In this document: piece after piece, positions 1-64,000 of the stretch | How positions within the stretch are numbered: position 1 is the first letter of the stretch | How the letters are laid out: the number at the start of each line of letters is the position of its first letter | Source: an uncultured Clostridia bacterium | GTDB lineage: Bacteria > Bacillota > Clostridia > Christensenellales > Borkfalkiaceae | Length of the DNA stretch: 64,000 nt | NCBI GenBank assembly: GCA_947175485.1 | Contig: CAMWMZ010000003.1 | Span: forward strand, 1-64,000 | Direction: 5' to 3' | The notes under the pieces: model-generated | What the model was told of the DNA's origin: nothing | The model's database searches: none | Seen by the model: the letters and a program-made list of their open reading frames with translations, nothing else | Program-made: the position numbers and the translations under genes

Positions 1-17
1 TTTAAAAATATTTTACA

Positions 18-1475
18 TTATTTATAGGCGGGGTCTTCCGACGGGGGAAGAGGCGCGGTTATCTGTTCTCCGCGGGAGATTACGGTTGTGTTGCCCTTTT
101 TATCGAACGTGACGGAAACGCACTTTGTATAGGGCGCGGGGGCGGAGTTTTCATCGAGGGTGAAGCTTGCGCCGTATCTTCTTAAAATTTCAAACAAGGT
201 CATAAGCCCGACGCCGCTGCCGCCTTCCGCGTTGCGGGTGGTGATTTTTCTTTTGCCTAAATTTGCGACCACCTTTTTATCGAAGGGCGCGCCGTTATCG
301 TAAACCTCTATGCGGGGCGAGCCGTCTTCCGCAAAGGCGAATGACAGCGCGACTTTGCCGTTTTGGGTTTTGCCTGCGGAAATCAAAGCGTTTTCCGCCA
401 TGTCGCAAATTACGGTGTTGAGGTCGGTTTGTTCCGGTATGCTTGCGAAAAGCAGAGGGAAGGCTCCGTCTTTGGCGGTGACGGTGCATTCTTCTTTTTG
501 CTTTACCGCTTTGGAATAAATGAAGTGCAAAACCGCATCTACGGAAATAACACCCGTTTTGGGGAGGTTATCGGAGAGGTTGCTGTATTCGTTTACCAGC
601 GCGCCGTGCTGTGAGGAAAATTCTTCAAGCTGGGCTTTGAGGCTGGCAAGCTCGGTTTTATAATCCGACTTGGCGATTAACGCGTCTACCGCGGAGACCA
701 TTGCGGGGATAAGCTTGTTATCGCGGTGGATTATTTTTGCAAGCTCCGCGTTGTTTTTGAGGAGCTGTTGCTTTTCTTCTTCGTACGCCTGTAAGCGGCT
801 TTCAAGTATTTTCGTATTTTGCTTGATTATAATTTGTTGGTAGTTGACGCGTTCGTGTTTGCGCCACCAAAATATAAGACCCAAACCGCAGACGACAAGG
901 AAAATGAGGATAAGCTGTATCGTGGTCTGGTCGTTTTCCCCCATGTAAAAAAGAGATAACAAAACGATGCTTACAATACTTATCAAAAGCAGGAAATCAT
1001 AACTGCCCTCGTTTTTGTGCGGAGATAAACCGCCCTTGAAACGCTTGATTTGAAAAACGATTATAATTGCAATAATTTGTAAGATATCTATTGTTATTTG
1101 CGCGGCTAAGTATCTTGTTGCTTCGTTGTTGGTAATTTGGAAAATAATAAAATCGAGCGGTGCGGAAAGAAGCAAGGCGATTATATAAATAAAAATGGAA
1201 ATACCGAAGCTTATAATGCTTGTAGCCAAAGTGCCGAACGGGTTTTTGCGGTAGCGGATTAAATTGTAGACATAAACCAACAAAAAGATGCAAAGAGGTA
1301 TAAGTATCCGCATACTTTGCGTGGCATAATGAACTCCGGTAGCAAAAAGCGCGGAGGCGGGGACGGAAAATAAATCCCAAGGACTTAATTTATAGTTGTT
1401 GAGCCTTATAAAAGCATAAAAAGAGCTTAAAAAGAATACCGAAAATTTAATTATTGAAAGTATCAAATCGATCAT
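18..1475 (-). CDS. Membrane sensor histidine kinase, GHKL/HATPase_c_5 type (AgrC-like architecture)
   Basis: Multiple N-terminal hydrophobic segments, coiled coil, then GHKL ATPase motifs (CDMAENALISA, EVYDNGAPF, GGSGVGLMTL). Longest ORF runs to 1574, but Met34 (ATG at 1473-1475) is the more likely start because upstream DNA is a 10-bp repeat array. Confidence 0.85.
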   Translation of the reverse strand: MIDLILSIIKFSVFFLSSFYAFIRLNNYKLSPWDLFSVPASALFATGVHYATQSMRILIPLCIFLLVYVYNLIRYRKNPFGTLATSIISFGISIFIYIIALLLSAPLDFIIFQITNNEATRYLAAQITIDILQIIAIIIVFQIKRFKGGLSPHKNEGSYDFLLLISIVSIVLLSLFYMGENDQTTIQLILIFLVVCGLGLIFWWRKHERVNYQQIIIKQNTKILESRLQAYEEEKQQLLKNNAELAKIIHRDNKLIPAMVSAVDALIAKSDYKTELASLKAQLEEFSSQHGALVNEYSNLSDNLPKTGVISVDAVLHFIYSKAVKQKEECTVTAKDGAFPLLFASIPEQTDLNTVICDMAENALISAGKTQNGKVALSFAFAEDGSPRIEVYDNGAPFDKKVVANLGKRKITTRNAEGGSGVGLMTLFEILRRYGASFTLDENSAPAPYTKCVSVTFDKKGNTTVISRGEQITAPLPPSEDPAYK

Positions 1476-1478
1476 AAG

Positions 1479-1595
1479 CAATAAAATCCAACAAAAAGCA
1501 ATAAAATGCGACAAAAAACTACATATTTCCAAATTTAACAAGGAAATACAACATAATATAACATAAAACAACAAAAAACCACAACAAAAGACAAC
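1479..1595. promoter_or_regulatory. 10-bp-phased array of CNACA (TGTNG on minus strand) motifs, about 12 consecutive positions
   Basis: Motif positions 1479,1489,1499,1509,1519,1529,1539,1549,1559,1569,1579,1589. ACA falls at the same phase in 8 of 12 decamers; the rest are ATA, AAA or AGG. Confidence 0.8.
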
Positions 1596-1655
1596 ATATG
1601 CGCAAAGCCTTACTCCTTATAATTTTTTAGATTATATAGAAAAGGAGGTGTACAT

Positions 1656-1703
1656 ATGTTTAAGGCATTTTGGAGCTGGTTTTTGACGTTGTTGCTTATC
1701 TAA
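1656..1703 (+). CDS. Putative 15-aa hydrophobic/aromatic peptide MFKAFWSWFLTLLLI
   Basis: ATG preceded by AAAGGAGGTG with good spacing; TATAAT at 1618-1623; followed by a terminator-like hairpin at 1718-1748. Confidence 0.5.
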   Translation: MFKAFWSWFLTLLLI

Positions 1704-1717
1704 TCAGCTAAAAAAAT

Positions 1718-1750
1718 TAAGCGGGTTGCGCTGCGCGCAACCCGCTTAAC
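1718..1750. terminator. Intrinsic terminator hairpin (possibly bidirectional)
   Basis: TTAAGCGGGTTGCGCTGCGCGCAACCCGCTTAACTTTT inverted repeat. Confidence 0.75.
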
Positions 1751-1755
1751 TTTTA

Positions 1756-2541
1756 TCAAGAGTTGTTAGCGACCTTTTGTGCATAAAAATATATGAATTC
1801 GGTAACGGTGGGAATACCCTTATCGGAAACTATTTTCGCGGTGTAGTGAGTGCCGAGTTCTTTTACGTCCATAGCGTTCCAGGCGCGGGCGATACAGTTT
1901 TGCATAGCCCGTTCAACGCTGTGTTCGGATTTGCCGTATTTGTTGCCGATTACGTTGCAGAGGTGGGGCACGGGGCCTTCCATAACCGCAAGAATGGAAT
2001 CTACAAGGTATTTATAGCCTACCGCTTTGGGGCTGAGACCGACGAGGTTCAGCTCGTTGCAGATGGCGCGTTTAATGCGCTTGACGGTTTGAGCCTGCGC
2101 GGAGGTTTTGGACTTTTCCAACTGTTCGGGAGAAGTGCCCGAGATGACCGATTTGGTGATTTTAAGGAAATCGAGCACCGCCTTAGGGGAGTAGCCCGCC
2201 TGATTTTTGGTCATGATAAAGTCGGCGCCGAGTTCGCGGGCGAGGTTGTGAGTGACCGCGCTTATGTTGTTGGTTGTGACCAAAACAAAAGGCCGGTAAA
2301 AACCACCGACCGTTTTTAGCTGTTGGAGAAATTCAAATCCGTCGCCCTGACCCTGATGTAATTCTAAGTCTAAAATTACGGCGTCGGGACGGGAATTGCG
2401 GACAATCTGGATTGCTTCAGCGGAACTATCGGTTGAACCTATGAGGTCGAAATCAAGGGAATTGCTTTCGATTTCTTTTAGCATATTCTCGCGGTCTAAC
2501 GGGTCGTCTTCAACGAGAAGTATTTCTAATTTTTTATCCAT
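1756..2541 (-). CDS. Response regulator: REC domain plus Spo0A C-terminal-like DNA-binding domain
   Basis: REC motifs (VEDDP, ILDLELHQG, VTTNN); C-terminal KGYKYL/HSVERAMQNCIARAWN/FIYFYAQKV resembles the Spo0A effector domain. ATG at 2541; the ORF-track TTG at 2553 is less likely. Confidence 0.85.
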   Translation of the reverse strand: MDKKLEILLVEDDPLDRENMLKEIESNSLDFDLIGSTDSSAEAIQIVRNSRPDAVILDLELHQGQGDGFEFLQQLKTVGGFYRPFVLVTTNNISAVTHNLARELGADFIMTKNQAGYSPKAVLDFLKITKSVISGTSPEQLEKSKTSAQAQTVKRIKRAICNELNLVGLSPKAVGYKYLVDSILAVMEGPVPHLCNVIGNKYGKSEHSVERAMQNCIARAWNAMDVKELGTHYTAKIVSDKGIPTVTEFIYFYAQKVANNS

Positions 2542-2547
2542 CGTTTT

Positions 2548-2626
2548 AAACAATAATCCACAAAAAGTAACATTTTTCTACATATTACCACAAAAACCAA
2601 CAAAAAGCAACATTTAATACCCCACA
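2548..2626. promoter_or_regulatory. 10-bp-phased array of NNACA motifs upstream of the response regulator
   Basis: ACA trinucleotides at exactly 10-bp intervals, motif starts 2548,2558,2568,2578,2588,2598,2608. Confidence 0.8.
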
Positions 2627-3124
2627 AATACCAACTGATTTGCGTTATTTTTAGTAATATTTTAAATTTAGCGCGTAAAATTCCGAAAGAAAAAGAAACC
2701 CGGTAAAAAAACAGGGCTTGCGCGCGGAGGTCAACGGCATAAATTGGCACGGCGCGAAAAACGCTTGCGCGGCCGGGAGTAATCCGTGTGGGGATTGCCT
2801 GCGCAGCCAAAATATGCGGCCACGCCGTTGCATTGTTTCGGGGCGTTCCTGTGCGAGAGGGACGCCCTTTACATTGCGCTTTTTTTGGGATTTGTTCGGG
2901 CGGGGCGGCTTTCTATTTGGGGTTTGGTTGAGTATTTTCGGGCGGTTTTTGTTTTGGGGGAGGATTTTTGAGGCTTGCGGTTGGGGCGGCGTATTTGGGG
3001 TTGGATTGCGGTGACAATCGATATATTTTTATTTTTTGTGAAAATTTACTGTTTCCGTTGTATTCGCGGAATTAAAGTAGTATAATGGGGGCGTATTCGG
3101 AAAAAAACAAGGAAGGTGAAAAAA

Positions 3125-4417
3125 ATGGTAAGAAACGTTTTAAGCGCGGTTATGGAAATCAGCCCGACGGTTATAGGTATTATCGCCGCAGCAGCGGCAG
3201 TGCTTATCGGAGCGTTGCTCGCCGTATTTTTTTTGACGAGGAAGAAAAAACGCGCGGACAAGCACCTTGAAAATTTTGCGAAAGACGCGGCGGAGGAGCT
3301 GACCGTTGCCGACTGTGCGGAAACGCCAGAGGAACAGACGGAAACCGAAAAAACCGAGGAAGCCGTTGAAGCGGCGGAAGAAGTTTCGGAAGAACCCGAG
3401 GAAGCTGTTGAAGCGGCGGGGGGGATTTCGGAAAAGGTTGAGGAAGCCATTGAAGAAAAAGGCGAGCCCGAGAGCGCGGAAGAGCCCGACGACGAAAAGG
3501 ACGAGCCCGACGGCAAGGACGACGACGAAGAGGACGAAGCGCCTATCCGCACGGTTGCGCGCGCGGGCGAGCATATAAGATACATAATTATTAAATATAA
3601 CAAGAGCTTTACGGCGAAGCTGATACAGTCGGCGGACGGCGTGAAGGATTATTATACGGAGATAAAAAACGAGATACTTTCTTATAAGGGAGTTAAGGCG
3701 CGCGTAAGCTGGAAATACGAGGCTTTTAACGCGGGGCGCGCAATGCTGGCGAAAATCGCCGTGCGCGGGAAGAATTTAAGCTTGTTCCTTGCGCTCGACC
3801 CCAAAGCTTACGCGGATACGAAATATATTATAGACGATATGTCGGAGGTGGCGGCTTATGAGAAAACCCCGCTTTTGTACCGCATTAAAAACGACAGACG
3901 TTTGAACTATTGCAAAGAGCTTATCGCAACGGTTATGCAGGCGAACGGGCTTGAAAAGCTTGAAAATTACGAAAACAGGCAATGGGGCAAAGAATACCCT
4001 TACGAAAAGATAGAACCGCTTATCGAAAGGAAGCTTGTAAAAGTTTTAACGGAAGAGGACGCAAAGAGCGGCGACGTGTTCAAGCCCCGTTCCCAGGTGG
4101 CGGCAAGCGAGGTTAACGAGCTTTTACAGGACGAAATAGCGGTTGCGCTCATAGAAGAGGCGGACGAAATTTCCGACAAGACGAAATCGGGCATTATAAA
4201 TATAGATACTTTGAGCAGGTATTTCGATAACGGCGAAACGGTTACTTTGGAAGAAATCAAAAAGCGCGTGCCCGATTTCCCGAAGAAAACCACTTTTATT
4301 AAGGTTTTGGCGCGCGGAACTCTTGACAAAAAGCTGAAGGTTATTGCGGACGGCTTTTCAATAGAGGCGGCGAAGATGATACTTTTGACGGGCGGCAACG
4401 CGGTAAAAAAGAAATAA
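3125..4417 (+). CDS. Membrane-anchored protein with acidic linker and C-terminal ribosomal uL15-like domain
   Basis: N-terminal TM (IIAAAAAVLIGALLAVFFL), E/D-rich linker, C-terminus TFIKVLARGTLDKKLKVIADGFSIEAAKMILLTGG resembles the L15/L18e fold. SD GGAAGGTGA before ATG 3125 (GTG 3116 possible). Confidence 0.75.
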   Translation: MVRNVLSAVMEISPTVIGIIAAAAAVLIGALLAVFFLTRKKKRADKHLENFAKDAAEELTVADCAETPEEQTETEKTEEAVEAAEEVSEEPEEAVEAAGGISEKVEEAIEEKGEPESAEEPDDEKDEPDGKDDDEEDEAPIRTVARAGEHIRYIIIKYNKSFTAKLIQSADGVKDYYTEIKNEILSYKGVKARVSWKYEAFNAGRAMLAKIAVRGKNLSLFLALDPKAYADTKYIIDDMSEVAAYEKTPLLYRIKNDRRLNYCKELIATVMQANGLEKLENYENRQWGKEYPYEKIEPLIERKLVKVLTEEDAKSGDVFKPRSQVAASEVNELLQDEIAVALIEEADEISDKTKSGIINIDTLSRYFDNGETVTLEEIKKRVPDFPKKTTFIKVLARGTLDKKLKVIADGFSIEAAKMILLTGGNAVKKK

Positions 4418-4429
4418 AGCGGAGAGCGT

Positions 4430-5935
4430 ATGGAATATAAAAACCCCGTAATTTGCGGCGATTTTCCCGACCCCGACGTTATACGCGTGGGAGAAGATTT
4501 TTATATGGTATCTTCGAGCTTCAATTATTCGCCCGCGGTGCCTGTTTTGCACTCCAAAAATCTTGTGGAATGGGAAATTATAAATTACGTATTAAACGAG
4601 CTGCCGTTTGAAAAATTCGATAAGGTGCGCCACGGCGAGGGAGTTTGGGCGCCTTCGCTAAGATATCACGGCGGGAAGTTTTATTGCCTTATACCTTTCC
4701 CCGACGAGGGGATTTACGTTGCGGAGACGGACGATATTTACGGAAAGTGGTCGCTTTTGCGCCCTTTGCTTACCGGCGCGGGATATGAGGATCCGTGCCC
4801 GATATGGGAAAACGGAAAGTGTTACGTGGCTTTTGCGTTTGTTAAAAGCCGTATAGGCTTCAATTCAAGGCTTGCGGTTTTCGAAACGGACGAAGAGCTG
4901 AAAACCACAGCAACGGATTACAGGATAATATTCGACGGAAAAGATATCGCGCCGAAAATCGAAGGGCCGAAGATTTACAGACGCGGGAAATATTTTTATA
5001 TTCTGGCGCCCGCGGGCGGGGTTAAGTCCGGCTGGCAGGTTGCGCTGCGCTCGCAGAAAATTTACGGCGATTACGAGTGTAAGGTAATTCTTACGCAGGG
5101 GGACAGCGACGTGAACGGCCCGCACCAGGGCGCGCTTATCGATTTGGACGACAGCGGCGAAAGATGGGCTTTTATGCACTTTCAGGACGCGGGCGCTTAC
5201 GGGCGGATTATACATTTACAGCCCGCGGAGTGGGTTGACGATTGGATTATTTGCGGAAAGCACGAGGGAGACGGACTTGCGGGAACGCCTGTTGACGGCG
5301 GAAAATATCCTGTAGATATAAAGACGGGATACGCTATAAATCCTTCCGACGGGTTTGACGGCGGTAAGCTTTCTTTAGTGTGGCAGACCCCTGCAAACCC
5401 GCCCGCGGATATGCTTTCTTTTAAGAACGGTTTACGGCTGAATTGCGCATACTACGGAGGCGGCGGGCTTTCGGACTTCCCGCAGCTGTTGTTGCAAAAG
5501 GTTTATTACCGTAATTTCGCTATAAAGGCGAAATGCAAATTAAATCTTTTAAACGACGGCGACGAAGCGGGGTTTGCGGTTTTCGGCAAAGAATACGCGT
5601 ACGTTTGCGTAGTGCGCAGAGACGGACGCAATTATCTGGAAATACGAAAGGGAGAAATAGGCGGCGGAGAGGATGAAACCTTGGCGAAGAGCCAGCCGTA
5701 TAACGAGGATTACGTGACTTTTCAGCTTTCTGCAAAGCATGAAAAGCCGAACGGGCTGACGTTTAAATTTTCTTTCGGCGGGAGCGCGTTCACGCATAAA
5801 TTTTACGCCCGCGGAGGAATATGGACGGGGGCGAAAGCGGGGATTTACGCACGGGCGGAGAGCGAAAGCCGCGGCTTTGCGACTTTTAAATATTTCCGTG
5901 TGACATGCACGGACAAACGCGTTAATCCCGACTGA
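4430..5935 (+). CDS. Glycoside hydrolase family 43 (beta-xylosidase/arabinofuranosidase type) with C-terminal concanavalin-like domain
   Basis: NPVICGDFPDPDVIRVGEDFYMVSSSFNYSPAVPVLHSKNLVEWE is a hallmark GH43 N-terminus. Confidence 0.93.
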   Translation: MEYKNPVICGDFPDPDVIRVGEDFYMVSSSFNYSPAVPVLHSKNLVEWEIINYVLNELPFEKFDKVRHGEGVWAPSLRYHGGKFYCLIPFPDEGIYVAETDDIYGKWSLLRPLLTGAGYEDPCPIWENGKCYVAFAFVKSRIGFNSRLAVFETDEELKTTATDYRIIFDGKDIAPKIEGPKIYRRGKYFYILAPAGGVKSGWQVALRSQKIYGDYECKVILTQGDSDVNGPHQGALIDLDDSGERWAFMHFQDAGAYGRIIHLQPAEWVDDWIICGKHEGDGLAGTPVDGGKYPVDIKTGYAINPSDGFDGGKLSLVWQTPANPPADMLSFKNGLRLNCAYYGGGGLSDFPQLLLQKVYYRNFAIKAKCKLNLLNDGDEAGFAVFGKEYAYVCVVRRDGRNYLEIRKGEIGGGEDETLAKSQPYNEDYVTFQLSAKHEKPNGLTFKFSFGGSAFTHKFYARGGIWTGAKAGIYARAESESRGFATFKYFRVTCTDKRVNPD

Positions 5936-5959
5936 TAAAGTTTAATCCGGAAAGGAAGA

Positions 5960-7597
5960 GTGAGAATGACGAAAACGAAAAGAAAATACGATTTGTTTAC
6001 GAATAAAGCGTTGTTTTATCTTATCGTTCCGATAGTTATAGAATCGGCGCTCTCTATGTCTATGGGGTTTATAGACGGAATTATGGTTACGCACGCGGCG
6101 AGCGACGCGTTTTTAGCCGTTGACCCCAACGCGGGAGACCATTTTGTTACGGCGATTACCGACGTAGACCAGATATCCAGCCTTTTGATACAGCTTTTCG
6201 CCGCGTTCGGAGTAGGGGGAGCGGTTATAACCTCCCAGCATCTGGGCGGCGGGCGCACTGACGACGCGAACAAGAGCGCGAAACAGCTTGTGGTTATAAT
6301 GCTGTTGTCTGCTTTGGTTATTTCGGGGCTTTGCCTGGGGCTTAATCCTTATATTATTTCTCTGTTTTTCGGAAATCTGGACAGCCACACGCACGGTTAC
6401 GCCGTAACGTATTTTTATATTACGGCTTGTTCTTTTCCGTTTTTGGCGGTGTTTAATTCCTGCGCGGCGCTTTTAAGGGCGCAGAGAAAGAGCATGAACA
6501 CGATGCTTTCGGGCATAATAAGCTTTTTTCTGAATATAGGGTTCAACGCGCTGTTTATATTCGTGTTGAAGCTCGGGATTGCGGGCGTAGGGCTTGGAAC
6601 GCTGCTTGCAAGGGTGTTCCCCGCGTGCTTTACACTGTATCTGATGACGAGAAAAACAAACGTAGTGCGCATTAAAATCTTTGAGAAATTCCGATTTGAC
6701 GGGGCGCAGCTCAAAAAAATATTAAAGCTCGGCGTGCCGAGCGGGATAGAGAATTGCTTTTTCCAGCTTGGCAAAATACTTGTGCTCGTATTTATTCAGG
6801 TTGAAATTTACAACGTGTTTATAGGCGTAAACGCGGACGGAACGGAGATTTATACAAACTTTCAGGCTTCCGCAAATTCGGTGGCTTACAACGTTAACAC
6901 CATAAGCTCGATGGTGGGCAGCGGCATCAACACCGCCATGCTTACCGTTATAGGGCAAGCCGTAGGCGCGGGCGACGTCGGGCAGATAAAATATTACATT
7001 AAAAAAATGCTGCTCATATCCTATGCTTGTAACTGCGTTTGTGTTGCGGTAACGTTCGGGGTGGCGTCTTTCCTTCTTAATTCTTACAACATTTCGGAAG
7101 AGGCTCGGGCGGTTGCGTGGAATTGCCTTATACTTTGCTTATCGTTCCAGTTTGTGACGTATCCTTTATCGTTCGGTATGCCCGCGGTGTTAAAGGCGAG
7201 CTCCGACGTGAAATACGTTATGATTGTTGCCGTGGTTTCGATGGTTCTCATGCGCGTGGGGCTGTGTTATATACTCACGTGCGACTGGGCGGGAGCGCGG
7301 CTCGGAGCAATTGGGCTTTGGATAGGAATGGTTTCCGACTGGGTTGTGCGCAGCGCGTTTTTCGGAGGGAGAGTTCTTTCGGGCAGGTGGAAGAAGTCTG
7401 CGGGACTTTCCGACGCGCCCGAAGGCGGTAACGCCGAGCCTGTGCCGGCTTGCGCGGAAGCGGCGGTTACGGACGGTGCGGAAGAAAGCGGAAATATGCA
7501 ATTGGATGCGGAATATGGCGCAGTTTTGGAGCATAGCGGGGAAAACGGCGAAGCGGACGGCGGTTGCGCCGAAAGCGGTGACGGTTTTAAAGATTAA
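5960..7597 (+). CDS. MATE family efflux transporter with acidic C-terminal extension
   Basis: 12-TM MATE pattern, paired GVGGAVITSQHLGGGR and VGSGINTAMLTVIGQAVGAGD repeats. Confidence 0.9.
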   Translation: MRMTKTKRKYDLFTNKALFYLIVPIVIESALSMSMGFIDGIMVTHAASDAFLAVDPNAGDHFVTAITDVDQISSLLIQLFAAFGVGGAVITSQHLGGGRTDDANKSAKQLVVIMLLSALVISGLCLGLNPYIISLFFGNLDSHTHGYAVTYFYITACSFPFLAVFNSCAALLRAQRKSMNTMLSGIISFFLNIGFNALFIFVLKLGIAGVGLGTLLARVFPACFTLYLMTRKTNVVRIKIFEKFRFDGAQLKKILKLGVPSGIENCFFQLGKILVLVFIQVEIYNVFIGVNADGTEIYTNFQASANSVAYNVNTISSMVGSGINTAMLTVIGQAVGAGDVGQIKYYIKKMLLISYACNCVCVAVTFGVASFLLNSYNISEEARAVAWNCLILCLSFQFVTYPLSFGMPAVLKASSDVKYVMIVAVVSMVLMRVGLCYILTCDWAGARLGAIGLWIGMVSDWVVRSAFFGGRVLSGRWKKSAGLSDAPEGGNAEPVPACAEAAVTDGAEESGNMQLDAEYGAVLEHSGENGEADGGCAESGDGFKD

Positions 7598-7613
7598 ATA
7601 TAAGGGGTAAAAA

Positions 7614-8366
7614 ATGATACTTGACAAATTCAGCCTTAAAGGCAAGGTAGCCATAGTTACGGGGAGTAACACGGGCTTAGGGCAGGGGATATGCCGCGCT
7701 TACGTTGAGGCGGGCGCGAAGGTTGCGGGCGTTTCCCGCAGGCCGAGCACGGAGACTGCGGAAATCTGCGGAGAGAATTTTTATAATATAATAGCGGATT
7801 TGAGCAACCCGAGCTGCGCGGCGGAGATAATTGAAAAGACGGTTGAAAAATTCGGGCGCGCGGATATACTTGTGAATAACGCGGGCATAATAAAACGCTG
7901 TGACAGCGCGGATTTTACGGAAGAGGACTGGGACAGCGTTATGAACGTAAATTTAAAGACAGTGTTTTTCCTTACGCAGGCTTTTGCGAAGAGGTTGTTA
8001 AAGCTTGGTGTCGGCGGAAAGATTATAAATATCGCCTCTATGCTGTCTTATCAGGGCGGAATACGGGTGCCCTCTTACACGGCTTCAAAGTCGGCGGTAA
8101 AGGGGATAACGATGACGCTTGCCAACGAGTGGGCAAAATACGGAATAAACGTAAACGCGATAGCTCCCGGATATATGGCCACCAACAACACTGAACAGCT
8201 GAGAAAGGACGGCGAGAGGAGCGCGGATATTCTGGCGCGTATACCCGCGGGACGCTGGGGTACTCCCGAAGATTTGGAGGGCGCGGCGGTTTTCCTTGCT
8301 TCGGCGGCTTCGGATTATGTTAACGGATTTACTTTGGCGGTTGACGGAGGCTGGCTGGGAAGATAA
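7614..8366 (+). CDS. kduD: 2-dehydro-3-deoxy-D-gluconate 5-dehydrogenase (SDR)
   Basis: SDR TGSNTGLGQGI, NNAG, YTASK; MATNNTEQLRKD typical of KduD; locus context. Confidence 0.93.
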   Translation: MILDKFSLKGKVAIVTGSNTGLGQGICRAYVEAGAKVAGVSRRPSTETAEICGENFYNIIADLSNPSCAAEIIEKTVEKFGRADILVNNAGIIKRCDSADFTEEDWDSVMNVNLKTVFFLTQAFAKRLLKLGVGGKIINIASMLSYQGGIRVPSYTASKSAVKGITMTLANEWAKYGINVNAIAPGYMATNNTEQLRKDGERSADILARIPAGRWGTPEDLEGAAVFLASAASDYVNGFTLAVDGGWLGR

Positions 8367-8559
8367 ACCTCGGCTTGGCTGGTTTGTTTACAGCGTCGAT
8401 GTCATGTTGCTTATCGTTGCGGCTTGCCGTTGAAGTGCATATGGCTTGCGTTTTGACATTTTGTTGCCGGGCTGACGGCTTTATGTTGCTATATATGCGG
8501 TTTGCGCGCTGCCGTGCGGACGGCTTATATGTTGGCATACGTATTGAAAATTTTGAACA

Positions 8560-8596
8560 ACTAAAAAAGCGGTTGAATTTTCAGCCGCTTTTTTGT
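8560..8596. terminator. Intrinsic terminator
   Basis: AAAAAGCGGTTGAATTTTCAGCCGCTTTTTTG. Confidence 0.75.
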
Positions 8597-8830
8597 TTAT
8601 CGTATTCCGTAAAAAATTTCGTCGAACGAGGCGTTAAGAATTTCTTTGATGTGTAAAATCTCGTCGGGATAGAGGTGGCGTTGCCCCACTTCTATTTTTG
8701 CGACGGCGCTTCTTGTTATGTCGCACCCGCAAAGCTGTAATTTTGCGGCGAGACAGTCCTGAGTGATTTTTGCGCGTTCCCTAAGCGTTTTTATGTTCTG
8801 ACCTATGTTTTTTTCTATTTCCAGATTCAT
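8597..8830 (-). CDS. XRE-family HTH transcriptional regulator
   Basis: IGQNIKTLRERAKITQDCLAAKLQ...ITRSAVAKIEVGQR. Confidence 0.88.
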   Translation of the reverse strand: MNLEIEKNIGQNIKTLRERAKITQDCLAAKLQLCGCDITRSAVAKIEVGQRHLYPDEILHIKEILNASFDEIFYGIR

Positions 8831-8857
8831 TTCAGTATCGGCTTTTGCTCTTAAACG

Positions 8858-8930
8858 GGTGCAAAAGTGTTGACTTTATTATAAATGCAATGATATAATC
8901 TTTTTGCACTTATATAGGTGCAAAAAGATA
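8858..8930 (+). promoter_or_regulatory. Promoter with flanking TGCAAAA operator-like repeats
   Basis: TTGACT 8870-8875, 18-bp spacer, TATAAT 8894-8899; TGCAAAA at 8860, inverted TTTTTGCA at 8901, GGTGCAAAAA at 8918. Confidence 0.65.
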
Positions 8931-8949
8931 AAAAACGGAGGAATAAATT

Positions 8950-9201
8950 ATGGCAAACCGCATAAGAAGATGTGCGACGAGAAAGGAATTCGAGCAGATT
9001 GTGGACGATTTCGTTACGACGGGATATGTTGTGAAATCGCGCGGGGAGGATAACGCACTTTTGGTTAAAAAGGGACAGCATACAAAGCACGGGCTTGTTG
9101 CGCTTTTGACTTTTTGGTGGACGCTGGGTTTGGGCAATCTGATTTATGCGCTTATACCCGTTAAAAACGAGGATGAAGTGCTTGTAAAAATAGACGGATA
9201 G
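8950..9201 (+). CDS. Small conserved membrane protein of unknown function (83 aa)
   Basis: SD ACGGAGG upstream of ATG; hydrophobic segment LVALLTFWWTLGLGNLIYALI. Confidence 0.8.
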   Translation: MANRIRRCATRKEFEQIVDDFVTTGYVVKSRGEDNALLVKKGQHTKHGLVALLTFWWTLGLGNLIYALIPVKNEDEVLVKIDG

Positions 9202-9226
9202 CGCATATTCGATTTTACGGTTTTAT

Positions 9227-9262
9227 AATTCCCGCCGCGGTTTTCCGCGGCGGGAATTTTCG
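9227..9262. terminator. Intrinsic terminator
   Basis: AATTCCCGCCGCGG-TTTT-CCGCGGCGGGAATTTT. Confidence 0.75.
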
Positions 9263-9397
9263 TGTTTAAACGTGTCTGGAAAATGTATAAATATATCCGT
9301 TTTGTGTATGGATTGGGGAGAGGTGCGTTATTATAATAATGATGTATGATTACGGTGCGGAGAGGCTCTGCGCCGAAGCGATAAGGAGAAAACTTAA

Positions 9398-10381
9398 ATG
9401 TCGATAAAGGACAAAATCAATTTGCTTGCAGAAGAGCTTGAAAACGTGGGGATTGTACCCGTAATCAAGCTTGACAACGTGGACGACGCGGAAAATCTTG
9501 CAAAGGCTTTGCGGGAGGGCGGAATTAACTGCGCCGAGGTTACTTTCCGTGCAAAGGGCGCGGACGAGGTTATCAGGCGCATGACGAAGGCTTACCCCGA
9601 TATGCTTGTGGGCGCGGGCACGGTGCTCAGTTGCGAGCAGGCGGACGCGGCAATCAAGGCGGGCGCAAAATTTTGCGTTGCTCCCGGACTTAACCCCAAA
9701 GTGGTTAAACACTGTTTGGATAAGGGCGTTCCGTTTGCGCCGGGGCTTTCTTCCGCAAGCGAAATAGAGCAGGCTATGGAGCTGGGGCTTGATTTTGCAA
9801 AATTTTTCCCCGCGGAGCAGGCGGGCGGACTTGCTTATATAAAGGCGATTTCCGCGCCCTATTCTTCTATGCGTTTTATGCCTACGGGCGGAGTTACGGC
9901 GGACAACCTGAACAATTACCTTTCTTTCAAAAAAGTAGTTTGCTGCGGCGGAAGCTGGATTGTTCCTCCTGCGCTCGTCAATGCGGGCGACTGGGCGGGT
10001 ATTACAAGACTTTGCCGCGAGGCTATTGATAAAATGCTCGGCTTTACCATGGTTCACGTAGGGCTTAACTGTGCCGACCCCGAAGAAGCGGAGGCTGTTG
10101 CGGACGAGTTTGAAAACGCGTTCGGCTTCGCGAAAAAAGTCGGGAACAGCTCGGTGTTCTCTTCAACCTATATGGAGATGATGAAAAAGCCGTTCAAGGG
10201 CACTCACGGACATATCGCTATTGCGACGAATTCGGTAAAGCGCGCGCTTTATCAGCTTAAGCTGCGCGGATACGAGGTTGACGAAAGCTCTATTAAGTAC
10301 AACGCCGACGGGATTATGAACGTGGCTTATCTGAAGCATGAATTCGGCGGCTTTGCCGTGCATTTGGTACTCAAGAAATAA
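9398..10381 (+). CDS. eda: KDPG/KHG aldolase fused to C-terminal VOC-like domain
   Basis: GIVPVIKLDN, GAGTVLSCEQADAAI, FFPAEQAGG, FMPTGGV; C-terminal FTMVHVGLNCADPEEAEAVADEF...HGHIAI VOC-like extension. Confidence 0.92.
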   Translation: MSIKDKINLLAEELENVGIVPVIKLDNVDDAENLAKALREGGINCAEVTFRAKGADEVIRRMTKAYPDMLVGAGTVLSCEQADAAIKAGAKFCVAPGLNPKVVKHCLDKGVPFAPGLSSASEIEQAMELGLDFAKFFPAEQAGGLAYIKAISAPYSSMRFMPTGGVTADNLNNYLSFKKVVCCGGSWIVPPALVNAGDWAGITRLCREAIDKMLGFTMVHVGLNCADPEEAEAVADEFENAFGFAKKVGNSSVFSSTYMEMMKKPFKGTHGHIAIATNSVKRALYQLKLRGYEVDESSIKYNADGIMNVAYLKHEFGGFAVHLVLKK

Positions 10382-10533
10382 ACTCTTGATTTATAAGCAA
10401 AGCGTTTTTGCGCTGCGGTTTTCAAAGCCGTTTAACGTTAACTTCCGGTGAAAGCCTTGCGCGCGTTGAACTGCTTGCTTTTATTTCAAGTGATAAATCA
10501 AATAAAAATTTTAAATTTTCAAGGAGAAAAAAG

Positions 10534-11565
10534 ATGAAAAAGATTGTAACCATGGGCGAGATTATGCTCCGCCTTTCCACCCCCAACAACGAGAAGTTTA
10601 TTCAAGCCGACGAGTTTGACATTAACTACGGCGGCGGTGAGGCTAACGTTGCAGTGTCCTGCGCAAATTACGGACACAAAGCGGAATTCGTGACCGCAGT
10701 TCCCGATAACGAGCTCGGCGAGTGTGCGATAGGGGCTCTCCGCAAGTACGGCGTAGAAACCGGACACGTTGCGAAATGCGGCGAAAGACTGGGAATTTAT
10801 TATCTTGAAACGGGTGCTTCTATGCGCCCTTCCAAAGTAGTTTACGACAGGGCACATTCCTCTATCACCACCGCGACTGCAAAGGACTTCGATTTCGACG
10901 CTATTTTCGAGGGCGCGGACTGGTTCCACTTTACCGGAATTACCCCCGCTGTTTCCGACAGCGCGGCGGTTTTGACCGAAGAAGCTTTGAAAGCCGCTAA
11001 AAAACACGGCGTGACCGTTTCCTGCGATTTGAATTTCCGTAAAAAATTATGGTCGAGCGAAAAGGCCCAAAAGGTTATGACGAAGCTTATGAAATACGTT
11101 GACGTGTGCATCGGCAACGAAGAGGACGCGGAGCTTGTTCTCGGCTTCAAGCCCGGCAATACCGACGTTACGAGCGGCGAATTGGAGCTTGCGGGTTATA
11201 AATCCATTTTCGAGCAGATGGTTAAAAAGTTCGGATTTAAGTATGCGATTTCTTCTCTCCGCGTAAGCCATTCCGCTTCCGACAACGGTTGGTCCGCATG
11301 CATTTACAACGGCGAAACCAAAGAGTTCTATCATTCCAGAGAATACAGAATTTCCCCTATAGTAGACCGCGTAGGCGGCGGCGACAGCTTTGCGGGCGGC
11401 GTTATCACGGGCTTCCTTGACGGAAAGGATTTCAAGGCGGCTTTGGAATACGGCGTTGCGGCTTCCGCGCTTAAACACACTATCCCCGGCGACTTCAACC
11501 TTGTATCGCGCAAGGAAGTAGAAGCTCTTGCGGGCGGCGACGGATCGGGCAGAGTTCAAAGATAA
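10534..11565 (+). CDS. kdgK: 2-keto-3-deoxygluconate kinase (PfkB family)
   Basis: MGEIMLRLSTPNNEKFIQADEFDINYGGGEANVAVS; DRVGGGDSFAGGVI. SD AAGGAG before ATG 10534. Confidence 0.92.
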   Translation: MKKIVTMGEIMLRLSTPNNEKFIQADEFDINYGGGEANVAVSCANYGHKAEFVTAVPDNELGECAIGALRKYGVETGHVAKCGERLGIYYLETGASMRPSKVVYDRAHSSITTATAKDFDFDAIFEGADWFHFTGITPAVSDSAAVLTEEALKAAKKHGVTVSCDLNFRKKLWSSEKAQKVMTKLMKYVDVCIGNEEDAELVLGFKPGNTDVTSGELELAGYKSIFEQMVKKFGFKYAISSLRVSHSASDNGWSACIYNGETKEFYHSREYRISPIVDRVGGGDSFAGGVITGFLDGKDFKAALEYGVAASALKHTIPGDFNLVSRKEVEALAGGDGSGRVQR

Positions 11566-11825
11566 TAAACGGCGCAAGCAAAATCACGCTTTTTGTGTAT
11601 GTACGCAATTGTCGGAAGCAATCTCACCTATGTGAAATTGCGCAATTGAAAACGGCGTGCGTAAAGATTGCGCAAAGAGGACGAGGGCGGATTTCCGAAA
11701 TAAAACGGTGCGATGTTTTGCCGAAACAGACGAGAGTTTTTATAACAGGCAAACGCGATTTTACCGTTGCCGAGAAAGCAACATTGAAATCACGATAAGC
11801 TTGTGGCTTTTGTGGAGATAGATAG

Positions 11826-12665
11826 ATGCAAATAGCTTTCAGAACCCACGACCTTGGAGTCAAGGGGCTTGAAAACGCAATAGAAAAAGCGCAAAGCTGC
11901 GGCATATCCGCGGTGCAATTGGTCGCTTACAAGTTTATGGACGAAATAAAGTACGCTCCCGACGCTTTGAACGCGGAAAACACCTTGAAAATAGGTGAAG
12001 CCCTTAAAAACTCGGGCATATCCGTGGGGCTGATAGGCGCGTACTTCAATCCCGTTCATTCAGACAAAGAAAAAACCGAAAGATGCATAGCCGTTTTCAA
12101 GGAGTATTTAAAGTATTCCGAAAACTTCGGCTGTAATATAGTCGGTTCGGAAACGGGGAGCTTTAACGACGACAAGTGGACTTATAATCCGTTAAACCGT
12201 ACGGAGGAAGCGCTTGAAACGGTGGTTCAGACCTTTAAGGAGCTTGCCGCATACGCAAAGGAAGTCGGCGCATATGTGGGCATGGAAGGGGCTGCGGGGC
12301 ACGTTTGCTGGAACGTTGCGGCGCTTAAACGCGCGGTTGATAAAATCGGCGCGGACAATATAAGAATCATATTCGATATTTATAATTATTTAGACGCGTC
12401 GAACTATCGGAGTTACCTTGAAATACTTGACGAGGGATTAAAGACCTTTGCGGGTAAAATAGTTGTTTTCCATATCAAGGACTGCGTGTTCGAGGACGGA
12501 AAGCTAAAGCAGGTTGCGCCCGGCAAGGGTATGTTCGACTTCGATAAAATTTTTAAAAAAATCAAGACGTACGATAAGGACGCTATACTCGTTTTAGAGG
12601 GAACAACCGGCGAGGATATAATTCCCTGCATAGAGTTTATAAAAGAAAAGTGGGATAAGGCTTAG
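11826..12665 (+). CDS. Sugar phosphate isomerase/epimerase (AP-endonuclease-like TIM barrel)
   Basis: Xylose-isomerase-like motifs VGMEGAAGHVCWN, IRIIFDIYNYLD, FHIKDC, PGKGMFDF, LVLEGTTGED. Confidence 0.85.
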   Translation: MQIAFRTHDLGVKGLENAIEKAQSCGISAVQLVAYKFMDEIKYAPDALNAENTLKIGEALKNSGISVGLIGAYFNPVHSDKEKTERCIAVFKEYLKYSENFGCNIVGSETGSFNDDKWTYNPLNRTEEALETVVQTFKELAAYAKEVGAYVGMEGAAGHVCWNVAALKRAVDKIGADNIRIIFDIYNYLDASNYRSYLEILDEGLKTFAGKIVVFHIKDCVFEDGKLKQVAPGKGMFDFDKIFKKIKTYDKDAILVLEGTTGEDIIPCIEFIKEKWDKA

Positions 12666-12724
12666 GCTTTGTTTTACGCAAATCGGCGGTTTTTTAAACC
12701 GTTGAAAAAGCAATACGGCAAAAT

Positions 12725-12760
12725 GCGCGCCGCGCGGCGGGGTTAAGCCGCGCGGCGCGC
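12725..12760. repeat. 14-bp perfect inverted repeat (stem-loop) between epimerase and kduI
   Basis: GCGCGCCGCGCGGC-GGGGTTAA-GCCGCGCGGCGCGC; no poly-T tract follows. Confidence 0.85.
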
Positions 12761-12817
12761 GAAAAACGCCGCCCCCGATTTGAACGGGGCGGGAAATTTA
12801 AGGAAAGAGGTGAAACA

Positions 12818-13687
12818 ATGAAATTCGACGTAAGATACGCAAACCACCCCGACGATTCCAAGCGCTACGATACGAAGGAGCTCAGGGAAAAGTATCTGAT
12901 TAAAAAACTTTTCGAAGAGGACGAAATCCTCTTGACGTATTCCCATCAGGACAGAATTATCGCCGGCGGCGCAGCTCCTGTAAAAAAGACGCTTTCTTTG
13001 GGTACGTTCAAGGAGCTTGCAACCGCATACTTCCTTGAAAGACGGGAAATGGGCGTTATAAATATCGGCGGCGCGGGCGTTATCACGCTCGACGGCAAAA
13101 AATACGATATAGGATTTAAAGAGGGAATTTATATAGGTATGGGAACGAAGGAAATAGAGTTTTCTTCGGTAAACCCCAAGGAGCCTGCGAAATTCTACAT
13201 CAATTCAAGCCCCGCGCACAAGACTTATCCTACGGTGAAAATAGTAAAACCCGTGGAGGGCAAACCCGCCCCCGAGGGCGTAAGATATTGCGTTCAAAGG
13301 CATTTGGGCAGCGCGGAGGGAATGAACAAGCGCACGATTAACCAATTTATCGTGGGCGACGTTTGCGAAAGCTGTCAGCTTGCTATGGGAATGACGGAGC
13401 TTGCCGAGGGCAGCGGCTGGAACACTCTTCCCAGCCATACGCATGAGAGAAGAATGGAAGTTTATATGTATTTCGAGCTTCCCGAAAGCGAGGCGGTTAT
13501 TCACCTTATGGGTACTCCCAAGGAGACGAGGCATATATTTATGCACAACGAACAAGCGGTGATTTCGCCGAGCTGGTCAATACACACGGGTATAGGCACG
13601 CACAATTATACGTTTATATGGGGTATGTGCGGCGAAAACCAGACGTACGACGATATGGACAATATCGCAACCAAAGATTTGAAATAA
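12818..13687 (+). CDS. kduI: 5-dehydro-4-deoxy-D-glucuronate isomerase
   Basis: DVRYANHPDD, WNTLPSHTHERRMEVYMYF, SWSIHTGIGTHNYTFIWGMCGEN. Confidence 0.96.
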   Translation: MKFDVRYANHPDDSKRYDTKELREKYLIKKLFEEDEILLTYSHQDRIIAGGAAPVKKTLSLGTFKELATAYFLERREMGVINIGGAGVITLDGKKYDIGFKEGIYIGMGTKEIEFSSVNPKEPAKFYINSSPAHKTYPTVKIVKPVEGKPAPEGVRYCVQRHLGSAEGMNKRTINQFIVGDVCESCQLAMGMTELAEGSGWNTLPSHTHERRMEVYMYFELPESEAVIHLMGTPKETRHIFMHNEQAVISPSWSIHTGIGTHNYTFIWGMCGENQTYDDMDNIATKDLK

Positions 13688-13711
13688 TAATTATCGGGGG
13701 AAGAGAAATAT

Positions 13712-14857
13712 ATGGCACATCTTTTATTTAAAGACGTTAACAAGGTTTATCCTAACGGATATCACGCCGTGCACGATTTCAACATGGAAATCAAGGACGG
13801 AGAATTTATCTGCCTGGTAGGGGATTCGGGCTGCGGCAAGTCTACTACGCTCAGAATGATAGCGGGGCTCGAAGATATTACCGCGGGCGAGTTTTATATA
13901 GACGGAGTTCTGGCGAACCAGACGTCTTCGCGCGACAGAGGGATTGCGATGGTTTTCCAATCGTATGCGCTTTATCCCCATCTTACCGTGTATGAAAATC
14001 TCGGCTTCGGACTTACGCTCGAAGGCATCGACGCGGACGTTATCGATGAAAAGGTCAAGCAGACGGCTAAGATTTTGGGGCTTACCGAATATCTTGAAAG
14101 ATTCCCGAGAAACCTTTCGGGCGGGCAATGCCAGCGTGTTGCGGTAGGGCGCGCGCTTATAAGAAAGGTAAATATTTTCCTTATGGACGAGCCGCTTTCA
14201 AACCTTGACGCGAAGCAGCGCGTTACGATGCGTTCTGAAATAAAGCAGATACACCGTTCGGTAGGCGCTACGACGATATACGTAACCCACGACCAGACGG
14301 AGGCTATGACCATGTCCGACAGGATAGTGGTTATGAAGTCGGGCGGATACGTTCAGCAGATAGGCACGCCTTACGAGCTTTATTTCCACCCGCGCAACCT
14401 TTTCGTCGCTGGGTTTATCGGCGAGCCGCCCATGAACTTTATAAAGGGCACTGTTGAAAACGGCAAAATCAAGGTGGGTGAAACCTACGCAGACCTTAAA
14501 CCCGTTGTGAAGAACGTTAAAGATATAGAAGGCAAAGAGGTTGTGTTTGCGTTCAGACCCGAGGCGGTCAAGCTGCCCGACGATAAGAAAAAGACGGCTA
14601 AAAAAGCGGAGGACGAAGCCGCCGCGCCCGCGCCGAAGGGATATACGCTTACTTCAAAGGTGGAGCTGACCGAGCTTTTGGGCGACACTACGAACGTTTA
14701 CGCGAATATCGGCGGGGTAAACGTTATTTTGAAAGTCAACCCGCACAACACGCCCGAAACGGGAGCGGAGTTCAAGTTCTTCGTGCCTTACGAGGCGGCT
14801 TACGTTTACGATTGCGAAACGGAGCTTGCGGTTGAGAGCGACCTTAAACGGCATTAA
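13712..14857 (+). CDS. ABC transporter ATP-binding protein, UgpC/MsmX type (first copy)
   Basis: GDSGCGKSTTLRMIAGLE, LSGGQCQRVAVGRAL, FLMDEPLSNLDAKQR; TOBE-like C-terminus. Confidence 0.95.
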   Translation: MAHLLFKDVNKVYPNGYHAVHDFNMEIKDGEFICLVGDSGCGKSTTLRMIAGLEDITAGEFYIDGVLANQTSSRDRGIAMVFQSYALYPHLTVYENLGFGLTLEGIDADVIDEKVKQTAKILGLTEYLERFPRNLSGGQCQRVAVGRALIRKVNIFLMDEPLSNLDAKQRVTMRSEIKQIHRSVGATTIYVTHDQTEAMTMSDRIVVMKSGGYVQQIGTPYELYFHPRNLFVAGFIGEPPMNFIKGTVENGKIKVGETYADLKPVVKNVKDIEGKEVVFAFRPEAVKLPDDKKKTAKKAEDEAAAPAPKGYTLTSKVELTELLGDTTNVYANIGGVNVILKVNPHNTPETGAEFKFFVPYEAAYVYDCETELAVESDLKRH

Positions 14858-14970
14858 AAACGCGAGGAATTTACGGCTGTTTTGCGCCCCGAAAATTTTA
14901 TATGATATGAGGGCTGATTGCCTTTTGCGTAATATTTTTACGGCGCTCCGACAATAACGCTTCAAAAACA

Positions 14971-14988
14971 AATCGGGCGCGCCCGATT
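14971..14988. repeat. 18-bp perfect palindrome upstream of uxaB
   Basis: AATCGGGCGCGCCCGATT. Confidence 0.9.
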
Positions 14989-15022
14989 GTGCGCGCCGTT
15001 AATATCAGGATAAGGAGAAATT

Positions 15023-16495
15023 TTGATGGAATCGATAAGTAAAAAACTGTTTGAAAAGCCTGAAAGAAAGGTTAAAATAATGCAGTTCGGCGAGGGTAAC
15101 TTTTTGAGAGCCTTCGTCGAGTGGATAATACAGGACCTGAACGACAAGGGAGCGATAAGCTCGGACGTGGTTCTGGTTCAGCCCATGCCGTTCGGCAGAG
15201 TTGCGGATATTGCGGCGCAGGACGGGCTTTATACTTTGCGCCTCGAAGGAATAGACGGGGGCAAAAAGGTTAAAACGAGCCGCGTTATAGACGTTGTGGG
15301 CGATTGCGTAAATCCCTTTGCGGAGTATGAAAAGTTTCTCCGTTACGGCGAGAGCGAAGACCTTGAGGTTATAATTTCGAATACTACGGAGGCGGGAATT
15401 GCGGTAGACCCTGCGGATACGGATTTTTCCGTTTGCCCGAAGAGCTTCCCCGGCAAGCTTCTTGCGCTGTTGAAAAGGCGCTACGATAAGTTTAACGGCG
15501 ACGAAACGAAGGGACTTGCGATTATTCCCTGCGAGCTTATAGACAACAACGGCGACGAGCTTTACCGTTGCTTGAACGAGCTTGCGGAAATAAACAAGAT
15601 GGATAAAAGGTTTATAAAATGGCTGCAAACCGCCAACCATTTTACTTCCACGCTTGTAGACCGCATTGTGCCCGGTTACCCTAAAAACGAGATAGAAGAA
15701 ATTCAAAAGGAAACGGGATATATAGACAACAACGTGGTAAAGGGTGAAATTTTCCACCTTTGGGTTTTGAAGAAAGAGCCGCATATACAGAAGGTTTTCC
15801 CTGCGGACGCAACGGGGCTGAACGTTATTTTTGCGGACGATATAAAGCCTTATAAGCAGAGAAAGGTGAAAATATTGAACGGTTCGCACACGGCGCTTGT
15901 TCCCGTGGCTTATCTTGCGGGAATAGATACCGTAGGCGAGGCGGTCAACGACCCCGTAATCGGAAAGTTTGTGAGGGATTTTATTTTCGAGGAAGTAAAT
16001 CCCACTATAAATTTACCGCAGGACCAGATGACCGCTTTTGCGAATTCGGTTATAGAAAGATATCAGAACCCCTATATCCGCCACGAGCTTATGTCTATTG
16101 CTCTTAACTCCACGACCAAATTCAAAACAAGGCTTTTGCCCACGCTTACGGATTATGTAAAGCTTACGGGTAAGCTCCCCGAGCATCTGCTGTTTGCTTT
16201 TGCGGCGCTTATTTTGTTCCATAAGGGCAAGAGGGGCGCGGAGGATATAAAGCTTGCGGACGACCCCGCGTATCTTGCGAAGTGGAAGGAGCTTTGGGCA
16301 AATTTCGGCGGCGACTGCGCCAAGCTGGTTAGAGAGGTTCTCGGCTGGAAAGACGCATGGGATATGGATATGAACGACATACACCCCGATATTGCGGACA
16401 AGGTTGCTACCTATCTTTCCGCAATGCAAAACAGGGGAATGCGCGCGGCGGTGGACTGCTTTACGAACGGTTGCAGCGGAGTTTGCAAAAAATAA
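15023..16495 (+). CDS. uxaB: Tagaturonate reductase
   Basis: MQFGEGNFLRAFVEWIIQDLN, SNTTEAGI, IIPCELIDNNGDEL, STLVDRIVPGYP, LNGSHTALVPVAYLAG. Confidence 0.94.
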   Translation: MMESISKKLFEKPERKVKIMQFGEGNFLRAFVEWIIQDLNDKGAISSDVVLVQPMPFGRVADIAAQDGLYTLRLEGIDGGKKVKTSRVIDVVGDCVNPFAEYEKFLRYGESEDLEVIISNTTEAGIAVDPADTDFSVCPKSFPGKLLALLKRRYDKFNGDETKGLAIIPCELIDNNGDELYRCLNELAEINKMDKRFIKWLQTANHFTSTLVDRIVPGYPKNEIEEIQKETGYIDNNVVKGEIFHLWVLKKEPHIQKVFPADATGLNVIFADDIKPYKQRKVKILNGSHTALVPVAYLAGIDTVGEAVNDPVIGKFVRDFIFEEVNPTINLPQDQMTAFANSVIERYQNPYIRHELMSIALNSTTKFKTRLLPTLTDYVKLTGKLPEHLLFAFAALILFHKGKRGAEDIKLADDPAYLAKWKELWANFGGDCAKLVREVLGWKDAWDMDMNDIHPDIADKVATYLSAMQNRGMRAAVDCFTNGCSGVCKK

Positions 16496-16512
16496 TCCGT
16501 ACGGAGTTTTTA

Positions 16513-17985
16513 ATGGATAAAAAGACTATAATAATCAATCCGCTCGATAACGTTGCGGTGGCATTGTGCGATTTGAAAAGGGGCGAGCTCCACGAGGGCG
16601 TTTGCCTTGCCGAAGATATAACCAAAGGGCATAAATTTACTTTGCGCGACGTTTACGAGGGTGAAAACATAATTAAATACGGAAACCCGATAGCGTGCGC
16701 GTTGAGGGATATTCCCAAGGGAATGCACGTTCATACGCACAACGTAAAAACAAATCTTTCTGAAAATCTCGATTACGTTTACGAGAAGGTGCCGACCGAG
16801 CTTAAAAAGGTAAAGGGGCGCAAGGTAAACGTTTACGAGCGGGCTAACGGCGACGTTGGCATAAGAAACGAGCTTTGGGTTATACCTACGGTCGGCTGTG
16901 TTAACGGACAGGCAAAGCTGATTGTGGAAACGTTTAAAAAGAGGTACGGCACGGAGGGGTTTGACGGCGTGTTTACGTATACACACCCTTACGGCTGTTC
17001 TCAGCTCGGCGACGACCATGAGAGAACAAAGCTTATTTTAAGCAAGATGGTTAAACACCCCAACGCGGGCGGAGTGCTGGTTTTGGGGCTTGGCTGTGAA
17101 AACAACCAGATGTCTGCGTTTAAAGAGGGATTGGGCAAGGTTGACGGCAAAAGAATCAAGTTCCTCGTTTGCCAGGAGGCGGATGACGAAATCGAGAGCG
17201 GAGTTGCGTTGTTGAAGGATATTGCCGAGGTAATCAGGCACGACAAGCGCAAAGAGAGGGATATATCCTGCCTTAAAGTGGGCTTGAAATGCGGCGGGAG
17301 CGACGGGCTTTCGGGCATTACGGCAAATCCGCTTGTGGGTATGTTTTCTGACTATATAGTTGCGGCGGGCGGGACGACGGTTCTTACCGAAGTGCCCGAA
17401 ATGTTCGGCGCGGAACAGCTTTTGATGAACCGCGCAAAGGACGAGGCGACCTTTGAAAAGGTGGTTAAGCTTATTAACGGATTCAAGGACTATTTCCGTG
17501 CGAACGGACAGACCGTTTATGAAAATCCTTCGCCCGGAAATAAGGCGGGGGGAATAACCACTTTGGAGGATAAGTCGCTCGGCTGTACGCAGAAATCGGG
17601 CTGCGGACCGGTGGAGGACGTTGTTTTCGACGACGGCTTTATAACGAAAAAGGGGCTGAACCTTTTGAACGGTCCGGGCAACGATATGTGCGCGGTTACG
17701 AATATCGCGGCGGCGGGCTGCCACCTTGTTCTGTTCACGACGGGCAGGGGAACGCCTTTCGGCGGATTTGTGCCCACGCTGAAAATCGCCACAAATTCCG
17801 AGCTTGCGCAAAAGAAAGCGAACTGGATTGATTTCAACGCGGGCGCCGTGCTTGAAAGCGATTTTGAAACGCAGCTTGAAAAGCTTATAGATTTGATTGT
17901 AGAAACGGCGAACGGCAGGCTTGCCAAAAACGAAATAAACGAAACTAAAGAAATAGCAATCTTCAAAACGGGGGTAACTTTATAA
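16513..17985 (+). CDS. uxaA: Altronate dehydratase
   Basis: HTHNVKTNL, RNELWVIPTVGCVNGQA, THPYGCSQLGDDHERT, KCGGSDGLSGITANP; ATG at 16513. Confidence 0.95.
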   Translation: MDKKTIIINPLDNVAVALCDLKRGELHEGVCLAEDITKGHKFTLRDVYEGENIIKYGNPIACALRDIPKGMHVHTHNVKTNLSENLDYVYEKVPTELKKVKGRKVNVYERANGDVGIRNELWVIPTVGCVNGQAKLIVETFKKRYGTEGFDGVFTYTHPYGCSQLGDDHERTKLILSKMVKHPNAGGVLVLGLGCENNQMSAFKEGLGKVDGKRIKFLVCQEADDEIESGVALLKDIAEVIRHDKRKERDISCLKVGLKCGGSDGLSGITANPLVGMFSDYIVAAGGTTVLTEVPEMFGAEQLLMNRAKDEATFEKVVKLINGFKDYFRANGQTVYENPSPGNKAGGITTLEDKSLGCTQKSGCGPVEDVVFDDGFITKKGLNLLNGPGNDMCAVTNIAAAGCHLVLFTTGRGTPFGGFVPTLKIATNSELAQKKANWIDFNAGAVLESDFETQLEKLIDLIVETANGRLAKNEINETKEIAIFKTGVTL

Positions 17986-19397
17986 TGAAAGAATTTATGG
18001 ACAAGGATTTTCTCCTTGAAACGGAAACGGCGAAAAAGCTCTATCACGAGCACGCGGAAAAGATGCCGATAATAGATTATCACTGCCATTTGCAGCCCAA
18101 GGAAATTTATGAGGATAAAAAGTTCCGCAATTTAGCCGAAGTGTGGCTGGGCGCGGGCGACAGATACGGCGACCATTACAAATGGCGCGCGCTTCGTGCG
18201 AGAGGGTATGAGGAGGACAGTATTTCCGGACCGGACGACGACTATAAAAAATATCTTCAATTTGCGGAAAGCATGCCGTATTTCGTGGGCAATCCGTTAT
18301 ATCACTGGTCGCATCTCGAAATGAGAAGGTATTTCGGCATTGACGAAATAATCAACACGGAAAACGCCAAGGTTATTTGGGATAAAGCGAACAAGGTGCT
18401 TGAAACTTTGACGGCGCGTGAAATGATGTATAAATTCAACGTGAAAACGGTTTGCACCACAGACGACCCCGTAGACAGCCTTGAATGGCACGAAAAAATG
18501 AACGCGGATAAATCTTTGAAGGTTAAGGTGCGCCCCGCTTTCCGCCCCGATAAAGCGATAAATATCGAGCTTTCCTGGTTTGCGGACTGGGTAAATCAGC
18601 TTGCGGACGTGGTTAAAAAACCCATAAAGACGCTTGAGGACTTGTGCGCGGCGCTTGCGGAGAGAATTAAATTCTTCGATAAAATGGGGTCGAAGCTTTC
18701 AGACCACGCTCTCGACGTTGTGCATTACGCCCCCGCGGGATACGCAGAAGCGAACAAAATTTTCCTCAAAGGCTTGAAGGGCGGGGAAATCACGGAAGAG
18801 GAACAGGACAAATATAAGGGCTACGTGCTTGTATTCCTTGCAAAGGAATATGCAAAATACGGCTGGGTACAGCAATATCATATCGGCGCGCTGAGGAACA
18901 ACTCCAAGAGCATGCTTGAAAAAATCGGACCGGATACGGGCTTCGACGCGATAGAGGACAGCGTGTATATGGAAAAGCTTTCCGCTTTGCTCGGGGAAAT
19001 AGACAAAGACGGAAATATGCCCAAAACAATTTTGTATTGCCTTAACCCGCGCGACAATTACGCTTTGACGGTGCTTGCGGGATGCTTCCAGAAGGAGGGC
19101 GTGAAAGGCAGAGTACAGGTAGGTACGGCGTGGTGGTTCCTTGATCAGCAGGACGGAATGAAGCAAAACCTTGAAACGCTTATGCAGGTCGGGCTTGTGG
19201 CGCAGTCTGTGGGTATGCTTACGGACAGCCGTTCTTTCCTGGCTTACCCGCGCCATGAATATTACAGGCGCATTTTGTGCAATATGCTTGGAAATCTTGT
19301 GGAAAGCGGGCAATATCCCGCGTCGGAGCTTCCTATGCTCGGCAAGATAGTTGAAGATATTTGTTATAACAACGCGGCGGAGTATTTCGGGTTCTGA
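17985..19397 (+). CDS. uxaC: Glucuronate isomerase
   Basis: IIDYHCHLQPKEI, GDHYKWRALRARG, CTTDDPVDSLEWH, YPRHEYYRRILC. Confidence 0.96.
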   Translation: MKEFMDKDFLLETETAKKLYHEHAEKMPIIDYHCHLQPKEIYEDKKFRNLAEVWLGAGDRYGDHYKWRALRARGYEEDSISGPDDDYKKYLQFAESMPYFVGNPLYHWSHLEMRRYFGIDEIINTENAKVIWDKANKVLETLTAREMMYKFNVKTVCTTDDPVDSLEWHEKMNADKSLKVKVRPAFRPDKAINIELSWFADWVNQLADVVKKPIKTLEDLCAALAERIKFFDKMGSKLSDHALDVVHYAPAGYAEANKIFLKGLKGGEITEEEQDKYKGYVLVFLAKEYAKYGWVQQYHIGALRNNSKSMLEKIGPDTGFDAIEDSVYMEKLSALLGEIDKDGNMPKTILYCLNPRDNYALTVLAGCFQKEGVKGRVQVGTAWWFLDQQDGMKQNLETLMQVGLVAQSVGMLTDSRSFLAYPRHEYYRRILCNMLGNLVESGQYPASELPMLGKIVEDICYNNAAEYFGF

Positions 19398-19444
19398 TTT
19401 AAGAACGCTTTGCCGACGGATATGGTTTTTATGCGTAAAAGAGG

Positions 19445-19482
19445 CGCGCCGCGGACTTTTCAGTCCGCGGCGCGGTTTTTTT
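19445..19482 (+). terminator. Intrinsic terminator after uxaC
   Basis: CGCGCCGCGGACT-TTTC-AGTCCGCGGCGCGGTTTTTTT. Confidence 0.9.
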
Positions 19483-19569
19483 AACTGTTTTAACGGGCGC
19501 GTTAAAAAATATTATATCGGGAACGTTTTTGTATATATGTAATGAAAAAATTCAAAATACTGCAAAAAC

Positions 19570-19712
19570 GTTGTTTATTACAACAGACAATTTGCGGATA
19601 TTTATAATTAGTCTGCTTTGATATATTACAACGGGCACGCTTTATTATATCAGAAACAGTTGCACTTTAAAGTATCACAACAAGTGTGTTTTGTAATATC
19701 TGAATGAATATA
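19570..19712. repeat. Degenerate tandem repeat, period about 48 bp (sub-period about 24)
   Basis: TAT(T/C)ACAAC at 19576, 19624, 19673; interleaved TATnT(C/A) units at about 19598, 19647, 19694. Confidence 0.5.
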
Positions 19713-19757
19713 TTCGGCGCGGGCGCAACAAATTTACAAAAATCGCCTAAATAAACG

Positions 19758-20690
19758 TTATTCGGCTGTAAATTTCGCCTTGCAGGCATTTATAATTTTA
19801 TCCGCTTCATCTTTTGTCAAAGCCTTGCTCCAACCGACGGGCGAAGGAGTAAAGGCGCAATCTAATCCGTAATACGAAAATCTTGCCGTCCTGTCGCGCT
19901 CGGAATCGTTCCATTTGTCGAAGAGCTGCCCGTTGATGTGCCCGTCTGTTTTGCAGTTTATAAAATCGCATTTGCCGAAGTCGCGCCAAGGACGCGCAAG
20001 ATAATTCGAAGCCTTATCCGCTCCGTTTGCGGAAATGTTGCAGTTCACGAAATAAAAACCGCGTTCCTGTTTTAAAGAGTGGGCGGGCGCGGCGATAAAG
20101 CCTGTTTTTCTTTCATCGGCAAGCGATATTATATCGCATTCGTAAAAATATGCTTCCGCACAGCCGAAAATGAAATCCACAGTGCCCGAAATTTCGCAGT
20201 TTTTAAAAAGATGGACGCCTGCGCCTTCCATACAGAGTTGGTTTTGCGGGATAAAATCCATATACCTTACTACCAGATCATCGGGGAACGGAGCGAGAAA
20301 AAGAGTATCCTGCGTGGATTTTAGGCAAACGTTTTCAGCGTAAAAATTTTTACAGTTTACGGAAAGCGCCACGCATTGCCCCACCTTCTGAGGGTTTGTG
20401 TTAGAGTTTTCTACTGTGAGGTTGCGGAGTTTTACGTTTTCGCCCGTTATGCAAAGCGTGTACGTGCGGAACGTATTGTATTCTTTTCCGTCTTTGTGAA
20501 TTTTTTTAGCGTAGTCGCCGTAAGTTATTACGGTTTTGCCGCGGCTTTCGCCGATAATCGTAACGTTGTTTGCTTTGATTTCGGTTTTTTGGCGGTAAAC
20601 GCCGTTTGCCAGATAAATTTCAGCGGGTTCGGTTAAGCCGTTTATAACGGTTTCGAGGCTGTCCGAGGGAGTTAAATGCAAAATTTTCAT
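19758..20690 (-). CDS. Pectinesterase (CE8), no recognisable signal peptide
   Basis: Right-handed beta-helix motifs CVALSVNCKNFYAENV, QDTLF, GTVDFIFGCAEAYFYEC, NYLARPWRDFGKCDFINC. ATG at 20690. Confidence 0.93.
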   Translation of the reverse strand: MKILHLTPSDSLETVINGLTEPAEIYLANGVYRQKTEIKANNVTIIGESRGKTVITYGDYAKKIHKDGKEYNTFRTYTLCITGENVKLRNLTVENSNTNPQKVGQCVALSVNCKNFYAENVCLKSTQDTLFLAPFPDDLVVRYMDFIPQNQLCMEGAGVHLFKNCEISGTVDFIFGCAEAYFYECDIISLADERKTGFIAAPAHSLKQERGFYFVNCNISANGADKASNYLARPWRDFGKCDFINCKTDGHINGQLFDKWNDSERDRTARFSYYGLDCAFTPSPVGWSKALTKDEADKIINACKAKFTAE

Positions 20691-20855
20691 AAAAATCACC
20701 TTTCCTGACAGGATTATAGCATAAAAAAAATTGTGAAACAATAAAAAAATTTTTAAATGCTATTGATTTTTAAAAATACGGGTGTTATAATCATAACGTT
20801 AAATGTGAGAATTTTTAATTTTTCATAATTTAAACTGTTACATTAATATATATTT

Positions 20856-21596
20856 ATGAAAATATCAAACACGGGCGGCAAAATATCATATAATCAGTAT
20901 AAGCTATTCGATATTTTGCTGTTTTTGGCGATTATGACGGCTTTGGAAGCCGTAAACGTATTCGCCGTGAAGAAATGGTTCCCCGATATGATGTTTTCCG
21001 TATCGCTAATGTTTACCGTTTCGCTTCTTATGCTTGTGCGGTGGAACTGGCTCGGTGCGGTGTTTCCTATATTCCACGGAATAATCTATTGTTCGTTTTT
21101 ATGCGTGTTTCAGAAGGTGGGATATCAGGAATTCATAATTTATTCCGCGGGCAACGCGTTTTTGCTGCCGTCGTGGTTTCTGTTTAAATTTATACCTAAG
21201 GAAAAAGTTTTTTCCAAATGGTATCTTACTTTGATTTATCCGCTTATCGCGTTTATTCTGGTATTGTTCGGGCGAACTCTGACAGCCGTCTGCTTCGGTT
21301 CGGATTTCGTTACGACGCTTGGCAATTTCTTTTTTACGGAAGCTTTGAATATAGTTTTCGCCGCGATGGCGCTGCTTGTTTTAAGGCGGCTTGACGGAAT
21401 GACCGAGGACCAGAAAAAATATCTTTTGCGAGTAGCCCGCGACAGGGAAGAGGCGCAAAAGCCGAAAGAGGAGGTCTGGGCGGGTTATACCGAACTGGAC
21501 GAAGAAGAACTTAAAAAATTACACGATTATTCCGACGGCGGGGAAGAGGGCGACGGGATATCAATGTATGACGAATATCCACCCGAAAGCCGCTGA
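20856..21596 (+). CDS. Conserved hypothetical membrane protein
   Basis: Six or so TM segments; acidic C-terminal tail. Confidence 0.75.
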   Translation: MKISNTGGKISYNQYKLFDILLFLAIMTALEAVNVFAVKKWFPDMMFSVSLMFTVSLLMLVRWNWLGAVFPIFHGIIYCSFLCVFQKVGYQEFIIYSAGNAFLLPSWFLFKFIPKEKVFSKWYLTLIYPLIAFILVLFGRTLTAVCFGSDFVTTLGNFFFTEALNIVFAAMALLVLRRLDGMTEDQKKYLLRVARDREEAQKPKEEVWAGYTELDEEELKKLHDYSDGGEEGDGISMYDEYPPESR

Positions 21597-21703
21597 TTTG
21601 TCTTAAAGTTTTTCAGCTGTTTTTTTTGTAAATTTTTAGTGGTTCGGGGACTGCACCCCGGGCGTTATACTTAAAGTTTAAGAGATATGGAGGAGATGAT
21701 TGG

Positions 21704-22780
21704 ATGTTCAGACTCAAATACGATGACTTCCTAATCTACGACGAGGAGACGGGAACTTATTCCATGTCTGCCGAGCAGCAGGTAAGGGACGAAACTGAGA
21801 AGAACAGATGGAAGAATACGGGCTGGACCGTTTTAAAGGACTGGCGCCTGTATCTTATGCTCGTTCCGATGGTGCTTGTATATTTCCTTTGGAAGTACAT
21901 GCCCATGTACGAGCTTATGGGTTGCTTCAAAAACCCCAACACGGGCGATTTGACGCACGTAAGCACGTATTCCTGGACGGGTTTGAAATACTTTCAGGAG
22001 CTGTTCACTAACGCAGAATACAGTCCGTTGTTCTGGAGAGCGTTCCGTAACACGTTCATAACCGCGTTTTACGGGCTTTTGTTCGGCTTCCCTATGCCGA
22101 TAATTTTAGCGCTTTTCTTCAACGAGGTTAAATCCAACGTTGCAAGAAGCATAATGCAGGTTTGCGTGTATCTCCCGAAATTCCTTTCGACGGTTATAGT
22201 AACCTCGCTTGTGCTGGTTCTGTTCCGTTCGAGTGCGGGTGGACAGTCGGTAGGTATCGTATCGCAGCTGTTCGGTGCACTCGGCGTAGACAACGCGGTT
22301 GTTAACAGCGGACTTGTATATACTACGAAATATTACAGGGCTATATACATAATCGCGGATTTGTGGGAACACGCGGGCTACGATTCGATAGTGTTCTTCG
22401 CGGCGGTAATAGCCGTTTCTCCCACCTCTTACGAGGCAGCGCAGATAGACGGCGCGGGCAAGATGGCGCAGATGCGTTACGTTGTTATACCGAGCATACT
22501 TTCGACCGTGGTTATAATGCTTATTATGAAGATAGGCTCGCTCCTTTCCGTAGGATACGAAAAGATTTACCTTTTGCTCGGCACGGGCGTAGGCGAGGCG
22601 CAGGACGCGAACTACGAGGTTGCGGACGTTGTGTCCACGCTATCGAACAGATGGTCGGAAACGCAGGAATACAAGGCGATGGGTACGGCGGCGGAAATGC
22701 TCAACAACTTAATCGGTATGATACTGGTTATCGGTGCGAACGCGATTGCGCGCAAGGCGTCGGACGTATCGCTGTACTGA
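21704..22780 (+). CDS. Carbohydrate ABC transporter permease, LplB-like
   Basis: EAA-like loop YEAAQIDGAGKMAQMRYVVIPSI; six-TM permease pattern. Confidence 0.93.
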   Translation: MFRLKYDDFLIYDEETGTYSMSAEQQVRDETEKNRWKNTGWTVLKDWRLYLMLVPMVLVYFLWKYMPMYELMGCFKNPNTGDLTHVSTYSWTGLKYFQELFTNAEYSPLFWRAFRNTFITAFYGLLFGFPMPIILALFFNEVKSNVARSIMQVCVYLPKFLSTVIVTSLVLVLFRSSAGGQSVGIVSQLFGALGVDNAVVNSGLVYTTKYYRAIYIIADLWEHAGYDSIVFFAAVIAVSPTSYEAAQIDGAGKMAQMRYVVIPSILSTVVIMLIMKIGSLLSVGYEKIYLLLGTGVGEAQDANYEVADVVSTLSNRWSETQEYKAMGTAAEMLNNLIGMILVIGANAIARKASDVSLY

Positions 22781-22792
22781 GGGAGGCAAGAG

Positions 22793-23719
22793 ATGAAAAG
22801 AAAAGTAGAGACTTCCGAGCTTATATTCCGCATAGTCGCTTATTTTATACTGATAGTTTTCGCGCTTATGTGCGTTTATCCTTTGGTTTACGTATTGTCT
22901 TCCGCGTTCAGCTCGTCTTCGGCGATAAATTCCGGCGCGGTGGTGCTTTGGCCCGTAGACGTGCAGGCTGACGCGTTTATAGGCGTTTTGACCAACAATA
23001 AATTCTGGATTAACTACGCGAACACGCTTTTCGTGACGTTTTTCGGCACGGTGTGGGCGCTTGGATATTCGATACTCGGCGCGTATGCGCTTTCCAAAAA
23101 GAGGCTTTTGGGCAGACACGGCTGGAACTTCTTTCTTGTGTTCACGATGTGGTTTTCCGCGGGCATTATTCCCCAGTACCAGAACTACGCCGCGACCTCC
23201 GAAATATTCGGGGCGATAGGCATTTCCGACCTTAAATGGACGATAGTTCTTGCGATGGGTATGAACGCGACGAACATAATACTTTTGAGAAACTCTTTCG
23301 AGGGAGTTCCTTCCGAGATAGAGGAAGCGGCAAGGATAGACGGTGCGACGGAGCTGCAGATACTTACGAAGGTATATCTGCCTATGAGCAAGGCGACAAT
23401 CGCCACGGTTGCGCTGTTCTTCGGAATTTCGCGCTGGAACGGTTATTTCTGGGCGTTCAAGGTAATTCCCGAAGGGCAGAGCTATTCCTGGCCCATACAG
23501 GTTTATATCCGCGATTATATAGACAAATACACGAGCATAGCGGGGGGAACGAAAAACGACCCCGACGCGGTGCAGAACTGGGATTTGAACTATAATTATT
23601 CGGCGGTTTCCGCGGTGTATTCGATGGTAGTCTGCGCTATTATACCTATACTCGCGATATATCCTTTCATACAGAAATATTTCGCCAAGGGCGTAAATAT
23701 GGGCGGCGTGAAAGAATAA
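22793..23719 (+). CDS. Carbohydrate ABC transporter permease, YtcP-like
   Basis: EEAARIDGATELQILTKVYLPMSKATIATVALFFGISRWN. Confidence 0.95.
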   Translation: MKRKVETSELIFRIVAYFILIVFALMCVYPLVYVLSSAFSSSSAINSGAVVLWPVDVQADAFIGVLTNNKFWINYANTLFVTFFGTVWALGYSILGAYALSKKRLLGRHGWNFFLVFTMWFSAGIIPQYQNYAATSEIFGAIGISDLKWTIVLAMGMNATNIILLRNSFEGVPSEIEEAARIDGATELQILTKVYLPMSKATIATVALFFGISRWNGYFWAFKVIPEGQSYSWPIQVYIRDYIDKYTSIAGGTKNDPDAVQNWDLNYNYSAVSAVYSMVVCAIIPILAIYPFIQKYFAKGVNMGGVKE

Positions 23720-23834
23720 TAAAAAAAAGGAACAGGCCTTTCTTCTGCACTCCGTGTAAAACGCGGAGAGAAAGGCAAGAAACAAGGTTATCAGGCTTTA
23801 AAGCCTTTAAATAACGCAATTCTAGGAGGAAGAG

Positions 23835-26423
23835 ATGAATAAAAACAAAAAAATCGTCATGGCGGCAGTATCTGCCGTAATGGCAGGAACAATGGTTGCC
23901 TCGCTGGCGGCTTGTACGCCGACACCCGAGCGCGAAAAAGCAGATGTATCCGATATGCCTATATCGCTGAAATCGGACGGAACGCTCGATTACAGCAAAT
24001 ATAAGAGGGAAACCCCCGTAACGCTCAATATCGGTATAGGTAACAACAGCGCGGCTACTTCGACCTCGTTCAGAGGGCTCGGAGCGCAGATTACGCTTGC
24101 CGACGGAGTGAGCTACGAGGACGGCAACATGAAGCCCGCGTGGGTTCAGATGGGCAAGGACCTCAACATAACCTGGAACGACGTTTATAACGCGGATTCC
24201 ACGAGCAACAACCTTAAAAACCTTGTTGCCGGCACTAAGGACCACAAGTACGCAGACACGGATATTTTTACAACCGACCTTTCCAAAGCGGTTGAATACG
24301 CGGCGGCGGGAACGGACGTTTTGAACCTTGCGGATTACCTTGATTTAATGCCCAACTTCAAGAATTTCCTTGAAGAAAACCCCATTGTTTACCTTTCTCT
24401 TTTACAGGAAGGAATGGTTACTACCGGCGACAATAAGGGCGACGGAAAAATCCTTTACGTTGCGCCTTACTTCGACGGTAACGACACTATAGAAAGATAT
24501 TGCATAATCCGTCAGGACTGGGCGGATAAAATCCTTAACGGCACGGCGGCGCTTGCGACCGGAGCTAAATTCAACGAGGCTTGTTATGAAAAGGTTGAAA
24601 ACAACAGCCCCGTAAAGCTCACCGCGCCCCAGGCAAGCTCTTACATGGGCACGACCGGAACTCTCAAAATCGAAAGCACGAACAAAGAGGGTACCGGCAA
24701 AGTAAACATCGTTAAAAACTACGGAAACGTATTGACCGAAATCAAAAAGAGCGGTTCGGCTCTGGATACTGCTTATCAGGCAATAGCAAGCAAGGCTTAC
24801 GACGGCGCAAGCGGAAACATCGTAGACATTATGAACGAAGCTCTCAAAGCAAACATGGCGGCGACGGGCGATAAGCTCGCCGAGCTTTTCCGTGCTTACG
24901 TTGACGCGTGCTATCAGACCGAAGCCGGCGCGCAGTATTATGCGGCGGGCGAGCGTTCAAACCTTTTCAACGGATACGACGCATGCTGGGACGTTGACGA
25001 CCTTGTTGCTATGCTCCGTTGCGTAAAGACGAACGCGGCTTCGCTTTTGGACAGCGATTTATCGAACACGATAGACGGTATCGTAGCGCGTGACGGAACT
25101 ATAGACAGAACTCCCGACGTTGTCCGTCTTGCTGCTCAGCTTTACGGCGTACGCGGCGCGGATTCGCGTTATGAATACACTTATATAGATAAAGACGGCA
25201 ATTTGCAGGACGCTCGTAACGATAAAGAATTCTACGAGGCGATGAACAGACTTCATACCCTCAGGGCGGAAGGCCTCGTATCCGATTATTCGGGACTTAA
25301 CGCATATAAATACGCTACCGCGTTTAAATCGGAATCTGAAAAAGGAAAGAAAGACGGACAGGAAGCGTTCATGCTTTACGATTACAACCAGACGCAGACC
25401 CTGAACGGCTTCTTTGCAGAGGATACGGAAAACCTTACGGGACTCGATTTGCCCGACGGTTACAACTTTGCACCCGTAGTAACGCCCGTTTCCAAATGGG
25501 ATGTTGACGGCGACGGCAACCATACTGATATAATGAGATTTACCGAGAGCTGGCGTTCAACCAAGACGAGCGGTATTGCTCTTAACGGCGAGCTTGCTTA
25601 TAACAGAGATAAGCTTATCGCCGCATTGCAGTTTGTAGATTATCTGTATTCCGAGGACGGACAAATCGTATCCACGTTCGGACCCCGCGCAGAGAATGCG
25701 GAAGGAAAGAACGGCTTCTGGTATGATGAAGAGGCTACCGCGGCTGAAATAGCGGCGGGCGCTTACTACACCTATAAGGGCGTTAAATACAGCGGCTTTG
25801 ATTTCAACGGCGCTACCCCCACGATTACGACCAAGCTTTACGACCAGTTCAGAGGCTTGAAGGTTAACGGATATGCGCTTACGGATAAGGATTCCACGAA
25901 GAACGCGGCGCGTTCGTTCACGAACTATGCGCGTATGCTTATCGGTTCCACGCTTCCTATGGGCGTTAAGAGCCAGTCGTTCGAAAACCAGCTTACTTCG
26001 ATAATGGGACAGAACGGAGCTAAAAAGGTAGGCGTAGGCTTAGACCTCGGCACGATTAAAGGCATGTCGCTCGATATCGACGAAAACAACTGGTGGTACA
26101 CCTGCGTTCCCACCGGTATGCCTATAGAATCCTCGATTGTATCGGGAACTATGAACCATTCCAACATGAACCGCTTCAGATATCTCAGCGGTGAAAAGGC
26201 AAGCGATTCCAAGAATATTTACAGCATATTCACGCACGTAATTCTCTTTGGAACGAGCGGAACCTACAACCAGCAGGACCAGAGCTACACAGTTACTTCT
26301 ATAGACGCTCTCCTTACGGAGATGAAAGACACCTGCCGCGGACAAATCAGAGAAACCGCGATGAACGGCGGCTGGACGACTGCAAAGACTTATTGGGAAA
26401 TTCTTAAACCCGCGAACGGTTAA
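23835..26423 (+). CDS. Extracellular solute-binding lipoprotein (LipO/LplA type, large 862 aa)
   Basis: Signal peptide with lipobox LAAC; position after the two permeases. Confidence 0.88.
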   Translation: MNKNKKIVMAAVSAVMAGTMVASLAACTPTPEREKADVSDMPISLKSDGTLDYSKYKRETPVTLNIGIGNNSAATSTSFRGLGAQITLADGVSYEDGNMKPAWVQMGKDLNITWNDVYNADSTSNNLKNLVAGTKDHKYADTDIFTTDLSKAVEYAAAGTDVLNLADYLDLMPNFKNFLEENPIVYLSLLQEGMVTTGDNKGDGKILYVAPYFDGNDTIERYCIIRQDWADKILNGTAALATGAKFNEACYEKVENNSPVKLTAPQASSYMGTTGTLKIESTNKEGTGKVNIVKNYGNVLTEIKKSGSALDTAYQAIASKAYDGASGNIVDIMNEALKANMAATGDKLAELFRAYVDACYQTEAGAQYYAAGERSNLFNGYDACWDVDDLVAMLRCVKTNAASLLDSDLSNTIDGIVARDGTIDRTPDVVRLAAQLYGVRGADSRYEYTYIDKDGNLQDARNDKEFYEAMNRLHTLRAEGLVSDYSGLNAYKYATAFKSESEKGKKDGQEAFMLYDYNQTQTLNGFFAEDTENLTGLDLPDGYNFAPVVTPVSKWDVDGDGNHTDIMRFTESWRSTKTSGIALNGELAYNRDKLIAALQFVDYLYSEDGQIVSTFGPRAENAEGKNGFWYDEEATAAEIAAGAYYTYKGVKYSGFDFNGATPTITTKLYDQFRGLKVNGYALTDKDSTKNAARSFTNYARMLIGSTLPMGVKSQSFENQLTSIMGQNGAKKVGVGLDLGTIKGMSLDIDENNWWYTCVPTGMPIESSIVSGTMNHSNMNRFRYLSGEKASDSKNIYSIFTHVILFGTSGTYNQQDQSYTVTSIDALLTEMKDTCRGQIRETAMNGGWTTAKTYWEILKPANG

Positions 26424-26458
26424 GATTTAACCGGCATACACTTTTGAAGTTTGAAAGG

Positions 26459-26489
26459 CTTTCCCCCGCGCCCGAGGCGTGGGGGAAAG
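26459..26489. repeat. Stable stem-loop downstream of solute-binding protein gene
   Basis: CTTTCCCCCGCGCC-CGA-GGCGTGGGGGAAAG; no T-run. Confidence 0.8.
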
Positions 26490-26514
26490 ATAAAGCTTTT
26501 TCGGAGACAGAAGC

Positions 26515-27144
26515 ATGAAAGCTCAGATGAGATTCCAGAAATATATATGCCTTGCGATGCTGATAGCAGGCGCGCTGGGGCTGTTATATGCTTTCTTTTA
26601 CAGTTCGGGTGCGGTTGCCGACCTCGGACAGAATTTAATCCCCCGCGCGGGTAAAAAGGTTTCAGCCTTTACAGCCGCGAGCGGCAAATACGACGCGGAG
26701 CTTTATAACGAGATAAGCTCGTTCAATAACGTTCTGATGATTTGCGGCATAGTTATGATTTTGCTTGCGGTGGGACTTTACATAACCTCTTGCAATAAGA
26801 GAAGAAATTATTATATATCCAACTATGTAGCTACCGGCATATGTGCGGGAGGAAATATCGTTCTTTCTCTTGTGCTTATGATAATGAATGCGATATACCG
26901 TGGAAAATTCTTAAACGTGGATTTTACGGCGTGGAAAGCGCGTTACGATTATCTTGTATCGCAGGATTCGGCGGCTTTTTATTCGGATTCGACCGTTTGG
27001 TTTGACGTCGGTTTTGCGGTTTACGCCGTTATAATCATAGCGTCGGCGGTGCTTATTTTAAATTTAATATGGAAAATTAAACTTATGCAGGGAGAAAAGA
27101 AGCTCCTTGAAAGTTCTCGTATGTTGGGAGGGGAGACGGTATGA
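26515..27144 (+). CDS. Hypothetical 4-TM membrane protein in ABC operon
   Basis: Hydrophobic segments; ATGA overlap with next ORF. Confidence 0.75.
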   Translation: MKAQMRFQKYICLAMLIAGALGLLYAFFYSSGAVADLGQNLIPRAGKKVSAFTAASGKYDAELYNEISSFNNVLMICGIVMILLAVGLYITSCNKRRNYYISNYVATGICAGGNIVLSLVLMIMNAIYRGKFLNVDFTAWKARYDYLVSQDSAAFYSDSTVWFDVGFAVYAVIIIASAVLILNLIWKIKLMQGEKKLLESSRMLGGETV

Positions 27145-27692
27145 AACAGACTAAAAACCCCGTAATACAACACGATATAATGCGCTACAAAAAGAATAAG
27201 CTCGGCGCGAACCTTGCTCTTTTGGGATTGGTGTTCGGCTGTGTTTATTTCGTGGTTTTGTATGCGCAGGTAAAAAACGGCGATTATTATTATAACTGGT
27301 CGCTGGCTTTCGACGTAATTTACAACTTGTTCTTTTTGCTGTTTGTATTCTTGTTTTCGGAACAGGTAAAGAACTATGACAGAAAGCTGTTTGTTTTGCA
27401 GATTATTATAGGAGCGTTGCAGATTGCAAGAATATTCTGGCTGCCGCTCGGCGGAATTACCCACACTTATACCGTGGGAGACGCGGAACAGACGGTGATT
27501 ACGGCGGGAACGTTTATAGCGATGACTGTTGCGCTTGCATGCTCGGGCGCGCTGATAATCGCATCTGCGGTAATAGGTTATATCCGCAGTAAGAACGTTG
27601 AAAGGTTCACGAAAGAACTCGAAAACGGGCAAATCAATCTTGACGAAGAGCTCAAAAAAGAGCAGCCCGCGGGAGGTGAAGCAAATGCCTGA
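27141..27692 (+). CDS. Hypothetical membrane protein in ABC operon
   Basis: Overlaps both neighbours (ATGA at 27141; next ATG at 27685). Confidence 0.75.
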   Translation: MKQTKNPVIQHDIMRYKKNKLGANLALLGLVFGCVYFVVLYAQVKNGDYYYNWSLAFDVIYNLFFLLFVFLFSEQVKNYDRKLFVLQIIIGALQIARIFWLPLGGITHTYTVGDAEQTVITAGTFIAMTVALACSGALIIASAVIGYIRSKNVERFTKELENGQINLDEELKKEQPAGGEANA

Positions 27693-28764
27693 AGTAAATT
27701 TACAGCATATCGATAAAATTTATGACGGCGGCGTTCAGGCGGTTTACGATTTCAATTTGGACGTTGCCGACGGCGAATTTATCGTTTTGGTAGGACCTTC
27801 GGGTTGCGGCAAATCCACCACGCTTAGAATGGTTGCGGGGCTCGAGGACATAACCAACGGAAAGCTTTTGATAGACGGAAAGGATTGCACGAGGCTTCCG
27901 CCCAAGGACAGAGATATAGCTATGGTTTTCCAGAACTATGCGCTTTACGGGCATATGACTATTTATGAAAACATGGCGTTTTCGCTGACCTTGCGCAAGG
28001 AAAACAAAGAGGTCATTCACAGAAAGGTAATGGCCGCGGCGGAAATTTTGGATTTGAAATCCCAGCTGAATAAAAAGCCCAAGCAGCTTTCGGGCGGACA
28101 GCGCCAAAGGGTTGCGATGGGGCGCGCCATAGTGCGTAATCCAAAGGTATTCCTGTTCGACGAGCCGCTTTCAAACCTTGACGCAAAGCTGCGCGGTTCT
28201 ATGAGGCGCGAGATACTTTTGTTACATAAAAAGCTTAACGCGACGATGATGTACGTAACGCACGACCAGACCGAAGCTTTGACTTTGGCGGACAGAATAG
28301 TTTGTATGTCTATGGGGCACGTTCAGCAGATAGGCAAGCCCATCGATTTGTATGAAAGACCTGCGAACACGTTCGTTGCGACATTCATAGGATTGCCGCC
28401 CATGAATATGTTCGAGGGCGAAATAAGAGGCGGCAAATTCGAGAGCGAGCTGTTCAGTTATCCTTTGAACGCAAAGCAGAAGGAAACTTTAAAAGATTAC
28501 GAGGGCAAGGGCGTTATTATGGGCGTCCGTCCCGAAAATATCGTGCGCGGCGGTTCGGTTAAGTTAACCGTAACGAATAACGAAAATCTTGGAATGAACA
28601 CGCTTGTTCACGGAAAGATAGGCGGTAAAAAGATAGTCGTGTGCAAATTTGCCGAATGGTGCGGCTACAAGCCCGACGACGTAATAGATATCGGCTTCGA
28701 CGCGGAAATGACGCACTTCTTCGAGCTGCCCGACGGAGATACGCCGGGTAAGGCGATAAGATAA
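27685..28764 (+). CDS. ABC transporter ATP-binding protein, MsmX/UgpC type (second copy)
   Basis: GPSGCGKSTTLRMVAGLE, LSGGQRQRVAMGRAIVRNPKVFLFDEPLSNLDAKLR. Start MPEVNLQ at 27685. Confidence 0.95.
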   Translation: MPEVNLQHIDKIYDGGVQAVYDFNLDVADGEFIVLVGPSGCGKSTTLRMVAGLEDITNGKLLIDGKDCTRLPPKDRDIAMVFQNYALYGHMTIYENMAFSLTLRKENKEVIHRKVMAAAEILDLKSQLNKKPKQLSGGQRQRVAMGRAIVRNPKVFLFDEPLSNLDAKLRGSMRREILLLHKKLNATMMYVTHDQTEALTLADRIVCMSMGHVQQIGKPIDLYERPANTFVATFIGLPPMNMFEGEIRGGKFESELFSYPLNAKQKETLKDYEGKGVIMGVRPENIVRGGSVKLTVTNNENLGMNTLVHGKIGGKKIVVCKFAEWCGYKPDDVIDIGFDAEMTHFFELPDGDTPGKAIR

Positions 28765-28777
28765 GGGGGGAAGAACT

Positions 28778-29407
28778 ATGGCAGAAAACGAAAACGTATT
28801 GGAGCCTCAGTCTGCGCCCGATAACGGAAAACAGAAGAAAAACGGCAATTTCAAAGCGAAAGCGAAGGAGTGGTTCCGTAAAAAAGCCGTGGCGTTGAAG
28901 CGCGCGCCGCAGAACATTGCGCTGTTGGTTCTTGCGCTGACAACGGTTTATTTCATGCTTGCGCTCTATTCCATATCGCAGGCGGTGGATAAATCCTTTA
29001 ACATAACGACGGCGACGGGAATATGCGTGTTTGTTACTACGCTTTTATCCTTGCTTGTGCTTGTAAGCTTTTTAAACGCGTTCCCTAAGCGCAAAAAGCC
29101 TAATATCTTTTTTATAGTGCTTGTATTTGTTATGATAGGCGCTATGGTTGCTTGCGACGTCGTTTATTATATTCAGATGAACGACTGCCTTGCGGGTATT
29201 TCCAACCCCGCGACGAGCGATATTTATAAGCTTGTAAACGCGGCGCAGCCCTATATGCTTGTGCATATTATTTTGTTGGGCGTTTCGGCGCTTGTATTCG
29301 CGCTGTTGCCTTTGTATAAGAAGCTTATACTTAAAATCAACACGAAGGTTGAGTTGGAATCCGCTGCCGAGAATATGCACGGCGAAATTGATATTCAAGA
29401 GGATTGA
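28778..29407 (+). CDS. Hypothetical membrane protein in ABC operon
   Basis: Four predicted TM helices; SD GGGGGGAAG. Confidence 0.75.
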   Translation: MAENENVLEPQSAPDNGKQKKNGNFKAKAKEWFRKKAVALKRAPQNIALLVLALTTVYFMLALYSISQAVDKSFNITTATGICVFVTTLLSLLVLVSFLNAFPKRKKPNIFFIVLVFVMIGAMVACDVVYYIQMNDCLAGISNPATSDIYKLVNAAQPYMLVHIILLGVSALVFALLPLYKKLILKINTKVELESAAENMHGEIDIQED

Positions 29408-29475
29408 TTTTATTTTAATTTACAGCTAATAACCGGCAAACGCGCTTTGTCGGTTATTTTCCTAAAAGGTAATTT

Positions 29476-30183
29476 ATGGCTAAAAAGAAAACGAATATAC
29501 GCGAAACAACGATAGAAAACTATTACGACCTTAAGGTTGACAAGGTCAACGAGCTTGTAGCCGCGTTAAAAGAAGAAGCGCCGCCCGACAGCAACGATTT
29601 ATCGATGTTTATTTCCGACTGTACGGGCGAGGATTCCCCCGAAAATTACACGAGGACGGGGAAAAAGAAGCAGTTCGACCCTTATAAAATAGATTTTCTC
29701 GGGCGCATACCCGCGTGGATTAAAGCCGTGTTTGTAAAATGGTGGTTTGCGGGAGCTGTGTGCTACTTTATTATGTGGGGGTTGCAGAATTACGTTACCG
29801 ACCCGCTTGATTTGATAGTTTTAACCGGCGTTGTAATGGGGCTTGTTGTCGAAATACTTGTTAATCCGCTTTTGAGATATATGGAGCGGGGGGAAAAGGA
29901 ATACGATAACTATATAATGTTTCCTTTTCCGTTCAAGGCTTATTGGACGTTTTTTACAAACGTGATATACTATGTTTTGGTTATGGCTTGCGTGAACCTG
30001 TGTTATTTCGGCCTGAACGAGCTTATCAACTCGGTAAGCGGCACGCAGGGTATAACGGGCGTGGAGCCGCTTTTGTTCGGCACGTTCTGCGTGGCCGCGG
30101 ATATGGTTTTTATAGGCTTAAAGGATTTGGCGGTATATCTTGTTAAGCGTTCCAAAAAGGAGAAAGCGTTGAAGAATGTTTAA
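29476..30183 (+). CDS. Hypothetical membrane protein
   Basis: TM segments; overlaps the GH28 start by 8 nt. Confidence 0.75.
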   Translation: MAKKKTNIRETTIENYYDLKVDKVNELVAALKEEAPPDSNDLSMFISDCTGEDSPENYTRTGKKKQFDPYKIDFLGRIPAWIKAVFVKWWFAGAVCYFIMWGLQNYVTDPLDLIVLTGVVMGLVVEILVNPLLRYMERGEKEYDNYIMFPFPFKAYWTFFTNVIYYVLVMACVNLCYFGLNELINSVSGTQGITGVEPLLFGTFCVAADMVFIGLKDLAVYLVKRSKKEKALKNV

Positions 30184-31717
30184 GAAATTATTTGTATCTT
30201 CTGTTTCCGCCTGCTTCGAGCTGGCGAACAAAAATCCTTATTACAGCCCTAAGCGTTACTTAGTTTATCTTGACGGAAAGCCTTGCGGCGAAGAGCGGGA
30301 AAGCAACGTGTTTTCCGTTTTTAACCTTAAACCGGACACGGTTTACACTGTGACGACCTCTGCGGACAAAAATAAAATTACTTTTAAAACTCTTCCCGAA
30401 ACGGCGGTTGTAAACGTTAAAGCGCTCGGCGCGAAAGCCGACGGAGTTTCCGACGACACGTATTATGTTCAGAAAGCGATAGACAGCTGCCCCGAAGGCG
30501 GGCGGGTGGAGCTTGACGAGGGAACGTATCTTGTGCGACCGATAGTTTTAAAAAGCGGAATTACGGTTGAGATAAAAAAAGGCGCGGTTTTGCTGGGCGA
30601 TACAAGGGAGGAGAGCTATCCTTATATCCCCGCGCGCAGATATAAAGGCGGAAAAGAAGAAATTTTAGCGAGCTGGGAGGGAGAGCCTTTCGACTGCCAC
30701 CAATCGTTTATTTCCGCATACGGGCAGAAGAATATAAAAATTATAGGCGAAGGAACGATAAACGGCAACGCGGATAAATCCACGTGGTGGGCTACGCCGA
30801 AAGGAAGAAGGGTTGCCCGCCCCCGGCTTGTGTTTTTGAACAAGTGCAAAAACGTGGTTTTCCACGGCGTAACGTGCAAAAATTCCGCAAGCTGGAATTT
30901 GCACCCTTTCTTTTCCCAAAACCTTAAATTTTACGGTTTGCAAATACAAAACCCTTACACCGGACCGAATACCGACGGACTTGACCCCGAAAGCTGCGAC
31001 AAGGTGGATATAATAGGCTGCAGGTTCAGCGTAGGCGACGATTGCTGTGCTATTAAAGCGGGAAAGCTTTATATGGGCAAAACCTATAAAACCCCCGCGA
31101 GCAACCATACTTTGCGCAACAATCTTTTTGAAAACGGACACGGAGCTATAGTTTTGGGCAGCGAGATGTCGGGAGGGGTGAAAAATCTTTCCGTTTCCCA
31201 ATGCGTGTTCAGGCATACGGACAGAGGTTTGCGCATAAAAACGCGCCGCGGCAGAGGCAAAGACGGAATAATAGACGGAGTTTTGTTTGAAAACATAAAA
31301 ATGATAAACGTAATAACTCCGCTTGTTATAAATATGTATTATTATTGCGACCCCGACGGACACACGGAATTCGTTTGGTCGCGCGATAAGAGCAACCGCG
31401 TTGACGACGGCACTCCGTATTTGGGGAAATTTTTGTTCCGCGATATAGAGTGTACGGACTGCGAGTGCATGGCGGGGTATTTCGACGGGCTTGTGGAGCA
31501 GCCCATAAAGGAAATTACGCTTGAAAACGTTAGCTTTTCCTTTAAAGAGGACGCAAAGCCCTTTGTGCCCGCAATGCTTGAAAACGTGCGGGAATATTGC
31601 AAAGAAGGTCTTTACGTTGACAACGTGGAAAGTCTTGTTTTGAAAAACGTGACATTTAAAGGCGTTGAAGGCGATAAAATAATAAGGAAAAACTGTGGCT
31701 CAGTCACGGAAAACTAA
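30176..31717 (+). CDS. Polygalacturonase/exo-polygalacturonase-like GH28
   Basis: ALGAKADGVSDDTYYVQKAID, NTDGLDPESCDKVDIIGCRFSVGDDCCAIKAG, GHGAIVLGSEMSGGVKNL. Confidence 0.95.
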   Translation: MFKKLFVSSVSACFELANKNPYYSPKRYLVYLDGKPCGEERESNVFSVFNLKPDTVYTVTTSADKNKITFKTLPETAVVNVKALGAKADGVSDDTYYVQKAIDSCPEGGRVELDEGTYLVRPIVLKSGITVEIKKGAVLLGDTREESYPYIPARRYKGGKEEILASWEGEPFDCHQSFISAYGQKNIKIIGEGTINGNADKSTWWATPKGRRVARPRLVFLNKCKNVVFHGVTCKNSASWNLHPFFSQNLKFYGLQIQNPYTGPNTDGLDPESCDKVDIIGCRFSVGDDCCAIKAGKLYMGKTYKTPASNHTLRNNLFENGHGAIVLGSEMSGGVKNLSVSQCVFRHTDRGLRIKTRRGRGKDGIIDGVLFENIKMINVITPLVINMYYYCDPDGHTEFVWSRDKSNRVDDGTPYLGKFLFRDIECTDCECMAGYFDGLVEQPIKEITLENVSFSFKEDAKPFVPAMLENVREYCKEGLYVDNVESLVLKNVTFKGVEGDKIIRKNCGSVTEN

Positions 31718-31729
31718 GAGGATAGATTT

Positions 31730-32869
31730 ATGGATTACACGATTATAGAAAAATACGTAAACCGTCTTATAGACGAAAGCGCGCCCGAAGCCCCGATATG
31801 GAATATCGAGAACATAAAGCACGGCAAGCCCGCCGCGTGGAATTATATCGACGGCTGTATGATGACGTCGCTTTACGAGATTTACAAGCAGTCCGGCGAC
31901 AAGAAATATCTTCGATTTATAGACAAATTCATAGATTATTACATAGACGAATACGGAAATATATTAGGTTATGACAGGGAAACCTATAACCTTGACAATA
32001 TCAATGAAGGCAGGGTGCTTTTCGATTTATATCAAGAAACAGGCAAGCAAAAGTATAAGCTTGCGATAGAAAAGCTATATCACCAGATAGAAAAACAGCC
32101 CAGAACGGCTTCGGGCAACTTCTGGCATAAACAGATTTACCCCAATCAGGTTTGGCTGGACGGACTTTATATGGCGCAGGTGTTTTATACCCGCTATGAA
32201 ACGGAGTTTAACCGCGGAGCGAATTATTATGACGTTGTAAGGCAATTCAGAAACGTATATGAAAATATGTACGACAAGAATAAAAAGCTTTATTACCACG
32301 GTTGGGACGCATCTAAGGAAGCGTTTTGGAGCAATCCCGAAACTGGGCTTTCAAAGAGCTTTTGGCTGCGCGCGATAGGCTGGTATACCGTCGGGCTTGT
32401 TGATACGATAAGTTATATGGATACGAGCTTCCCTAATCTGAAGGCGGAGCTTATAACGATTTTCAGAAAGACCGTAGAGGGCTTGGAGCAGTATATAGAC
32501 CCCGAAAAGAAAATGTTCTGGCAGGTTGTAGACCAGAGAGGAAGAGAGGGCAATTACGTTGAGACTTCCGGCAGCGCTATGATTGCTTATGCTATGATGA
32601 AGGGCGCGCGTTTGGGATATACCGACAAGAGGTTTGCGACCGTGGGAGAAGAGGTTTTCAACGGTATTTGCAAGCAATACCTGACCGAAACCGACGGAAA
32701 GCTTAACCTTGGCGGAATTTGCCTTATGGCGGGGCTTGGACCCGAAACGAACGTTAAGCGCGACGGAACTTATGAATATTATATTTCCGAGCCGGTTGTT
32801 GAAAACGACGCAAAGGGCACGGGCCCGTTTGTGATGGCTTATACCGAAATAAAAAGGCTTAAAAAATAA
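31730..32869 (+). CDS. Unsaturated rhamnogalacturonyl/glucuronyl hydrolase (GH105)
   Basis: WNYIDGCMMTSLYEIY, IYPNQVWLDGLYMAQVFYTRY, SKSFWLRAIGWYTVGLVD. Confidence 0.93.
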   Translation: MDYTIIEKYVNRLIDESAPEAPIWNIENIKHGKPAAWNYIDGCMMTSLYEIYKQSGDKKYLRFIDKFIDYYIDEYGNILGYDRETYNLDNINEGRVLFDLYQETGKQKYKLAIEKLYHQIEKQPRTASGNFWHKQIYPNQVWLDGLYMAQVFYTRYETEFNRGANYYDVVRQFRNVYENMYDKNKKLYYHGWDASKEAFWSNPETGLSKSFWLRAIGWYTVGLVDTISYMDTSFPNLKAELITIFRKTVEGLEQYIDPEKKMFWQVVDQRGREGNYVETSGSAMIAYAMMKGARLGYTDKRFATVGEEVFNGICKQYLTETDGKLNLGGICLMAGLGPETNVKRDGTYEYYISEPVVENDAKGTGPFVMAYTEIKRLKK

Positions 32870-32886
32870 ATAAAACGCAAAAAAAT

Positions 32887-32919
32887 ATCCCCCCGCGCCA
32901 AAGGCGCGGGGGGATTTTA
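32887..32919 (+). terminator. Intrinsic terminator
   Basis: ATCCCCCCGCGCC-AAA-GGCGCGGGGGGATTTT. Confidence 0.85.
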
Positions 32920-33054
32920 GTTTGTTGTATAAGTTTGCCCGACGGAAAATGGGTTGGTCGGGTTTTTCGTTTGGTTTATTATGTATGGGTGAAGTTCGAT
33001 ATTTGCCCGACGTGAAATGCTTTGATTTTGTTAAGTTAATTATGTTTGCGGAGA

Positions 33055-33264
33055 TTAATCTTCAAGCCCGAGGAGATAATCGGCGGAAACTTCAAAATAT
33101 TTTGAAATTTTTACGAGCGTATCCAAATCGGGTTCGCGCTTTCCTATCTCCCAAAAACTAATCGTCTGATTGCTGAAACCAAGGCTTTTGCCCAATTCGT
33201 TTTGAGAAACGCCGCGCTCCAATCTCAGTTGTTTTATTAGTTTACCTAATTCGTTGTTTTTCAT
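33055..33264 (-). CDS. XRE-family HTH regulator (69 aa)
   Basis: LGKLIKQLRLERGVSQNELGKSLGFSNQTISFWEIGKREPDLDTLVKISKYFEVSADYLLGLED. Confidence 0.92.
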   Translation of the reverse strand: MKNNELGKLIKQLRLERGVSQNELGKSLGFSNQTISFWEIGKREPDLDTLVKISKYFEVSADYLLGLED

Positions 33265-33347
33265 AGTTAAAATAATAAAGCTTATATCCTACATTTTGTT
33301 GACTTCCAACAATTAGTGGGATATAATTGGGTTAAGGAGTTGATTTT

Positions 33348-33611
33348 ATGCAATCTGTAATCGGTGAAATTTATCGCGGGGAAAGGAAGCTCGGGGAAAA
33401 AATAAGGCGGAGTGAAAAATATTGGGAGCTTTGCGACAAAGCCGACGAGCTTATCTGCGAAATTGCCGAGTATTTGGGCGGCGATATGAAATCCGTATTG
33501 GACGAGCTTGAAGCCGTTTTAAAGGAAAAGGAAAAAGAGGTGACGGAAATTTACTTTAAGGAAGGGTTTAAAACAGGTATTTTTATTGGAATGGAAATAT
33601 CCGAAAGTTAA
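33348..33611 (+). CDS. Small helical protein, DUF6809-like (87 aa), divergent from XRE gene
   Basis: MQSVIGEIYRGER...EGFKTGIFIGMEI; paralogous to the ORF ending at 53631. Confidence 0.8.
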   Translation: MQSVIGEIYRGERKLGEKIRRSEKYWELCDKADELICEIAEYLGGDMKSVLDELEAVLKEKEKEVTEIYFKEGFKTGIFIGMEISES

Positions 33612-33664
33612 AACCGTATAATAAAAATCATGCTCCGCGGCAATCTTTACCGCGGAGCGTTTGC

Positions 33665-34438
33665 TTATTTTAAGCTATCGGAGTATGCGGACGGCGCAAC
33701 GCCGTAATACTTTTTAAACACGCGGGAAAAATACAGCGGTTCTGCAAATCCGCACATTTCGGCAACCTGCGATACGGAATAATTGCTGTAAGCGTTGGAA
33801 ACTCCGCTGGATAAAAGCTCCGCCGCAAGCTCCATACGCTTTGAAATAAGGTATTCGTGCGGGGTTGCGCCGACCTCCTTTTTAAACAGCTTGCGAACGT
33901 AGTCGTAGTTGAGCGGGAGCTTTTTTATATAACCGTCGAGCGAAAACGCGCCGTTTGAGAGGTTTTTGGTTATTTCACCGAGTATCCTTGAAACGGCGGG
34001 GGAATAATCTGCGTTTCCGCCCAGAACAATAATATAGCTTGCAATGAGGTTGCCCAAAGCGTTGAGGACGACCTCTTTTTTTTGTATCCGTGAATTATAA
34101 TAGCTTACCGCCTGACGGATTGAATGCCGCACTCCGCATGCATCGTCGTCGCGCATTACCGTTATTTTTTTGACCGGCAGAAACGCTTGCTCTATTACGA
34201 TGCGCGTTGCGCCCGTTGATAAAACGTAGCGGCAAAGCGGGGGGATAATGATAATATTTTCCGCTAAAAATTCGGCGGCGCCGCTTTCCGTTCCGTGCGA
34301 GAAAGAAATTTTCCCTTTGGACTGAGGGGATAATACTTCAAAGTGTTTGCTGAAGGCTTCTTCGTTTTTATCGCATGTTCCCGCGAAGCAAATGGAGTTC
34401 ATATCCGTATTATACAATAATAAATCCGTTTTGTCCAT
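33665..34438 (-). CDS. AraC family transcriptional regulator
   Basis: Two C-terminal HTH motifs: LNYDYVRKLFKKEVGATPHEYLISKRMELA and YSVSQVAEMCGFAEPLYFSRVFKKYYGVAPSAY. Confidence 0.92.
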   Translation of the reverse strand: MDKTDLLLYNTDMNSICFAGTCDKNEEAFSKHFEVLSPQSKGKISFSHGTESGAAEFLAENIIIIPPLCRYVLSTGATRIVIEQAFLPVKKITVMRDDDACGVRHSIRQAVSYYNSRIQKKEVVLNALGNLIASYIIVLGGNADYSPAVSRILGEITKNLSNGAFSLDGYIKKLPLNYDYVRKLFKKEVGATPHEYLISKRMELAAELLSSGVSNAYSNYSVSQVAEMCGFAEPLYFSRVFKKYYGVAPSAYSDSLK

Positions 34439-34517
34439 ATAGGACGCGCCGATTATGATTGCAATTTTAATCTTTGATGATATAATTATATCTGGAATTT
34501 AAAACAAAGGTGAAAAT

Positions 34518-35306
34518 ATGGGTTGGGTTATTGCCGCCGTTATATTTTTTGCGGTAATTCTTGCAATAGTTCTTGTTGCCAAAAGCTCTTCTGGCGGCAA
34601 TAAATATAAAGATAAGCGTTACGGAAGATATTACGGCAAGAAATTTAAAGGGCAGCTCGGCGAATGGAAAGTGGAATACGTGCTCAACAACGCCGCCGGC
34701 GCAAAAGGGAAAGTATTAAATAATTATATGTTTATGGGCGAACAGCGTTCCGTTCAGGTTGACCATATTCTGATAAACGAATACGGAATATTCGTAATAG
34801 AGACGAAAAATTATTCGGGCAGAATTTACGGAAACGGCAAACAGAGCGAGTGGACGCAGGTGCTTGCAAAAGGGAACGTAAAAGAAAAGTTCAGAAATCC
34901 GTTAAAACAAAACGCGGGGCATATTTATAATTTAAGAAGGTTTTTAGACAAAGATATACCTGTTTTCGGGATTGTGGTATTCGTGCAGAACAATACGCAG
35001 TATATCGAAGCGGAGAACGTTGTGGGCTTGCAGGAGCTGGAAACGGAAATAGCAAGGCATTGCCTTACCGAGGTTTTGCCTGACGAGCGGATTGAGGAAA
35101 TATATCAAACGCTTATAGAAAAAAGAAAAAACGAAGAGATAAGCGATTTGCAGCATATAGATGAAATTAATATTATGTTGCAGGGGGTTAATACGAATAC
35201 GGTTTGTCCGCGGTGCGGAGGAAAGCTTAAAGAGCGAACGAAAAACAATAGAAAATTTATAGGCTGTTCTAACTTTCCGCGTTGCAGATTTACTAAGAGT
35301 TTATAA
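34518..35306 (+). CDS. NERD-domain nuclease-related membrane protein with C-terminal topoisomerase-type zinc ribbon
   Basis: N-terminal TM; KGQLGEWKVEYVLNN...QVDHILINEYGIFVIETKNYSG; CPRCGGKLKERTKNNRKFIGCSNFPRCRF. Confidence 0.92.
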   Translation: MGWVIAAVIFFAVILAIVLVAKSSSGGNKYKDKRYGRYYGKKFKGQLGEWKVEYVLNNAAGAKGKVLNNYMFMGEQRSVQVDHILINEYGIFVIETKNYSGRIYGNGKQSEWTQVLAKGNVKEKFRNPLKQNAGHIYNLRRFLDKDIPVFGIVVFVQNNTQYIEAENVVGLQELETEIARHCLTEVLPDERIEEIYQTLIEKRKNEEISDLQHIDEINIMLQGVNTNTVCPRCGGKLKERTKNNRKFIGCSNFPRCRFTKSL

Positions 35307-35308
35307 TT

Positions 35309-36337
35309 ATGGGTGCTATTTATTTAAAGGTTTTGCTGATAATGGCGGTTTTCGTGGCGTTTGCGTTGCCCGGATTCGCGCTTAAAAAATTCAAGATGAT
35401 AGGCGAGGGCGGCACGCTGACCCTTTCAAATCTGCTTTTGTACGTATGCCAGCCCGCGTTGGCGATAAAGTCTTTTTGCGTGTTTTCGCAAGAGGAGTGG
35501 GCGGTTGTGCAATCAGTGCAAACTGCCGTTTTGCTGAAAAACTTCGGTTTGGCTTTTGCCGTTTCCGTGCTGTCTATAGGGATTATGTTCGGGCTTTGCA
35601 AGCTTGTGTTTTTAAAGGCGAAGAACAGGAAGGCGGCGGACGTTTATTCTTTTGTGGCGGTGTTTTCCAACGCAGGGTTTTTCGGTATTCCGTTTGTGGA
35701 AATGTTTACGGACGGTAATCCGCTTGCCATTATGTATATAATGGTTTTCAACCTTGTTTTCAATTTCACCTGCTGGACGATAGGCGTTTATCTGATTACG
35801 GGGAGCTTTAAGGAAATACGCATAAAGAAGCTTGTTTGCAACCCCGCGATTATCGCGAGCGTTGTTGCGCTTATTCTGTTTTTCGTGCCGCAGATAAATA
35901 TTTTTATGATGGACGAGGTTAAGGAATTGCGGATTTTCCCGCAGTATCTTGCCTATATGACGGCGCCGCTTTCTATGGTGATAGTGGGAATAAGGCTTGC
36001 GGAAACTCCGCCGAAACAGCTTTTCTGCAAAAAGGGAGTTTATCTTGCAGGCGGATTGAGGTTGATTGTTGCGCCGTTTTTGACGTTGCTTATTTCTACG
36101 CCGTTTTGGGGGGTGCTCGGAAGCGGAGCGTCGGGAGCGTTTGCGGAATACGTTTATCTTTCGCCCGTGATAGCTATGACGATGTCCCCCGCGGCTTCGG
36201 TTGTGGCGATGGCGGAACGGTTTGACGGCGATAAGGAAACTGCGACCGCCGCCTTTGTGACGAATACGCTTTTAAGCGTGATAACGATACCGCTTGTAAT
36301 AACCGCCGTTATAGCAATCTGCGGCGTTTCGGTGTAA
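35309..36337 (+). CDS. AEC family auxin-efflux-like transporter
   Basis: Ten-TM pattern, VFSNAGFFGIPFVEMFTDGNPLAIMYIMVFN. Confidence 0.88.
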   Translation: MGAIYLKVLLIMAVFVAFALPGFALKKFKMIGEGGTLTLSNLLLYVCQPALAIKSFCVFSQEEWAVVQSVQTAVLLKNFGLAFAVSVLSIGIMFGLCKLVFLKAKNRKAADVYSFVAVFSNAGFFGIPFVEMFTDGNPLAIMYIMVFNLVFNFTCWTIGVYLITGSFKEIRIKKLVCNPAIIASVVALILFFVPQINIFMMDEVKELRIFPQYLAYMTAPLSMVIVGIRLAETPPKQLFCKKGVYLAGGLRLIVAPFLTLLISTPFWGVLGSGASGAFAEYVYLSPVIAMTMSPAASVVAMAERFDGDKETATAAFVTNTLLSVITIPLVITAVIAICGVSV

Positions 36338-36348
36338 TAAATTTTAAA

Positions 36349-36394
36349 ACTTCCGCTGTGACACTGTTTTGTTACAGCGGAAGTTTTTTATTAT
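36349..36394 (+). terminator. Intrinsic terminator
   Basis: AACTTCCGCTGTGACACTGTTTTGTTACAGCGGAAGTTTTTTATT. Confidence 0.85.
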
Positions 36395-36464
36395 AGGAAA
36401 AATTTGCCAAATTGCTTGATTATTACGTTATTTTATTTTATAATTATTTTTGCAGTTAAATTGA

Positions 36465-36640
36465 ATAAATCTAAAAGCCTTTTTAAGGCAGATTAACAAA
36501 TCTTCTGGAACGCTGTTATGAGGATTACCCATTGAGGTTTACAGCCTTAGGTTGCCCTAAGTGTTAGTCAAGGTATTTATTACTAAACTGCGAAGGAGGT
36601 TTATAAATACGGATTACTCTATTAAATTTATTTTAAGGAG
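36465..36640 (+). ncRNA. Putative structured leader RNA upstream of HNH gene
   Basis: GCCTT-TTT-AAGGC, CTTAGG-TTGC-CCTAAG, and GTATTTAT...ATAAATAC with inner AAAC/GTTT; no ORF of reasonable length. Confidence 0.35.
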
Positions 36641-36648
36641 AGTAAAAA

Positions 36649-37587
36649 ATGACTAACAAAAAAATGCAAATAAATAAAGAAGTGGCTTTAAGGCTGTGGA
36701 ACGCACAATTCGGAAGAACCGATAAAACAACGGATTTTGCAGGACGCGAAATCGCTAAGGCGGCTTATAATGACCGCAACAGTAAATTCTGTTGGAACGT
36801 AGACCACATTTATCCGCAAAAGCTCGGAGGAAAAACTGTTGATAGCAATTTAATTTGTTGCCACATGTTGACCAACGACGAAAAGGCGGATAATTATCCC
36901 GCATTTACTGCGAACGGCAAAAAGTTTATTATCAAGAAAGTTCAAAATCATTATGAAATCGTTGAACTGAAGGATAAGGATGAGGATGCTGGTAACGGCA
37001 AAGAAGAGACCGATGATAGAGTTAACTTTTTTGATGCGGCGGCAGGGCTTGAGTTTTTCGATAAGTGCGGAGAGCCGGGTTGGGTAGGATTTGTTAAAAT
37101 TCTCGTTTCTTTGAAATATGATAACAAGCAAAATATTGCAGGCGAGTTATATGCGTTTTTTAAAAAGATTTTAGGTTGTCCTGCCTATACGGGAGGCGAT
37201 TTGGAATTCGTGGATTTGCCTCGCATAACATATGGCAACGAGTTTGAATATAAGTTGTTTGACTTTAAAGTGGAACAGCAGTCTTTTGTTCAAAATATGT
37301 TGGATAATTGTGTGTTGCTCAACACGTATTTACAGTATTTTAGAAATAAAAATAAAATCGATAATTTTAAAATTTATTGCGGATTACGTAAATACGATAA
37401 TGAGTTTTTTGCTTCAAGAGCAGAAGAGCGAGATTTTAACGTAAGATTTTTAAACAATGCGATAACCATAAATGATTTGGTTAAAATTAATACTGACGCA
37501 AAGGACAAGAGCTTAAAAGAAAGCAACGGTTGCTTTGAATACGATTATATTTACACCAAATTAAGGGACGATTTAAACAAACAATAA
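36649..37587 (+). CDS. HNH endonuclease-domain protein
   Basis: FCWNVDHIYPQKLGGKTVDSNLICCHMLTNDEKADNYP (D-H-I-x-P and N-L HNH signatures); AT-rich relative to neighbours. Confidence 0.85.
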   Translation: MTNKKMQINKEVALRLWNAQFGRTDKTTDFAGREIAKAAYNDRNSKFCWNVDHIYPQKLGGKTVDSNLICCHMLTNDEKADNYPAFTANGKKFIIKKVQNHYEIVELKDKDEDAGNGKEETDDRVNFFDAAAGLEFFDKCGEPGWVGFVKILVSLKYDNKQNIAGELYAFFKKILGCPAYTGGDLEFVDLPRITYGNEFEYKLFDFKVEQQSFVQNMLDNCVLLNTYLQYFRNKNKIDNFKIYCGLRKYDNEFFASRAEERDFNVRFLNNAITINDLVKINTDAKDKSLKESNGCFEYDYIYTKLRDDLNKQ

Positions 37588-37681
37588 AGGTAATTCGTAA
37601 ATAAACCTCAAAAGGAGTATCGGGCAACAGATACTCCTTTTTTTAAAATCCCCTTGCGGAATAACCGCAAGGGGATTTGTT

Positions 37682-38164
37682 TTATTTGCATTTGTTTTGT
37701 ATGTTTGGTTTTTCGTAGACGGAACAGCCTAAATCAGAGTTGTAAGCGGTTGTTTTTTCGTAGCCGCAGGCGGTGAAGAATTCTTCTGCGTTTTCGCAAG
37801 GCAGGGAATAGGATTTATCCGTGCCGGCTTCTCTTAGCTTCATTTCTGCGGTATACAATAAAAATTTACCTAAGCCCTGACGGCGGCGGGAGGGGACAAC
37901 GTAAATTTCGCGGATATCGCCCCAGCCTTCTTTAAAGTTCCATTCGTTATTTATGTCGTCGGTCTGGTAAATGACAAACCCCGCGAAGGTATCGCCGTCT
38001 TTTAAGATATCTATGTGCAGAAGCCCCGCCTTTAAATCGGGGATAACGTATTCTTCCAGCAGGTGCGGAATATCTTCTCCGCAGCCGAGTTCGTTATAGT
38101 ATTCGGCGAAAAGCTGTTCGAATTGTTTTTGTGTGCTGTCTTTAAGAGGGGAAACGGTTATCAT
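37682..38164 (-). CDS. GNAT family N-acetyltransferase
   Basis: WGDIREIYVVPSRRRQGLGKFLLYTAEMKLREAG. Confidence 0.9.
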   Translation of the reverse strand: MITVSPLKDSTQKQFEQLFAEYYNELGCGEDIPHLLEEYVIPDLKAGLLHIDILKDGDTFAGFVIYQTDDINNEWNFKEGWGDIREIYVVPSRRRQGLGKFLLYTAEMKLREAGTDKSYSLPCENAEEFFTACGYEKTTAYNSDLGCSVYEKPNIQNKCK

Positions 38165-38408
38165 AAATATCCTTTTTTATCTTTTGAGGTTTTATTGCCG
38201 TTATTCAGGGTGCAAGACGCAACGGAGAATAATGGTGCTGTGCGCAGACTTTGCGTTCAAATGCGCATGGGTAATGAGAAAGATTGCGCTTATTGTTGGA
38301 GCTTGCGGCGGGCGATTGCCGTGCGCGTGCGTGGAATATCTTATATCCGACGCGGCGGAGGGGGTGCGGGAATATAAAAACGAGGACTTTGAAGTCCTCG
38401 TTAATTTT

Positions 38409-38687
38409 TTATTCCGCTACGGGATAGATGGAAACCTGCTTTCCGTCTTTGCCGACCCTTTCAAACCTTACGGTTCCGTCGATAAGCGCAAAGAGCGTAT
38501 CGTCTTTGCCCAAACCTACGTTGTTGCCGGGCTTGAATTTGGTGCCGCGCTGTCTTACGAGGATATTGCCCGCAAGCACGAACTGACCGTCGGCACGCTT
38601 AACGCCGAGCATTTTGGGATTACTGTCTCTGCCGTTGTGTGAAGAACCCGTTCCTTTTTTATGGGCGAATAAACTGATAAAGAACAT
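38409..38687 (-). CDS. rpmA: 50S ribosomal protein L27 with Firmicutes-type N-terminal extension
   Basis: [51 protein letters not shown]. Confidence 0.97.
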
Positions 38688-38703
38688 TTTTTATTTCCTC
38701 CTT

Positions 38704-39114
38704 TTACTCCGCCTTGGTTTCAGCCGTTTCAGCGGCGGGTTTAGCCGCGGTTTTTTTAGCGGCAGGCTTTTTTGCCGCGGGTTTCTTTGCGGCGGGCTTT
38801 TCAGCTTCCGACGCGCCGATAGCCGTTACCTTAATCTGGGCGTAGGGCTGCCTGTGGCCTTGCTTCTTTCTTTCATTTTTCTTGGGCTTGTATTTGAATA
38901 CGATAATCTTTTTATCTTTGCCCTCTGCAACGATTTCCGCGACGACTTTAACGCCTTCTACTTCTTTTCCGGTTTGAATGCCCTTTTCGTCGGCTGTGAG
39001 AATAACGGGAAAATCAACCGTTTCCCCGACCTTTTTTCCGAGCTTTTCAACCTTTAAAACGTCGCCTACGCAAACCTTGTACTGTTTTCTGCCGTTTTCA
39101 AAAATAGCGTACAT
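38704..39114 (-). CDS. rplU: 50S ribosomal protein L21 with Lys/Ala/Pro-rich C-terminal tail
   Basis: MYAIFENGRKQYKVCVGDVLKVEKL...KKQGHRQPYAQIKVTAI; tail KPAAKKPAAKKPAAKKTAAKPAAE. Confidence 0.96.
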   Translation of the reverse strand: MYAIFENGRKQYKVCVGDVLKVEKLGKKVGETVDFPVILTADEKGIQTGKEVEGVKVVAEIVAEGKDKKIIVFKYKPKKNERKKQGHRQPYAQIKVTAIGASEAEKPAAKKPAAKKPAAKKTAAKPAAETAETKAE

Positions 39115-39302
39115 AGTGTGAAAATACCTCCTCTAACCAGTCTCGCCGAACATATAAGGCGGCGCTTCAAGCGCACTTAAAAAAGCCTTGTCCGAGCGGC
39201 TCGTTATTAAATTTATCATAAATTTATATGCAAGTCAACTAAAAAGGACTGCGAACGAATAATTTTTTGCGTGCGCGGCAAACTGGTTTTAAGGAGAAAA
39301 TT

Positions 39303-39743
39303 ATGGAAGAAATCAAAAAAGACAGCGAAGTTTTAGCTGAAATTTACCGCAACGCGCAGCTTGCGCTTACGTCTATTTCTGATATTTTGCCTGAAATAGA
39401 CGATGAAAACATAAAGCAGGAAATCATGCGCGAGCATGAAGAATACGAAAGAATCTGCTGCGAGGCGGCTTCGCTTGCGCATAAGCTCAACGTGGAGCTG
39501 AAAGATCCCAGCCCCGTTAAAAAGGCGATGATGTGGTCTGCAATCAAGATGGGCACGGCTAACGATAATTCCGCGCAGAACGTTGCCCAGATGATGATAA
39601 GAGGCACGGTTACGGGTTTGACTTCGCTTAAAACTTCGCTTACGGACGGCGGAAAGTATATGGATGAAGAAGTTAAAAAGCTTTTGACGGACCTTATCGA
39701 TATAGAAGAGAGCTTCGAACAGAAGTTAAAAACTTATTTATAA
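39303..39743 (+). CDS. Conserved hypothetical helical protein (ferritin-like/DUF2383-like)
   Basis: All-helical repeats EIYRNAQLALTSISDILPEIDDENIKQEI; ATG at 39303 after AAGGAG. Confidence 0.75.
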   Translation: MEEIKKDSEVLAEIYRNAQLALTSISDILPEIDDENIKQEIMREHEEYERICCEAASLAHKLNVELKDPSPVKKAMMWSAIKMGTANDNSAQNVAQMMIRGTVTGLTSLKTSLTDGGKYMDEEVKKLLTDLIDIEESFEQKLKTYL

Positions 39744-39774
39744 GTATACTCAGCGTTTAATAATACGAAATTAA

Positions 39775-39812
39775 AGCCGCCGCGGGCAATTTTGCCCGCG
39801 GCGGCTTTCGCT
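39775..39812. terminator. Intrinsic terminator-like hairpin
   Basis: AAGCCGCCGCGGGCAATTTTGCCCGCGGCGGCTTT. Confidence 0.8.
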
Positions 39813-39983
39813 GTTGTGCAAAGGCGCGCGGTAAAGTCCGTGTTTTGCGTTAGTACCTACTGCGTCTGAGTTATATGGTAAAATTCAATGAGGATAAACG
39901 AGCAGTTCAAAAGTTTGCCATACAATCTTAACAGACCGTTAAAAATACGCTATACGCTTTTGCAGCCGTATCAAAAACTGCGG

Positions 39984-40013
39984 TTGACAATTACGGGCGG
40001 CGGGAGGTATAAT
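39984..40013 (+). promoter_or_regulatory. Sigma-A-type promoter placed directly on the start codon
   Basis: TTGACA 39984-39989, 18-bp spacer, TATAAT 40008-40013; ATG begins at 40021. Confidence 0.75.
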
Positions 40014-40020
40014 TTTATAT

Positions 40021-41238
40021 ATGAAATACTGTATGAATTGCGGAGCGGAAAACGCTGACGGCGCGGAGTTTTGTTCTGCGTGCGCAAAAAGAACGTTTAC
40101 TTTAAACCGTGAAGATTATCTGCGCGTAAAATTCGGCGGCAGTGTTTTTGCAGAACCCGAAACGGAGATGAAGCCCGATTGTACACATATACGTACTGCG
40201 GATACTGAGGAATATACAGGCGCGGACGGAGCGGGCGGATATGGAAGAGGAGCGTTCGAAGATACGCAAGGCTGTTTGGACGACGAAAAAACCGTAGAGT
40301 GCGAAGAGGAAGCCGAAGAGTACGAAGAAACCGAATTAAGCGAAGAAGAGCGCGAAGAAAACGAAGCGGAATTTTCCGGATGCGGTGAAGATTTTTGCGT
40401 TGAGGACGGCGTTCTTTCCGGCTATGACGGCGAGGACATGCGCGTGCAAATACCTGAAGGGATTAAGCATATCGGGGAATTTGCATTTTGTCAGATGCAG
40501 ATTGAAAGCGTAAAATTCCCGTCTGCCCTTGAAAGCATAGGGGAATCCGCGTTCGGCGGCTGCGAAAAGCTGAAGGAGCTGAATTTCCCCGAAAGCTTAA
40601 CGGATATAGGCGAGGGAGCTTTTGAGGATTGTATAAATCTTGAAAAAGCGGTTTTGCCTTACGGCGTAAACATAGGCGAAAGCGCGTTTAAAGTATGCGA
40701 AAGCTTAAAAGAAATAAACATAGAGGCGGCGGCAAGCATAGGCAGCGAGGCGTTTAAATATTGTTTTGCCCTTGAAAAGGTTGTATTGCCGGAAATCGAG
40801 AATATTCCCGACTATGTGTTTTATAATTGTTGGCATTTGAAAGACGTATATTTCCCCGATTGCCTTGCATATATAGGAGGGTTTGCGTTTTCGGGCTGTT
40901 CCTCGCTTGAAAGCTTAGTGCTGCCTGCGGGATTGAAAATTATCGATAATTTTGCTTTTGAAGAGTGCTGCGCTTTGGAAACGGTCGACTTGCCCGACGG
41001 GCTTGAAAATTTAGGCGGGTATGCGTTCGGCGGGTGTACCTTTCTGGAAAGTGTTTTTATCCCCGCGAGCGTAAAAACGGCGGGTAAGCGGATATTCAAT
41101 TCAAACGGCTTGTGTACGGCATATTGCGAAGCCGCACAGCGCCCAGAGGGCTGGGATAAGGATTGGGACGTCGTAAGAGGCGGATTGTTCGGGAAAAAAA
41201 GAGTAAAAGTAATCTGGGGAGCGAAAAGACCCCGATAA
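40021..41238 (+). CDS. Zinc-ribbon protein with acidic linker and BspA-like (LRR_5) leucine-rich repeats
   Basis: MKYCMNCGAENADGAEFCSAC; repeats of IGESAFGGCEKLKELNFPESLTDIGEGAF. Confidence 0.9.
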   Translation: MKYCMNCGAENADGAEFCSACAKRTFTLNREDYLRVKFGGSVFAEPETEMKPDCTHIRTADTEEYTGADGAGGYGRGAFEDTQGCLDDEKTVECEEEAEEYEETELSEEEREENEAEFSGCGEDFCVEDGVLSGYDGEDMRVQIPEGIKHIGEFAFCQMQIESVKFPSALESIGESAFGGCEKLKELNFPESLTDIGEGAFEDCINLEKAVLPYGVNIGESAFKVCESLKEINIEAAASIGSEAFKYCFALEKVVLPEIENIPDYVFYNCWHLKDVYFPDCLAYIGGFAFSGCSSLESLVLPAGLKIIDNFAFEECCALETVDLPDGLENLGGYAFGGCTFLESVFIPASVKTAGKRIFNSNGLCTAYCEAAQRPEGWDKDWDVVRGGLFGKKRVKVIWGAKRPR

Positions 41239-41301
41239 TTGTTCTTATAAATCAAAAGCGCGGGCTTGCGGATTTGCAAGCCCGCGCTTTGTTTGGCGGG
41301 G

Positions 41302-42792
41302 TTAAATTAGCTTTACCGCATCGGCGGGAATTTCGGTTATATCCGTTATATCCGTGCGGTATTTTATGGTTTCTTCGTTATAAGTTTTGTGAGGAACCGC
41401 GTAAAGCCCGATATTTAAACGCGCCGTTAAATCGTTTAAAAGCTCATTCCATCGGGTGAGGCGGGAGAGGATATCTGCGTTCATATCCATTCTTATAATT
41501 TGCGCACCGTCGGCGGCGAGGTTCAAAAGCTTTGCCCGCACGCCGAACAGTATATATTCTTCGGTTTTCGTATTGCCCGTTCCGTTGCAACAGCGGCACG
41601 GCTTTATCATATGCGGCAGAGGGTTTGCGCCTATGCGTTTTCTTGTAAACTCCACAAGCCCGAATTTCGACATTGGGGAAACGGAGCATTTGGCTTTGTC
41701 GTTTTTCAGGGCGCGTTCAAGCTCTTCCGTCAGCGCTTTGCGGTGTTCGGCGGTTTGCATATCTATAAAATCGACCACCACGATGCCGCCTATGTTCCTG
41801 AGCTTTACCTGACGAGCTATCTCCCTTGCGGCAAGTATATTCGTGTGGTAAACGGTTTGTTCGAGATTGTAATCTCCGGTAAATTTGCCCGTGTTTACGT
41901 CTATTACGGTAAGAGCTTCGGTTTTTTCTATAACTATGTGCGCTCCGTTTTCCAAATCAACGCGAGGAGACGTTACGGATAAAATCTGTTTTGAAATCCC
42001 GAGCTCGTCGAGCATATCTCTTTTCCCCGAGTAAAGCTCTACGGGACAGCGGGTTTGCGCGGGGTAGAGGTTGATTATACCCTCTAATTTTTCTTTGAGG
42101 TCTTTGTTGCCCGCGACTATTTTTTCGATGTCGGTGGAAAGGGTGTCGCGCAAAACGCGCACGGGAAGAGCCGCGTCGGCATATAAAAGTTCTCCGACGG
42201 CGGCGGTTTTGTAGGTTTCCCTGATTTCGGCGTACAGGTTTTTAAGATAGGAATATTCGTCTTTGAGCTGGCTGCGTCTTGCATAAGGGGCGGCGGTGCG
42301 GAATATAAGCCCGTCGTCTTCGCCTTTAAGCCTTTTTGCCGAGTATTCCATATTTTTGCGCAGCTCCGCGTCTTTGATTTTTCTTGAAACGCCGACGAAA
42401 GGAACTTCGGGGATATATATCATGCATTTGCCGACGAAAGAGGGGCGGGCGGTGACCTTGGCGCCCTTGTTGCCGACGGGGAGCTTTACGATTTGCACCA
42501 TTATTTCGTCGCCTGTTTTAAGCTCGGGCACGGCGGGGAGCTCGCCTTCGAACTTTTCGCCGTCGGGCAAAAAATCCCCCGCCGACAAAAAGCAGTTTTT
42601 TTCAAGACCGCAGTTTATAAACGCCGCCTGCATGCCTGCGTGGACGCTTTCCACCCTGCCTTTATAAACGTCGCCCACGGCGCAGCCGGAACCGCGCTTT
42701 TCAAAGCTGAATTCGTCTACTTTTCCGTTTTCCGTTACCGCGGCTACGGTATAACCGCAGAAGCCGTCGAAATAAACAGTTTTTTTAGCCAA
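41302..42792 (-). CDS. rng: Ribonuclease E/G family protein
   Basis: GDVYKGRVESVHAGMQAAFINCGLEKNCFL, DVNTGKFTG, GGIVVVDFIDM, CRCCNGTG. Confidence 0.94.
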   Translation of the reverse strand: MAKKTVYFDGFCGYTVAAVTENGKVDEFSFEKRGSGCAVGDVYKGRVESVHAGMQAAFINCGLEKNCFLSAGDFLPDGEKFEGELPAVPELKTGDEIMVQIVKLPVGNKGAKVTARPSFVGKCMIYIPEVPFVGVSRKIKDAELRKNMEYSAKRLKGEDDGLIFRTAAPYARRSQLKDEYSYLKNLYAEIRETYKTAAVGELLYADAALPVRVLRDTLSTDIEKIVAGNKDLKEKLEGIINLYPAQTRCPVELYSGKRDMLDELGISKQILSVTSPRVDLENGAHIVIEKTEALTVIDVNTGKFTGDYNLEQTVYHTNILAAREIARQVKLRNIGGIVVVDFIDMQTAEHRKALTEELERALKNDKAKCSVSPMSKFGLVEFTRKRIGANPLPHMIKPCRCCNGTGNTKTEEYILFGVRAKLLNLAADGAQIIRMDMNADILSRLTRWNELLNDLTARLNIGLYAVPHKTYNEETIKYRTDITDITEIPADAVKLI

Positions 42793-42947
42793 AAGTTTTC
42801 TCCGTATAAGTTTTAGCCGCGTATGCAGGGCACAACGTAAAGATTATAATATTAAACAGACAAATTATCAATAAAAAAAGAGGAAAAATTTGACAATTAT
42901 AAACGTTTTGGATATAATACAGGCATATATAAAAGGAGATTTAAATT

Positions 42948-43379
42948 ATGAAAATAGATTTCAAAGGAATAACGGGGGAAGAGCTTTCGTTCAAGCTCAA
43001 CAGAATAAAACTCAATCCCGAGGACAAGCTGGATATAAAGCCGCAGTTTTCCCGTCAGGTCAGAAAGGTGAACGGCAACGACAAGCTCAATTTCGTGGCG
43101 CTTTCCGTCAAAATAGAGAGCACGGAAGCAGAGCCGAAGCCCTTTAACATTTTCGTGACGCTTGTAGGCGTTTTCGAAGTGGACGGAATGAGCGGAGCGG
43201 CGGACGAGAGAAGATTCGTTATCGAGGCGACCAAGCTCGTATATCCTTATTTGCGTTCGGCGGTTACCAACCTAACCGCAAGCGCGTTTATCGCTCCGTT
43301 GAATCTGCCTGTAATTTCCGGCCCCATTTTCCCCGAGGACAGAGACCAGTTTGCATTTACTGCGGGCGATTTGAATTAA
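42948..43379 (+). CDS. SecB-like chaperone-fold protein
   Basis: NFVALSVKIESTEAEPKPFNIFVTLVGVFEVDG...LVYPYLRSAVTNLTASAFIAPLNLPVISG resembles the SecB core (LFPYARE...FPQLNLAPVNF). Confidence 0.7.
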   Translation: MKIDFKGITGEELSFKLNRIKLNPEDKLDIKPQFSRQVRKVNGNDKLNFVALSVKIESTEAEPKPFNIFVTLVGVFEVDGMSGAADERRFVIEATKLVYPYLRSAVTNLTASAFIAPLNLPVISGPIFPEDRDQFAFTAGDLN

Positions 43380-43382
43380 ACC

Positions 43383-43892
43383 ATGTTCAGATATGAGGAT
43401 TTCCCGACGATAGCCGCGGCGCGCAAGGAAAGGATAAGACTGACCAACGCAGCGTTCAAGGCGGAATTAAAGGCGCACCGCAAAAAAACCGAAATATACG
43501 AAGCCCGCTGGGATGAGGCGGTTGAAAAAAGAGACGCCTTTGTTATAAACGGGTTCGCAAAAGCGGTTTTCGATTTGTTTGCGCCGTTAAAACCCGATTT
43601 GACTGCGCCCGAAACGGGGCGCGTCTATACGTGGGATGAGCTGTACGGAGATAATTTTGCCGTGCTGTCCGACATTATGAAGTCTTCTTTACCGATGCTC
43701 GTTGAAGAGGAAAGCCCTTACCGTTTGCCCGATAAGTATTATTACGACGCGGAAGAGGAGAGGGAAATCCGCCGCATAGAAAACGAAAAATCGGACAAGA
43801 TGGCTCAGGTGCGCAGAGGAATAAGATGGCTCATGATAGCCGCTGCCATCGGTCTTGCGTTCGCGTTTATCGTTTATATATTTGAAGCTTAA
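43383..43892 (+). CDS. Hypothetical tail-anchored protein downstream of SecB-like gene
   Basis: Charged helical body and single C-terminal TM (WLMIAAAIGLAFAFIVYIF); 3-nt gap to the preceding gene. Confidence 0.75.
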   Translation: MFRYEDFPTIAAARKERIRLTNAAFKAELKAHRKKTEIYEARWDEAVEKRDAFVINGFAKAVFDLFAPLKPDLTAPETGRVYTWDELYGDNFAVLSDIMKSSLPMLVEEESPYRLPDKYYYDAEEEREIRRIENEKSDKMAQVRRGIRWLMIAAAIGLAFAFIVYIFEA

Positions 43893-43957
43893 TAATAAAA
43901 TCCCCGTAATTTCGCGGGGATTTTGATTTTAAATGCATAAAATACGGACGAAAAGTG

Positions 43958-43986
43958 TTGACAAGCCCCCGAATGTGTGATAAACT
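43958..43986 (+). promoter_or_regulatory. Promoter upstream of rpmG-secE-nusG
   Basis: TTGACA 43958-43963, 17-bp spacer, TAAACT 43981-43986. Confidence 0.7.
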
Positions 43987-44036
43987 CAAAAAGCACTCGA
44001 TTGGGGGTGTAATTTTTTTGTACGGAGTTTTTCCAG

Positions 44037-44198
44037 ATGAAAGCACAAGTCAGAACTAAAATAACCTTTGAATGTACCGAGTGCAAGCACCGCAATTACG
44101 ACAGCTATAAGAATAAACGCAACGACCCCGACAGACTTACCATGTCGAAGTATTGCCCTTTCTGCAAGAAGCACACGGAGCATAAAGAAAGCAAATAA
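44037..44198 (+). CDS. rpmG: 50S ribosomal protein L33 (C+ zinc form, 53 aa)
   Basis: [53 protein letters not shown] read manually; below the ORF-track size cutoff. Confidence 0.93.
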
Positions 44199-44388
44199 AA
44201 TTTCCGCAAAAATACGCATGCCGTTTGGCGGCGCATATTTTTGTGCGGTTGGGGCTGTTGCCCTTTGCGCGCAATTACGGGCGCGCGCCGATAATAAACC
44301 GCGCGTATTAACTGCATGGAAACCGCCGCGAGGCAAACCGTGTTTGTGGGAGCAATGCGCGGTAAATTAATTAAAAGGGGTTTGTGTG

Positions 44389-44622
44389 ATGGCAAATCAG
44401 ACTGATAAAAACGCTAAAAAGCCCAATATTTTCGTTAGAATGGGCAGAAGATTGAAGGAAACCTTTTCCGAGCTGAAAAGGGTGACGTGGCCGAGCGTTC
44501 CTAAGGTTGTAAGAGGAACGTGCGTGGTTCTTGTGGTCGTAACGGTATTTCTTTTGATAGTTACGGGCATCAATTACGGTTTGCAGGAGCTTCTGCATCT
44601 TATTACGGGTATCGGAGCGTAA
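44389..44622 (+). CDS. secE: Preprotein translocase subunit SecE
   Basis: FSELKRVTWPSVPKVVRGTCVVLVVVTVFLLIVTGINYGLQELL. Confidence 0.93.
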   Translation: MANQTDKNAKKPNIFVRMGRRLKETFSELKRVTWPSVPKVVRGTCVVLVVVTVFLLIVTGINYGLQELLHLITGIGA

Positions 44623-44625
44623 ATT

Positions 44626-45168
44626 ATGGCGACGATGGTAGCTGATACCGAAAATCCCTGCTGGTATATTCTCCATACGTATTCGGGCTACGAATCGATG
44701 GTGAAGGACAGCCTTTTTCGGTTAATTGAAAACAACAATTTACAGAACATGATTTTCGACGTCAAAATCCCTATGGAGCAGACGATCGAAGAAAAGAACG
44801 GCAAGCGCAAAATCGTTGAGCGCAAGCTGTTGCCTTGCTACGTGTTCATTAAAATGATATATTCCAACCAGCTTTGGTACTGGGTAACCAACACGAGGGG
44901 CGTTACCGGCTTTGTCGGCCCTCAGGGCAGACCCATACCGATGAAGGAATCCGAAATACGCAAAATGCGCCTTGAGGAAGTAGTGGTTGACGCCGATTTC
45001 AAGGTCGGCGACAAGGTAGGCGTGGACGCGGGGCCTTTGGAGGGCTTCGAGGGCGTTATCACCGAGCTCAACGACGCGGCGCAGAAGGCGAAGGTCAACA
45101 TTCAGATGTTCGGCAGAAATACCGACGTGGAAGTCGAGTATATCCAAATCAGAAAAATAGAGGAATAA
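44626..45168 (+). CDS. nusG: Transcription termination/antitermination protein NusG
   Basis: CWYILHTYSGYESMVKDSL, GYVFIKM-like, TRGVTGFVGPQGRPIPM, VGDKVGVDAGPLEGFEGVI. Confidence 0.96.
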   Translation: MATMVADTENPCWYILHTYSGYESMVKDSLFRLIENNNLQNMIFDVKIPMEQTIEEKNGKRKIVERKLLPCYVFIKMIYSNQLWYWVTNTRGVTGFVGPQGRPIPMKESEIRKMRLEEVVVDADFKVGDKVGVDAGPLEGFEGVITELNDAAQKAKVNIQMFGRNTDVEVEYIQIRKIEE

Positions 45169-45269
45169 GAACGCGTATAATCGCCGCGGCTTAGCGTATG
45201 GCATTTTCGTGGCGCTTACGTTGAGTAAGCTTTTTGAAACGCTTGCGTTAGCTGTTTTGCGCGGTTATT

Positions 45270-45335
45270 GTGTTTTTAATAGTGGGAGGATACGTAAAAT
45301 CTTTAATGCGTAGCCGTTTAACCACAAAGGAGAAT
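45270..45335 (+). promoter_or_regulatory. Putative L11 operon leader structure
   Basis: GTGGGAGGATACGT...ACCAC: GTGG/CCAC closing helix immediately before the rplK SD. Confidence 0.35.
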
Positions 45336-45340
45336 AAAAA

Positions 45341-45766
45341 ATGGCAAAGAAAATTACTGCGGTAGTTAAATTGCAGCTCCCCGCGGGTAAAGCAACGCCC
45401 GCACCCCCCGTAGGTTCGACCTTAGGTCCCCACGGTATCAACATTCCCGGTTTCACCAAGGAATTCAACGCTAAGACTGCGGCTCAGGCAGGGCTTATCA
45501 TTCCTTGCGTAGTTACCATTTATCAGGACAGAAGCTTCACTTTCGAGCTTAAAACTCCCCCCACCCCCGTTCTTATCAAAAAGGCGCTGGGTTTGGAGAC
45601 GGCGAGCGCACGCCCCAACAGAGATAAGGTGGGCAAGCTTACCAAAGCTCAGGTAGAAGAAATAGCAAAGACCAAAATGCCCGATTTGAACTGCACCGAT
45701 CTGGACGCGGCGAAGAGCATGGTTAAAGGTACCGCACGTTCGATGGGCGTTACGGTGGAAGAGTAA
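45341..45766 (+). CDS. rplK: 50S ribosomal protein L11
   Basis: [37 protein letters not shown]. Confidence 0.98.
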
Positions 45767-45779
45767 GGAGGGCGTGAAG

Positions 45780-46469
45780 ATGAAACTTGCTAAAAAATAT
45801 GCAGAAAGCGTAAAGCTTTACGACCGTTCCAAATCCTATGATTTAAACGAAGCGGCAAAGCTTGTTGTTGAAACGGCGAAAGCGAAATTCGACGAAACTA
45901 TCGAGCTTCACGTACGTTTGGGCGTAGACCCCCGCCAGGCAGACCAGCAGGTCCGCGGCGTGCTCGTTCTCCCCAACGGTACCGGTAAAACCAAGAGAGT
46001 TCTCGTTATAGCAAAGGGCGACAAGGCGGACGCGGCAACGGCTGCGGGCGCTGATTACGTAGGCGCGGAGGAAACCATTCAGCGCATACAGTCGCAGAAC
46101 TGGTTTGATTTCGACGTTATGATTACTACCCCCGATATGATGGGCATGGTCGGAAGAATCGGACGTATCCTCGGACCTAAGGGCTTGATGCCCAACCCCA
46201 AGTCGGGCACGGTTACTATGGACGTTGCGAAAGCCGTTAAAGAGGTTAAAGCAGGTAAAGTGGAATACCGTTTGGATAAAACGGCTATCATACACTGCCC
46301 TATCGGTAAAAAATCGTTCGGCGTGGAAAAGCTTACCGAAAACTTCAACGCGCTTATGGACGCAATCGTAAAGGCGAAGCCCGCGGCTGCGAAGGGACAG
46401 TATATCAAGTCGGTTACTCTTACCGCGACGATGGGCCCCGGAATTAAGGTAACTTATAATAAGGGTTAA
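45780..46469 (+). CDS. rplA: 50S ribosomal protein L1
   Basis: [39 protein letters not shown]. Confidence 0.98.
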
Positions 46470-46475
46470 AATTGC

Positions 46476-46504
46476 TTGACAGTAAAACGTCAAAACGATA
46501 AAAT
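46476..46504 (+). promoter_or_regulatory. Promoter upstream of rplJ
   Basis: TTGACA 46476-46481, 17-bp spacer, TAAAAT 46499-46504. Confidence 0.7.
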
Positions 46505-46514
46505 AACAAAGTAA

Positions 46515-46665
46515 ATATATTTTCTGTGCCGAAGAAGGCGGGTGCAATGCGCTCAATATCCCGCTCAGGTGACCGGATTATTTTAAATAAGAGATTATTT
46601 CAAAATTCCTTGTGTCACTTTGCGCAAGGAATTATATTTTTACGACTTAATCTGATAGGAGGTAA
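46515..46665 (+). ncRNA. Ribosomal L10 leader (autoregulatory mRNA leader)
   Basis: Position before rplJ; terminal hairpin AATTCCTTG(46604)...CAAGGAATT(46633) followed by T-rich tract. Confidence 0.65.
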
Positions 46666-46669
46666 AAAT

Positions 46670-47191
46670 TTGTCAGCTAATTTCGAAGCTAAAAAACTTG
46701 TAGTTGAAGAGATTACGGAAAAAATCAAGGCTGCCAAGTCTGTTGTTCTCGTTGATTACAACAAGCTTACGGTTGCGGAAGTTTCCGCTCTCAGAAACAA
46801 ATGCAAACAGGCAAACTGCGAGTATAAGGTTTACAAAAACACGCTTGTAAGAAAGGCTTTGAACGATTTGGGCTTCAAGGATTTCGATAACGATCTGAAC
46901 GGACCTACAGCCGTGGCTTTCGGCGCGGATGAAACTTGCGCAGCAAAGCTTATGGTTGCCGCCGCTAAAGATTACGAAGAAAAAATCGTTATAAAGAGCG
47001 CGTTTGTTGATAACGCTTACGTGGACAAGGCGGGCGTTAAGGCTCTTGCTTCCATGCCTTCGAGAGAAGAACTCGTTGCAAAAATGCTCGGTTCCATGCA
47101 GGCTCCCGTATCGAATTTCGTGGGAGTGCTCAACAACCTTGTTGCGGGTATCGTTCGCGTTCTCGGCGCTATTGCGGAACAGAAGCAGTAA
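46670..47191 (+). CDS. rplJ: 50S ribosomal protein L10 (TTG start)
   Basis: SD AGGAGGTAAAAA before TTG 46670; AAKSVVLVDYNKLTVAEVSALRNKCKQANCEYKVYKNTLVRKA. Confidence 0.96.
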   Translation: MSANFEAKKLVVEEITEKIKAAKSVVLVDYNKLTVAEVSALRNKCKQANCEYKVYKNTLVRKALNDLGFKDFDNDLNGPTAVAFGADETCAAKLMVAAAKDYEEKIVIKSAFVDNAYVDKAGVKALASMPSREELVAKMLGSMQAPVSNFVGVLNNLVAGIVRVLGAIAEQKQ

Positions 47192-47284
47192 TTTAAAATT
47201 AAATCGAAAGGGAGGCGCACGCCTTAAAGCGCAAAAAACAAAAATATAAAAATTAAATTATAAAAATCAGGAGAATTAAATAAA

Positions 47285-47662
47285 ATGGCAGACGTAAAGA
47301 AATTTATAGAAGAAATCAAAACTATGACCGTACTTGAGCTCAACGAGCTTGTTAAAGCACTTGAAGAAGAATTCGGCGTAAGCGCAGCTGCTCCCGTAGC
47401 AGTAGCTGCAGCTCCCGCGGCAGGCGCAGCTCCCGCAGCGGCAGCAGAAGAAAAGACCGAATTCAACGTAGTTCTTAAAGACGCAGGCGCTAAGAAAATC
47501 GACGTTATCAAAGTTGTTCGCGCTTTCACCGGTCTTGGACTTGTTGAAGCTAAATCCGCAGTTGAAAAGGGCGGCGTTCTCAAAGAAAACGTTGCAAAAG
47601 AAGACGCGGAGAAAATTCTTGCCGACCTCAAAGCGGCAGGCGCAACCGCAGTTTTGGAATAA
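47285..47662 (+). CDS. rplL: 50S ribosomal protein L7/L12
   Basis: [29 protein letters not shown]...[25 protein letters not shown]. Confidence 0.98.
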
Positions 47663-47683
47663 TTTCTTTAATAAGAATGATAA

Positions 47684-47720
47684 ACCGTCCGCGGCGTTTG
47701 CCGCGGACGGTTTTGTTTTT
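47684..47720 (+). terminator. Intrinsic terminator after rplL
   Basis: AACCGTCCGCGGCG-TTTG-CCGCGGACGGTTTTGTTTTTT. Confidence 0.9.
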
Positions 47721-47754
47721 TTGCTCGGCTTTTAAAAATCTATGGGCTTGGCGA

Positions 47755-48140
47755 AAATATCTTGCTTTACGAACAATGAGTATTGAGGAATTTATAAAAA
47801 TACTTGCCGTGTAATAAAAAGGCGCTGACCTTGCTTTACAGTGATTGGATTTTGTGTTAGCGTTAAAATGCTTGCTCTATTGCAAATGAATTTGCGTTTA
47901 ATGTAAAAAATACTTAATGTGCTTTAAATGAGTTTTATGCAGAAAGTAAAAAATTACTTGTAATCCCGCAATTGTTTTGCGTATGAAGTAAAAAATTGCT
48001 TGTTATTCCGCAATTGATTTTGCGTAGGAAGTAAAAATTTGCTTGTTATTCCGCAATTGTTTTGCGTAGGAAACAAAAATTGCTTGTCGTACCGCAAGTA
48101 ATTTTTTGCGGGAGCAGAAAATTACTTGACTACGCCGAAT
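47755..48140. repeat. Tandem degenerate repeat array, period 41-44 bp
   Basis: CTTG/CTTA anchors at 47761,47803,47830,47871,47913,47957,47999,48042,48083,48125; best units at 47941-48114 also share CGCAA-N-TTGCG inverted repeats. Confidence 0.85.
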
Positions 48141-48154
48141 TTTAAAAGTAAAAT
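48126..48154 (+). promoter_or_regulatory. Promoter at the end of the repeat array
   Basis: TTGACT 48126-48131, 17-bp spacer, TAAAAT 48149-48154. Confidence 0.7.
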
Positions 48155-48168
48155 AAAATAGTATAGTT

Positions 48169-49107
48169 ATGAAAGGTTCAGTTTTAAAGAAAATTATTAT
48201 ATGTGCGGTTTCCGCCGCGACGGTTGCCTTTTCGGCAGTGGCGGCAAGCTCTTGCTCGCTTGAAACCGCTCACCCCGAAGCGCAGATAACTTACGAGTTC
48301 AACGGAAACACCTATGAAGTAAAATATACGCTTTACAGGAATATGTATCCGCACACCGTAAGGCACTTTATCGAGCTTGCTAAAGAAAATTTCTACGATA
48401 ATACCATTATCCACGATTACAAAACCACCGACTGGTTTACGGGCGGTTATGAGTATCATGCGGATGATTATTCAGCGCTTTCGGGTAACGCTAACCAGCT
48501 TTCTGAGTATTTCGAGTTGGACAGCCATTCCAAGGAAGAGGCTTATTATAAACTGCATTTGACGCCTTCCGTATATAAAAACCGCGGTTACGACGACAAG
48601 CAGAACGAAACCGTTAATGCGGACGACGCGTTGCAGACGGTAATGGGCGAGTTTTACAACAATATCCATCAGGATATAGAAAAGGGAAAACTTACCGCAG
48701 AATACGGTTGCCTTAAAATGTATTATTACGATAAGGAAACCACTCAAAAAATTTACGTTACCCCCACGAAAGACCAGATAATAATGGCGGATTACAAAAA
48801 GAACTGCGCGACTTCGCTTTTCGGCGTGCAGACGGGAACGAGCTCGTCTTATTCCGAAAACAATTATTCGGTATTTGCAAGGCTTTCAACCACGGAGGTT
48901 TTCGATGATTTGGTTGACGCCGTAAACGAATATATTTCCGACAACCACGGCGGAACCGCCAGCAATTTCTATACCGCGACGGAAGTTCGCGTTGACAACC
49001 TTGACACTTTCTCTAACGAAAGCGAAAAGGACAGGGGTATTTCAGTAACGTTCAACGTGCCCAAGTCCCCTATAATTATCAAAACGGTTAAGATTACGAA
49101 ATATTAA
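48169..49107 (+). CDS. Lipoprotein, cyclophilin-type peptidyl-prolyl isomerase-like
   Basis: Lipobox ASSCS; YEVKYTLYRNMYPHTVRHFIELAKENFYDNTIIHD...WFTGGYEY resembles cyclophilin N-terminal half. Confidence 0.7.
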   Translation: MKGSVLKKIIICAVSAATVAFSAVAASSCSLETAHPEAQITYEFNGNTYEVKYTLYRNMYPHTVRHFIELAKENFYDNTIIHDYKTTDWFTGGYEYHADDYSALSGNANQLSEYFELDSHSKEEAYYKLHLTPSVYKNRGYDDKQNETVNADDALQTVMGEFYNNIHQDIEKGKLTAEYGCLKMYYYDKETTQKIYVTPTKDQIIMADYKKNCATSLFGVQTGTSSSYSENNYSVFARLSTTEVFDDLVDAVNEYISDNHGGTASNFYTATEVRVDNLDTFSNESEKDRGISVTFNVPKSPIIIKTVKITKY

Positions 49108-49221
49108 TTTTGAACGTTGAGCTATCGAACCTATGACGAACCCGCGGAATTCCGCGGGTTTTAATACTTGATTTTAAAGGTTTTTTGTTATACAATACTA
49201 AGAAATACGAGGTGACAAGTT

Positions 49222-49737
49222 ATGAATTTACTGTTTACTTTTGCAGACGTGCCGCTCTGGGCTTGGATTGCCGTTGCCGGAGTAGCGGCTGTAGCAATAA
49301 TATTAATAGTGCTTATAATTGTTCTGGCAGGTAAAAAATCCAAAGGCGGTAATGCTGAAACGCAGAAAAAGGCTTCGCCCTCAAAGAGCGCCGCGGAAGA
49401 GCCCGTGAAAAAGACGAAGCCTGCGGAAGCTGCGGCGAAAGAGGAAAAGCCCGAGCCCAAAGCCGAAGAAAAGTCCGTTAAAAATACGGAAACCAAGGCG
49501 GAAGAAAAGAAACCCGAAGAACCCGCAAAAGAGAGGGATAACGGAAAGGTTTATCACATTTCCAAGCGTAAAACGGACGGTAAATGGCAAATAAAGCTCG
49601 AAGGCGGCGCAAAGGCGATTAAGCTTTTCGATACCCAGGCAGAAGCTGTTGCATACGGAAAAACTCTTGCCGAAAATCAGGACGCGCGCTTTGTATTACA
49701 TAAGCTTGACGGCTCGTTCAGAAAACTGACTTATTAA
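49222..49737 (+). CDS. Single-TM protein with K/E/A-rich linker and C-terminal DUF2188-like domain
   Basis: KVYHISKRKTDGKWQIKLEGGAKAIKLFDTQAEAVAYGKTLAENQDARFVLHKLDGSFRKLTY. Confidence 0.82.
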   Translation: MNLLFTFADVPLWAWIAVAGVAAVAIILIVLIIVLAGKKSKGGNAETQKKASPSKSAAEEPVKKTKPAEAAAKEEKPEPKAEEKSVKNTETKAEEKKPEEPAKERDNGKVYHISKRKTDGKWQIKLEGGAKAIKLFDTQAEAVAYGKTLAENQDARFVLHKLDGSFRKLTY

Positions 49738-49813
49738 AAGGTTTAAAATTTCGTATATTCCGCGCCTGTGATATTTGCGGGCGCTGTAAATTATTTTAAA
49801 AACAGGTGGTATT

Positions 49814-50977
49814 ATGACTAAAATAGATATATTTTCAGGATTTTTGGGGGCGGGCAAAACTACGCTCATTAAAAAGTTGATTAAAGAAGCTTATGCGGGC
49901 GAAAAACTCGTTTTAATTGAAAACGAATTCGGCGAAATAGGCGTGGACGGCGGATTTTTAGCCGACGCAGGCATTAAAATCAACGAGCTAAACTCCGGCT
50001 GTATTTGCTGTTCGCTTGTGGGCGATTTTGCCAAAGCGCTTGAAAAGGTTCAGAAGGAATACAATCCCGACCGTATTTTAATCGAGCCGTCGGGCGTGGG
50101 CAAGCTTTCGGACGTTATTAAAGCCGTTGAAAGCGCGCACGTTAAAGATTGTAAAATCAATTCTTATACCGCGGTTGTTGACGCGGTAAAGTGCAAAATG
50201 TATATGAAAAACTTCGGGGAGTTTTTTAACGACCAAATCGAAACTGCCGCGTGTATCATTTTCAGCCATGCGGACGTGGCAAGCGCTGAAAAGCTTGCGC
50301 AGGCGGCGGAGTTGGTGCGTGCGCACAATGCAAACGCGACTATTGTTACCACTCCTTTGAGCGAGCTTGACGGCAAAGAAATTCTTTCCGCAATGGAGCA
50401 TTCCAAAACGCTTGAAAGCGAGCTTGAGGAGCTTGAACACAGCCATAGCCATTGTTGCAGTGGACATAATCACAGCCATGAGCATGAACATCAGTGTTGT
50501 CACCATGACCATGAGCACGAACACGAGCATCACCACGGACACGGAGAGGGGTGCGGTTGCGGGCATCACCACGAACACGACGACGCGGAGCATCATTGCT
50601 GTCACCATGACGATGAACACGAGCATCACCACGGGCACGGTGAAGAGTGCGGTTGCGGACATCACCACGAGCATGAGCATGAACATCACCACCACGCTGA
50701 CGAGGTTTTCACAAGCTGGGGCGTGGAAACGAGCAAAAAATTTACGAAAGAAGAGCTTAAAAAAGCTTTATCCGCGCTTTCCGACGCGAACCGCTTCGGC
50801 ACCGTTTTACGCGCAAAGGGCATAGTTGCATGCGAATGCGGAAAGTGGCTGCACTTCGATTATATTCCCGACGAAACGGATATCCGCGAGGGGGCGGCTT
50901 CTTATACGGGCAGACTTTGCGTAATCGGTTCTAAAATAGACGAAGCGAAGCTTGCCGAGCTTTTCGGGGTTAAATAA
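49814..50977 (+). CDS. CobW/COG0523 G3E GTPase with long His/Cys metal-binding insert
   Basis: GFLGAGKTTLIKKL, LIENEFGEIGVDGG, ELNSGCICCSLVGDF, then HHHEHEH/CGCGHHHEH repeats. Confidence 0.95.
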   Translation: MTKIDIFSGFLGAGKTTLIKKLIKEAYAGEKLVLIENEFGEIGVDGGFLADAGIKINELNSGCICCSLVGDFAKALEKVQKEYNPDRILIEPSGVGKLSDVIKAVESAHVKDCKINSYTAVVDAVKCKMYMKNFGEFFNDQIETAACIIFSHADVASAEKLAQAAELVRAHNANATIVTTPLSELDGKEILSAMEHSKTLESELEELEHSHSHCCSGHNHSHEHEHQCCHHDHEHEHEHHHGHGEGCGCGHHHEHDDAEHHCCHHDDEHEHHHGHGEECGCGHHHEHEHEHHHHADEVFTSWGVETSKKFTKEELKKALSALSDANRFGTVLRAKGIVACECGKWLHFDYIPDETDIREGAASYTGRLCVIGSKIDEAKLAELFGVK

Positions 50978-51927
50978 TGCAGGAAGAAATTTCAGTTTAT
51001 CTTTTTCTCGGTTTTTTGGAAAGCGGGAAAACGCAGTTTATTCAGGAAACGTTGGAAGACCCGCGCATGAACACCGGGGAGCGCACGCTTTTGCTTGTTT
51101 GTGAAGAGGGGGAAAAGGAGTACGAGCCGGATAAGTTCAACGTGCGTTACGTTACTAAGGTGACTTTGGAGAGCGCGCAAGAGCTTACCATGCAAAACCT
51201 TGAAAGCCTTACTCAAAAATACAAGGTTCAGCGCGTAGTTGTGGAGTATAACGGCACATGGCTTTTGCAACAGTTTTTCGACGCAATGCCCGAAAGCTGG
51301 GTTATAAACCAGATAATGACCTTTTTCGACGCGGCTACGTTTTTAAGCTATAACCAGAATATGCGGCAGCTTGTATTCGATAAAATACAGATGACGCAGA
51401 TGGTGGTTTTCAACCGTTTCAAGGGAGAATACGAAAAAACCGACTTCCATAAAATCGTGCGCGGAATTTCCCGCCGACCTGATATCGTTTACGAATATAT
51501 CGGCGGAAAGGCGGAGTTCGACGAAATCGAAGACCCGATGCCGTTTGACGTGACCGCGCCCGTAATAGAAATAGAGGACAGGGATTTTGCCTGGTTTTAC
51601 CGCGATTTGGCGGAAAAAACCGACGAGTATATCGGCAAAACGGTGAAATTCAAGGGCATGGCGGCTGTTTCAAAGCGCGTGCCTAAGGGATATATAGTTT
51701 TAGGCAGGCATATTATGACCTGTTGCGAAGCGGATATCGCCTACGACGGATTTGCCGTAAAAACCGGAAACCTTATATCGGACGTAAAGACGCGTGACTG
51801 GCTTACGGTAACGGCAAAAATCACCGTTGAAAATAACGCGGTTTATCGCGGCGAGGGTCCCGTTTTGATTGTGGAAAAAATAGAGCGCGCCGAAGCGCCC
51901 GAAGAAGCGGTTGTAACTTATTATTGA
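50977..51927 (+). CDS. CobW-like P-loop protein fused to a YcgQ/TIGR03943-like C-terminal domain
   Basis: FLGFLESGKTQFIQETL; C-terminal YIGKTVKFKGMAAVSKRVPKGYIVLGRHIMTCCEADIAYDGF...DWLTVTAKI. Shares a boundary base with the preceding stop. Confidence 0.8.
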   Translation: MQEEISVYLFLGFLESGKTQFIQETLEDPRMNTGERTLLLVCEEGEKEYEPDKFNVRYVTKVTLESAQELTMQNLESLTQKYKVQRVVVEYNGTWLLQQFFDAMPESWVINQIMTFFDAATFLSYNQNMRQLVFDKIQMTQMVVFNRFKGEYEKTDFHKIVRGISRRPDIVYEYIGGKAEFDEIEDPMPFDVTAPVIEIEDRDFAWFYRDLAEKTDEYIGKTVKFKGMAAVSKRVPKGYIVLGRHIMTCCEADIAYDGFAVKTGNLISDVKTRDWLTVTAKITVENNAVYRGEGPVLIVEKIERAEAPEEAVVTYY

Positions 51928-51928
51928 T

Positions 51929-52813
51929 ATGAAAAAGCCGAAAACTTTTATAACGGAAATGCCGGAGAAGGGCTTGGGCGAATGGCTTTACGGCTATACG
52001 GCTTCCAACAGCGTTTACGCGGACAGCACAGGCAACACCGACAAGTATTGGAAACACCCTTTGGGTATTTTTCTTTTGTTTGTTCTTGCGTTTTTGCTGT
52101 TTTGGTTCGTTTATACTATAGTCTTTGCAGCGATTAACGGCGGCTCCGTTTTAAGCCATGCGTCGGACGCGTTTGCGGTTTTTGTTATGGCGGCAATTAT
52201 TTTATTGAGCGTTTTCGGCGGGTGGGGGCATCTTACGCGTTTGCAAGCCGCTATGAGGGCGCGCGGAAAGAAGGATAACGAAGAATATAAAAAAGAAGTT
52301 GAAGCGCAAAACAAGCATATAAATTCTTTTAACGTTTTTCCCTGCCATATAGTTTTGAAATGCGCGGGCAATGAAACGGTTTTGGACAGAAATTATCTGG
52401 AAACGGTCAAGCTTCTCCGCGGGGCGGAAGGTTACGAAGTGGTTTTTGTTTCAAGCTTCGGGGAAGAAATCTTTTTTGAGGAATTAACGGTGCCGTATGC
52501 CCAGTTTAAAAAGCTTAAAGAACTTTTTAAAAATCAACTCACGGTAAAAAACGGAGAAAATGCATTCGGCAGTAAATACGTCAATAAAAAAATTGCCACA
52601 CCTGTTGTTTTCGGCGCTTTTTTTATTGCGCTCACGCTGTTTTTCGGGGTGCCGATATTTTCGCACTTTAAATCGTTCCACGAATTTTTATGCGGTTTCA
52701 ACGGACTGTATGCGGGGCTTGTATTCTTTTTTGCTATAGGAATAGTTGCGGCGGCAAGCGGAATAATTACGCTGGTTAAGCTTATTATATATAAAGTTGA
52801 TAAATGCTTTTAA
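51929..52813 (+). CDS. Hypothetical membrane protein
   Basis: Two TM pairs flanking a soluble YcxB-like beta domain. Confidence 0.7.
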   Translation: MKKPKTFITEMPEKGLGEWLYGYTASNSVYADSTGNTDKYWKHPLGIFLLFVLAFLLFWFVYTIVFAAINGGSVLSHASDAFAVFVMAAIILLSVFGGWGHLTRLQAAMRARGKKDNEEYKKEVEAQNKHINSFNVFPCHIVLKCAGNETVLDRNYLETVKLLRGAEGYEVVFVSSFGEEIFFEELTVPYAQFKKLKELFKNQLTVKNGENAFGSKYVNKKIATPVVFGAFFIALTLFFGVPIFSHFKSFHEFLCGFNGLYAGLVFFFAIGIVAAASGIITLVKLIIYKVDKCF

Positions 52814-52817
52814 AAGA

Positions 52818-52850
52818 ACACGCCCGAAGGCTTAGCCTTCGGGCGCGGAT
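52818..52850. terminator. Terminator-like hairpin
   Basis: GCGCCCGAAGG-like repeat: CACGCCCGAAGGCTTAGCCTTCGGGCGCGGATTTG. Confidence 0.65.
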
Positions 52851-52863
52851 TTGTAAAAATTGT

Positions 52864-53067
52864 TTAGTCTTCAAGACCTAATAAATAATCAGCGGAAACT
52901 TCAAAATATTTGGCAAGCGTGATTATATTTAATGCCGTAGGTATTCTGTCGCCGTTCTCCCAAAAAGAAATCGCGCTTTTGCTTATGCCCGTTTCTTTTG
53001 CAAGCTGCACTAATGATAAGCCTTTTTCAATTCGTAATTCTTTTAATCGTTCAGTAAAGTAATTCAT
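52864..53067 (-). CDS. XRE-family HTH regulator (67 aa)
   Basis: LKELRIEKGLSLVQLAKETGISKSAISFWENGDRIPTALNIITLAKYFEVSADYLLGLED. Confidence 0.92.
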   Translation of the reverse strand: MNYFTERLKELRIEKGLSLVQLAKETGISKSAISFWENGDRIPTALNIITLAKYFEVSADYLLGLED

Positions 53068-53075
53068 AAGATAGT

Positions 53076-53276
53076 TTAATCTTCCAAACCGAAAAGCACG
53101 TTGGGAGTTATGCCGAGCTTTTCATAAATAGTTTTAATATTATCATAACTCGGTTTTTTACGACCCAATAACCATTGGCTTACGGTTGTTTGATTAACGT
53201 TTAAAATTTCCGCAAGTTTTTGTTGCGTTAATTGTTGCTCAACCATAACCTGTTTTATTACTTCAATGTAATTCAT
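53076..53276 (-). CDS. XRE-family HTH regulator (66 aa)
   Basis: IKQVMVEQQLTQQKLAEILNVNQTTVSQWLLGRKKPSYDNIKTIYEKLGITPNVLFGLED. Confidence 0.92.
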   Translation of the reverse strand: MNYIEVIKQVMVEQQLTQQKLAEILNVNQTTVSQWLLGRKKPSYDNIKTIYEKLGITPNVLFGLED

Positions 53277-53373
53277 AAAAAATATTATATTTGTGGATAG
53301 GTCAAAAGTCTTGACTTAGGTTAATAGACCTAATATAATATAATATAATTAATAGGAATAATTGAGGTGGTTT

Positions 53374-53631
53374 ATGAAATCGGTGATTGAGGAAATTTAT
53401 AAAGGGAAATCCGGCGACGTATTTATCAAAGAAACGGACGAATTTTGGGAAATTTCCGACGAGATTGCGGCGCTTGCAATGGAGCTTGAGAATTCTTTGA
53501 ACGAAGAGCAAAAGCAAATGTTTGCAAATCTTTTAAATAAAACCGACGAAGAAGCGCACGAATACGCGAAGGCAAGGTTTTTTGAGGGTTTTAAAAAGGG
53601 TATTTTGCTTGGTATAGAGGTTAACGGCTAA
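53374..53631 (+). CDS. Small helical protein, DUF6809-like (second module)
   Basis: MKSVIEEIYKGKSGDVFIKETDEFWEISDEIAALAMELENSLNEEQKQMF...RFFEGFKKGILLGIEVNG. Confidence 0.82.
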   Translation: MKSVIEEIYKGKSGDVFIKETDEFWEISDEIAALAMELENSLNEEQKQMFANLLNKTDEEAHEYAKARFFEGFKKGILLGIEVNG

Positions 53632-53756
53632 AAAACATTAAAAAAAGCCGCCGAAAATATTTCGGCGGCTTTTTTTAATTTGCTATTGAATTGCAGGTTT
53701 TTTTATATTATAATGCAACTATAAGCCGCTGTTTTAAGCGGGATAAGGGGAAAACT

Positions 53757-55802
53757 ATGAATATTACGGCAAAAGAAATAAGAAACGTTGCAATTATCGG
53801 GCATAGCGGAGAGGGCAAAACAACCCTTTGCGAGGCGATGTTATTCAACGGCGGCGTTATAGACCGTATGGGTAAAACCGAGGACGGAACCACGGTTACT
53901 GACTTTGACGAGCTTGAAAAGGCGAAAAAGATTTCCGTTTACACTGCGGTTGCAAATCTTTTATGGAAGGGCGTGAAAATCAATCTTTTGGATTTGCCGG
54001 GGTTTTACGATTTCGAGGGAGAGCGGCACGAGGGCTTAGCGGCTTGCGGCGCGGCGGTTCTTGTTATCGGCGCGAACGGCGTTCTGCCCATAGGCGCGGA
54101 AAGCGTTGTGGAATACTGCTTAAAGCTTGGTAAACCGCTTATTATTTTTATTAACGGTATGGATAAGCAAAACGCGGACTACGCGGGCACGGTTGCCGCG
54201 CTTAAAGAAAAATATGCGGGCAAGCTTGCGCCCATTCAGTTGCCTATAATGGCTGACGGAAAAATGACGGGTTACGTCAACGCTATTCAGGAAAAGGCTT
54301 ATAAATTTTCCACACAAGGTCCGCAGGAAATCGCAATACCCGCCGAGCTTAGCGGATATATGGAGGAAATGCAGGCAAGCTTAATGGAAACTGCCGCCGA
54401 AAACGACGAAATTCTTTTGGATAAATACTTCGAGGACGGAAAGCTTTCAAAAGACGATACCGTTCACGGAGTAAGAAAGGGTATCGCCACGGGCAACGTT
54501 ATCCCCGTAATGGCAGGAAGCGCGTTGCAAAACCGAGGGGTTATCAATCTTTTGGACGAAATCGTCCGCTATATGCCCACCGCGAACGAGCGCAAAAACT
54601 CGCTTGCAACAGATTTGAACGCGGACGAAATCGTTAACGTTAACTGCGAAGAGGACGGACCTTTCGCCGCGCAGGTGTTCAAAACCGTTTACGACGCGTA
54701 TTCGGGCAAGCTCAACTACATAAAGATTTTCCGCGGCAGACTTAAAAGCGGTATGACCGTTTTAAACTCCAACACTGGCGTTGAAGAACGCATAGGGCAG
54801 ATTTTTACGCTTAAAGGCAAAAAGTGCGAGCTTGTGGCGGAGCTGACCGCGGGGGATATCGGCGCGGTTAACAAGCTGCAAAGCACTGACACAAACCATA
54901 CGCTTTGCGCGGCAGGCACTAATTTACAGTTCGACCCCATACGTTTCCCGAAGCCTTCTCTTTCGCTTGCGGTTAACGCTGTGAATAAGGGCGACGAGGA
55001 CAAGGTTTTTGCGGGCTTCAATAAAATGAGCGAGGAGGATTATACTTTTTCCGTTGAAAAGCGCGCGGATACGGGCGAGCTTGTGCTGAGCGGTCAGGGT
55101 GAAGTCCATCTGGAAATTTTAGCTAAAAAGCTGAAACAGCGCTACAATATAGACGTTACATTATCGGAGCCGAAAATTCCTTACCGTGAAACTATCCGCG
55201 CGGTTGCAAACGCTGAGGGTAAGCATAAAAAGCAATCCGGCGGGCACGGACAGTACGGACATTGCAAGGTGCGCTTCGAGCCGTGCGAAGAGGATTTCAT
55301 TTTCGGCGACGAGGTTGTGGGCGGAGCTGTACCCAAACAGTATATTCCTGCGGTTGAAAAGGGATTGCGGGAGTGCCTTGGGCGCGGCGTTCTGGCGGGA
55401 TATCCCGTTATCGGCGTAAAAGCCGTTTTATACGACGGAAGCTATCACGACGTGGATTCTTCGGAAATGGCTTTTAAAGCCGCCGCCGCGTTAGCCTTTA
55501 AAGACGGTATAAAAAATGCAAAGCCGGTGCTTCTTGAACCTGTTATGAAGCTGCGTGTTTTGGTTGCGGGCGATTATCTGGGCGCGGTAATGGGGGACAT
55601 TTCCAAACGGCGCGGAAGAATTTCGGAAAGCTCGCAGGAGGGAGGTTTGACTGTTGTTTCGGCAGAAGTTCCTTTATCGGAAATCACGAAGTACGCAACC
55701 GATCTGCGCGGCATGACGCGCGGGCAAGGGAAATTTTCAACCGAGTTCGTGCGGTATGAAGAAGTTCCCCCTCAGATTGCGGAAAAAATAATAAAGGGAT
55801 AA
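53757..55802 (+). CDS. Elongation factor G-like GTPase (divergent EF-G paralogue)
   Basis: NVAIIGHSGEGKTTLCEAM, LLDLPGFYDF, INGMDKQNADY, full EF-G domain order; ATG at 53757 after GGGG-rich SD. Confidence 0.93.
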   Translation: MNITAKEIRNVAIIGHSGEGKTTLCEAMLFNGGVIDRMGKTEDGTTVTDFDELEKAKKISVYTAVANLLWKGVKINLLDLPGFYDFEGERHEGLAACGAAVLVIGANGVLPIGAESVVEYCLKLGKPLIIFINGMDKQNADYAGTVAALKEKYAGKLAPIQLPIMADGKMTGYVNAIQEKAYKFSTQGPQEIAIPAELSGYMEEMQASLMETAAENDEILLDKYFEDGKLSKDDTVHGVRKGIATGNVIPVMAGSALQNRGVINLLDEIVRYMPTANERKNSLATDLNADEIVNVNCEEDGPFAAQVFKTVYDAYSGKLNYIKIFRGRLKSGMTVLNSNTGVEERIGQIFTLKGKKCELVAELTAGDIGAVNKLQSTDTNHTLCAAGTNLQFDPIRFPKPSLSLAVNAVNKGDEDKVFAGFNKMSEEDYTFSVEKRADTGELVLSGQGEVHLEILAKKLKQRYNIDVTLSEPKIPYRETIRAVANAEGKHKKQSGGHGQYGHCKVRFEPCEEDFIFGDEVVGGAVPKQYIPAVEKGLRECLGRGVLAGYPVIGVKAVLYDGSYHDVDSSEMAFKAAAALAFKDGIKNAKPVLLEPVMKLRVLVAGDYLGAVMGDISKRRGRISESSQEGGLTVVSAEVPLSEITKYATDLRGMTRGQGKFSTEFVRYEEVPPQIAEKIIKG

Positions 55803-55831
55803 AGCTGTTTCAGATTATAAAATTGTTTGAA

Positions 55832-55868
55832 ATCCCCGCCCGACAAGTTCGTCGGGCGGGGATATTTT
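55832..55868 (+). terminator. Intrinsic terminator
   Basis: CCCCGCCCGAC-AAGTTC-GTCGGGCGGGGATATTTTTG. Confidence 0.8.
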
Positions 55869-55901
55869 TGCGCAAACGGAATTCCGATTGATTTCAATAT
55901 A

Positions 55902-55942
55902 AAAGCGCGCCCGAACGTTTCCCGTTCGGGCGCGCTTTTTTA
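55902..55942. terminator. Second intrinsic terminator
   Basis: AAAAGCGCGCCCGAACG-TTTC-CCGTTCGGGCGCGCTTTTTT. Confidence 0.85.
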
Positions 55943-56306
55943 AGCACAGTCGGTTTTGCTGTGTATTTGGAAGAGAAAACAAATTTTATAGCTTTAATAC
56001 GGATTTAAGCTTGGGCTGTTTATCGCGTCGGAGGCGAACAGAGCGGGGTAAAACCGCAAAAAATTGTGAAAAATTTACAAAAAAGCTGTTATATTTCATT
56101 TGAAAAAGTCCATAAGAAAATATAATACCCCTATGCGACGTGTTTTTTCGGCGTAAAAATCGCCTAAATAGAGGGTTTTTTCTTCAAAATCCGCTATATA
56201 TTGGGGGTTGTCGGAAAAGATAGTTAAAATGAGGCAAATCGGGCGAAAATCGCGCAAAAAAGCATAAAAAACAGGCAAAAACCTTTAAAAAACGCGGTAA
56301 ATTCCG

Positions 56307-56335
56307 TTGACTTTATTAAACGGCTATTATATAAT
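56307..56335 (+). promoter_or_regulatory. S10 operon promoter
   Basis: TTGACT 56307-56312, 17-bp spacer, TATAAT 56330-56335. Confidence 0.8.
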
Positions 56336-56339
56336 AGAC

Positions 56340-56520
56340 AAGCGCGTCATAAAAAAGACGGTCTTTTTTGTGCGTAAGTGTATAGGAATGAGGTGCAAAG
56401 TTACTGTAAAACGCGGAATAAGCTCCCGCGCAGATAATTTGCACTGACAAGTGTGAGGGCGCGACCCTTGCGACTAACCGTGGCTTATTCCAACGCCGTT
56501 ATTGCGGTGTTTTTTAGTGG
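56340..56520 (+). ncRNA. Putative S10-operon attenuation leader
   Basis: AAAAAAGA-CGG-TCTTTTTT; GTGCAAA(56393)/TTTGCAC(56444); GGAATAAGC(56415)/GCTTATTCC(56491); AACGCCG/CGGTGTT + T-run at 56492-56515. Confidence 0.6.
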
Positions 56521-56590
56521 AAAAGGCGCGATACACCCGGATAAGTTGACGCGTGAAATTATCATTTTGTTAGTATAAAGGAGTAAAACA

Positions 56591-56890
56591 ATGGCAGGAC
56601 AGAAAATCAGAATCAAACTTGCGGCGTATGACCACGAGCTCGTGGATTTGGCGGCGGCGCGCATCGTTGAAACGATGAAGAAGAGCGGCGCAAAAATTTC
56701 GGGGCCGATTCCCCTCCCCACGGAAAGGGAAATCGTTACGATACTTCGTTCCCCCCACAAATACAAGGACAGCCGCGAACAGTTCGAACAGAGAACATAT
56801 AAGAGAATTATCGATATTTATACCCCCAACGCAAAGCTTTTGGACACCGTTCATTTGCCCGCGGGCGTAGATATCAAGATAAAGCTGTAA
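56591..56890 (+). CDS. rpsJ: 30S ribosomal protein S10
   Basis: [41 protein letters not shown]. Confidence 0.98.
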
Positions 56891-57013
56891 GCGCTTTATA
56901 CCATATTATTATATAAGACAATATAGATACTCTACGCAAGGCAGGCGACGGAAACGGCGGGACGGCGGAGCGCGGTATCTGAAAATAAAAAATTTATCGG
57001 AGGAACTTTATCA

Positions 57014-57643
57014 ATGAATAAAGCAATCATCGGCCGTAAAGCGGGAATGACGCAGATATTTACGGCGGAGGGCAAGGTTATACCCGTAACCGTAATCGAA
57101 GCGGGTCCGTGCCCCGTAGTGCAAATCAAGACCGTTGAAAAGGACGGCTACGCCGCTTTGAAGCTCGGTTTTGACGAGGCAAAGGAAAAGGCTTTGACAA
57201 AGCCCGAGCTCGGACAGTTTAAAAAGGCGAACGTAAAGCCCTGCAAGGTTTTGAAGGAATTCCGCCTCGACAACACCGCTAACTACGAAGTCGGCAACGA
57301 AATCAAGGTCGACGTGTTCACGGCAGGCGACAAGGTAGACGTTCACGGCGTGTCCAAGGGCCACGGTTATTCGGGCGTTATCAAAAGATGGAACCAGCAC
57401 AGACTTAAAGAAACCCACGGCGTAGGCCCCGTGCACAGAGAACCCGGTTCTATGGGTGCGAACAGCTCGCCTTCGCGCGTGTTCAAGAACAAGCGTCTCG
57501 CAGGTCAGTACGGCGTTGAAAACGTAACCGTGCAGAATCTCGAAATCGTAAGAGTGGACGCAGAGAGAAACTGTTTACTCATAAAAGGTTCGGTTCCCGG
57601 GCCTAACGGCAGCGTCGTTACCATTAACGACACCGTGAAATAA
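57014..57643 (+). CDS. rplC: 50S ribosomal protein L3
   Basis: [27 protein letters not shown]...[21 protein letters not shown]. Confidence 0.98.
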
Positions 57644-57657
57644 GGAGGTACGAAAGT

Positions 57658-58284
57658 ATGCCCAGTATTAAAGTGTATAAAATGGACGGCACTGAAGCCG
57701 GCACGATGAAATTAAGCGATAAGGTGTTCGGCGCAGAATACAACGAGCCCCTTATTCACCAGGCGGTTGTAACGCGCCTTGCAAACGAAAGACAGGGAAC
57801 GAAGTCGACCCTCACCCGTACGGAAGTACGCGGCGGCGGCAGAAAGCCCTGGAGACAGAAAGGCACGGGTAACGCGCGTCAGGGTTCGATCCGCGCACCC
57901 CAGTGGATTAAGGGCGGCGTAGTATTCGCACCCAAGAGCCGCGACTTTTCTAAAGACATGAACAAAAAGGCTAAGATTGCGGCGCTGTTGTCCGCACTTT
58001 CCAAAAAGGTTGCGGACGGCGAAATCGTAGTTGTAGACAAGCTTGAAGTAAAAGAAGGAAAAACCAAGGAAATGGTTGCTTTCCAGAACGCATTGAAGCT
58101 TGACAAGTCCGCGGTTATCGTAATGGACAACAACGATGAAAAGGTAATCCTTGCCGCAAGAAACATTCAAAAACTTTCCACTTTGCCCGTGGCGCAGATT
58201 TCCACATACGAAGTGGTTTCCAACGCGAAAGTCGTTCTGACCAAAGCTGCGGTTAAGAAAATAGAGGAGGTCTACGGAGAATAA
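57658..58284 (+). CDS. rplD: 50S ribosomal protein L4
   Basis: [35 protein letters not shown]. Confidence 0.98.
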
Positions 58285-58574
58285 TGTTTGCCGAAGATAT
58301 AATTTTGAAACCTCTCCTCACGGAAAAGGGCTACGACGGTATCGCGGACAAGAAATACACGTTCATAGTTAAAAAGTCCGCGAATAAGACGCAGATTAAG
58401 GCGGCGGTTGAAAAGCTTTTCGAAGTAAAGGTAGAAAGCGTTAACACCGTTAACTGCAAGGGCAAGAAAAAGAGAATGGGAAGAAGCGAAGGCTACACCC
58501 CCGACTACAAGAAAGCAATCGTCCAGCTTACGGCTGACTCCAAGGCGATTGAGTACTTCAACTCGTTATCGTAA
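58284..58574 (+). CDS. rplW: 50S ribosomal protein L23
   Basis: [49 protein letters not shown]. Confidence 0.97.
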
Positions 58575-58585
58575 GGAGGATACAA

Positions 58586-59413
58586 ATGGCTATCAAGAGA
58601 TATAAACCTACCTCCCCCGCGCGCCGTTTTATGACGGTTAACGCGTATGCGGAGCTTTCCGGCGATAAGCCCGAAAGAAGCCTTTTGCACGATAAGCGCA
58701 AATCGGGCGGCAGAAACAATCAGGGTAAAATTTCCGTACGTCACATCGGCGGTGGAAACAGAATCAAATACAGAATAATAGATTTCAAGCGCAATAAAGA
58801 CGGCATACCCGCAACGGTTAAATCAATACAGTATGACCCCAACCGTTCGGCGCACATCGCTTTGCTTGCATACGCAGACGGCGAAAAGAGATATATTCTT
58901 GCGCCCGTAGGACTTACGGTAGGCGACAAGGTGTTATCGGGTTCAGGCGCGGACATCAAGTCGGGCAACTGCCTTTGCCTTGCGGACATCCCCGTAGGTA
59001 CTGTTGTGCACGCAATCGAGCTTAAACCCGGCAGGGGCGCGCAAATCGCGCGTTCGGCTGGAATTTCAGCCCAGATAATGGCAAAAGAGGGCGCTTACGC
59101 TACGATAAAGATGCCTTCCGGCGAAATGCGTCTTGTTTCCTTGAAATGCAAGGCAACTATCGGACAGGTAGGAAATCTGGAACACGAAATTATCCGCGTG
59201 GGCAAGGCGGGAAAGACGCGCCACCTCGGTATACGTCCCACGGTCCGCGGCTCCGTTATGAACCCGAACGACCACCCTCACGGCGGTGGTGAAGGTAAGA
59301 GCCCCGTAGGACACGCAGGGCCTATGACGCCTTGGGGTAAACCCGCTCTCGGCTACAAGACGAGAAAGAAGAAGAACCCCACTTCCAAATTTATATTAAA
59401 GAGAATCAATTAA
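58586..59413 (+). CDS. rplB: 50S ribosomal protein L2
   Basis: [12 protein letters not shown]...[18 protein letters not shown]...[13 protein letters not shown]. Confidence 0.98.
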
Positions 59414-59426
59414 GGAGGAATAGACA

Positions 59427-59699
59427 ATGTCAAGAAGCATTAAGAAAGGACCTTACGCCGAAGAAAGGCTTATGTCTAGAATACTTGCCATGAATGAAGC
59501 CGGCGAGAAAAAGGTCGTTAAAACATGGTCGCGCGCGACAACGATATTCCCCCAGATGGTAGGACATACGATTGCCGTTTACGACGGAAGAAAACACGTT
59601 CCCGTATACGTGACCGAAGATATGGTAGGCTGCAAGCTCGGCGAATTCGCTCCCACGAGAACGTTCAAGGGGCATGCGGCTAAGACCGCCAAGAAGTAA
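59427..59699 (+). CDS. rpsS: 30S ribosomal protein S19
   Basis: [10 protein letters not shown]...[30 protein letters not shown]. Confidence 0.98.
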
Positions 59700-59710
59700 G
59701 GAGTGGCATT

Positions 59711-60100
59711 ATGGCAAAGAATATGAACTTAAAAAAAGAAAGAATCGAAGCCAACAAAGACCGTCGCCCCTACGCAACGGCTAAATATCTGAGAATTTCC
59801 CCCTATAAAATCAGAACCGTGCTCGCGCTTATCCGCGGCAAGTCGGTTGAAGAGGCTGCGGGAATACTCACATACTGCAACAAGGGCGGCAGCGACGAAG
59901 TTAAAAAGGTTTTGCTTTCCGCTGCGGCTAACGCAGAGCATAACCAGGGCATGGACAGAAGCGACTTGATAGTTGCCGAAGCGTTTGCAAACGGCGGACC
60001 GCACCTTAAGAGAATGCAGCCCGTTTCAAAGGGACGCGGACATGCGATTTTGAAGAGAACGAGCCACGTAACGGTGATACTCGACGCGAAGAAGGTATAA
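59711..60100 (+). CDS. rplV: 50S ribosomal protein L22
   Basis: AKYLRISPYKIRTVLALIRGKSVEEA...GRGHAILKRTSHVTVIL. Confidence 0.97.
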   Translation: MAKNMNLKKERIEANKDRRPYATAKYLRISPYKIRTVLALIRGKSVEEAAGILTYCNKGGSDEVKKVLLSAAANAEHNQGMDRSDLIVAEAFANGGPHLKRMQPVSKGRGHAILKRTSHVTVILDAKKV

Positions 60101-60110
60101 GGAGAGAGTT

Positions 60111-60782
60111 ATGGGACAGAAAGTTAATCCTCACGGTTTAAGAGTCGGCGTAATTTCCGCCTGGGATACTCAATGGTACGCCGATAAAAAGAATTTTGCG
60201 GCGTATATCAAAGAGGACAGCGAAATCCGTACTTTCCTTAAAAAGAAGTACTACGACGCGGCAATCAGCAAAATCACAATAATCAGAGCGGCAAACAAGA
60301 TAGAAATAGGTATATATACCGGACGCCCCGGCGTGCTTATCGGCAAGGCGGGCGCTGAAATAGAAGTTATCAAAAAGGATTTGTCCAAGCTAACTAAAGG
60401 CAAATTAATCGTTATCAACGTTAAAAAGGTTGATAAAATAGACTGCGACGCTCAGCTTGTTGCGGAGTCTGTGGCTTCACAGCTTGAAAAGCGCGTGTCT
60501 TACAGAAGAGCGGTTAAACAGCAAATCGCGAAGGTTGCGAAGGCCGGCGTAAAGGGCGTTAAAATTACCGTAAGCGGACGTTTGGACGGACGCGAAATCG
60601 CAGGAACGGAAAGCTATCACGACGGTTCGATACCCCTTCAGACAATCCGCGCGGATATAGATTACGGCTTTGCGGAAGCGCACACCACTTTCGGCGTGCT
60701 CGGCGTAAAGTGCTGGATTTACAAGGGAGAAGTTCTCGATACCGCTAAGCGCCTTATAATTTCAGAGGGAGGCGAAGAGTAA
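60111..60782 (+). CDS. rpsC: 30S ribosomal protein S3
   Basis: [29 protein letters not shown]. Confidence 0.98.
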
Positions 60783-60783
60783 T

Positions 60784-61230
60784 ATGTTAATTCCCAAGAG
60801 AGTTAAAAGAAGAATGCAGCACCGCGGAAAAATCCACGGCAAAGCACAGAAGGGCAATAAAATCGCTTACGGCGAATACGGGCTCGTATCTTTGGAGGGA
60901 GCGAGAATCACTTCCAACCAGATAGAGGCGGCGCGTATCGCGATGACGAGATTTATAAAGAGGGGCGGAAAGGTATGGATTGACATATTCCCCCACAAGC
61001 CCATAACCAAACACCCCGCAGAATCCCGTATGGGTTCCGGTAAAGGTTCGGTTGAATACTGGGTTGCAATCGTAAAACCCGGCAGAGTTATGTTTGAAAT
61101 GTCGGGCGTGAGCGAAGAAATCGCACGCGAGGCTATGCGCCTTGCAAGCCACAAACTTCCGGTTAAGTGCAAGTTTATAAAGAAAGAAGTCGAAGCAGTC
61201 GAAGAAGGCGGTGAAGCTAATGAAGGCTAA
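60784..61230 (+). CDS. rplP: 50S ribosomal protein L16
   Basis: [54 protein letters not shown]. Confidence 0.98.
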
Positions 61231-61414
61231 GGAAATTATAAATTTGAGCGACGAAGAGCTTCAGAACAAGCTCAAAGAGCTTAAAAGCGAATTGTTTAAT
61301 CTGCGTTTCCGCCACGCCAGCGGTCAGCTTGAAAATCCCCTTGCGATTAATCTTGTTAAAAAAGATATTGCGAGAGTGAACACCGTAATCCGCGCAAGGC
61401 AGTTGAAAGCGTAA
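61211..61414 (+). CDS. rpmC: 50S ribosomal protein L29
   Basis: [43 protein letters not shown] (ATG at 61211 or 61220). Confidence 0.96.
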
Positions 61415-61425
61415 AGGAGACAGAA

Positions 61426-61683
61426 ATGGAAAGAACGACGCTCAGAAAAGAAAGAGTAGGTCTTGTAGTATCCGATAAAATGGATAAGACGGTGGTTGTT
61501 GCCGTAGTGGAAAAGAGCAAACACCCCCTTTATAAAAAGACCATTACCAAAACAACCCGCTTCAAGGCGCACGATGAAAACAACGAGTGCGGCGAGGGCG
61601 ACAAGGTTCGCATCGTGGAAACGCGCAAGCTTTCCAAGGATAAGAACTGGCGCGTGGCTGAAATCATAGAAAAAGCCAAGTAA
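61426..61683 (+). CDS. rpsQ: 30S ribosomal protein S17
   Basis: [55 protein letters not shown]. Confidence 0.97.
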
Positions 61684-61699
61684 TTTTAAAACGCGAAAT

Positions 61700-61835
61700 A
61701 TTTTATCAAATAACTTCAAGATTGTTGCCTCCGCTCAAAGGAGAGCAGGGCGCTCAACCTTGCTTATGTGTGCGGGGAACAATCCTCTGTAAGGTTGCAA
61801 AATAAAGCAACAGTTGTAAGTAATCATAATAGGAG
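61700..61835 (+). ncRNA. Putative pseudoknot-capable cis-RNA between rpsQ and rplN
   Basis: GATTGTTGCCTCCGC(61720-61734)/GCGGGGAACAATC(61772-61784) interleaved with CAACCTTGC(61755-61763)/GTAAGGTTG(61789-61797). Confidence 0.55.
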
Positions 61836-61844
61836 AGATATTAT

Positions 61845-62213
61845 ATGATACAACCTCAGACAAGGCTCAAAGCCGCGGACAACAGCGGCGCTAAAGAGCT
61901 TATGTGCATCAAGGTGCTCGGCGGTTCGTTCAGAAAGTTCGCAAACATCGGCGACGTAATCGTATGCTCCGTTAAAACGGCGGCACCCGGCGGCGCGGTA
62001 AAGAAAGGCGAAGTAGTGAAGGCCGTTATCGTGCGCACCAGAAAAGGCATCAGACGCGACGACGGAACGTATATCCGTTTCGACGACAACGCGGCAGTAA
62101 TTATCAACACAAACAAGGAACCGCGCGGAACGCGTATCTTCGGACCGATTGCAAGGGAGCTTCGTGAAAAGAACTATATGAAGATTATATCCCTCGCACC
62201 CGAAGTGCTTTAA
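61845..62213 (+). CDS. rplN: 50S ribosomal protein L14
   Basis: [27 protein letters not shown]. Confidence 0.98.
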
Positions 62214-62229
62214 TTAAAGGAGAAAGGCT

Positions 62230-62658
62230 ATGAACGTAAAATTAAATGACAATGTATTAGTTATCTCCGGTAAATACGCGAAAAAGACGGGTAAAGTAAT
62301 AGCTACTTCCCCGAAAAACGGAACGGTAACTGTTGAAGGCGTAAACATTCACAAGAAAGCGCAGAAAGCAAGAAAGGCGAACGAAGTTTCCAAAATAGCG
62401 GAGGTCGAAGCGCCCATAGACGTATCAAACGTAATGGTAATCTGTGCTGCTTGCGGAAAGGCGATAAGAGTAAAGCATACGCTTATCGACGGAAAGAACA
62501 CAAGAGTCTGCCCCAAGTGCAACGCAACGCTTGACAGCGTGTACACGGGCAAGGCGGCTAAAAAGGCGGTTAAGGAAGCGCCCAAAAAGCGTGAAAGAAA
62601 GCGCGCCAAGAAAGCCGAGAATGCGGCGGAAACCGCAACCGAAGACAAGGCTGAATAA
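62230..62658 (+). CDS. rplX: 50S ribosomal protein L24 with Lys/Ala/Glu-rich C-terminal extension
   Basis: [41 protein letters not shown]; tail [32 protein letters not shown]. Confidence 0.96.
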
Positions 62659-62669
62659 GGAGGGCGACT

Positions 62670-63248
62670 ATGGCTACGAAAAAAACTGCGAAGCAAGAAA
62701 AAGTTTACAAATCCAGAGTACTGGAAGCATACGACAAGGAAGTCGTTCCCGCCCTTACCGAAAAATTCGGTTACAAAAATCCTATGCAGGTTCCCAAGCT
62801 TGTTAAAATTATTTTAAGCTCGGGCCTCGGCGACATAAAGGACAACGCGAAGTCGATTCAGATTGCTCAAAACGAAATGAAGACCATATCCGGTCAGCAG
62901 CCCGTAGTTTGCAAGGCTAAAAAGTCGGTTGCGAACTTCAAGGTGCGCGAGGGAATGCCTATCGGTTTGAAAGTAACCCTCCGCGGCAAGATGATGTACG
63001 ACTTCTATGATAAATTCATCTCCATAGCTCTTCCCAGAGTGCGCGACTTCCGCGGCGTACCCCGCGACAGTTTCGACGGAAAGGGCAACTATTGCATGGG
63101 TATCAAAGAACAGCTTATCTTCCCTGAAATTCAATATGATCAGGTTGAAAAAATCAGAGGTATGGATATCTGCTTTGTAACCACGGCAAAAACCGACGAA
63201 GAAGCGAGAGAGCTTTTAAGGGCGCTTGGTATGCCCTTCAAGAAGTAA
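62670..63248 (+). CDS. rplE: 50S ribosomal protein L5
   Basis: [25 protein letters not shown]...[31 protein letters not shown]. Confidence 0.98.
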
Positions 63249-63257
63249 GGAGTAATT

Positions 63258-63443
63258 ATGGCAAAGAAAGCAATGATAAACAAGCAGCAGAAGCCTGCTA
63301 AATACTCTACGAGAGCTTATACGAGATGCTCGATCTGCGGCAGACCCCACGCGGTTTTGCGCAAATACGGAGTATGCCGTATATGTTTCAGAAACCTCGC
63401 TTATAAGGGACAAATTCCCGGCGTGAAAAAATCGAGCTGGTAA
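63258..63443 (+). CDS. rpsN: 30S ribosomal protein S14 (zinc-binding type Z)
   Basis: [46 protein letters not shown]. Confidence 0.97.
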
Positions 63444-63459
63444 GAGGAGGAGAGAAGAA

Positions 63460-63852
63460 ATGACAGATCCTATCGCAGATATGCTCACCCGCATAAGAAA
63501 TGCGCTCAGAGCTAACAAGGAAACCGTTGAGGTTCCCGCATCAAATATGAAAAAAGCAATAGCCGATATCCTTGTTAACGAAGGATATATTTCCGGAGTG
63601 GAGCTTCAGGAAGACGGCTATAACGGCAAACTTTTGTTGACCCTTAAATACGTCGGCAAGAAAAAGCCCGTAATCAACAGCCTTAAAAGGGTTTCCCGCC
63701 CCGGACTCCGCGTGTATTCGGACGTTGAAACCATGCCTAAGGTAATGGACGGGCTGGGTATAGCCATTCTTTCCACCAACAAGGGAATACTCACAGACAG
63801 GCAGGCAAAGTCGCAGAACGTAGGCGGCGAAGTGCTCTGCTATATCTGGTAA
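63460..63852 (+). CDS. rpsH: 30S ribosomal protein S8
   Basis: MTDPIADMLTRIRNALRANKETVEVPASNMKKAIADILVNEGYI. Confidence 0.98.
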   Translation: MTDPIADMLTRIRNALRANKETVEVPASNMKKAIADILVNEGYISGVELQEDGYNGKLLLTLKYVGKKKPVINSLKRVSRPGLRVYSDVETMPKVMDGLGIAILSTNKGILTDRQAKSQNVGGEVLCYIW

Positions 63853-63866
63853 GGAGGTAATTCGAT

Positions 63867-64000
63867 ATGTCAAGAATAGGTAAATTACCCGTAGCCCTTC
63901 CCGCGGGCGTTACCGTAACTTTCGAAAACGGACTTTTGACCGTTAAAGGAAGCAAGGGCACGCTTACGCAGACGGTAGTGGGCGATATCGATATCAAAGT
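63867..64000 (+). CDS. rplF: 50S ribosomal protein L6 (truncated by window end)
   Basis: [32 protein letters not shown] after SD AAGGAGG. Confidence 0.95.

Follow-up and report, generated by a model that had tools for sequence, protein, structure and literature searches.

A putative 10-bp-phased operator beside a Spo0A-like response regulator in a kinase, regulator and short-peptide module of gut Clostridia

A row of short DNA boxes repeated every 10 bp, located between a sensor kinase gene and the gene of a Spo0A-like response regulator, is proposed to act as an operator for that regulator, composed of head-to-tail (T/C)GTTG boxes placed one per 10 bp. We place the probability of this sequence-based reading at about 0.84. 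The array was identified in a 64-kb stretch of DNA (hereafter the window), and the original prediction, in which it may serve the adjacent regulator of Spo0A-C type as a cooperative landing strip, gains support from the phasing seen in orthologues, the intergenic position of the array and the Spo0A_C domain of the regulator. The boxes belong to a module of kinase, regulator and tiny Trp-rich peptide that is present in many gut Clostridia and is probably undescribed; no description of it was found in open-licence papers.

Phased arrays and the genes around them

Array 1 (1481-1595, minus strand) consists of YGTTG-type boxes phased at 10 bp between the kinase start and the candidate peptide promoter. 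Written in rows of ten from 1481, it reads ATA ACA ATA ACA ACA AAA AGG ACA ACA ACA ACA ACA at the row starts, exactly as originally listed, and an exact in-phase ACA (TGT on the minus strand) is found in 8 of the 12 rows. The exceptions are two ATA rows, corresponding to an ATTG variant box also present in relatives, and two rows (AAA and AGG) that form breaks at 1531-1550. The predicted phasing was therefore upheld, while the count of about 12 consecutive copies has to be revised to eight exact copies, two variants and two breaks. In 4000 dinucleotide shuffles of 1475-1600, the mean number of in-phase ACA at period 10 was 2.9, and eight or more were never reached; periods 9 and 11 gave ordinary values of 3 and 2. 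An origin of the array by chance or as a simple AT-rich repeat was ruled out by these shuffles together with the pitch-9 and pitch-11 controls.

Within the window, more than four in-phase ACA occur in array 1 and in one other place, a second array overlooked by the original prediction, which had described a single one. Array 2 (2550-2612, minus strand) comprises seven in-phase TGT boxes, a number reached by 0 of 4000 shuffles, distributed across the promoter and leader of the regulator gene directly upstream of its start at 2541. A candidate regulator -10 element, TAATAT (2582-2587, minus strand), is located 5 bp after a box (TGTGG-TAATAT, 2592-2582), in the register conserved in the family, and the boxes extend over and downstream of this element as well as upstream of it. 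Scanning the whole 1.6-Mb host genome for four TGT at pitch 10 returned four places, namely arrays 1 and 2, C2:6637-6699 and C14:28103-28145, and the same search at pitch 11 returned none in this genome. In the other congeners, four TGT at pitch 10 or 11 gave scattered matches only, well below one per genome. Elsewhere in the window, a tandem repeat with 42/85-bp units (AAGTAAAAAATTGCTTGTTATTCCGCAATTGTTTTGCGTAGG) is present at 47891-48087.

The regulator (1756-2541, minus strand) carries a receiver domain (PF00072, 1e-12) followed by a Spo0A_C domain (PF08769, 3e-17), which agrees with the predicted output type. It scored 83.7 bits against the Spo0A equivalog profile TIGR02875, below the cut-off of 200, and Spo0A proper is encoded in the host as a separate protein (C1:32015-32728; L059:3980-4747) with the canonical helix VERAIRHAIEVAW and a Spo0A_C score of 134 bits, compared with 65 in the regulator. 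Judged by these profile scores, the regulator is a Spo0A paralogue distinct from the Spo0A of the genome. Its phospho-acceptor Asp is present in 58 of 58 regulators.

The kinase (18-1475, minus strand) is a multi-TM sensor kinase with an HATPase_c match above cut-off. Its ATG at 1475 (MIDLILSIIK) lacks a Shine-Dalgarno sequence, as had been noted, and represents the true start instead of position 1574: alignments to the Coproplasma orthologues, and to many from wider groups, start with residue 1, which corresponds to 1475, and array 1 is consequently intergenic. About six to seven TM segments are followed by a helical linker containing the phospho-acceptor His and then by the ATPase; the His of the motif IHRDNKLIPAM and the Asn of the ATPase N-box are each conserved in 54 of 54 kinases. 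A multi-TM sensor, a conserved phospho-His and a GHKL ATPase are the features of GHKL/HPK10-like kinases, with the reservation that the GHKL profile PF14501 scored above cut-off in the L119 kinase and at 17.3 against a cut-off of 22 in the window kinase. Given their adjacency and intact phosphorylation residues, kinase and regulator presumably form a two-component pair. Foldseek searches with models of both proteins recovered generic receiver and kinase domains only and were uninformative on the sensor. In loci L154, L178, L186, L189 and L198, two tandem kinase-like genes (or pieces of them) follow the regulator.

A putative kinase -10 element, TATTAT (1553-1558, minus strand), lies inside array 1, 5 bp after a box (TGTTA-TATTAT, 1563-1553). 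The same kinase-promoter register was observed in loci L109 and L110, with TGTGT-TATAAT and TGTGA-TATAAT. In these two and related Coproplasma loci, the TATAAT of the kinase promoter precedes the ATG by exactly 6 nt, so that the kinase mRNAs may be leaderless.

Between regulator and kinase, on the plus strand, a tiny aromatic peptide ORF, MFKAFWSWFLTLLLI, was identified at 1656-1703, preceded by the Shine-Dalgarno sequence AAGGAGG (1642-1648), which is conserved in orthologues. The plus-strand TATAAT at 1618-1623, a candidate -10 element for this peptide, is indeed unaccompanied by a -35 hexamer, and the edge of array 1 falls at the -35 position. A GC-rich hairpin with flanking A/T tracts (1719-1747), similar to one at the corresponding position in orthologues, separates peptide and regulator genes as a shared bidirectional terminator.

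Conservation of boxes and peptide, and candidate targets

The wider set comprised 80 regulator-family loci from named genomes of Lachnospiraceae, Oscillospiraceae, Christensenellaceae and other Clostridia. Orthologous loci have retained the 10-bp phasing, and (T/C)GTTG boxes at this exact pitch were observed upstream of the regulator both within the genus and across Clostridia. Upstream DNA was sufficient in 78 of these 80 loci. In these, GTTG pairs in the 150 bp before the regulator were most numerous at a spacing of 10 bp (60 pairs), followed by 20 bp (30) and 30 bp (6), and all other spacings up to 32 bp gave 0-4. Within 250 bp upstream, YGTTG pairs were counted 58 times at pitch 10 and 0, 0, 0 and 2 times at pitches 8, 9, 11 and 12, respectively. 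After dereplication to one locus per 65% identity cluster (n=50), 22 of 50 loci contained a YGTTG pair at pitch 10, whereas no other pitch between 7 and 14 gave more than two; reverse-strand pairs at pitch 10 numbered zero in the same 50 loci, and the strict pair is absent from about half of them. Furthermore, in 17 of 25 dereplicated loci, the -10 hexamer has an offset from the boxes of 5 (mod 10) (p=5e-12). This shared phase is accounted for by a protein that binds in step with RNA polymerase, and not by bending or chance. A strict three-box pattern search of the genus and order gave few matches, mostly scattered and chance-like, indicating that long arrays are unusual and that the boxes are degenerate.

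Between the two array positions, that of array 2, at the regulator's own promoter, is better conserved across Clostridia. The kinase-side array is long in the host only, and is short, weak or degenerate in most relatives. Kinase promoters from 58 wider loci contained three GTTG pairs at pitch 10, and 13 pairs with a relaxed motif, against about one expected. In the kinase promoters of a distant Coproplasma clade, autocorrelation was clear at lag 20 and equivocal at lag 10, and because of the latter a full kinase-side array is not claimed for this clade.

The family box can be described as (T/C)GTTG followed mostly by G or C and then by an A/T spacer, where the search motif itself fixes GTTG and the aligned promoters agree. 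It is most often TGTTG with a mixed position 6, and so departs from the TGTCGAA core, although boxes with C at position 4 are present in some relatives (L166, L121). In the 0A box TGTCGAA, the bases contacted by Spo0A are G2, C4 and G5 (PMC3485338). The contacted G2 and G5 are conserved in the family box and T replaces C at position 4. In the reading helix of the regulator, VER is kept and AIRHAIE is changed to AMQNAIN; the invariance of this helix is partly a product of selection because the loci were found by a peptide pattern derived from it. Two congeners for which a search at E<=1e-30 returned no regulator orthologue, G103 and G027, have canonical TGTCGAA boxes at pitch 10, so that the pitch may be general to Spo0A_C proteins.

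The hidden peptide of the original prediction proved to be a recurrent feature. All 15 Coproplasma loci (the kinase is seen in 14, and one ends at a contig edge) contain, on the opposite strand in the regulator-kinase gap, a 15-19 aa ORF with a purine-rich Shine-Dalgarno sequence, followed by a hairpin common to the regulator gene. Examples besides that of the window are MWRSFWSWFRGFFFYL and MFWSYLKAVWSWYRTLLFY. For the ORFs of L105 and L106, the ribosome site is of GGGGG type; the script filter missed it, but it can be read directly from the sequence. In the wider set, fixed criteria identified an aromatic short ORF in 32 of 58 regulator-kinase gaps, 30 of them on the strand opposite regulator and kinase, and relaxed criteria identified it in yet more loci. 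This corresponds to 32 ORFs in 12.9 kb of gaps, whereas the flanking DNA, 437 kb in total, holds 6, an enrichment of about 180-fold by density. Clade-specific versions such as MWERLWRIICDLAAAR and MSWFWKWLQDFF were also observed. Among cultured relatives, Bacterium 1XD21-13 (L183) has both the boxes and a peptide ORF, and Flavonifractor sp. An306 (L132) has the regulator together with its boxes. Regulator and kinase were the only recurrent neighbours in the 80 wider loci. An ABC exporter (membrane protein plus ATPase; e.g., L141:6511-8226) is encoded near the module in 10 of the 80, possibly as exporter, target or immunity function, and no dedicated exporter or protease common to all 80 was found. 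Additionally, AgrB (PF04647) had no match in the host genome.

The two other places in the host genome with in-phase boxes represent candidate targets outside the module. At C2:6637-6699 (L057:4138-4200), seven boxes precede an operon encoding a small membrane protein and an SPFH-domain (flotillin-like) protein, divergent from a gene for a BspA-type leucine-rich-repeat lipoprotein; a strong sigma-A-like promoter is located closer to the operon than the boxes. At C14:28103-28145 (L058:4104-4146), the boxes precede a gene that matches DUF1828 weakly and lies just downstream of a PLD/cardiolipin-synthase-like gene; they are followed by an in-register -10 element (TGTGT-TACAAT) of the same form as in the window promoters. 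The boxes could permit regulon prediction from sequence, which in the host would include the SPFH operon and the gene downstream of the cardiolipin-synthase-like gene. An envelope role of the module, based on the SPFH and cardiolipin-synthase-like neighbours, is a guess. In another genome that carries the regulator, boxes at L115:4719 (G005:C5:6686-6718) stand in register with a -10 element (TGTTG-TATATT) near a small membrane protein gene, possibly marking a further target of the module.

Proposed mechanism and alternative readings

In the proposed mechanism, the multi-TM kinase would sense a signal and phosphorylate the regulator, which would then bind cooperatively along one face of the DNA with one Spo0A_C domain per box. 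In the Spo0A-C/DNA structure 1LQ1, two domains reportedly lie head-to-tail on tandem boxes, and by analogy a row of Spo0A_C domains arranged in this manner would give such an array. The bound row would keep a constant phase relative to the -10 element and substitute for the -35 hexamer. Through array 2 the regulator would control its own promoter, and in this species array 1 would also place the kinase and the peptide encoded on the opposite strand under its control, with long arrays producing a steep response. Activation is the more likely sign of regulation where boxes sit upstream of the -10 element; boxes over and downstream of the -10 in the window make repression or self-limiting control possible. 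The peptide is probably the ligand sensed by the kinase, a weaker proposal than that of the operator.

Several alternative readings were weighed against an operator for the adjacent regulator. The boxes may be bound by the true Spo0A of the host, as a variant 0A-box array, which would make the module a Spo0A target instead of a self-regulated circuit. This reading is improbable in our judgement: a Spo0A proper is encoded in the host, G2 and G5 are shared with the 0A box, and the TGTCGAA boxes of G103 and G027 indicate that the pitch suits Spo0A too, but the family box has T at the position where Spo0A contacts C, and in loci across Clostridia the array is found at the promoter of the paralogue itself, as is usual for autoregulation. 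Moreover, a Spo0A-like match is found in most congeners, yet the pitch-10 array in a minority only. It is very doubtful that phased A/T tracts merely bend the promoter DNA around a core read by no dedicated protein. The mostly A/T spacers and the near-helical pitch would suit bending; the YGTTG core, however, occurs in a single orientation, the tracts alternate between TTTT and AAAA, and bending alone would require neither GTTG nor its register with the -10 element. It is hardly credible that the array is coding sequence of a kinase whose start lies at 1574. Although the frame is open from TTG 1574, the repeats follow the box motif and not codons, their period of 10 is not a multiple of 3, and the homology from ATG 1475 leaves the array outside the conserved protein, contrary to a translated array.

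Another alternative concerns the ligand step only. The peptide may be a membrane-active type-I-like toxin or an intramembrane kinase modulator (like MgrB or SafA) instead of a secreted pheromone, and we give this somewhat less than an even chance. Peptides of 12-20 aa that are hydrophobic, aromatic and leaderless would fit such a role, as would the lack of AgrB in the host genome and of a conserved adjoining exporter, save for the ABC exporter mentioned above. The diversity of the peptides between clades, the multi-TM kinase that repeatedly accompanies them and a location of their genes as in signal-receptor systems favour a ligand instead. The broadest interpretation, which in our estimate falls just short of even odds, is a widespread cell-to-cell signalling family of gut Clostridia in which unprocessed Trp-rich peptides of 12-20 aa would act through the kinase on a Spo0A-derived regulator that polymerises head-to-tail on 10-bp-phased boxes and switches its own circuit.

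Signalling in gut Clostridia is poorly understood, and this locus combines a sensor and a regulator with a candidate ligand and a readable putative operator, a combination that recurs in many families. The locus also illustrates how a sporulation regulator was turned into a two-component system of its own, reading another box. The strict 10-bp pitch of the operator amounts to a physical claim, in which one DNA-binding domain per turn would form a continuous protein row.

Comparison with known systems

The module resembles Spo0A and its 0A box in the combination of REC and Spo0A_C domains, in box positions T1, G2, T3 and G5, in the VER of the helix and in the presence of multiple boxes upstream of promoters. 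Autoregulation of spo0A is also known (PMC12090719). The module differs in that its regulator is a separate paralogue with T4 for C4 in the box and AMQNAIN for AIRHAIE in the helix, in its long and strict 10-bp arrays locked to the -10 element, and in its kinase encoded next door, whereas Spo0A uses orphan kinases or a phosphorelay.

As in agr/HPK10 systems (AgrC-AgrA, ComD-ComE), the genes for a response regulator and a small peptide adjoin that of a multi-TM kinase whose ATPase is of the GHKL type. In contrast to these systems, the regulator output is Spo0A_C and not LytTR, the peptide of 12-20 aa has no leader or propeptide, AgrB is absent from the host genome, and the peptide gene is located on the opposite strand between kinase and regulator. 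The small-protein kinase modulators MgrB and SafA, and SHP-Rgg, likewise pair a regulator with a hydrophobic or aromatic peptide of very small size; the module differs from these in having no RRNPP/Rgg receptor and in encoding its peptide between kinase and regulator across Clostridia.

Follow-up and report, generated by a model that had tools for sequence, protein, structure and literature searches.

At the start of the window (the whole 64,000-nucleotide stretch analyzed here), a tryptophan-rich open reading frame of 15 codons lies between the genes for a sensor kinase and a response regulator. Annotation overlooked it, which raises the question of whether it is a gene and, if so, what its product does beside a kinase. 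A direct read of the window bore out the original prediction in both coordinates and description: the ORF with its strong Shine-Dalgarno (SD) sequence, the TATAAT box, the stop codon and the hairpin are all in place (Table 1). The ORF runs opposite to both flanking genes, diverging from the kinase gene and converging on the regulator gene. Its description as a complete mini transcription unit was also right, with the addition that the terminator is probably shared: the hairpin is bordered by an A-run on one side and by T on the other, and therefore it is probably bidirectional, also terminating the convergent regulator transcript.

Table 1. Features of the micropeptide cassette in the window.
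Feature	Position	Strand	Remarks
GHKL sensor histidine kinase, 485 aa	18–1475	−	HATPase_c domain; ~7 N-terminal transmembrane (TM) helices
Array of 10-bp direct repeats, CAACAAAAAN-type, 0A-box-like	1479–1598	+	Divergent kinase/micropeptide promoter region
−10 element TATAAT	1618–1623	+	Direct read; 32 nt between its end and the ATG (short 5′ UTR)
Shine-Dalgarno AAAGGAGGTG of micropeptide	1641–1650	+	AAAGGAGG-type SD in nearly all relatives
Micropeptide gene MFKAFWSWFLTLLLI, 15 codons + TAA	1656–1703	+	ATG 1656–1658, TAA 1701–1703 (direct read); SD, start and stop kept in orthologous loci
Terminator hairpin 3′ of micropeptide	1717–1749	+	15 pairs, 9 of them G-C
Response regulator REC + Spo0A_C, 261 aa	1756–2541	−	Not Spo0A itself
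Second 10-bp array	2550–2616	+	Upstream of regulator gene

The kinase contains an H-box (IIHRDNK), an N box and G boxes, and residues H250 and N362 and the ATP-lid glycines are invariant across 57 homologues. Its AlphaFold2 model (pLDDT 87.8, pTM 0.60) shows a long linker helix and the DHp and CA domains in addition to about seven TM helices at the N terminus. The catalytic part matched AgrC modules by profile (PDB 6e52, E = 3.6e-4, and 4bxi), and a Foldseek search with the model returned AgrC (6e95/6e52) among many other kinases. The window kinase is thus a multi-TM GHKL kinase of the HPK10 type, as Agr systems have. The 'AgrC-like' label of the original prediction is accurate as regards the catalytic module and multi-TM layout but does not extend to an Agr system, as a search of the whole genome (97% complete) for AgrB (PF04647) yielded no match. 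The regulator was ruled out as Spo0A: it scored far below the cut-off of the Spo0A equivalog TIGR02875 (83.7 versus 200 bits), and a separate Spo0A is encoded on contig C1 of the genome, which reached 134 bits for the Spo0A_C domain versus 65 for the window regulator. Further along, positions 3125–4417 encode a 430-aa acidic protein with the odd combination of an N-terminal hydrophobic segment and a C-terminal ribosomal L15/L18e domain match (PF00828).

We searched for the regulator in relatives and then in a genus set of 94 genomes, fetching 31 loci. Where a kinase adjoins the regulator, an SD-led peptide of 15–19 amino acids is encoded at the equivalent site; examples are MWKSFWNWLRNLWYCV, MWWRFWSWYRSFWLCI, MFWSFLKNVWHWYLTLWSY and MFWNYLKEVWSWYRNFFFY. 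These peptides fall into type I (15–16 aa) and type II (18–19 aa). The WxW core of MFKAFWSWFLTLLLI is common to nearly all of them, with Y for the first W in G047. The first half of type II, MFWSYLKxVWSW, is steady, and its final six or seven residues vary freely. Searching the 94 genomes with a kinase profile identified 20 kinase genes in 18 genomes, and the micropeptide was present at all 17 that had enough upstream sequence to judge. The kinases of G024 and G008 have their regulator elsewhere in the genome, and the micropeptide is still present (MGFLRWLSDLIQWCFGYFVI and MTRFLRYLRDTWNWWMTMVFY). By contrast, regulators in the genus without a kinase neighbor had the ORF in 0 of 14 cases (flanks of up to 600 bases per side, shorter at four contig ends). 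The peptide therefore belongs with the kinase rather than with the regulator. A loose DNA pattern of SD, ATG and WxW, too unspecific to be used alone, flagged two further loci in the genus, one in G066 and a second copy in G021. Both G021 and G086 carry a type I and a type II cassette in one genome, so that signal cross-talk or specificity could be tested there. Regulator-only genomes (locus L010 in G002, L008 in G016) indicate that the REC domain can decay; the L010 regulator has VGIG in the region of the expected phospho-acceptor Asp, which fits loss of the kinase.

Beyond the genus, a kinase-profile scan of Clostridia genomes returned 76 loci, some of them from the same MAGs as the genus set. 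According to record titles, the loci span MAGs labelled Lachnospiraceae, Ruminococcus, Oscillospiraceae, Christensenellaceae and Roseburia as well as one named strain, and most carriers of the cassette are uncultured MAGs. The peptide predicted for 'Bacterium 1XD21-13' (L153), a cultured carrier, is MAEFWRILRDLFAA. An SD-led ORF of 10–21 codons was found on the peptide strand in 47 of 54 regulator–kinase intergenic regions; the opposite strand carried one in 4 of the 54, and dinucleotide-shuffled versions of these regions averaged 3.0. The conservation check proposed with the original prediction thus came out for the ORF, which is retained both here and at the genus kinases. As a held-out test, a search of 392 class genomes identified kinases in a distant family. 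Six of the seven full loci encode a micropeptide of the same kind, placed in tandem on the kinase strand (MEDLYEEFLEWLRKWLP, MNWLDALIRWMRKWGQP, MNWYEDFLWWLKYWLY, MSFWEWILYILR, MEEWFDALWQWVSKWL and MDWFDRMVYYVMYLMGL), a strand inspected only after the divergent one had shown nothing. The peptide therefore follows the kinase through altered gene order. At the strict cut-off applied in this search, prevalence across the class was 11 in 392 sampled genomes. No recognizable micropeptide was found at the Ruminococcus-type kinase and regulator loci (L150, L156, L162–L164, L170 and L181), several of which have, upstream of the kinase, an inverted repeat that is conserved (GGTGATATGA...TATCATATCACC). 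A phage- or plasmid-borne cassette was rejected, given no match in phage records, plasmid records or viral contigs. Judged by comparative sequence data, many gut Clostridia pair a membrane sensor kinase with a conserved micropeptide gene, and the data suggest an undescribed family of peptide signalling systems.

The peptides themselves share a distinct character. Composition of 47 of them was W 18%, F 16% and L 12%, with a slight selection effect on aromatic content (and none on the moment test below), because the most aromatic candidate was listed where starts overlapped; net charge ranged from −1 to +3 and was 0 or −1 in 22 of the 47. There is no proline among the 768 residues of 48 peptides, and their mean hydrophobic moment peaks at 100 degrees (0.486 versus 0.256 shuffled, z = 12.8). 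The peptides thus resemble short amphipathic alpha-helices. Of the six tandem peptides from the held-out loci, two end in proline. Read as codons, the type II genes differ at positions 1, 2 and 3 in 131, 183 and 159 cases, a sign of fast amino-acid change that is most pronounced in the C-terminal half; this codon pattern is not that of strong purifying selection. Substitutions in type II are mildest in frame 0 (mean BLOSUM 0.61, versus 0.14 and 0.20 in the other forward frames). In the wide set, peptide distance was compared with kinase TM-domain distance while controlling for the catalytic domain, giving a partial Mantel value of 0.416 (0 of 1000 permutations) in a type of test that shared ancestry inflates; no TM-specific signal was seen within the genus (0.061; 263 of 1000 permutations). 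The wide-set value is no more than suggestive of a peptide contact with the kinase sensor domain.

Consistent signals for transcription accompany the ORF. Of 43 relatives, 32 have a TANNMT element 18–38 nt ahead of the start (13.8 on average after shuffling), and 23 have a hairpin with a T-run after the ORF (0.0 on average after shuffling). Further upstream, ACA at four or more of six consecutive 10-bp steps occurs at only two places in the 64 kb, namely the kinase/peptide promoter region and upstream of the regulator, compared with 0–1 in block-shuffled controls. Across the full 1.6-Mb genome, four consecutive ACA in 10-bp phase are confined to four places, both cassette promoters included. 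The pattern's built-in control is uninformative (ACA is the same backwards) and the background was taken from 17 relatives, with 0–1 matches in 16 of them and four in G086; three of these four overlap in one low-complexity stretch, and the other lies just upstream of the G086 regulator. Upstream of 66 regulators from Clostridia, ACA pairs at distances of 10, 20 and 30 numbered 66, 44 and 23, versus about 7 expected each (7.3 at 10), and the reverse motif displayed no such peak. The peptide/kinase regions had 15 and 17 pairs at distances 10 and 20, versus 4.1 expected.

On the complementary strand, the array unit CAACAAAAAN becomes TTTTTGTTG, which resembles the 0A box TTTTGTCGAA, and TTCGACAAA itself is present in some relatives. 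Tandem boxes spaced by 10 bp are bound by Spo0A, and the neighboring Spo0A_C regulator very probably binds the array. Because the array recurs upstream of this regulator family and occupies four places only in the genome, both cassette promoters among them, the regulator likely controls its own gene and the peptide/kinase promoter, which would amount to autoregulation. The feedback loop of the original prediction, in which the array was to activate the micropeptide gene from upstream, is plausible with this assignment. Of the two remaining arrays, the third (G000 contig C2, 6637–6699; L205) immediately precedes the gene of a secreted protein that contains Listeria-Bacteroides repeats and BspA-type LRRs; this gene is a candidate regulator target. 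The fourth (G000 contig C14, 28103–28145; about 7604–7646 in L206) precedes a 300-codon ORF with a sub-threshold DUF1828 match, which adjoins a PLD-type (cardiolipin-synthase-like) gene.

What, then, does the micropeptide do? That it acts on the adjacent GHKL kinase is the best-supported reading of these comparisons. We regard it as an even call whether it is, more specifically, that kinase's dedicated ligand, released from the cell and acting with positive feedback. Under the released-ligand model, the peptide, synthesized without a leader, would form a short aromatic amphipathic helix that would partition into the membrane. The peptide would most likely leave the cell unprocessed and act, as a quorum-type pheromone, on the multi-TM sensor domain of the kinase. 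The REC-Spo0A_C regulator would bind the 10-bp repeats at its own promoter and at the divergent kinase/micropeptide promoter, and the peptide-activated kinase would raise transcription of peptide, kinase and regulator, closing a positive-feedback loop. Several results speak against this model. Neighbor clustering, with the largest clusters viewed, found no exporter, protease/peptidase or immunity gene recurring beside the cassettes; the Ruminococcus-type loci have kinase and regulator without a recognizable micropeptide; the Mantel effect vanishes within the genus; and type II lacks the mark of strong purifying selection.

The peptide might instead be cell-autonomous, staying in its producer at the inner membrane face and modulating the TM bundle of the kinase, as positive or negative feedback, with no intercellular signalling. 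The cassette without signal sequence, exporter or processing gene, the genome without AgrB, the amphipathic helix and the linkage to the kinase would all suit such a role. However, the hypervariable C-terminal half is easier to reconcile with signal specificity than with a fixed contact inside the cell, and release of leaderless peptides is known in other systems (PMC10518010), so that we consider a cell-autonomous role rather unlikely. It is less probable still that the peptide serves the two-component system as output and not as input, being a membrane-active effector of the PSM or bacteriocin kind, despite its aromatic amphipathic helix and the regulator-type boxes upstream of its promoter. 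The phenol-soluble modulins (PSMs) of S. aureus offer a precedent, being leaderless and AgrA-controlled. Yet a net charge of 0 or −1 in 22 of 47 peptides is unusual for membrane killing, and the toxin-like role offered in the original prediction is the least favored of its options: the peptide goes with the kinase and not with the regulator, and the cassettes have no recurrent immunity or export gene next to them.

A Trp-rich short ORF followed by a hairpin terminator recalls a regulatory leader of the trpL type, or a small RNA with an incidental ORF. Against this, what the loci conserve is the reading frame, the SD and the amphipathic character, not the RNA sequence, the Trp codons are spaced and variable in number, and the hairpin is followed only by the 3′ end of the convergent gene, leaving nothing to attenuate. 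A trpL-like attenuator is ruled out, as no same-strand gene lies downstream of the terminator, and a leader or RNA role as a whole is highly improbable. Finally, the ORF is very short, and composition alone would yield SD-led ORFs in about 3 of 54 such AT-rich intergenic regions; with 47 observed against 3.0 expected, strand specificity, confirmation at held-out loci and the genus-wide kinase linkage, a chance ORF is refuted and deserves almost no credence. Overall, the interpretation in the original prediction is partly supported.

We tentatively propose, at somewhat less than an even chance, a new class of cell–cell signalling in gut Clostridia, in which leaderless, unprocessed aromatic amphipathic helices of 11–21 aa, without a dedicated exporter or protease, would each act through their own multi-TM GHKL kinase and a Spo0A_C regulator on 10-bp arrays, with species-specific C-terminal codes. 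Short leaderless peptides fall under annotation limits, and peptide signalling of uncultured gut Clostridia is little known. A true signalling family would provide dozens of kinase–peptide–regulator sets, in each of which the predicted ligand could be made directly by synthesis and the predicted operator used in a reporter. We found no prior account of a micropeptide combined with a GHKL kinase and a Spo0A_C regulator in the open-licence PMC literature.

Several described systems share parts of this design. Like Agr (AgrBDCA), the cassette combines a multi-TM kinase of AgrC-type catalytic module with a response regulator, an adjacent peptide gene and likely autoinduction. An Agr system is nevertheless ruled out by the missing AgrB and by the regulator, which is of the Spo0A_C type and not LytTR as in AgrA; nor is there an AgrD-like precursor, the window peptide having neither Cys nor the AgrD layout. 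Phenol-soluble modulins and delta-toxin are likewise short leaderless amphipathic helices, controlled by an Agr-type regulator. The peptides described here differ from them in being linked one-to-one to a kinase, far more aromatic, often neutral or acidic, and without a recurrent adjoining exporter. The regulator shares with Spo0A the DNA-binding domain PF08769 and tandem 10-bp-spaced boxes resembling TTTTGTCGAA (TTCGACAAAA on the other strand), but it is a separate paralogue.

The nearest described kind is the class of leaderless communication peptides (SIP/LCP) that work with RopB, mostly of 8–10 aa and sensed by a cytosolic RRNPP receptor (PMC10518010). Transcription of an LCP is activated by its own receptor, and the sequences are distinct between species (PMC10518010); the wording 'histidine kinase' is absent from the main text of that article. 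In LCP/RopB, a very short leaderless peptide of hydrophobic and aromatic character is encoded beside its receptor; here, the gene for a comparable leaderless micropeptide lies beside a receptor-type kinase, a putative receptor. The present cassettes differ in their 11–21 aa amphipathic helices and in their membrane GHKL kinase and Spo0A_C regulator, with no RopB-like RRNPP protein among the linked genes. If the signalling role is true, leaderless peptide signalling would extend from cytosolic RRNPP receptors to membrane kinases.
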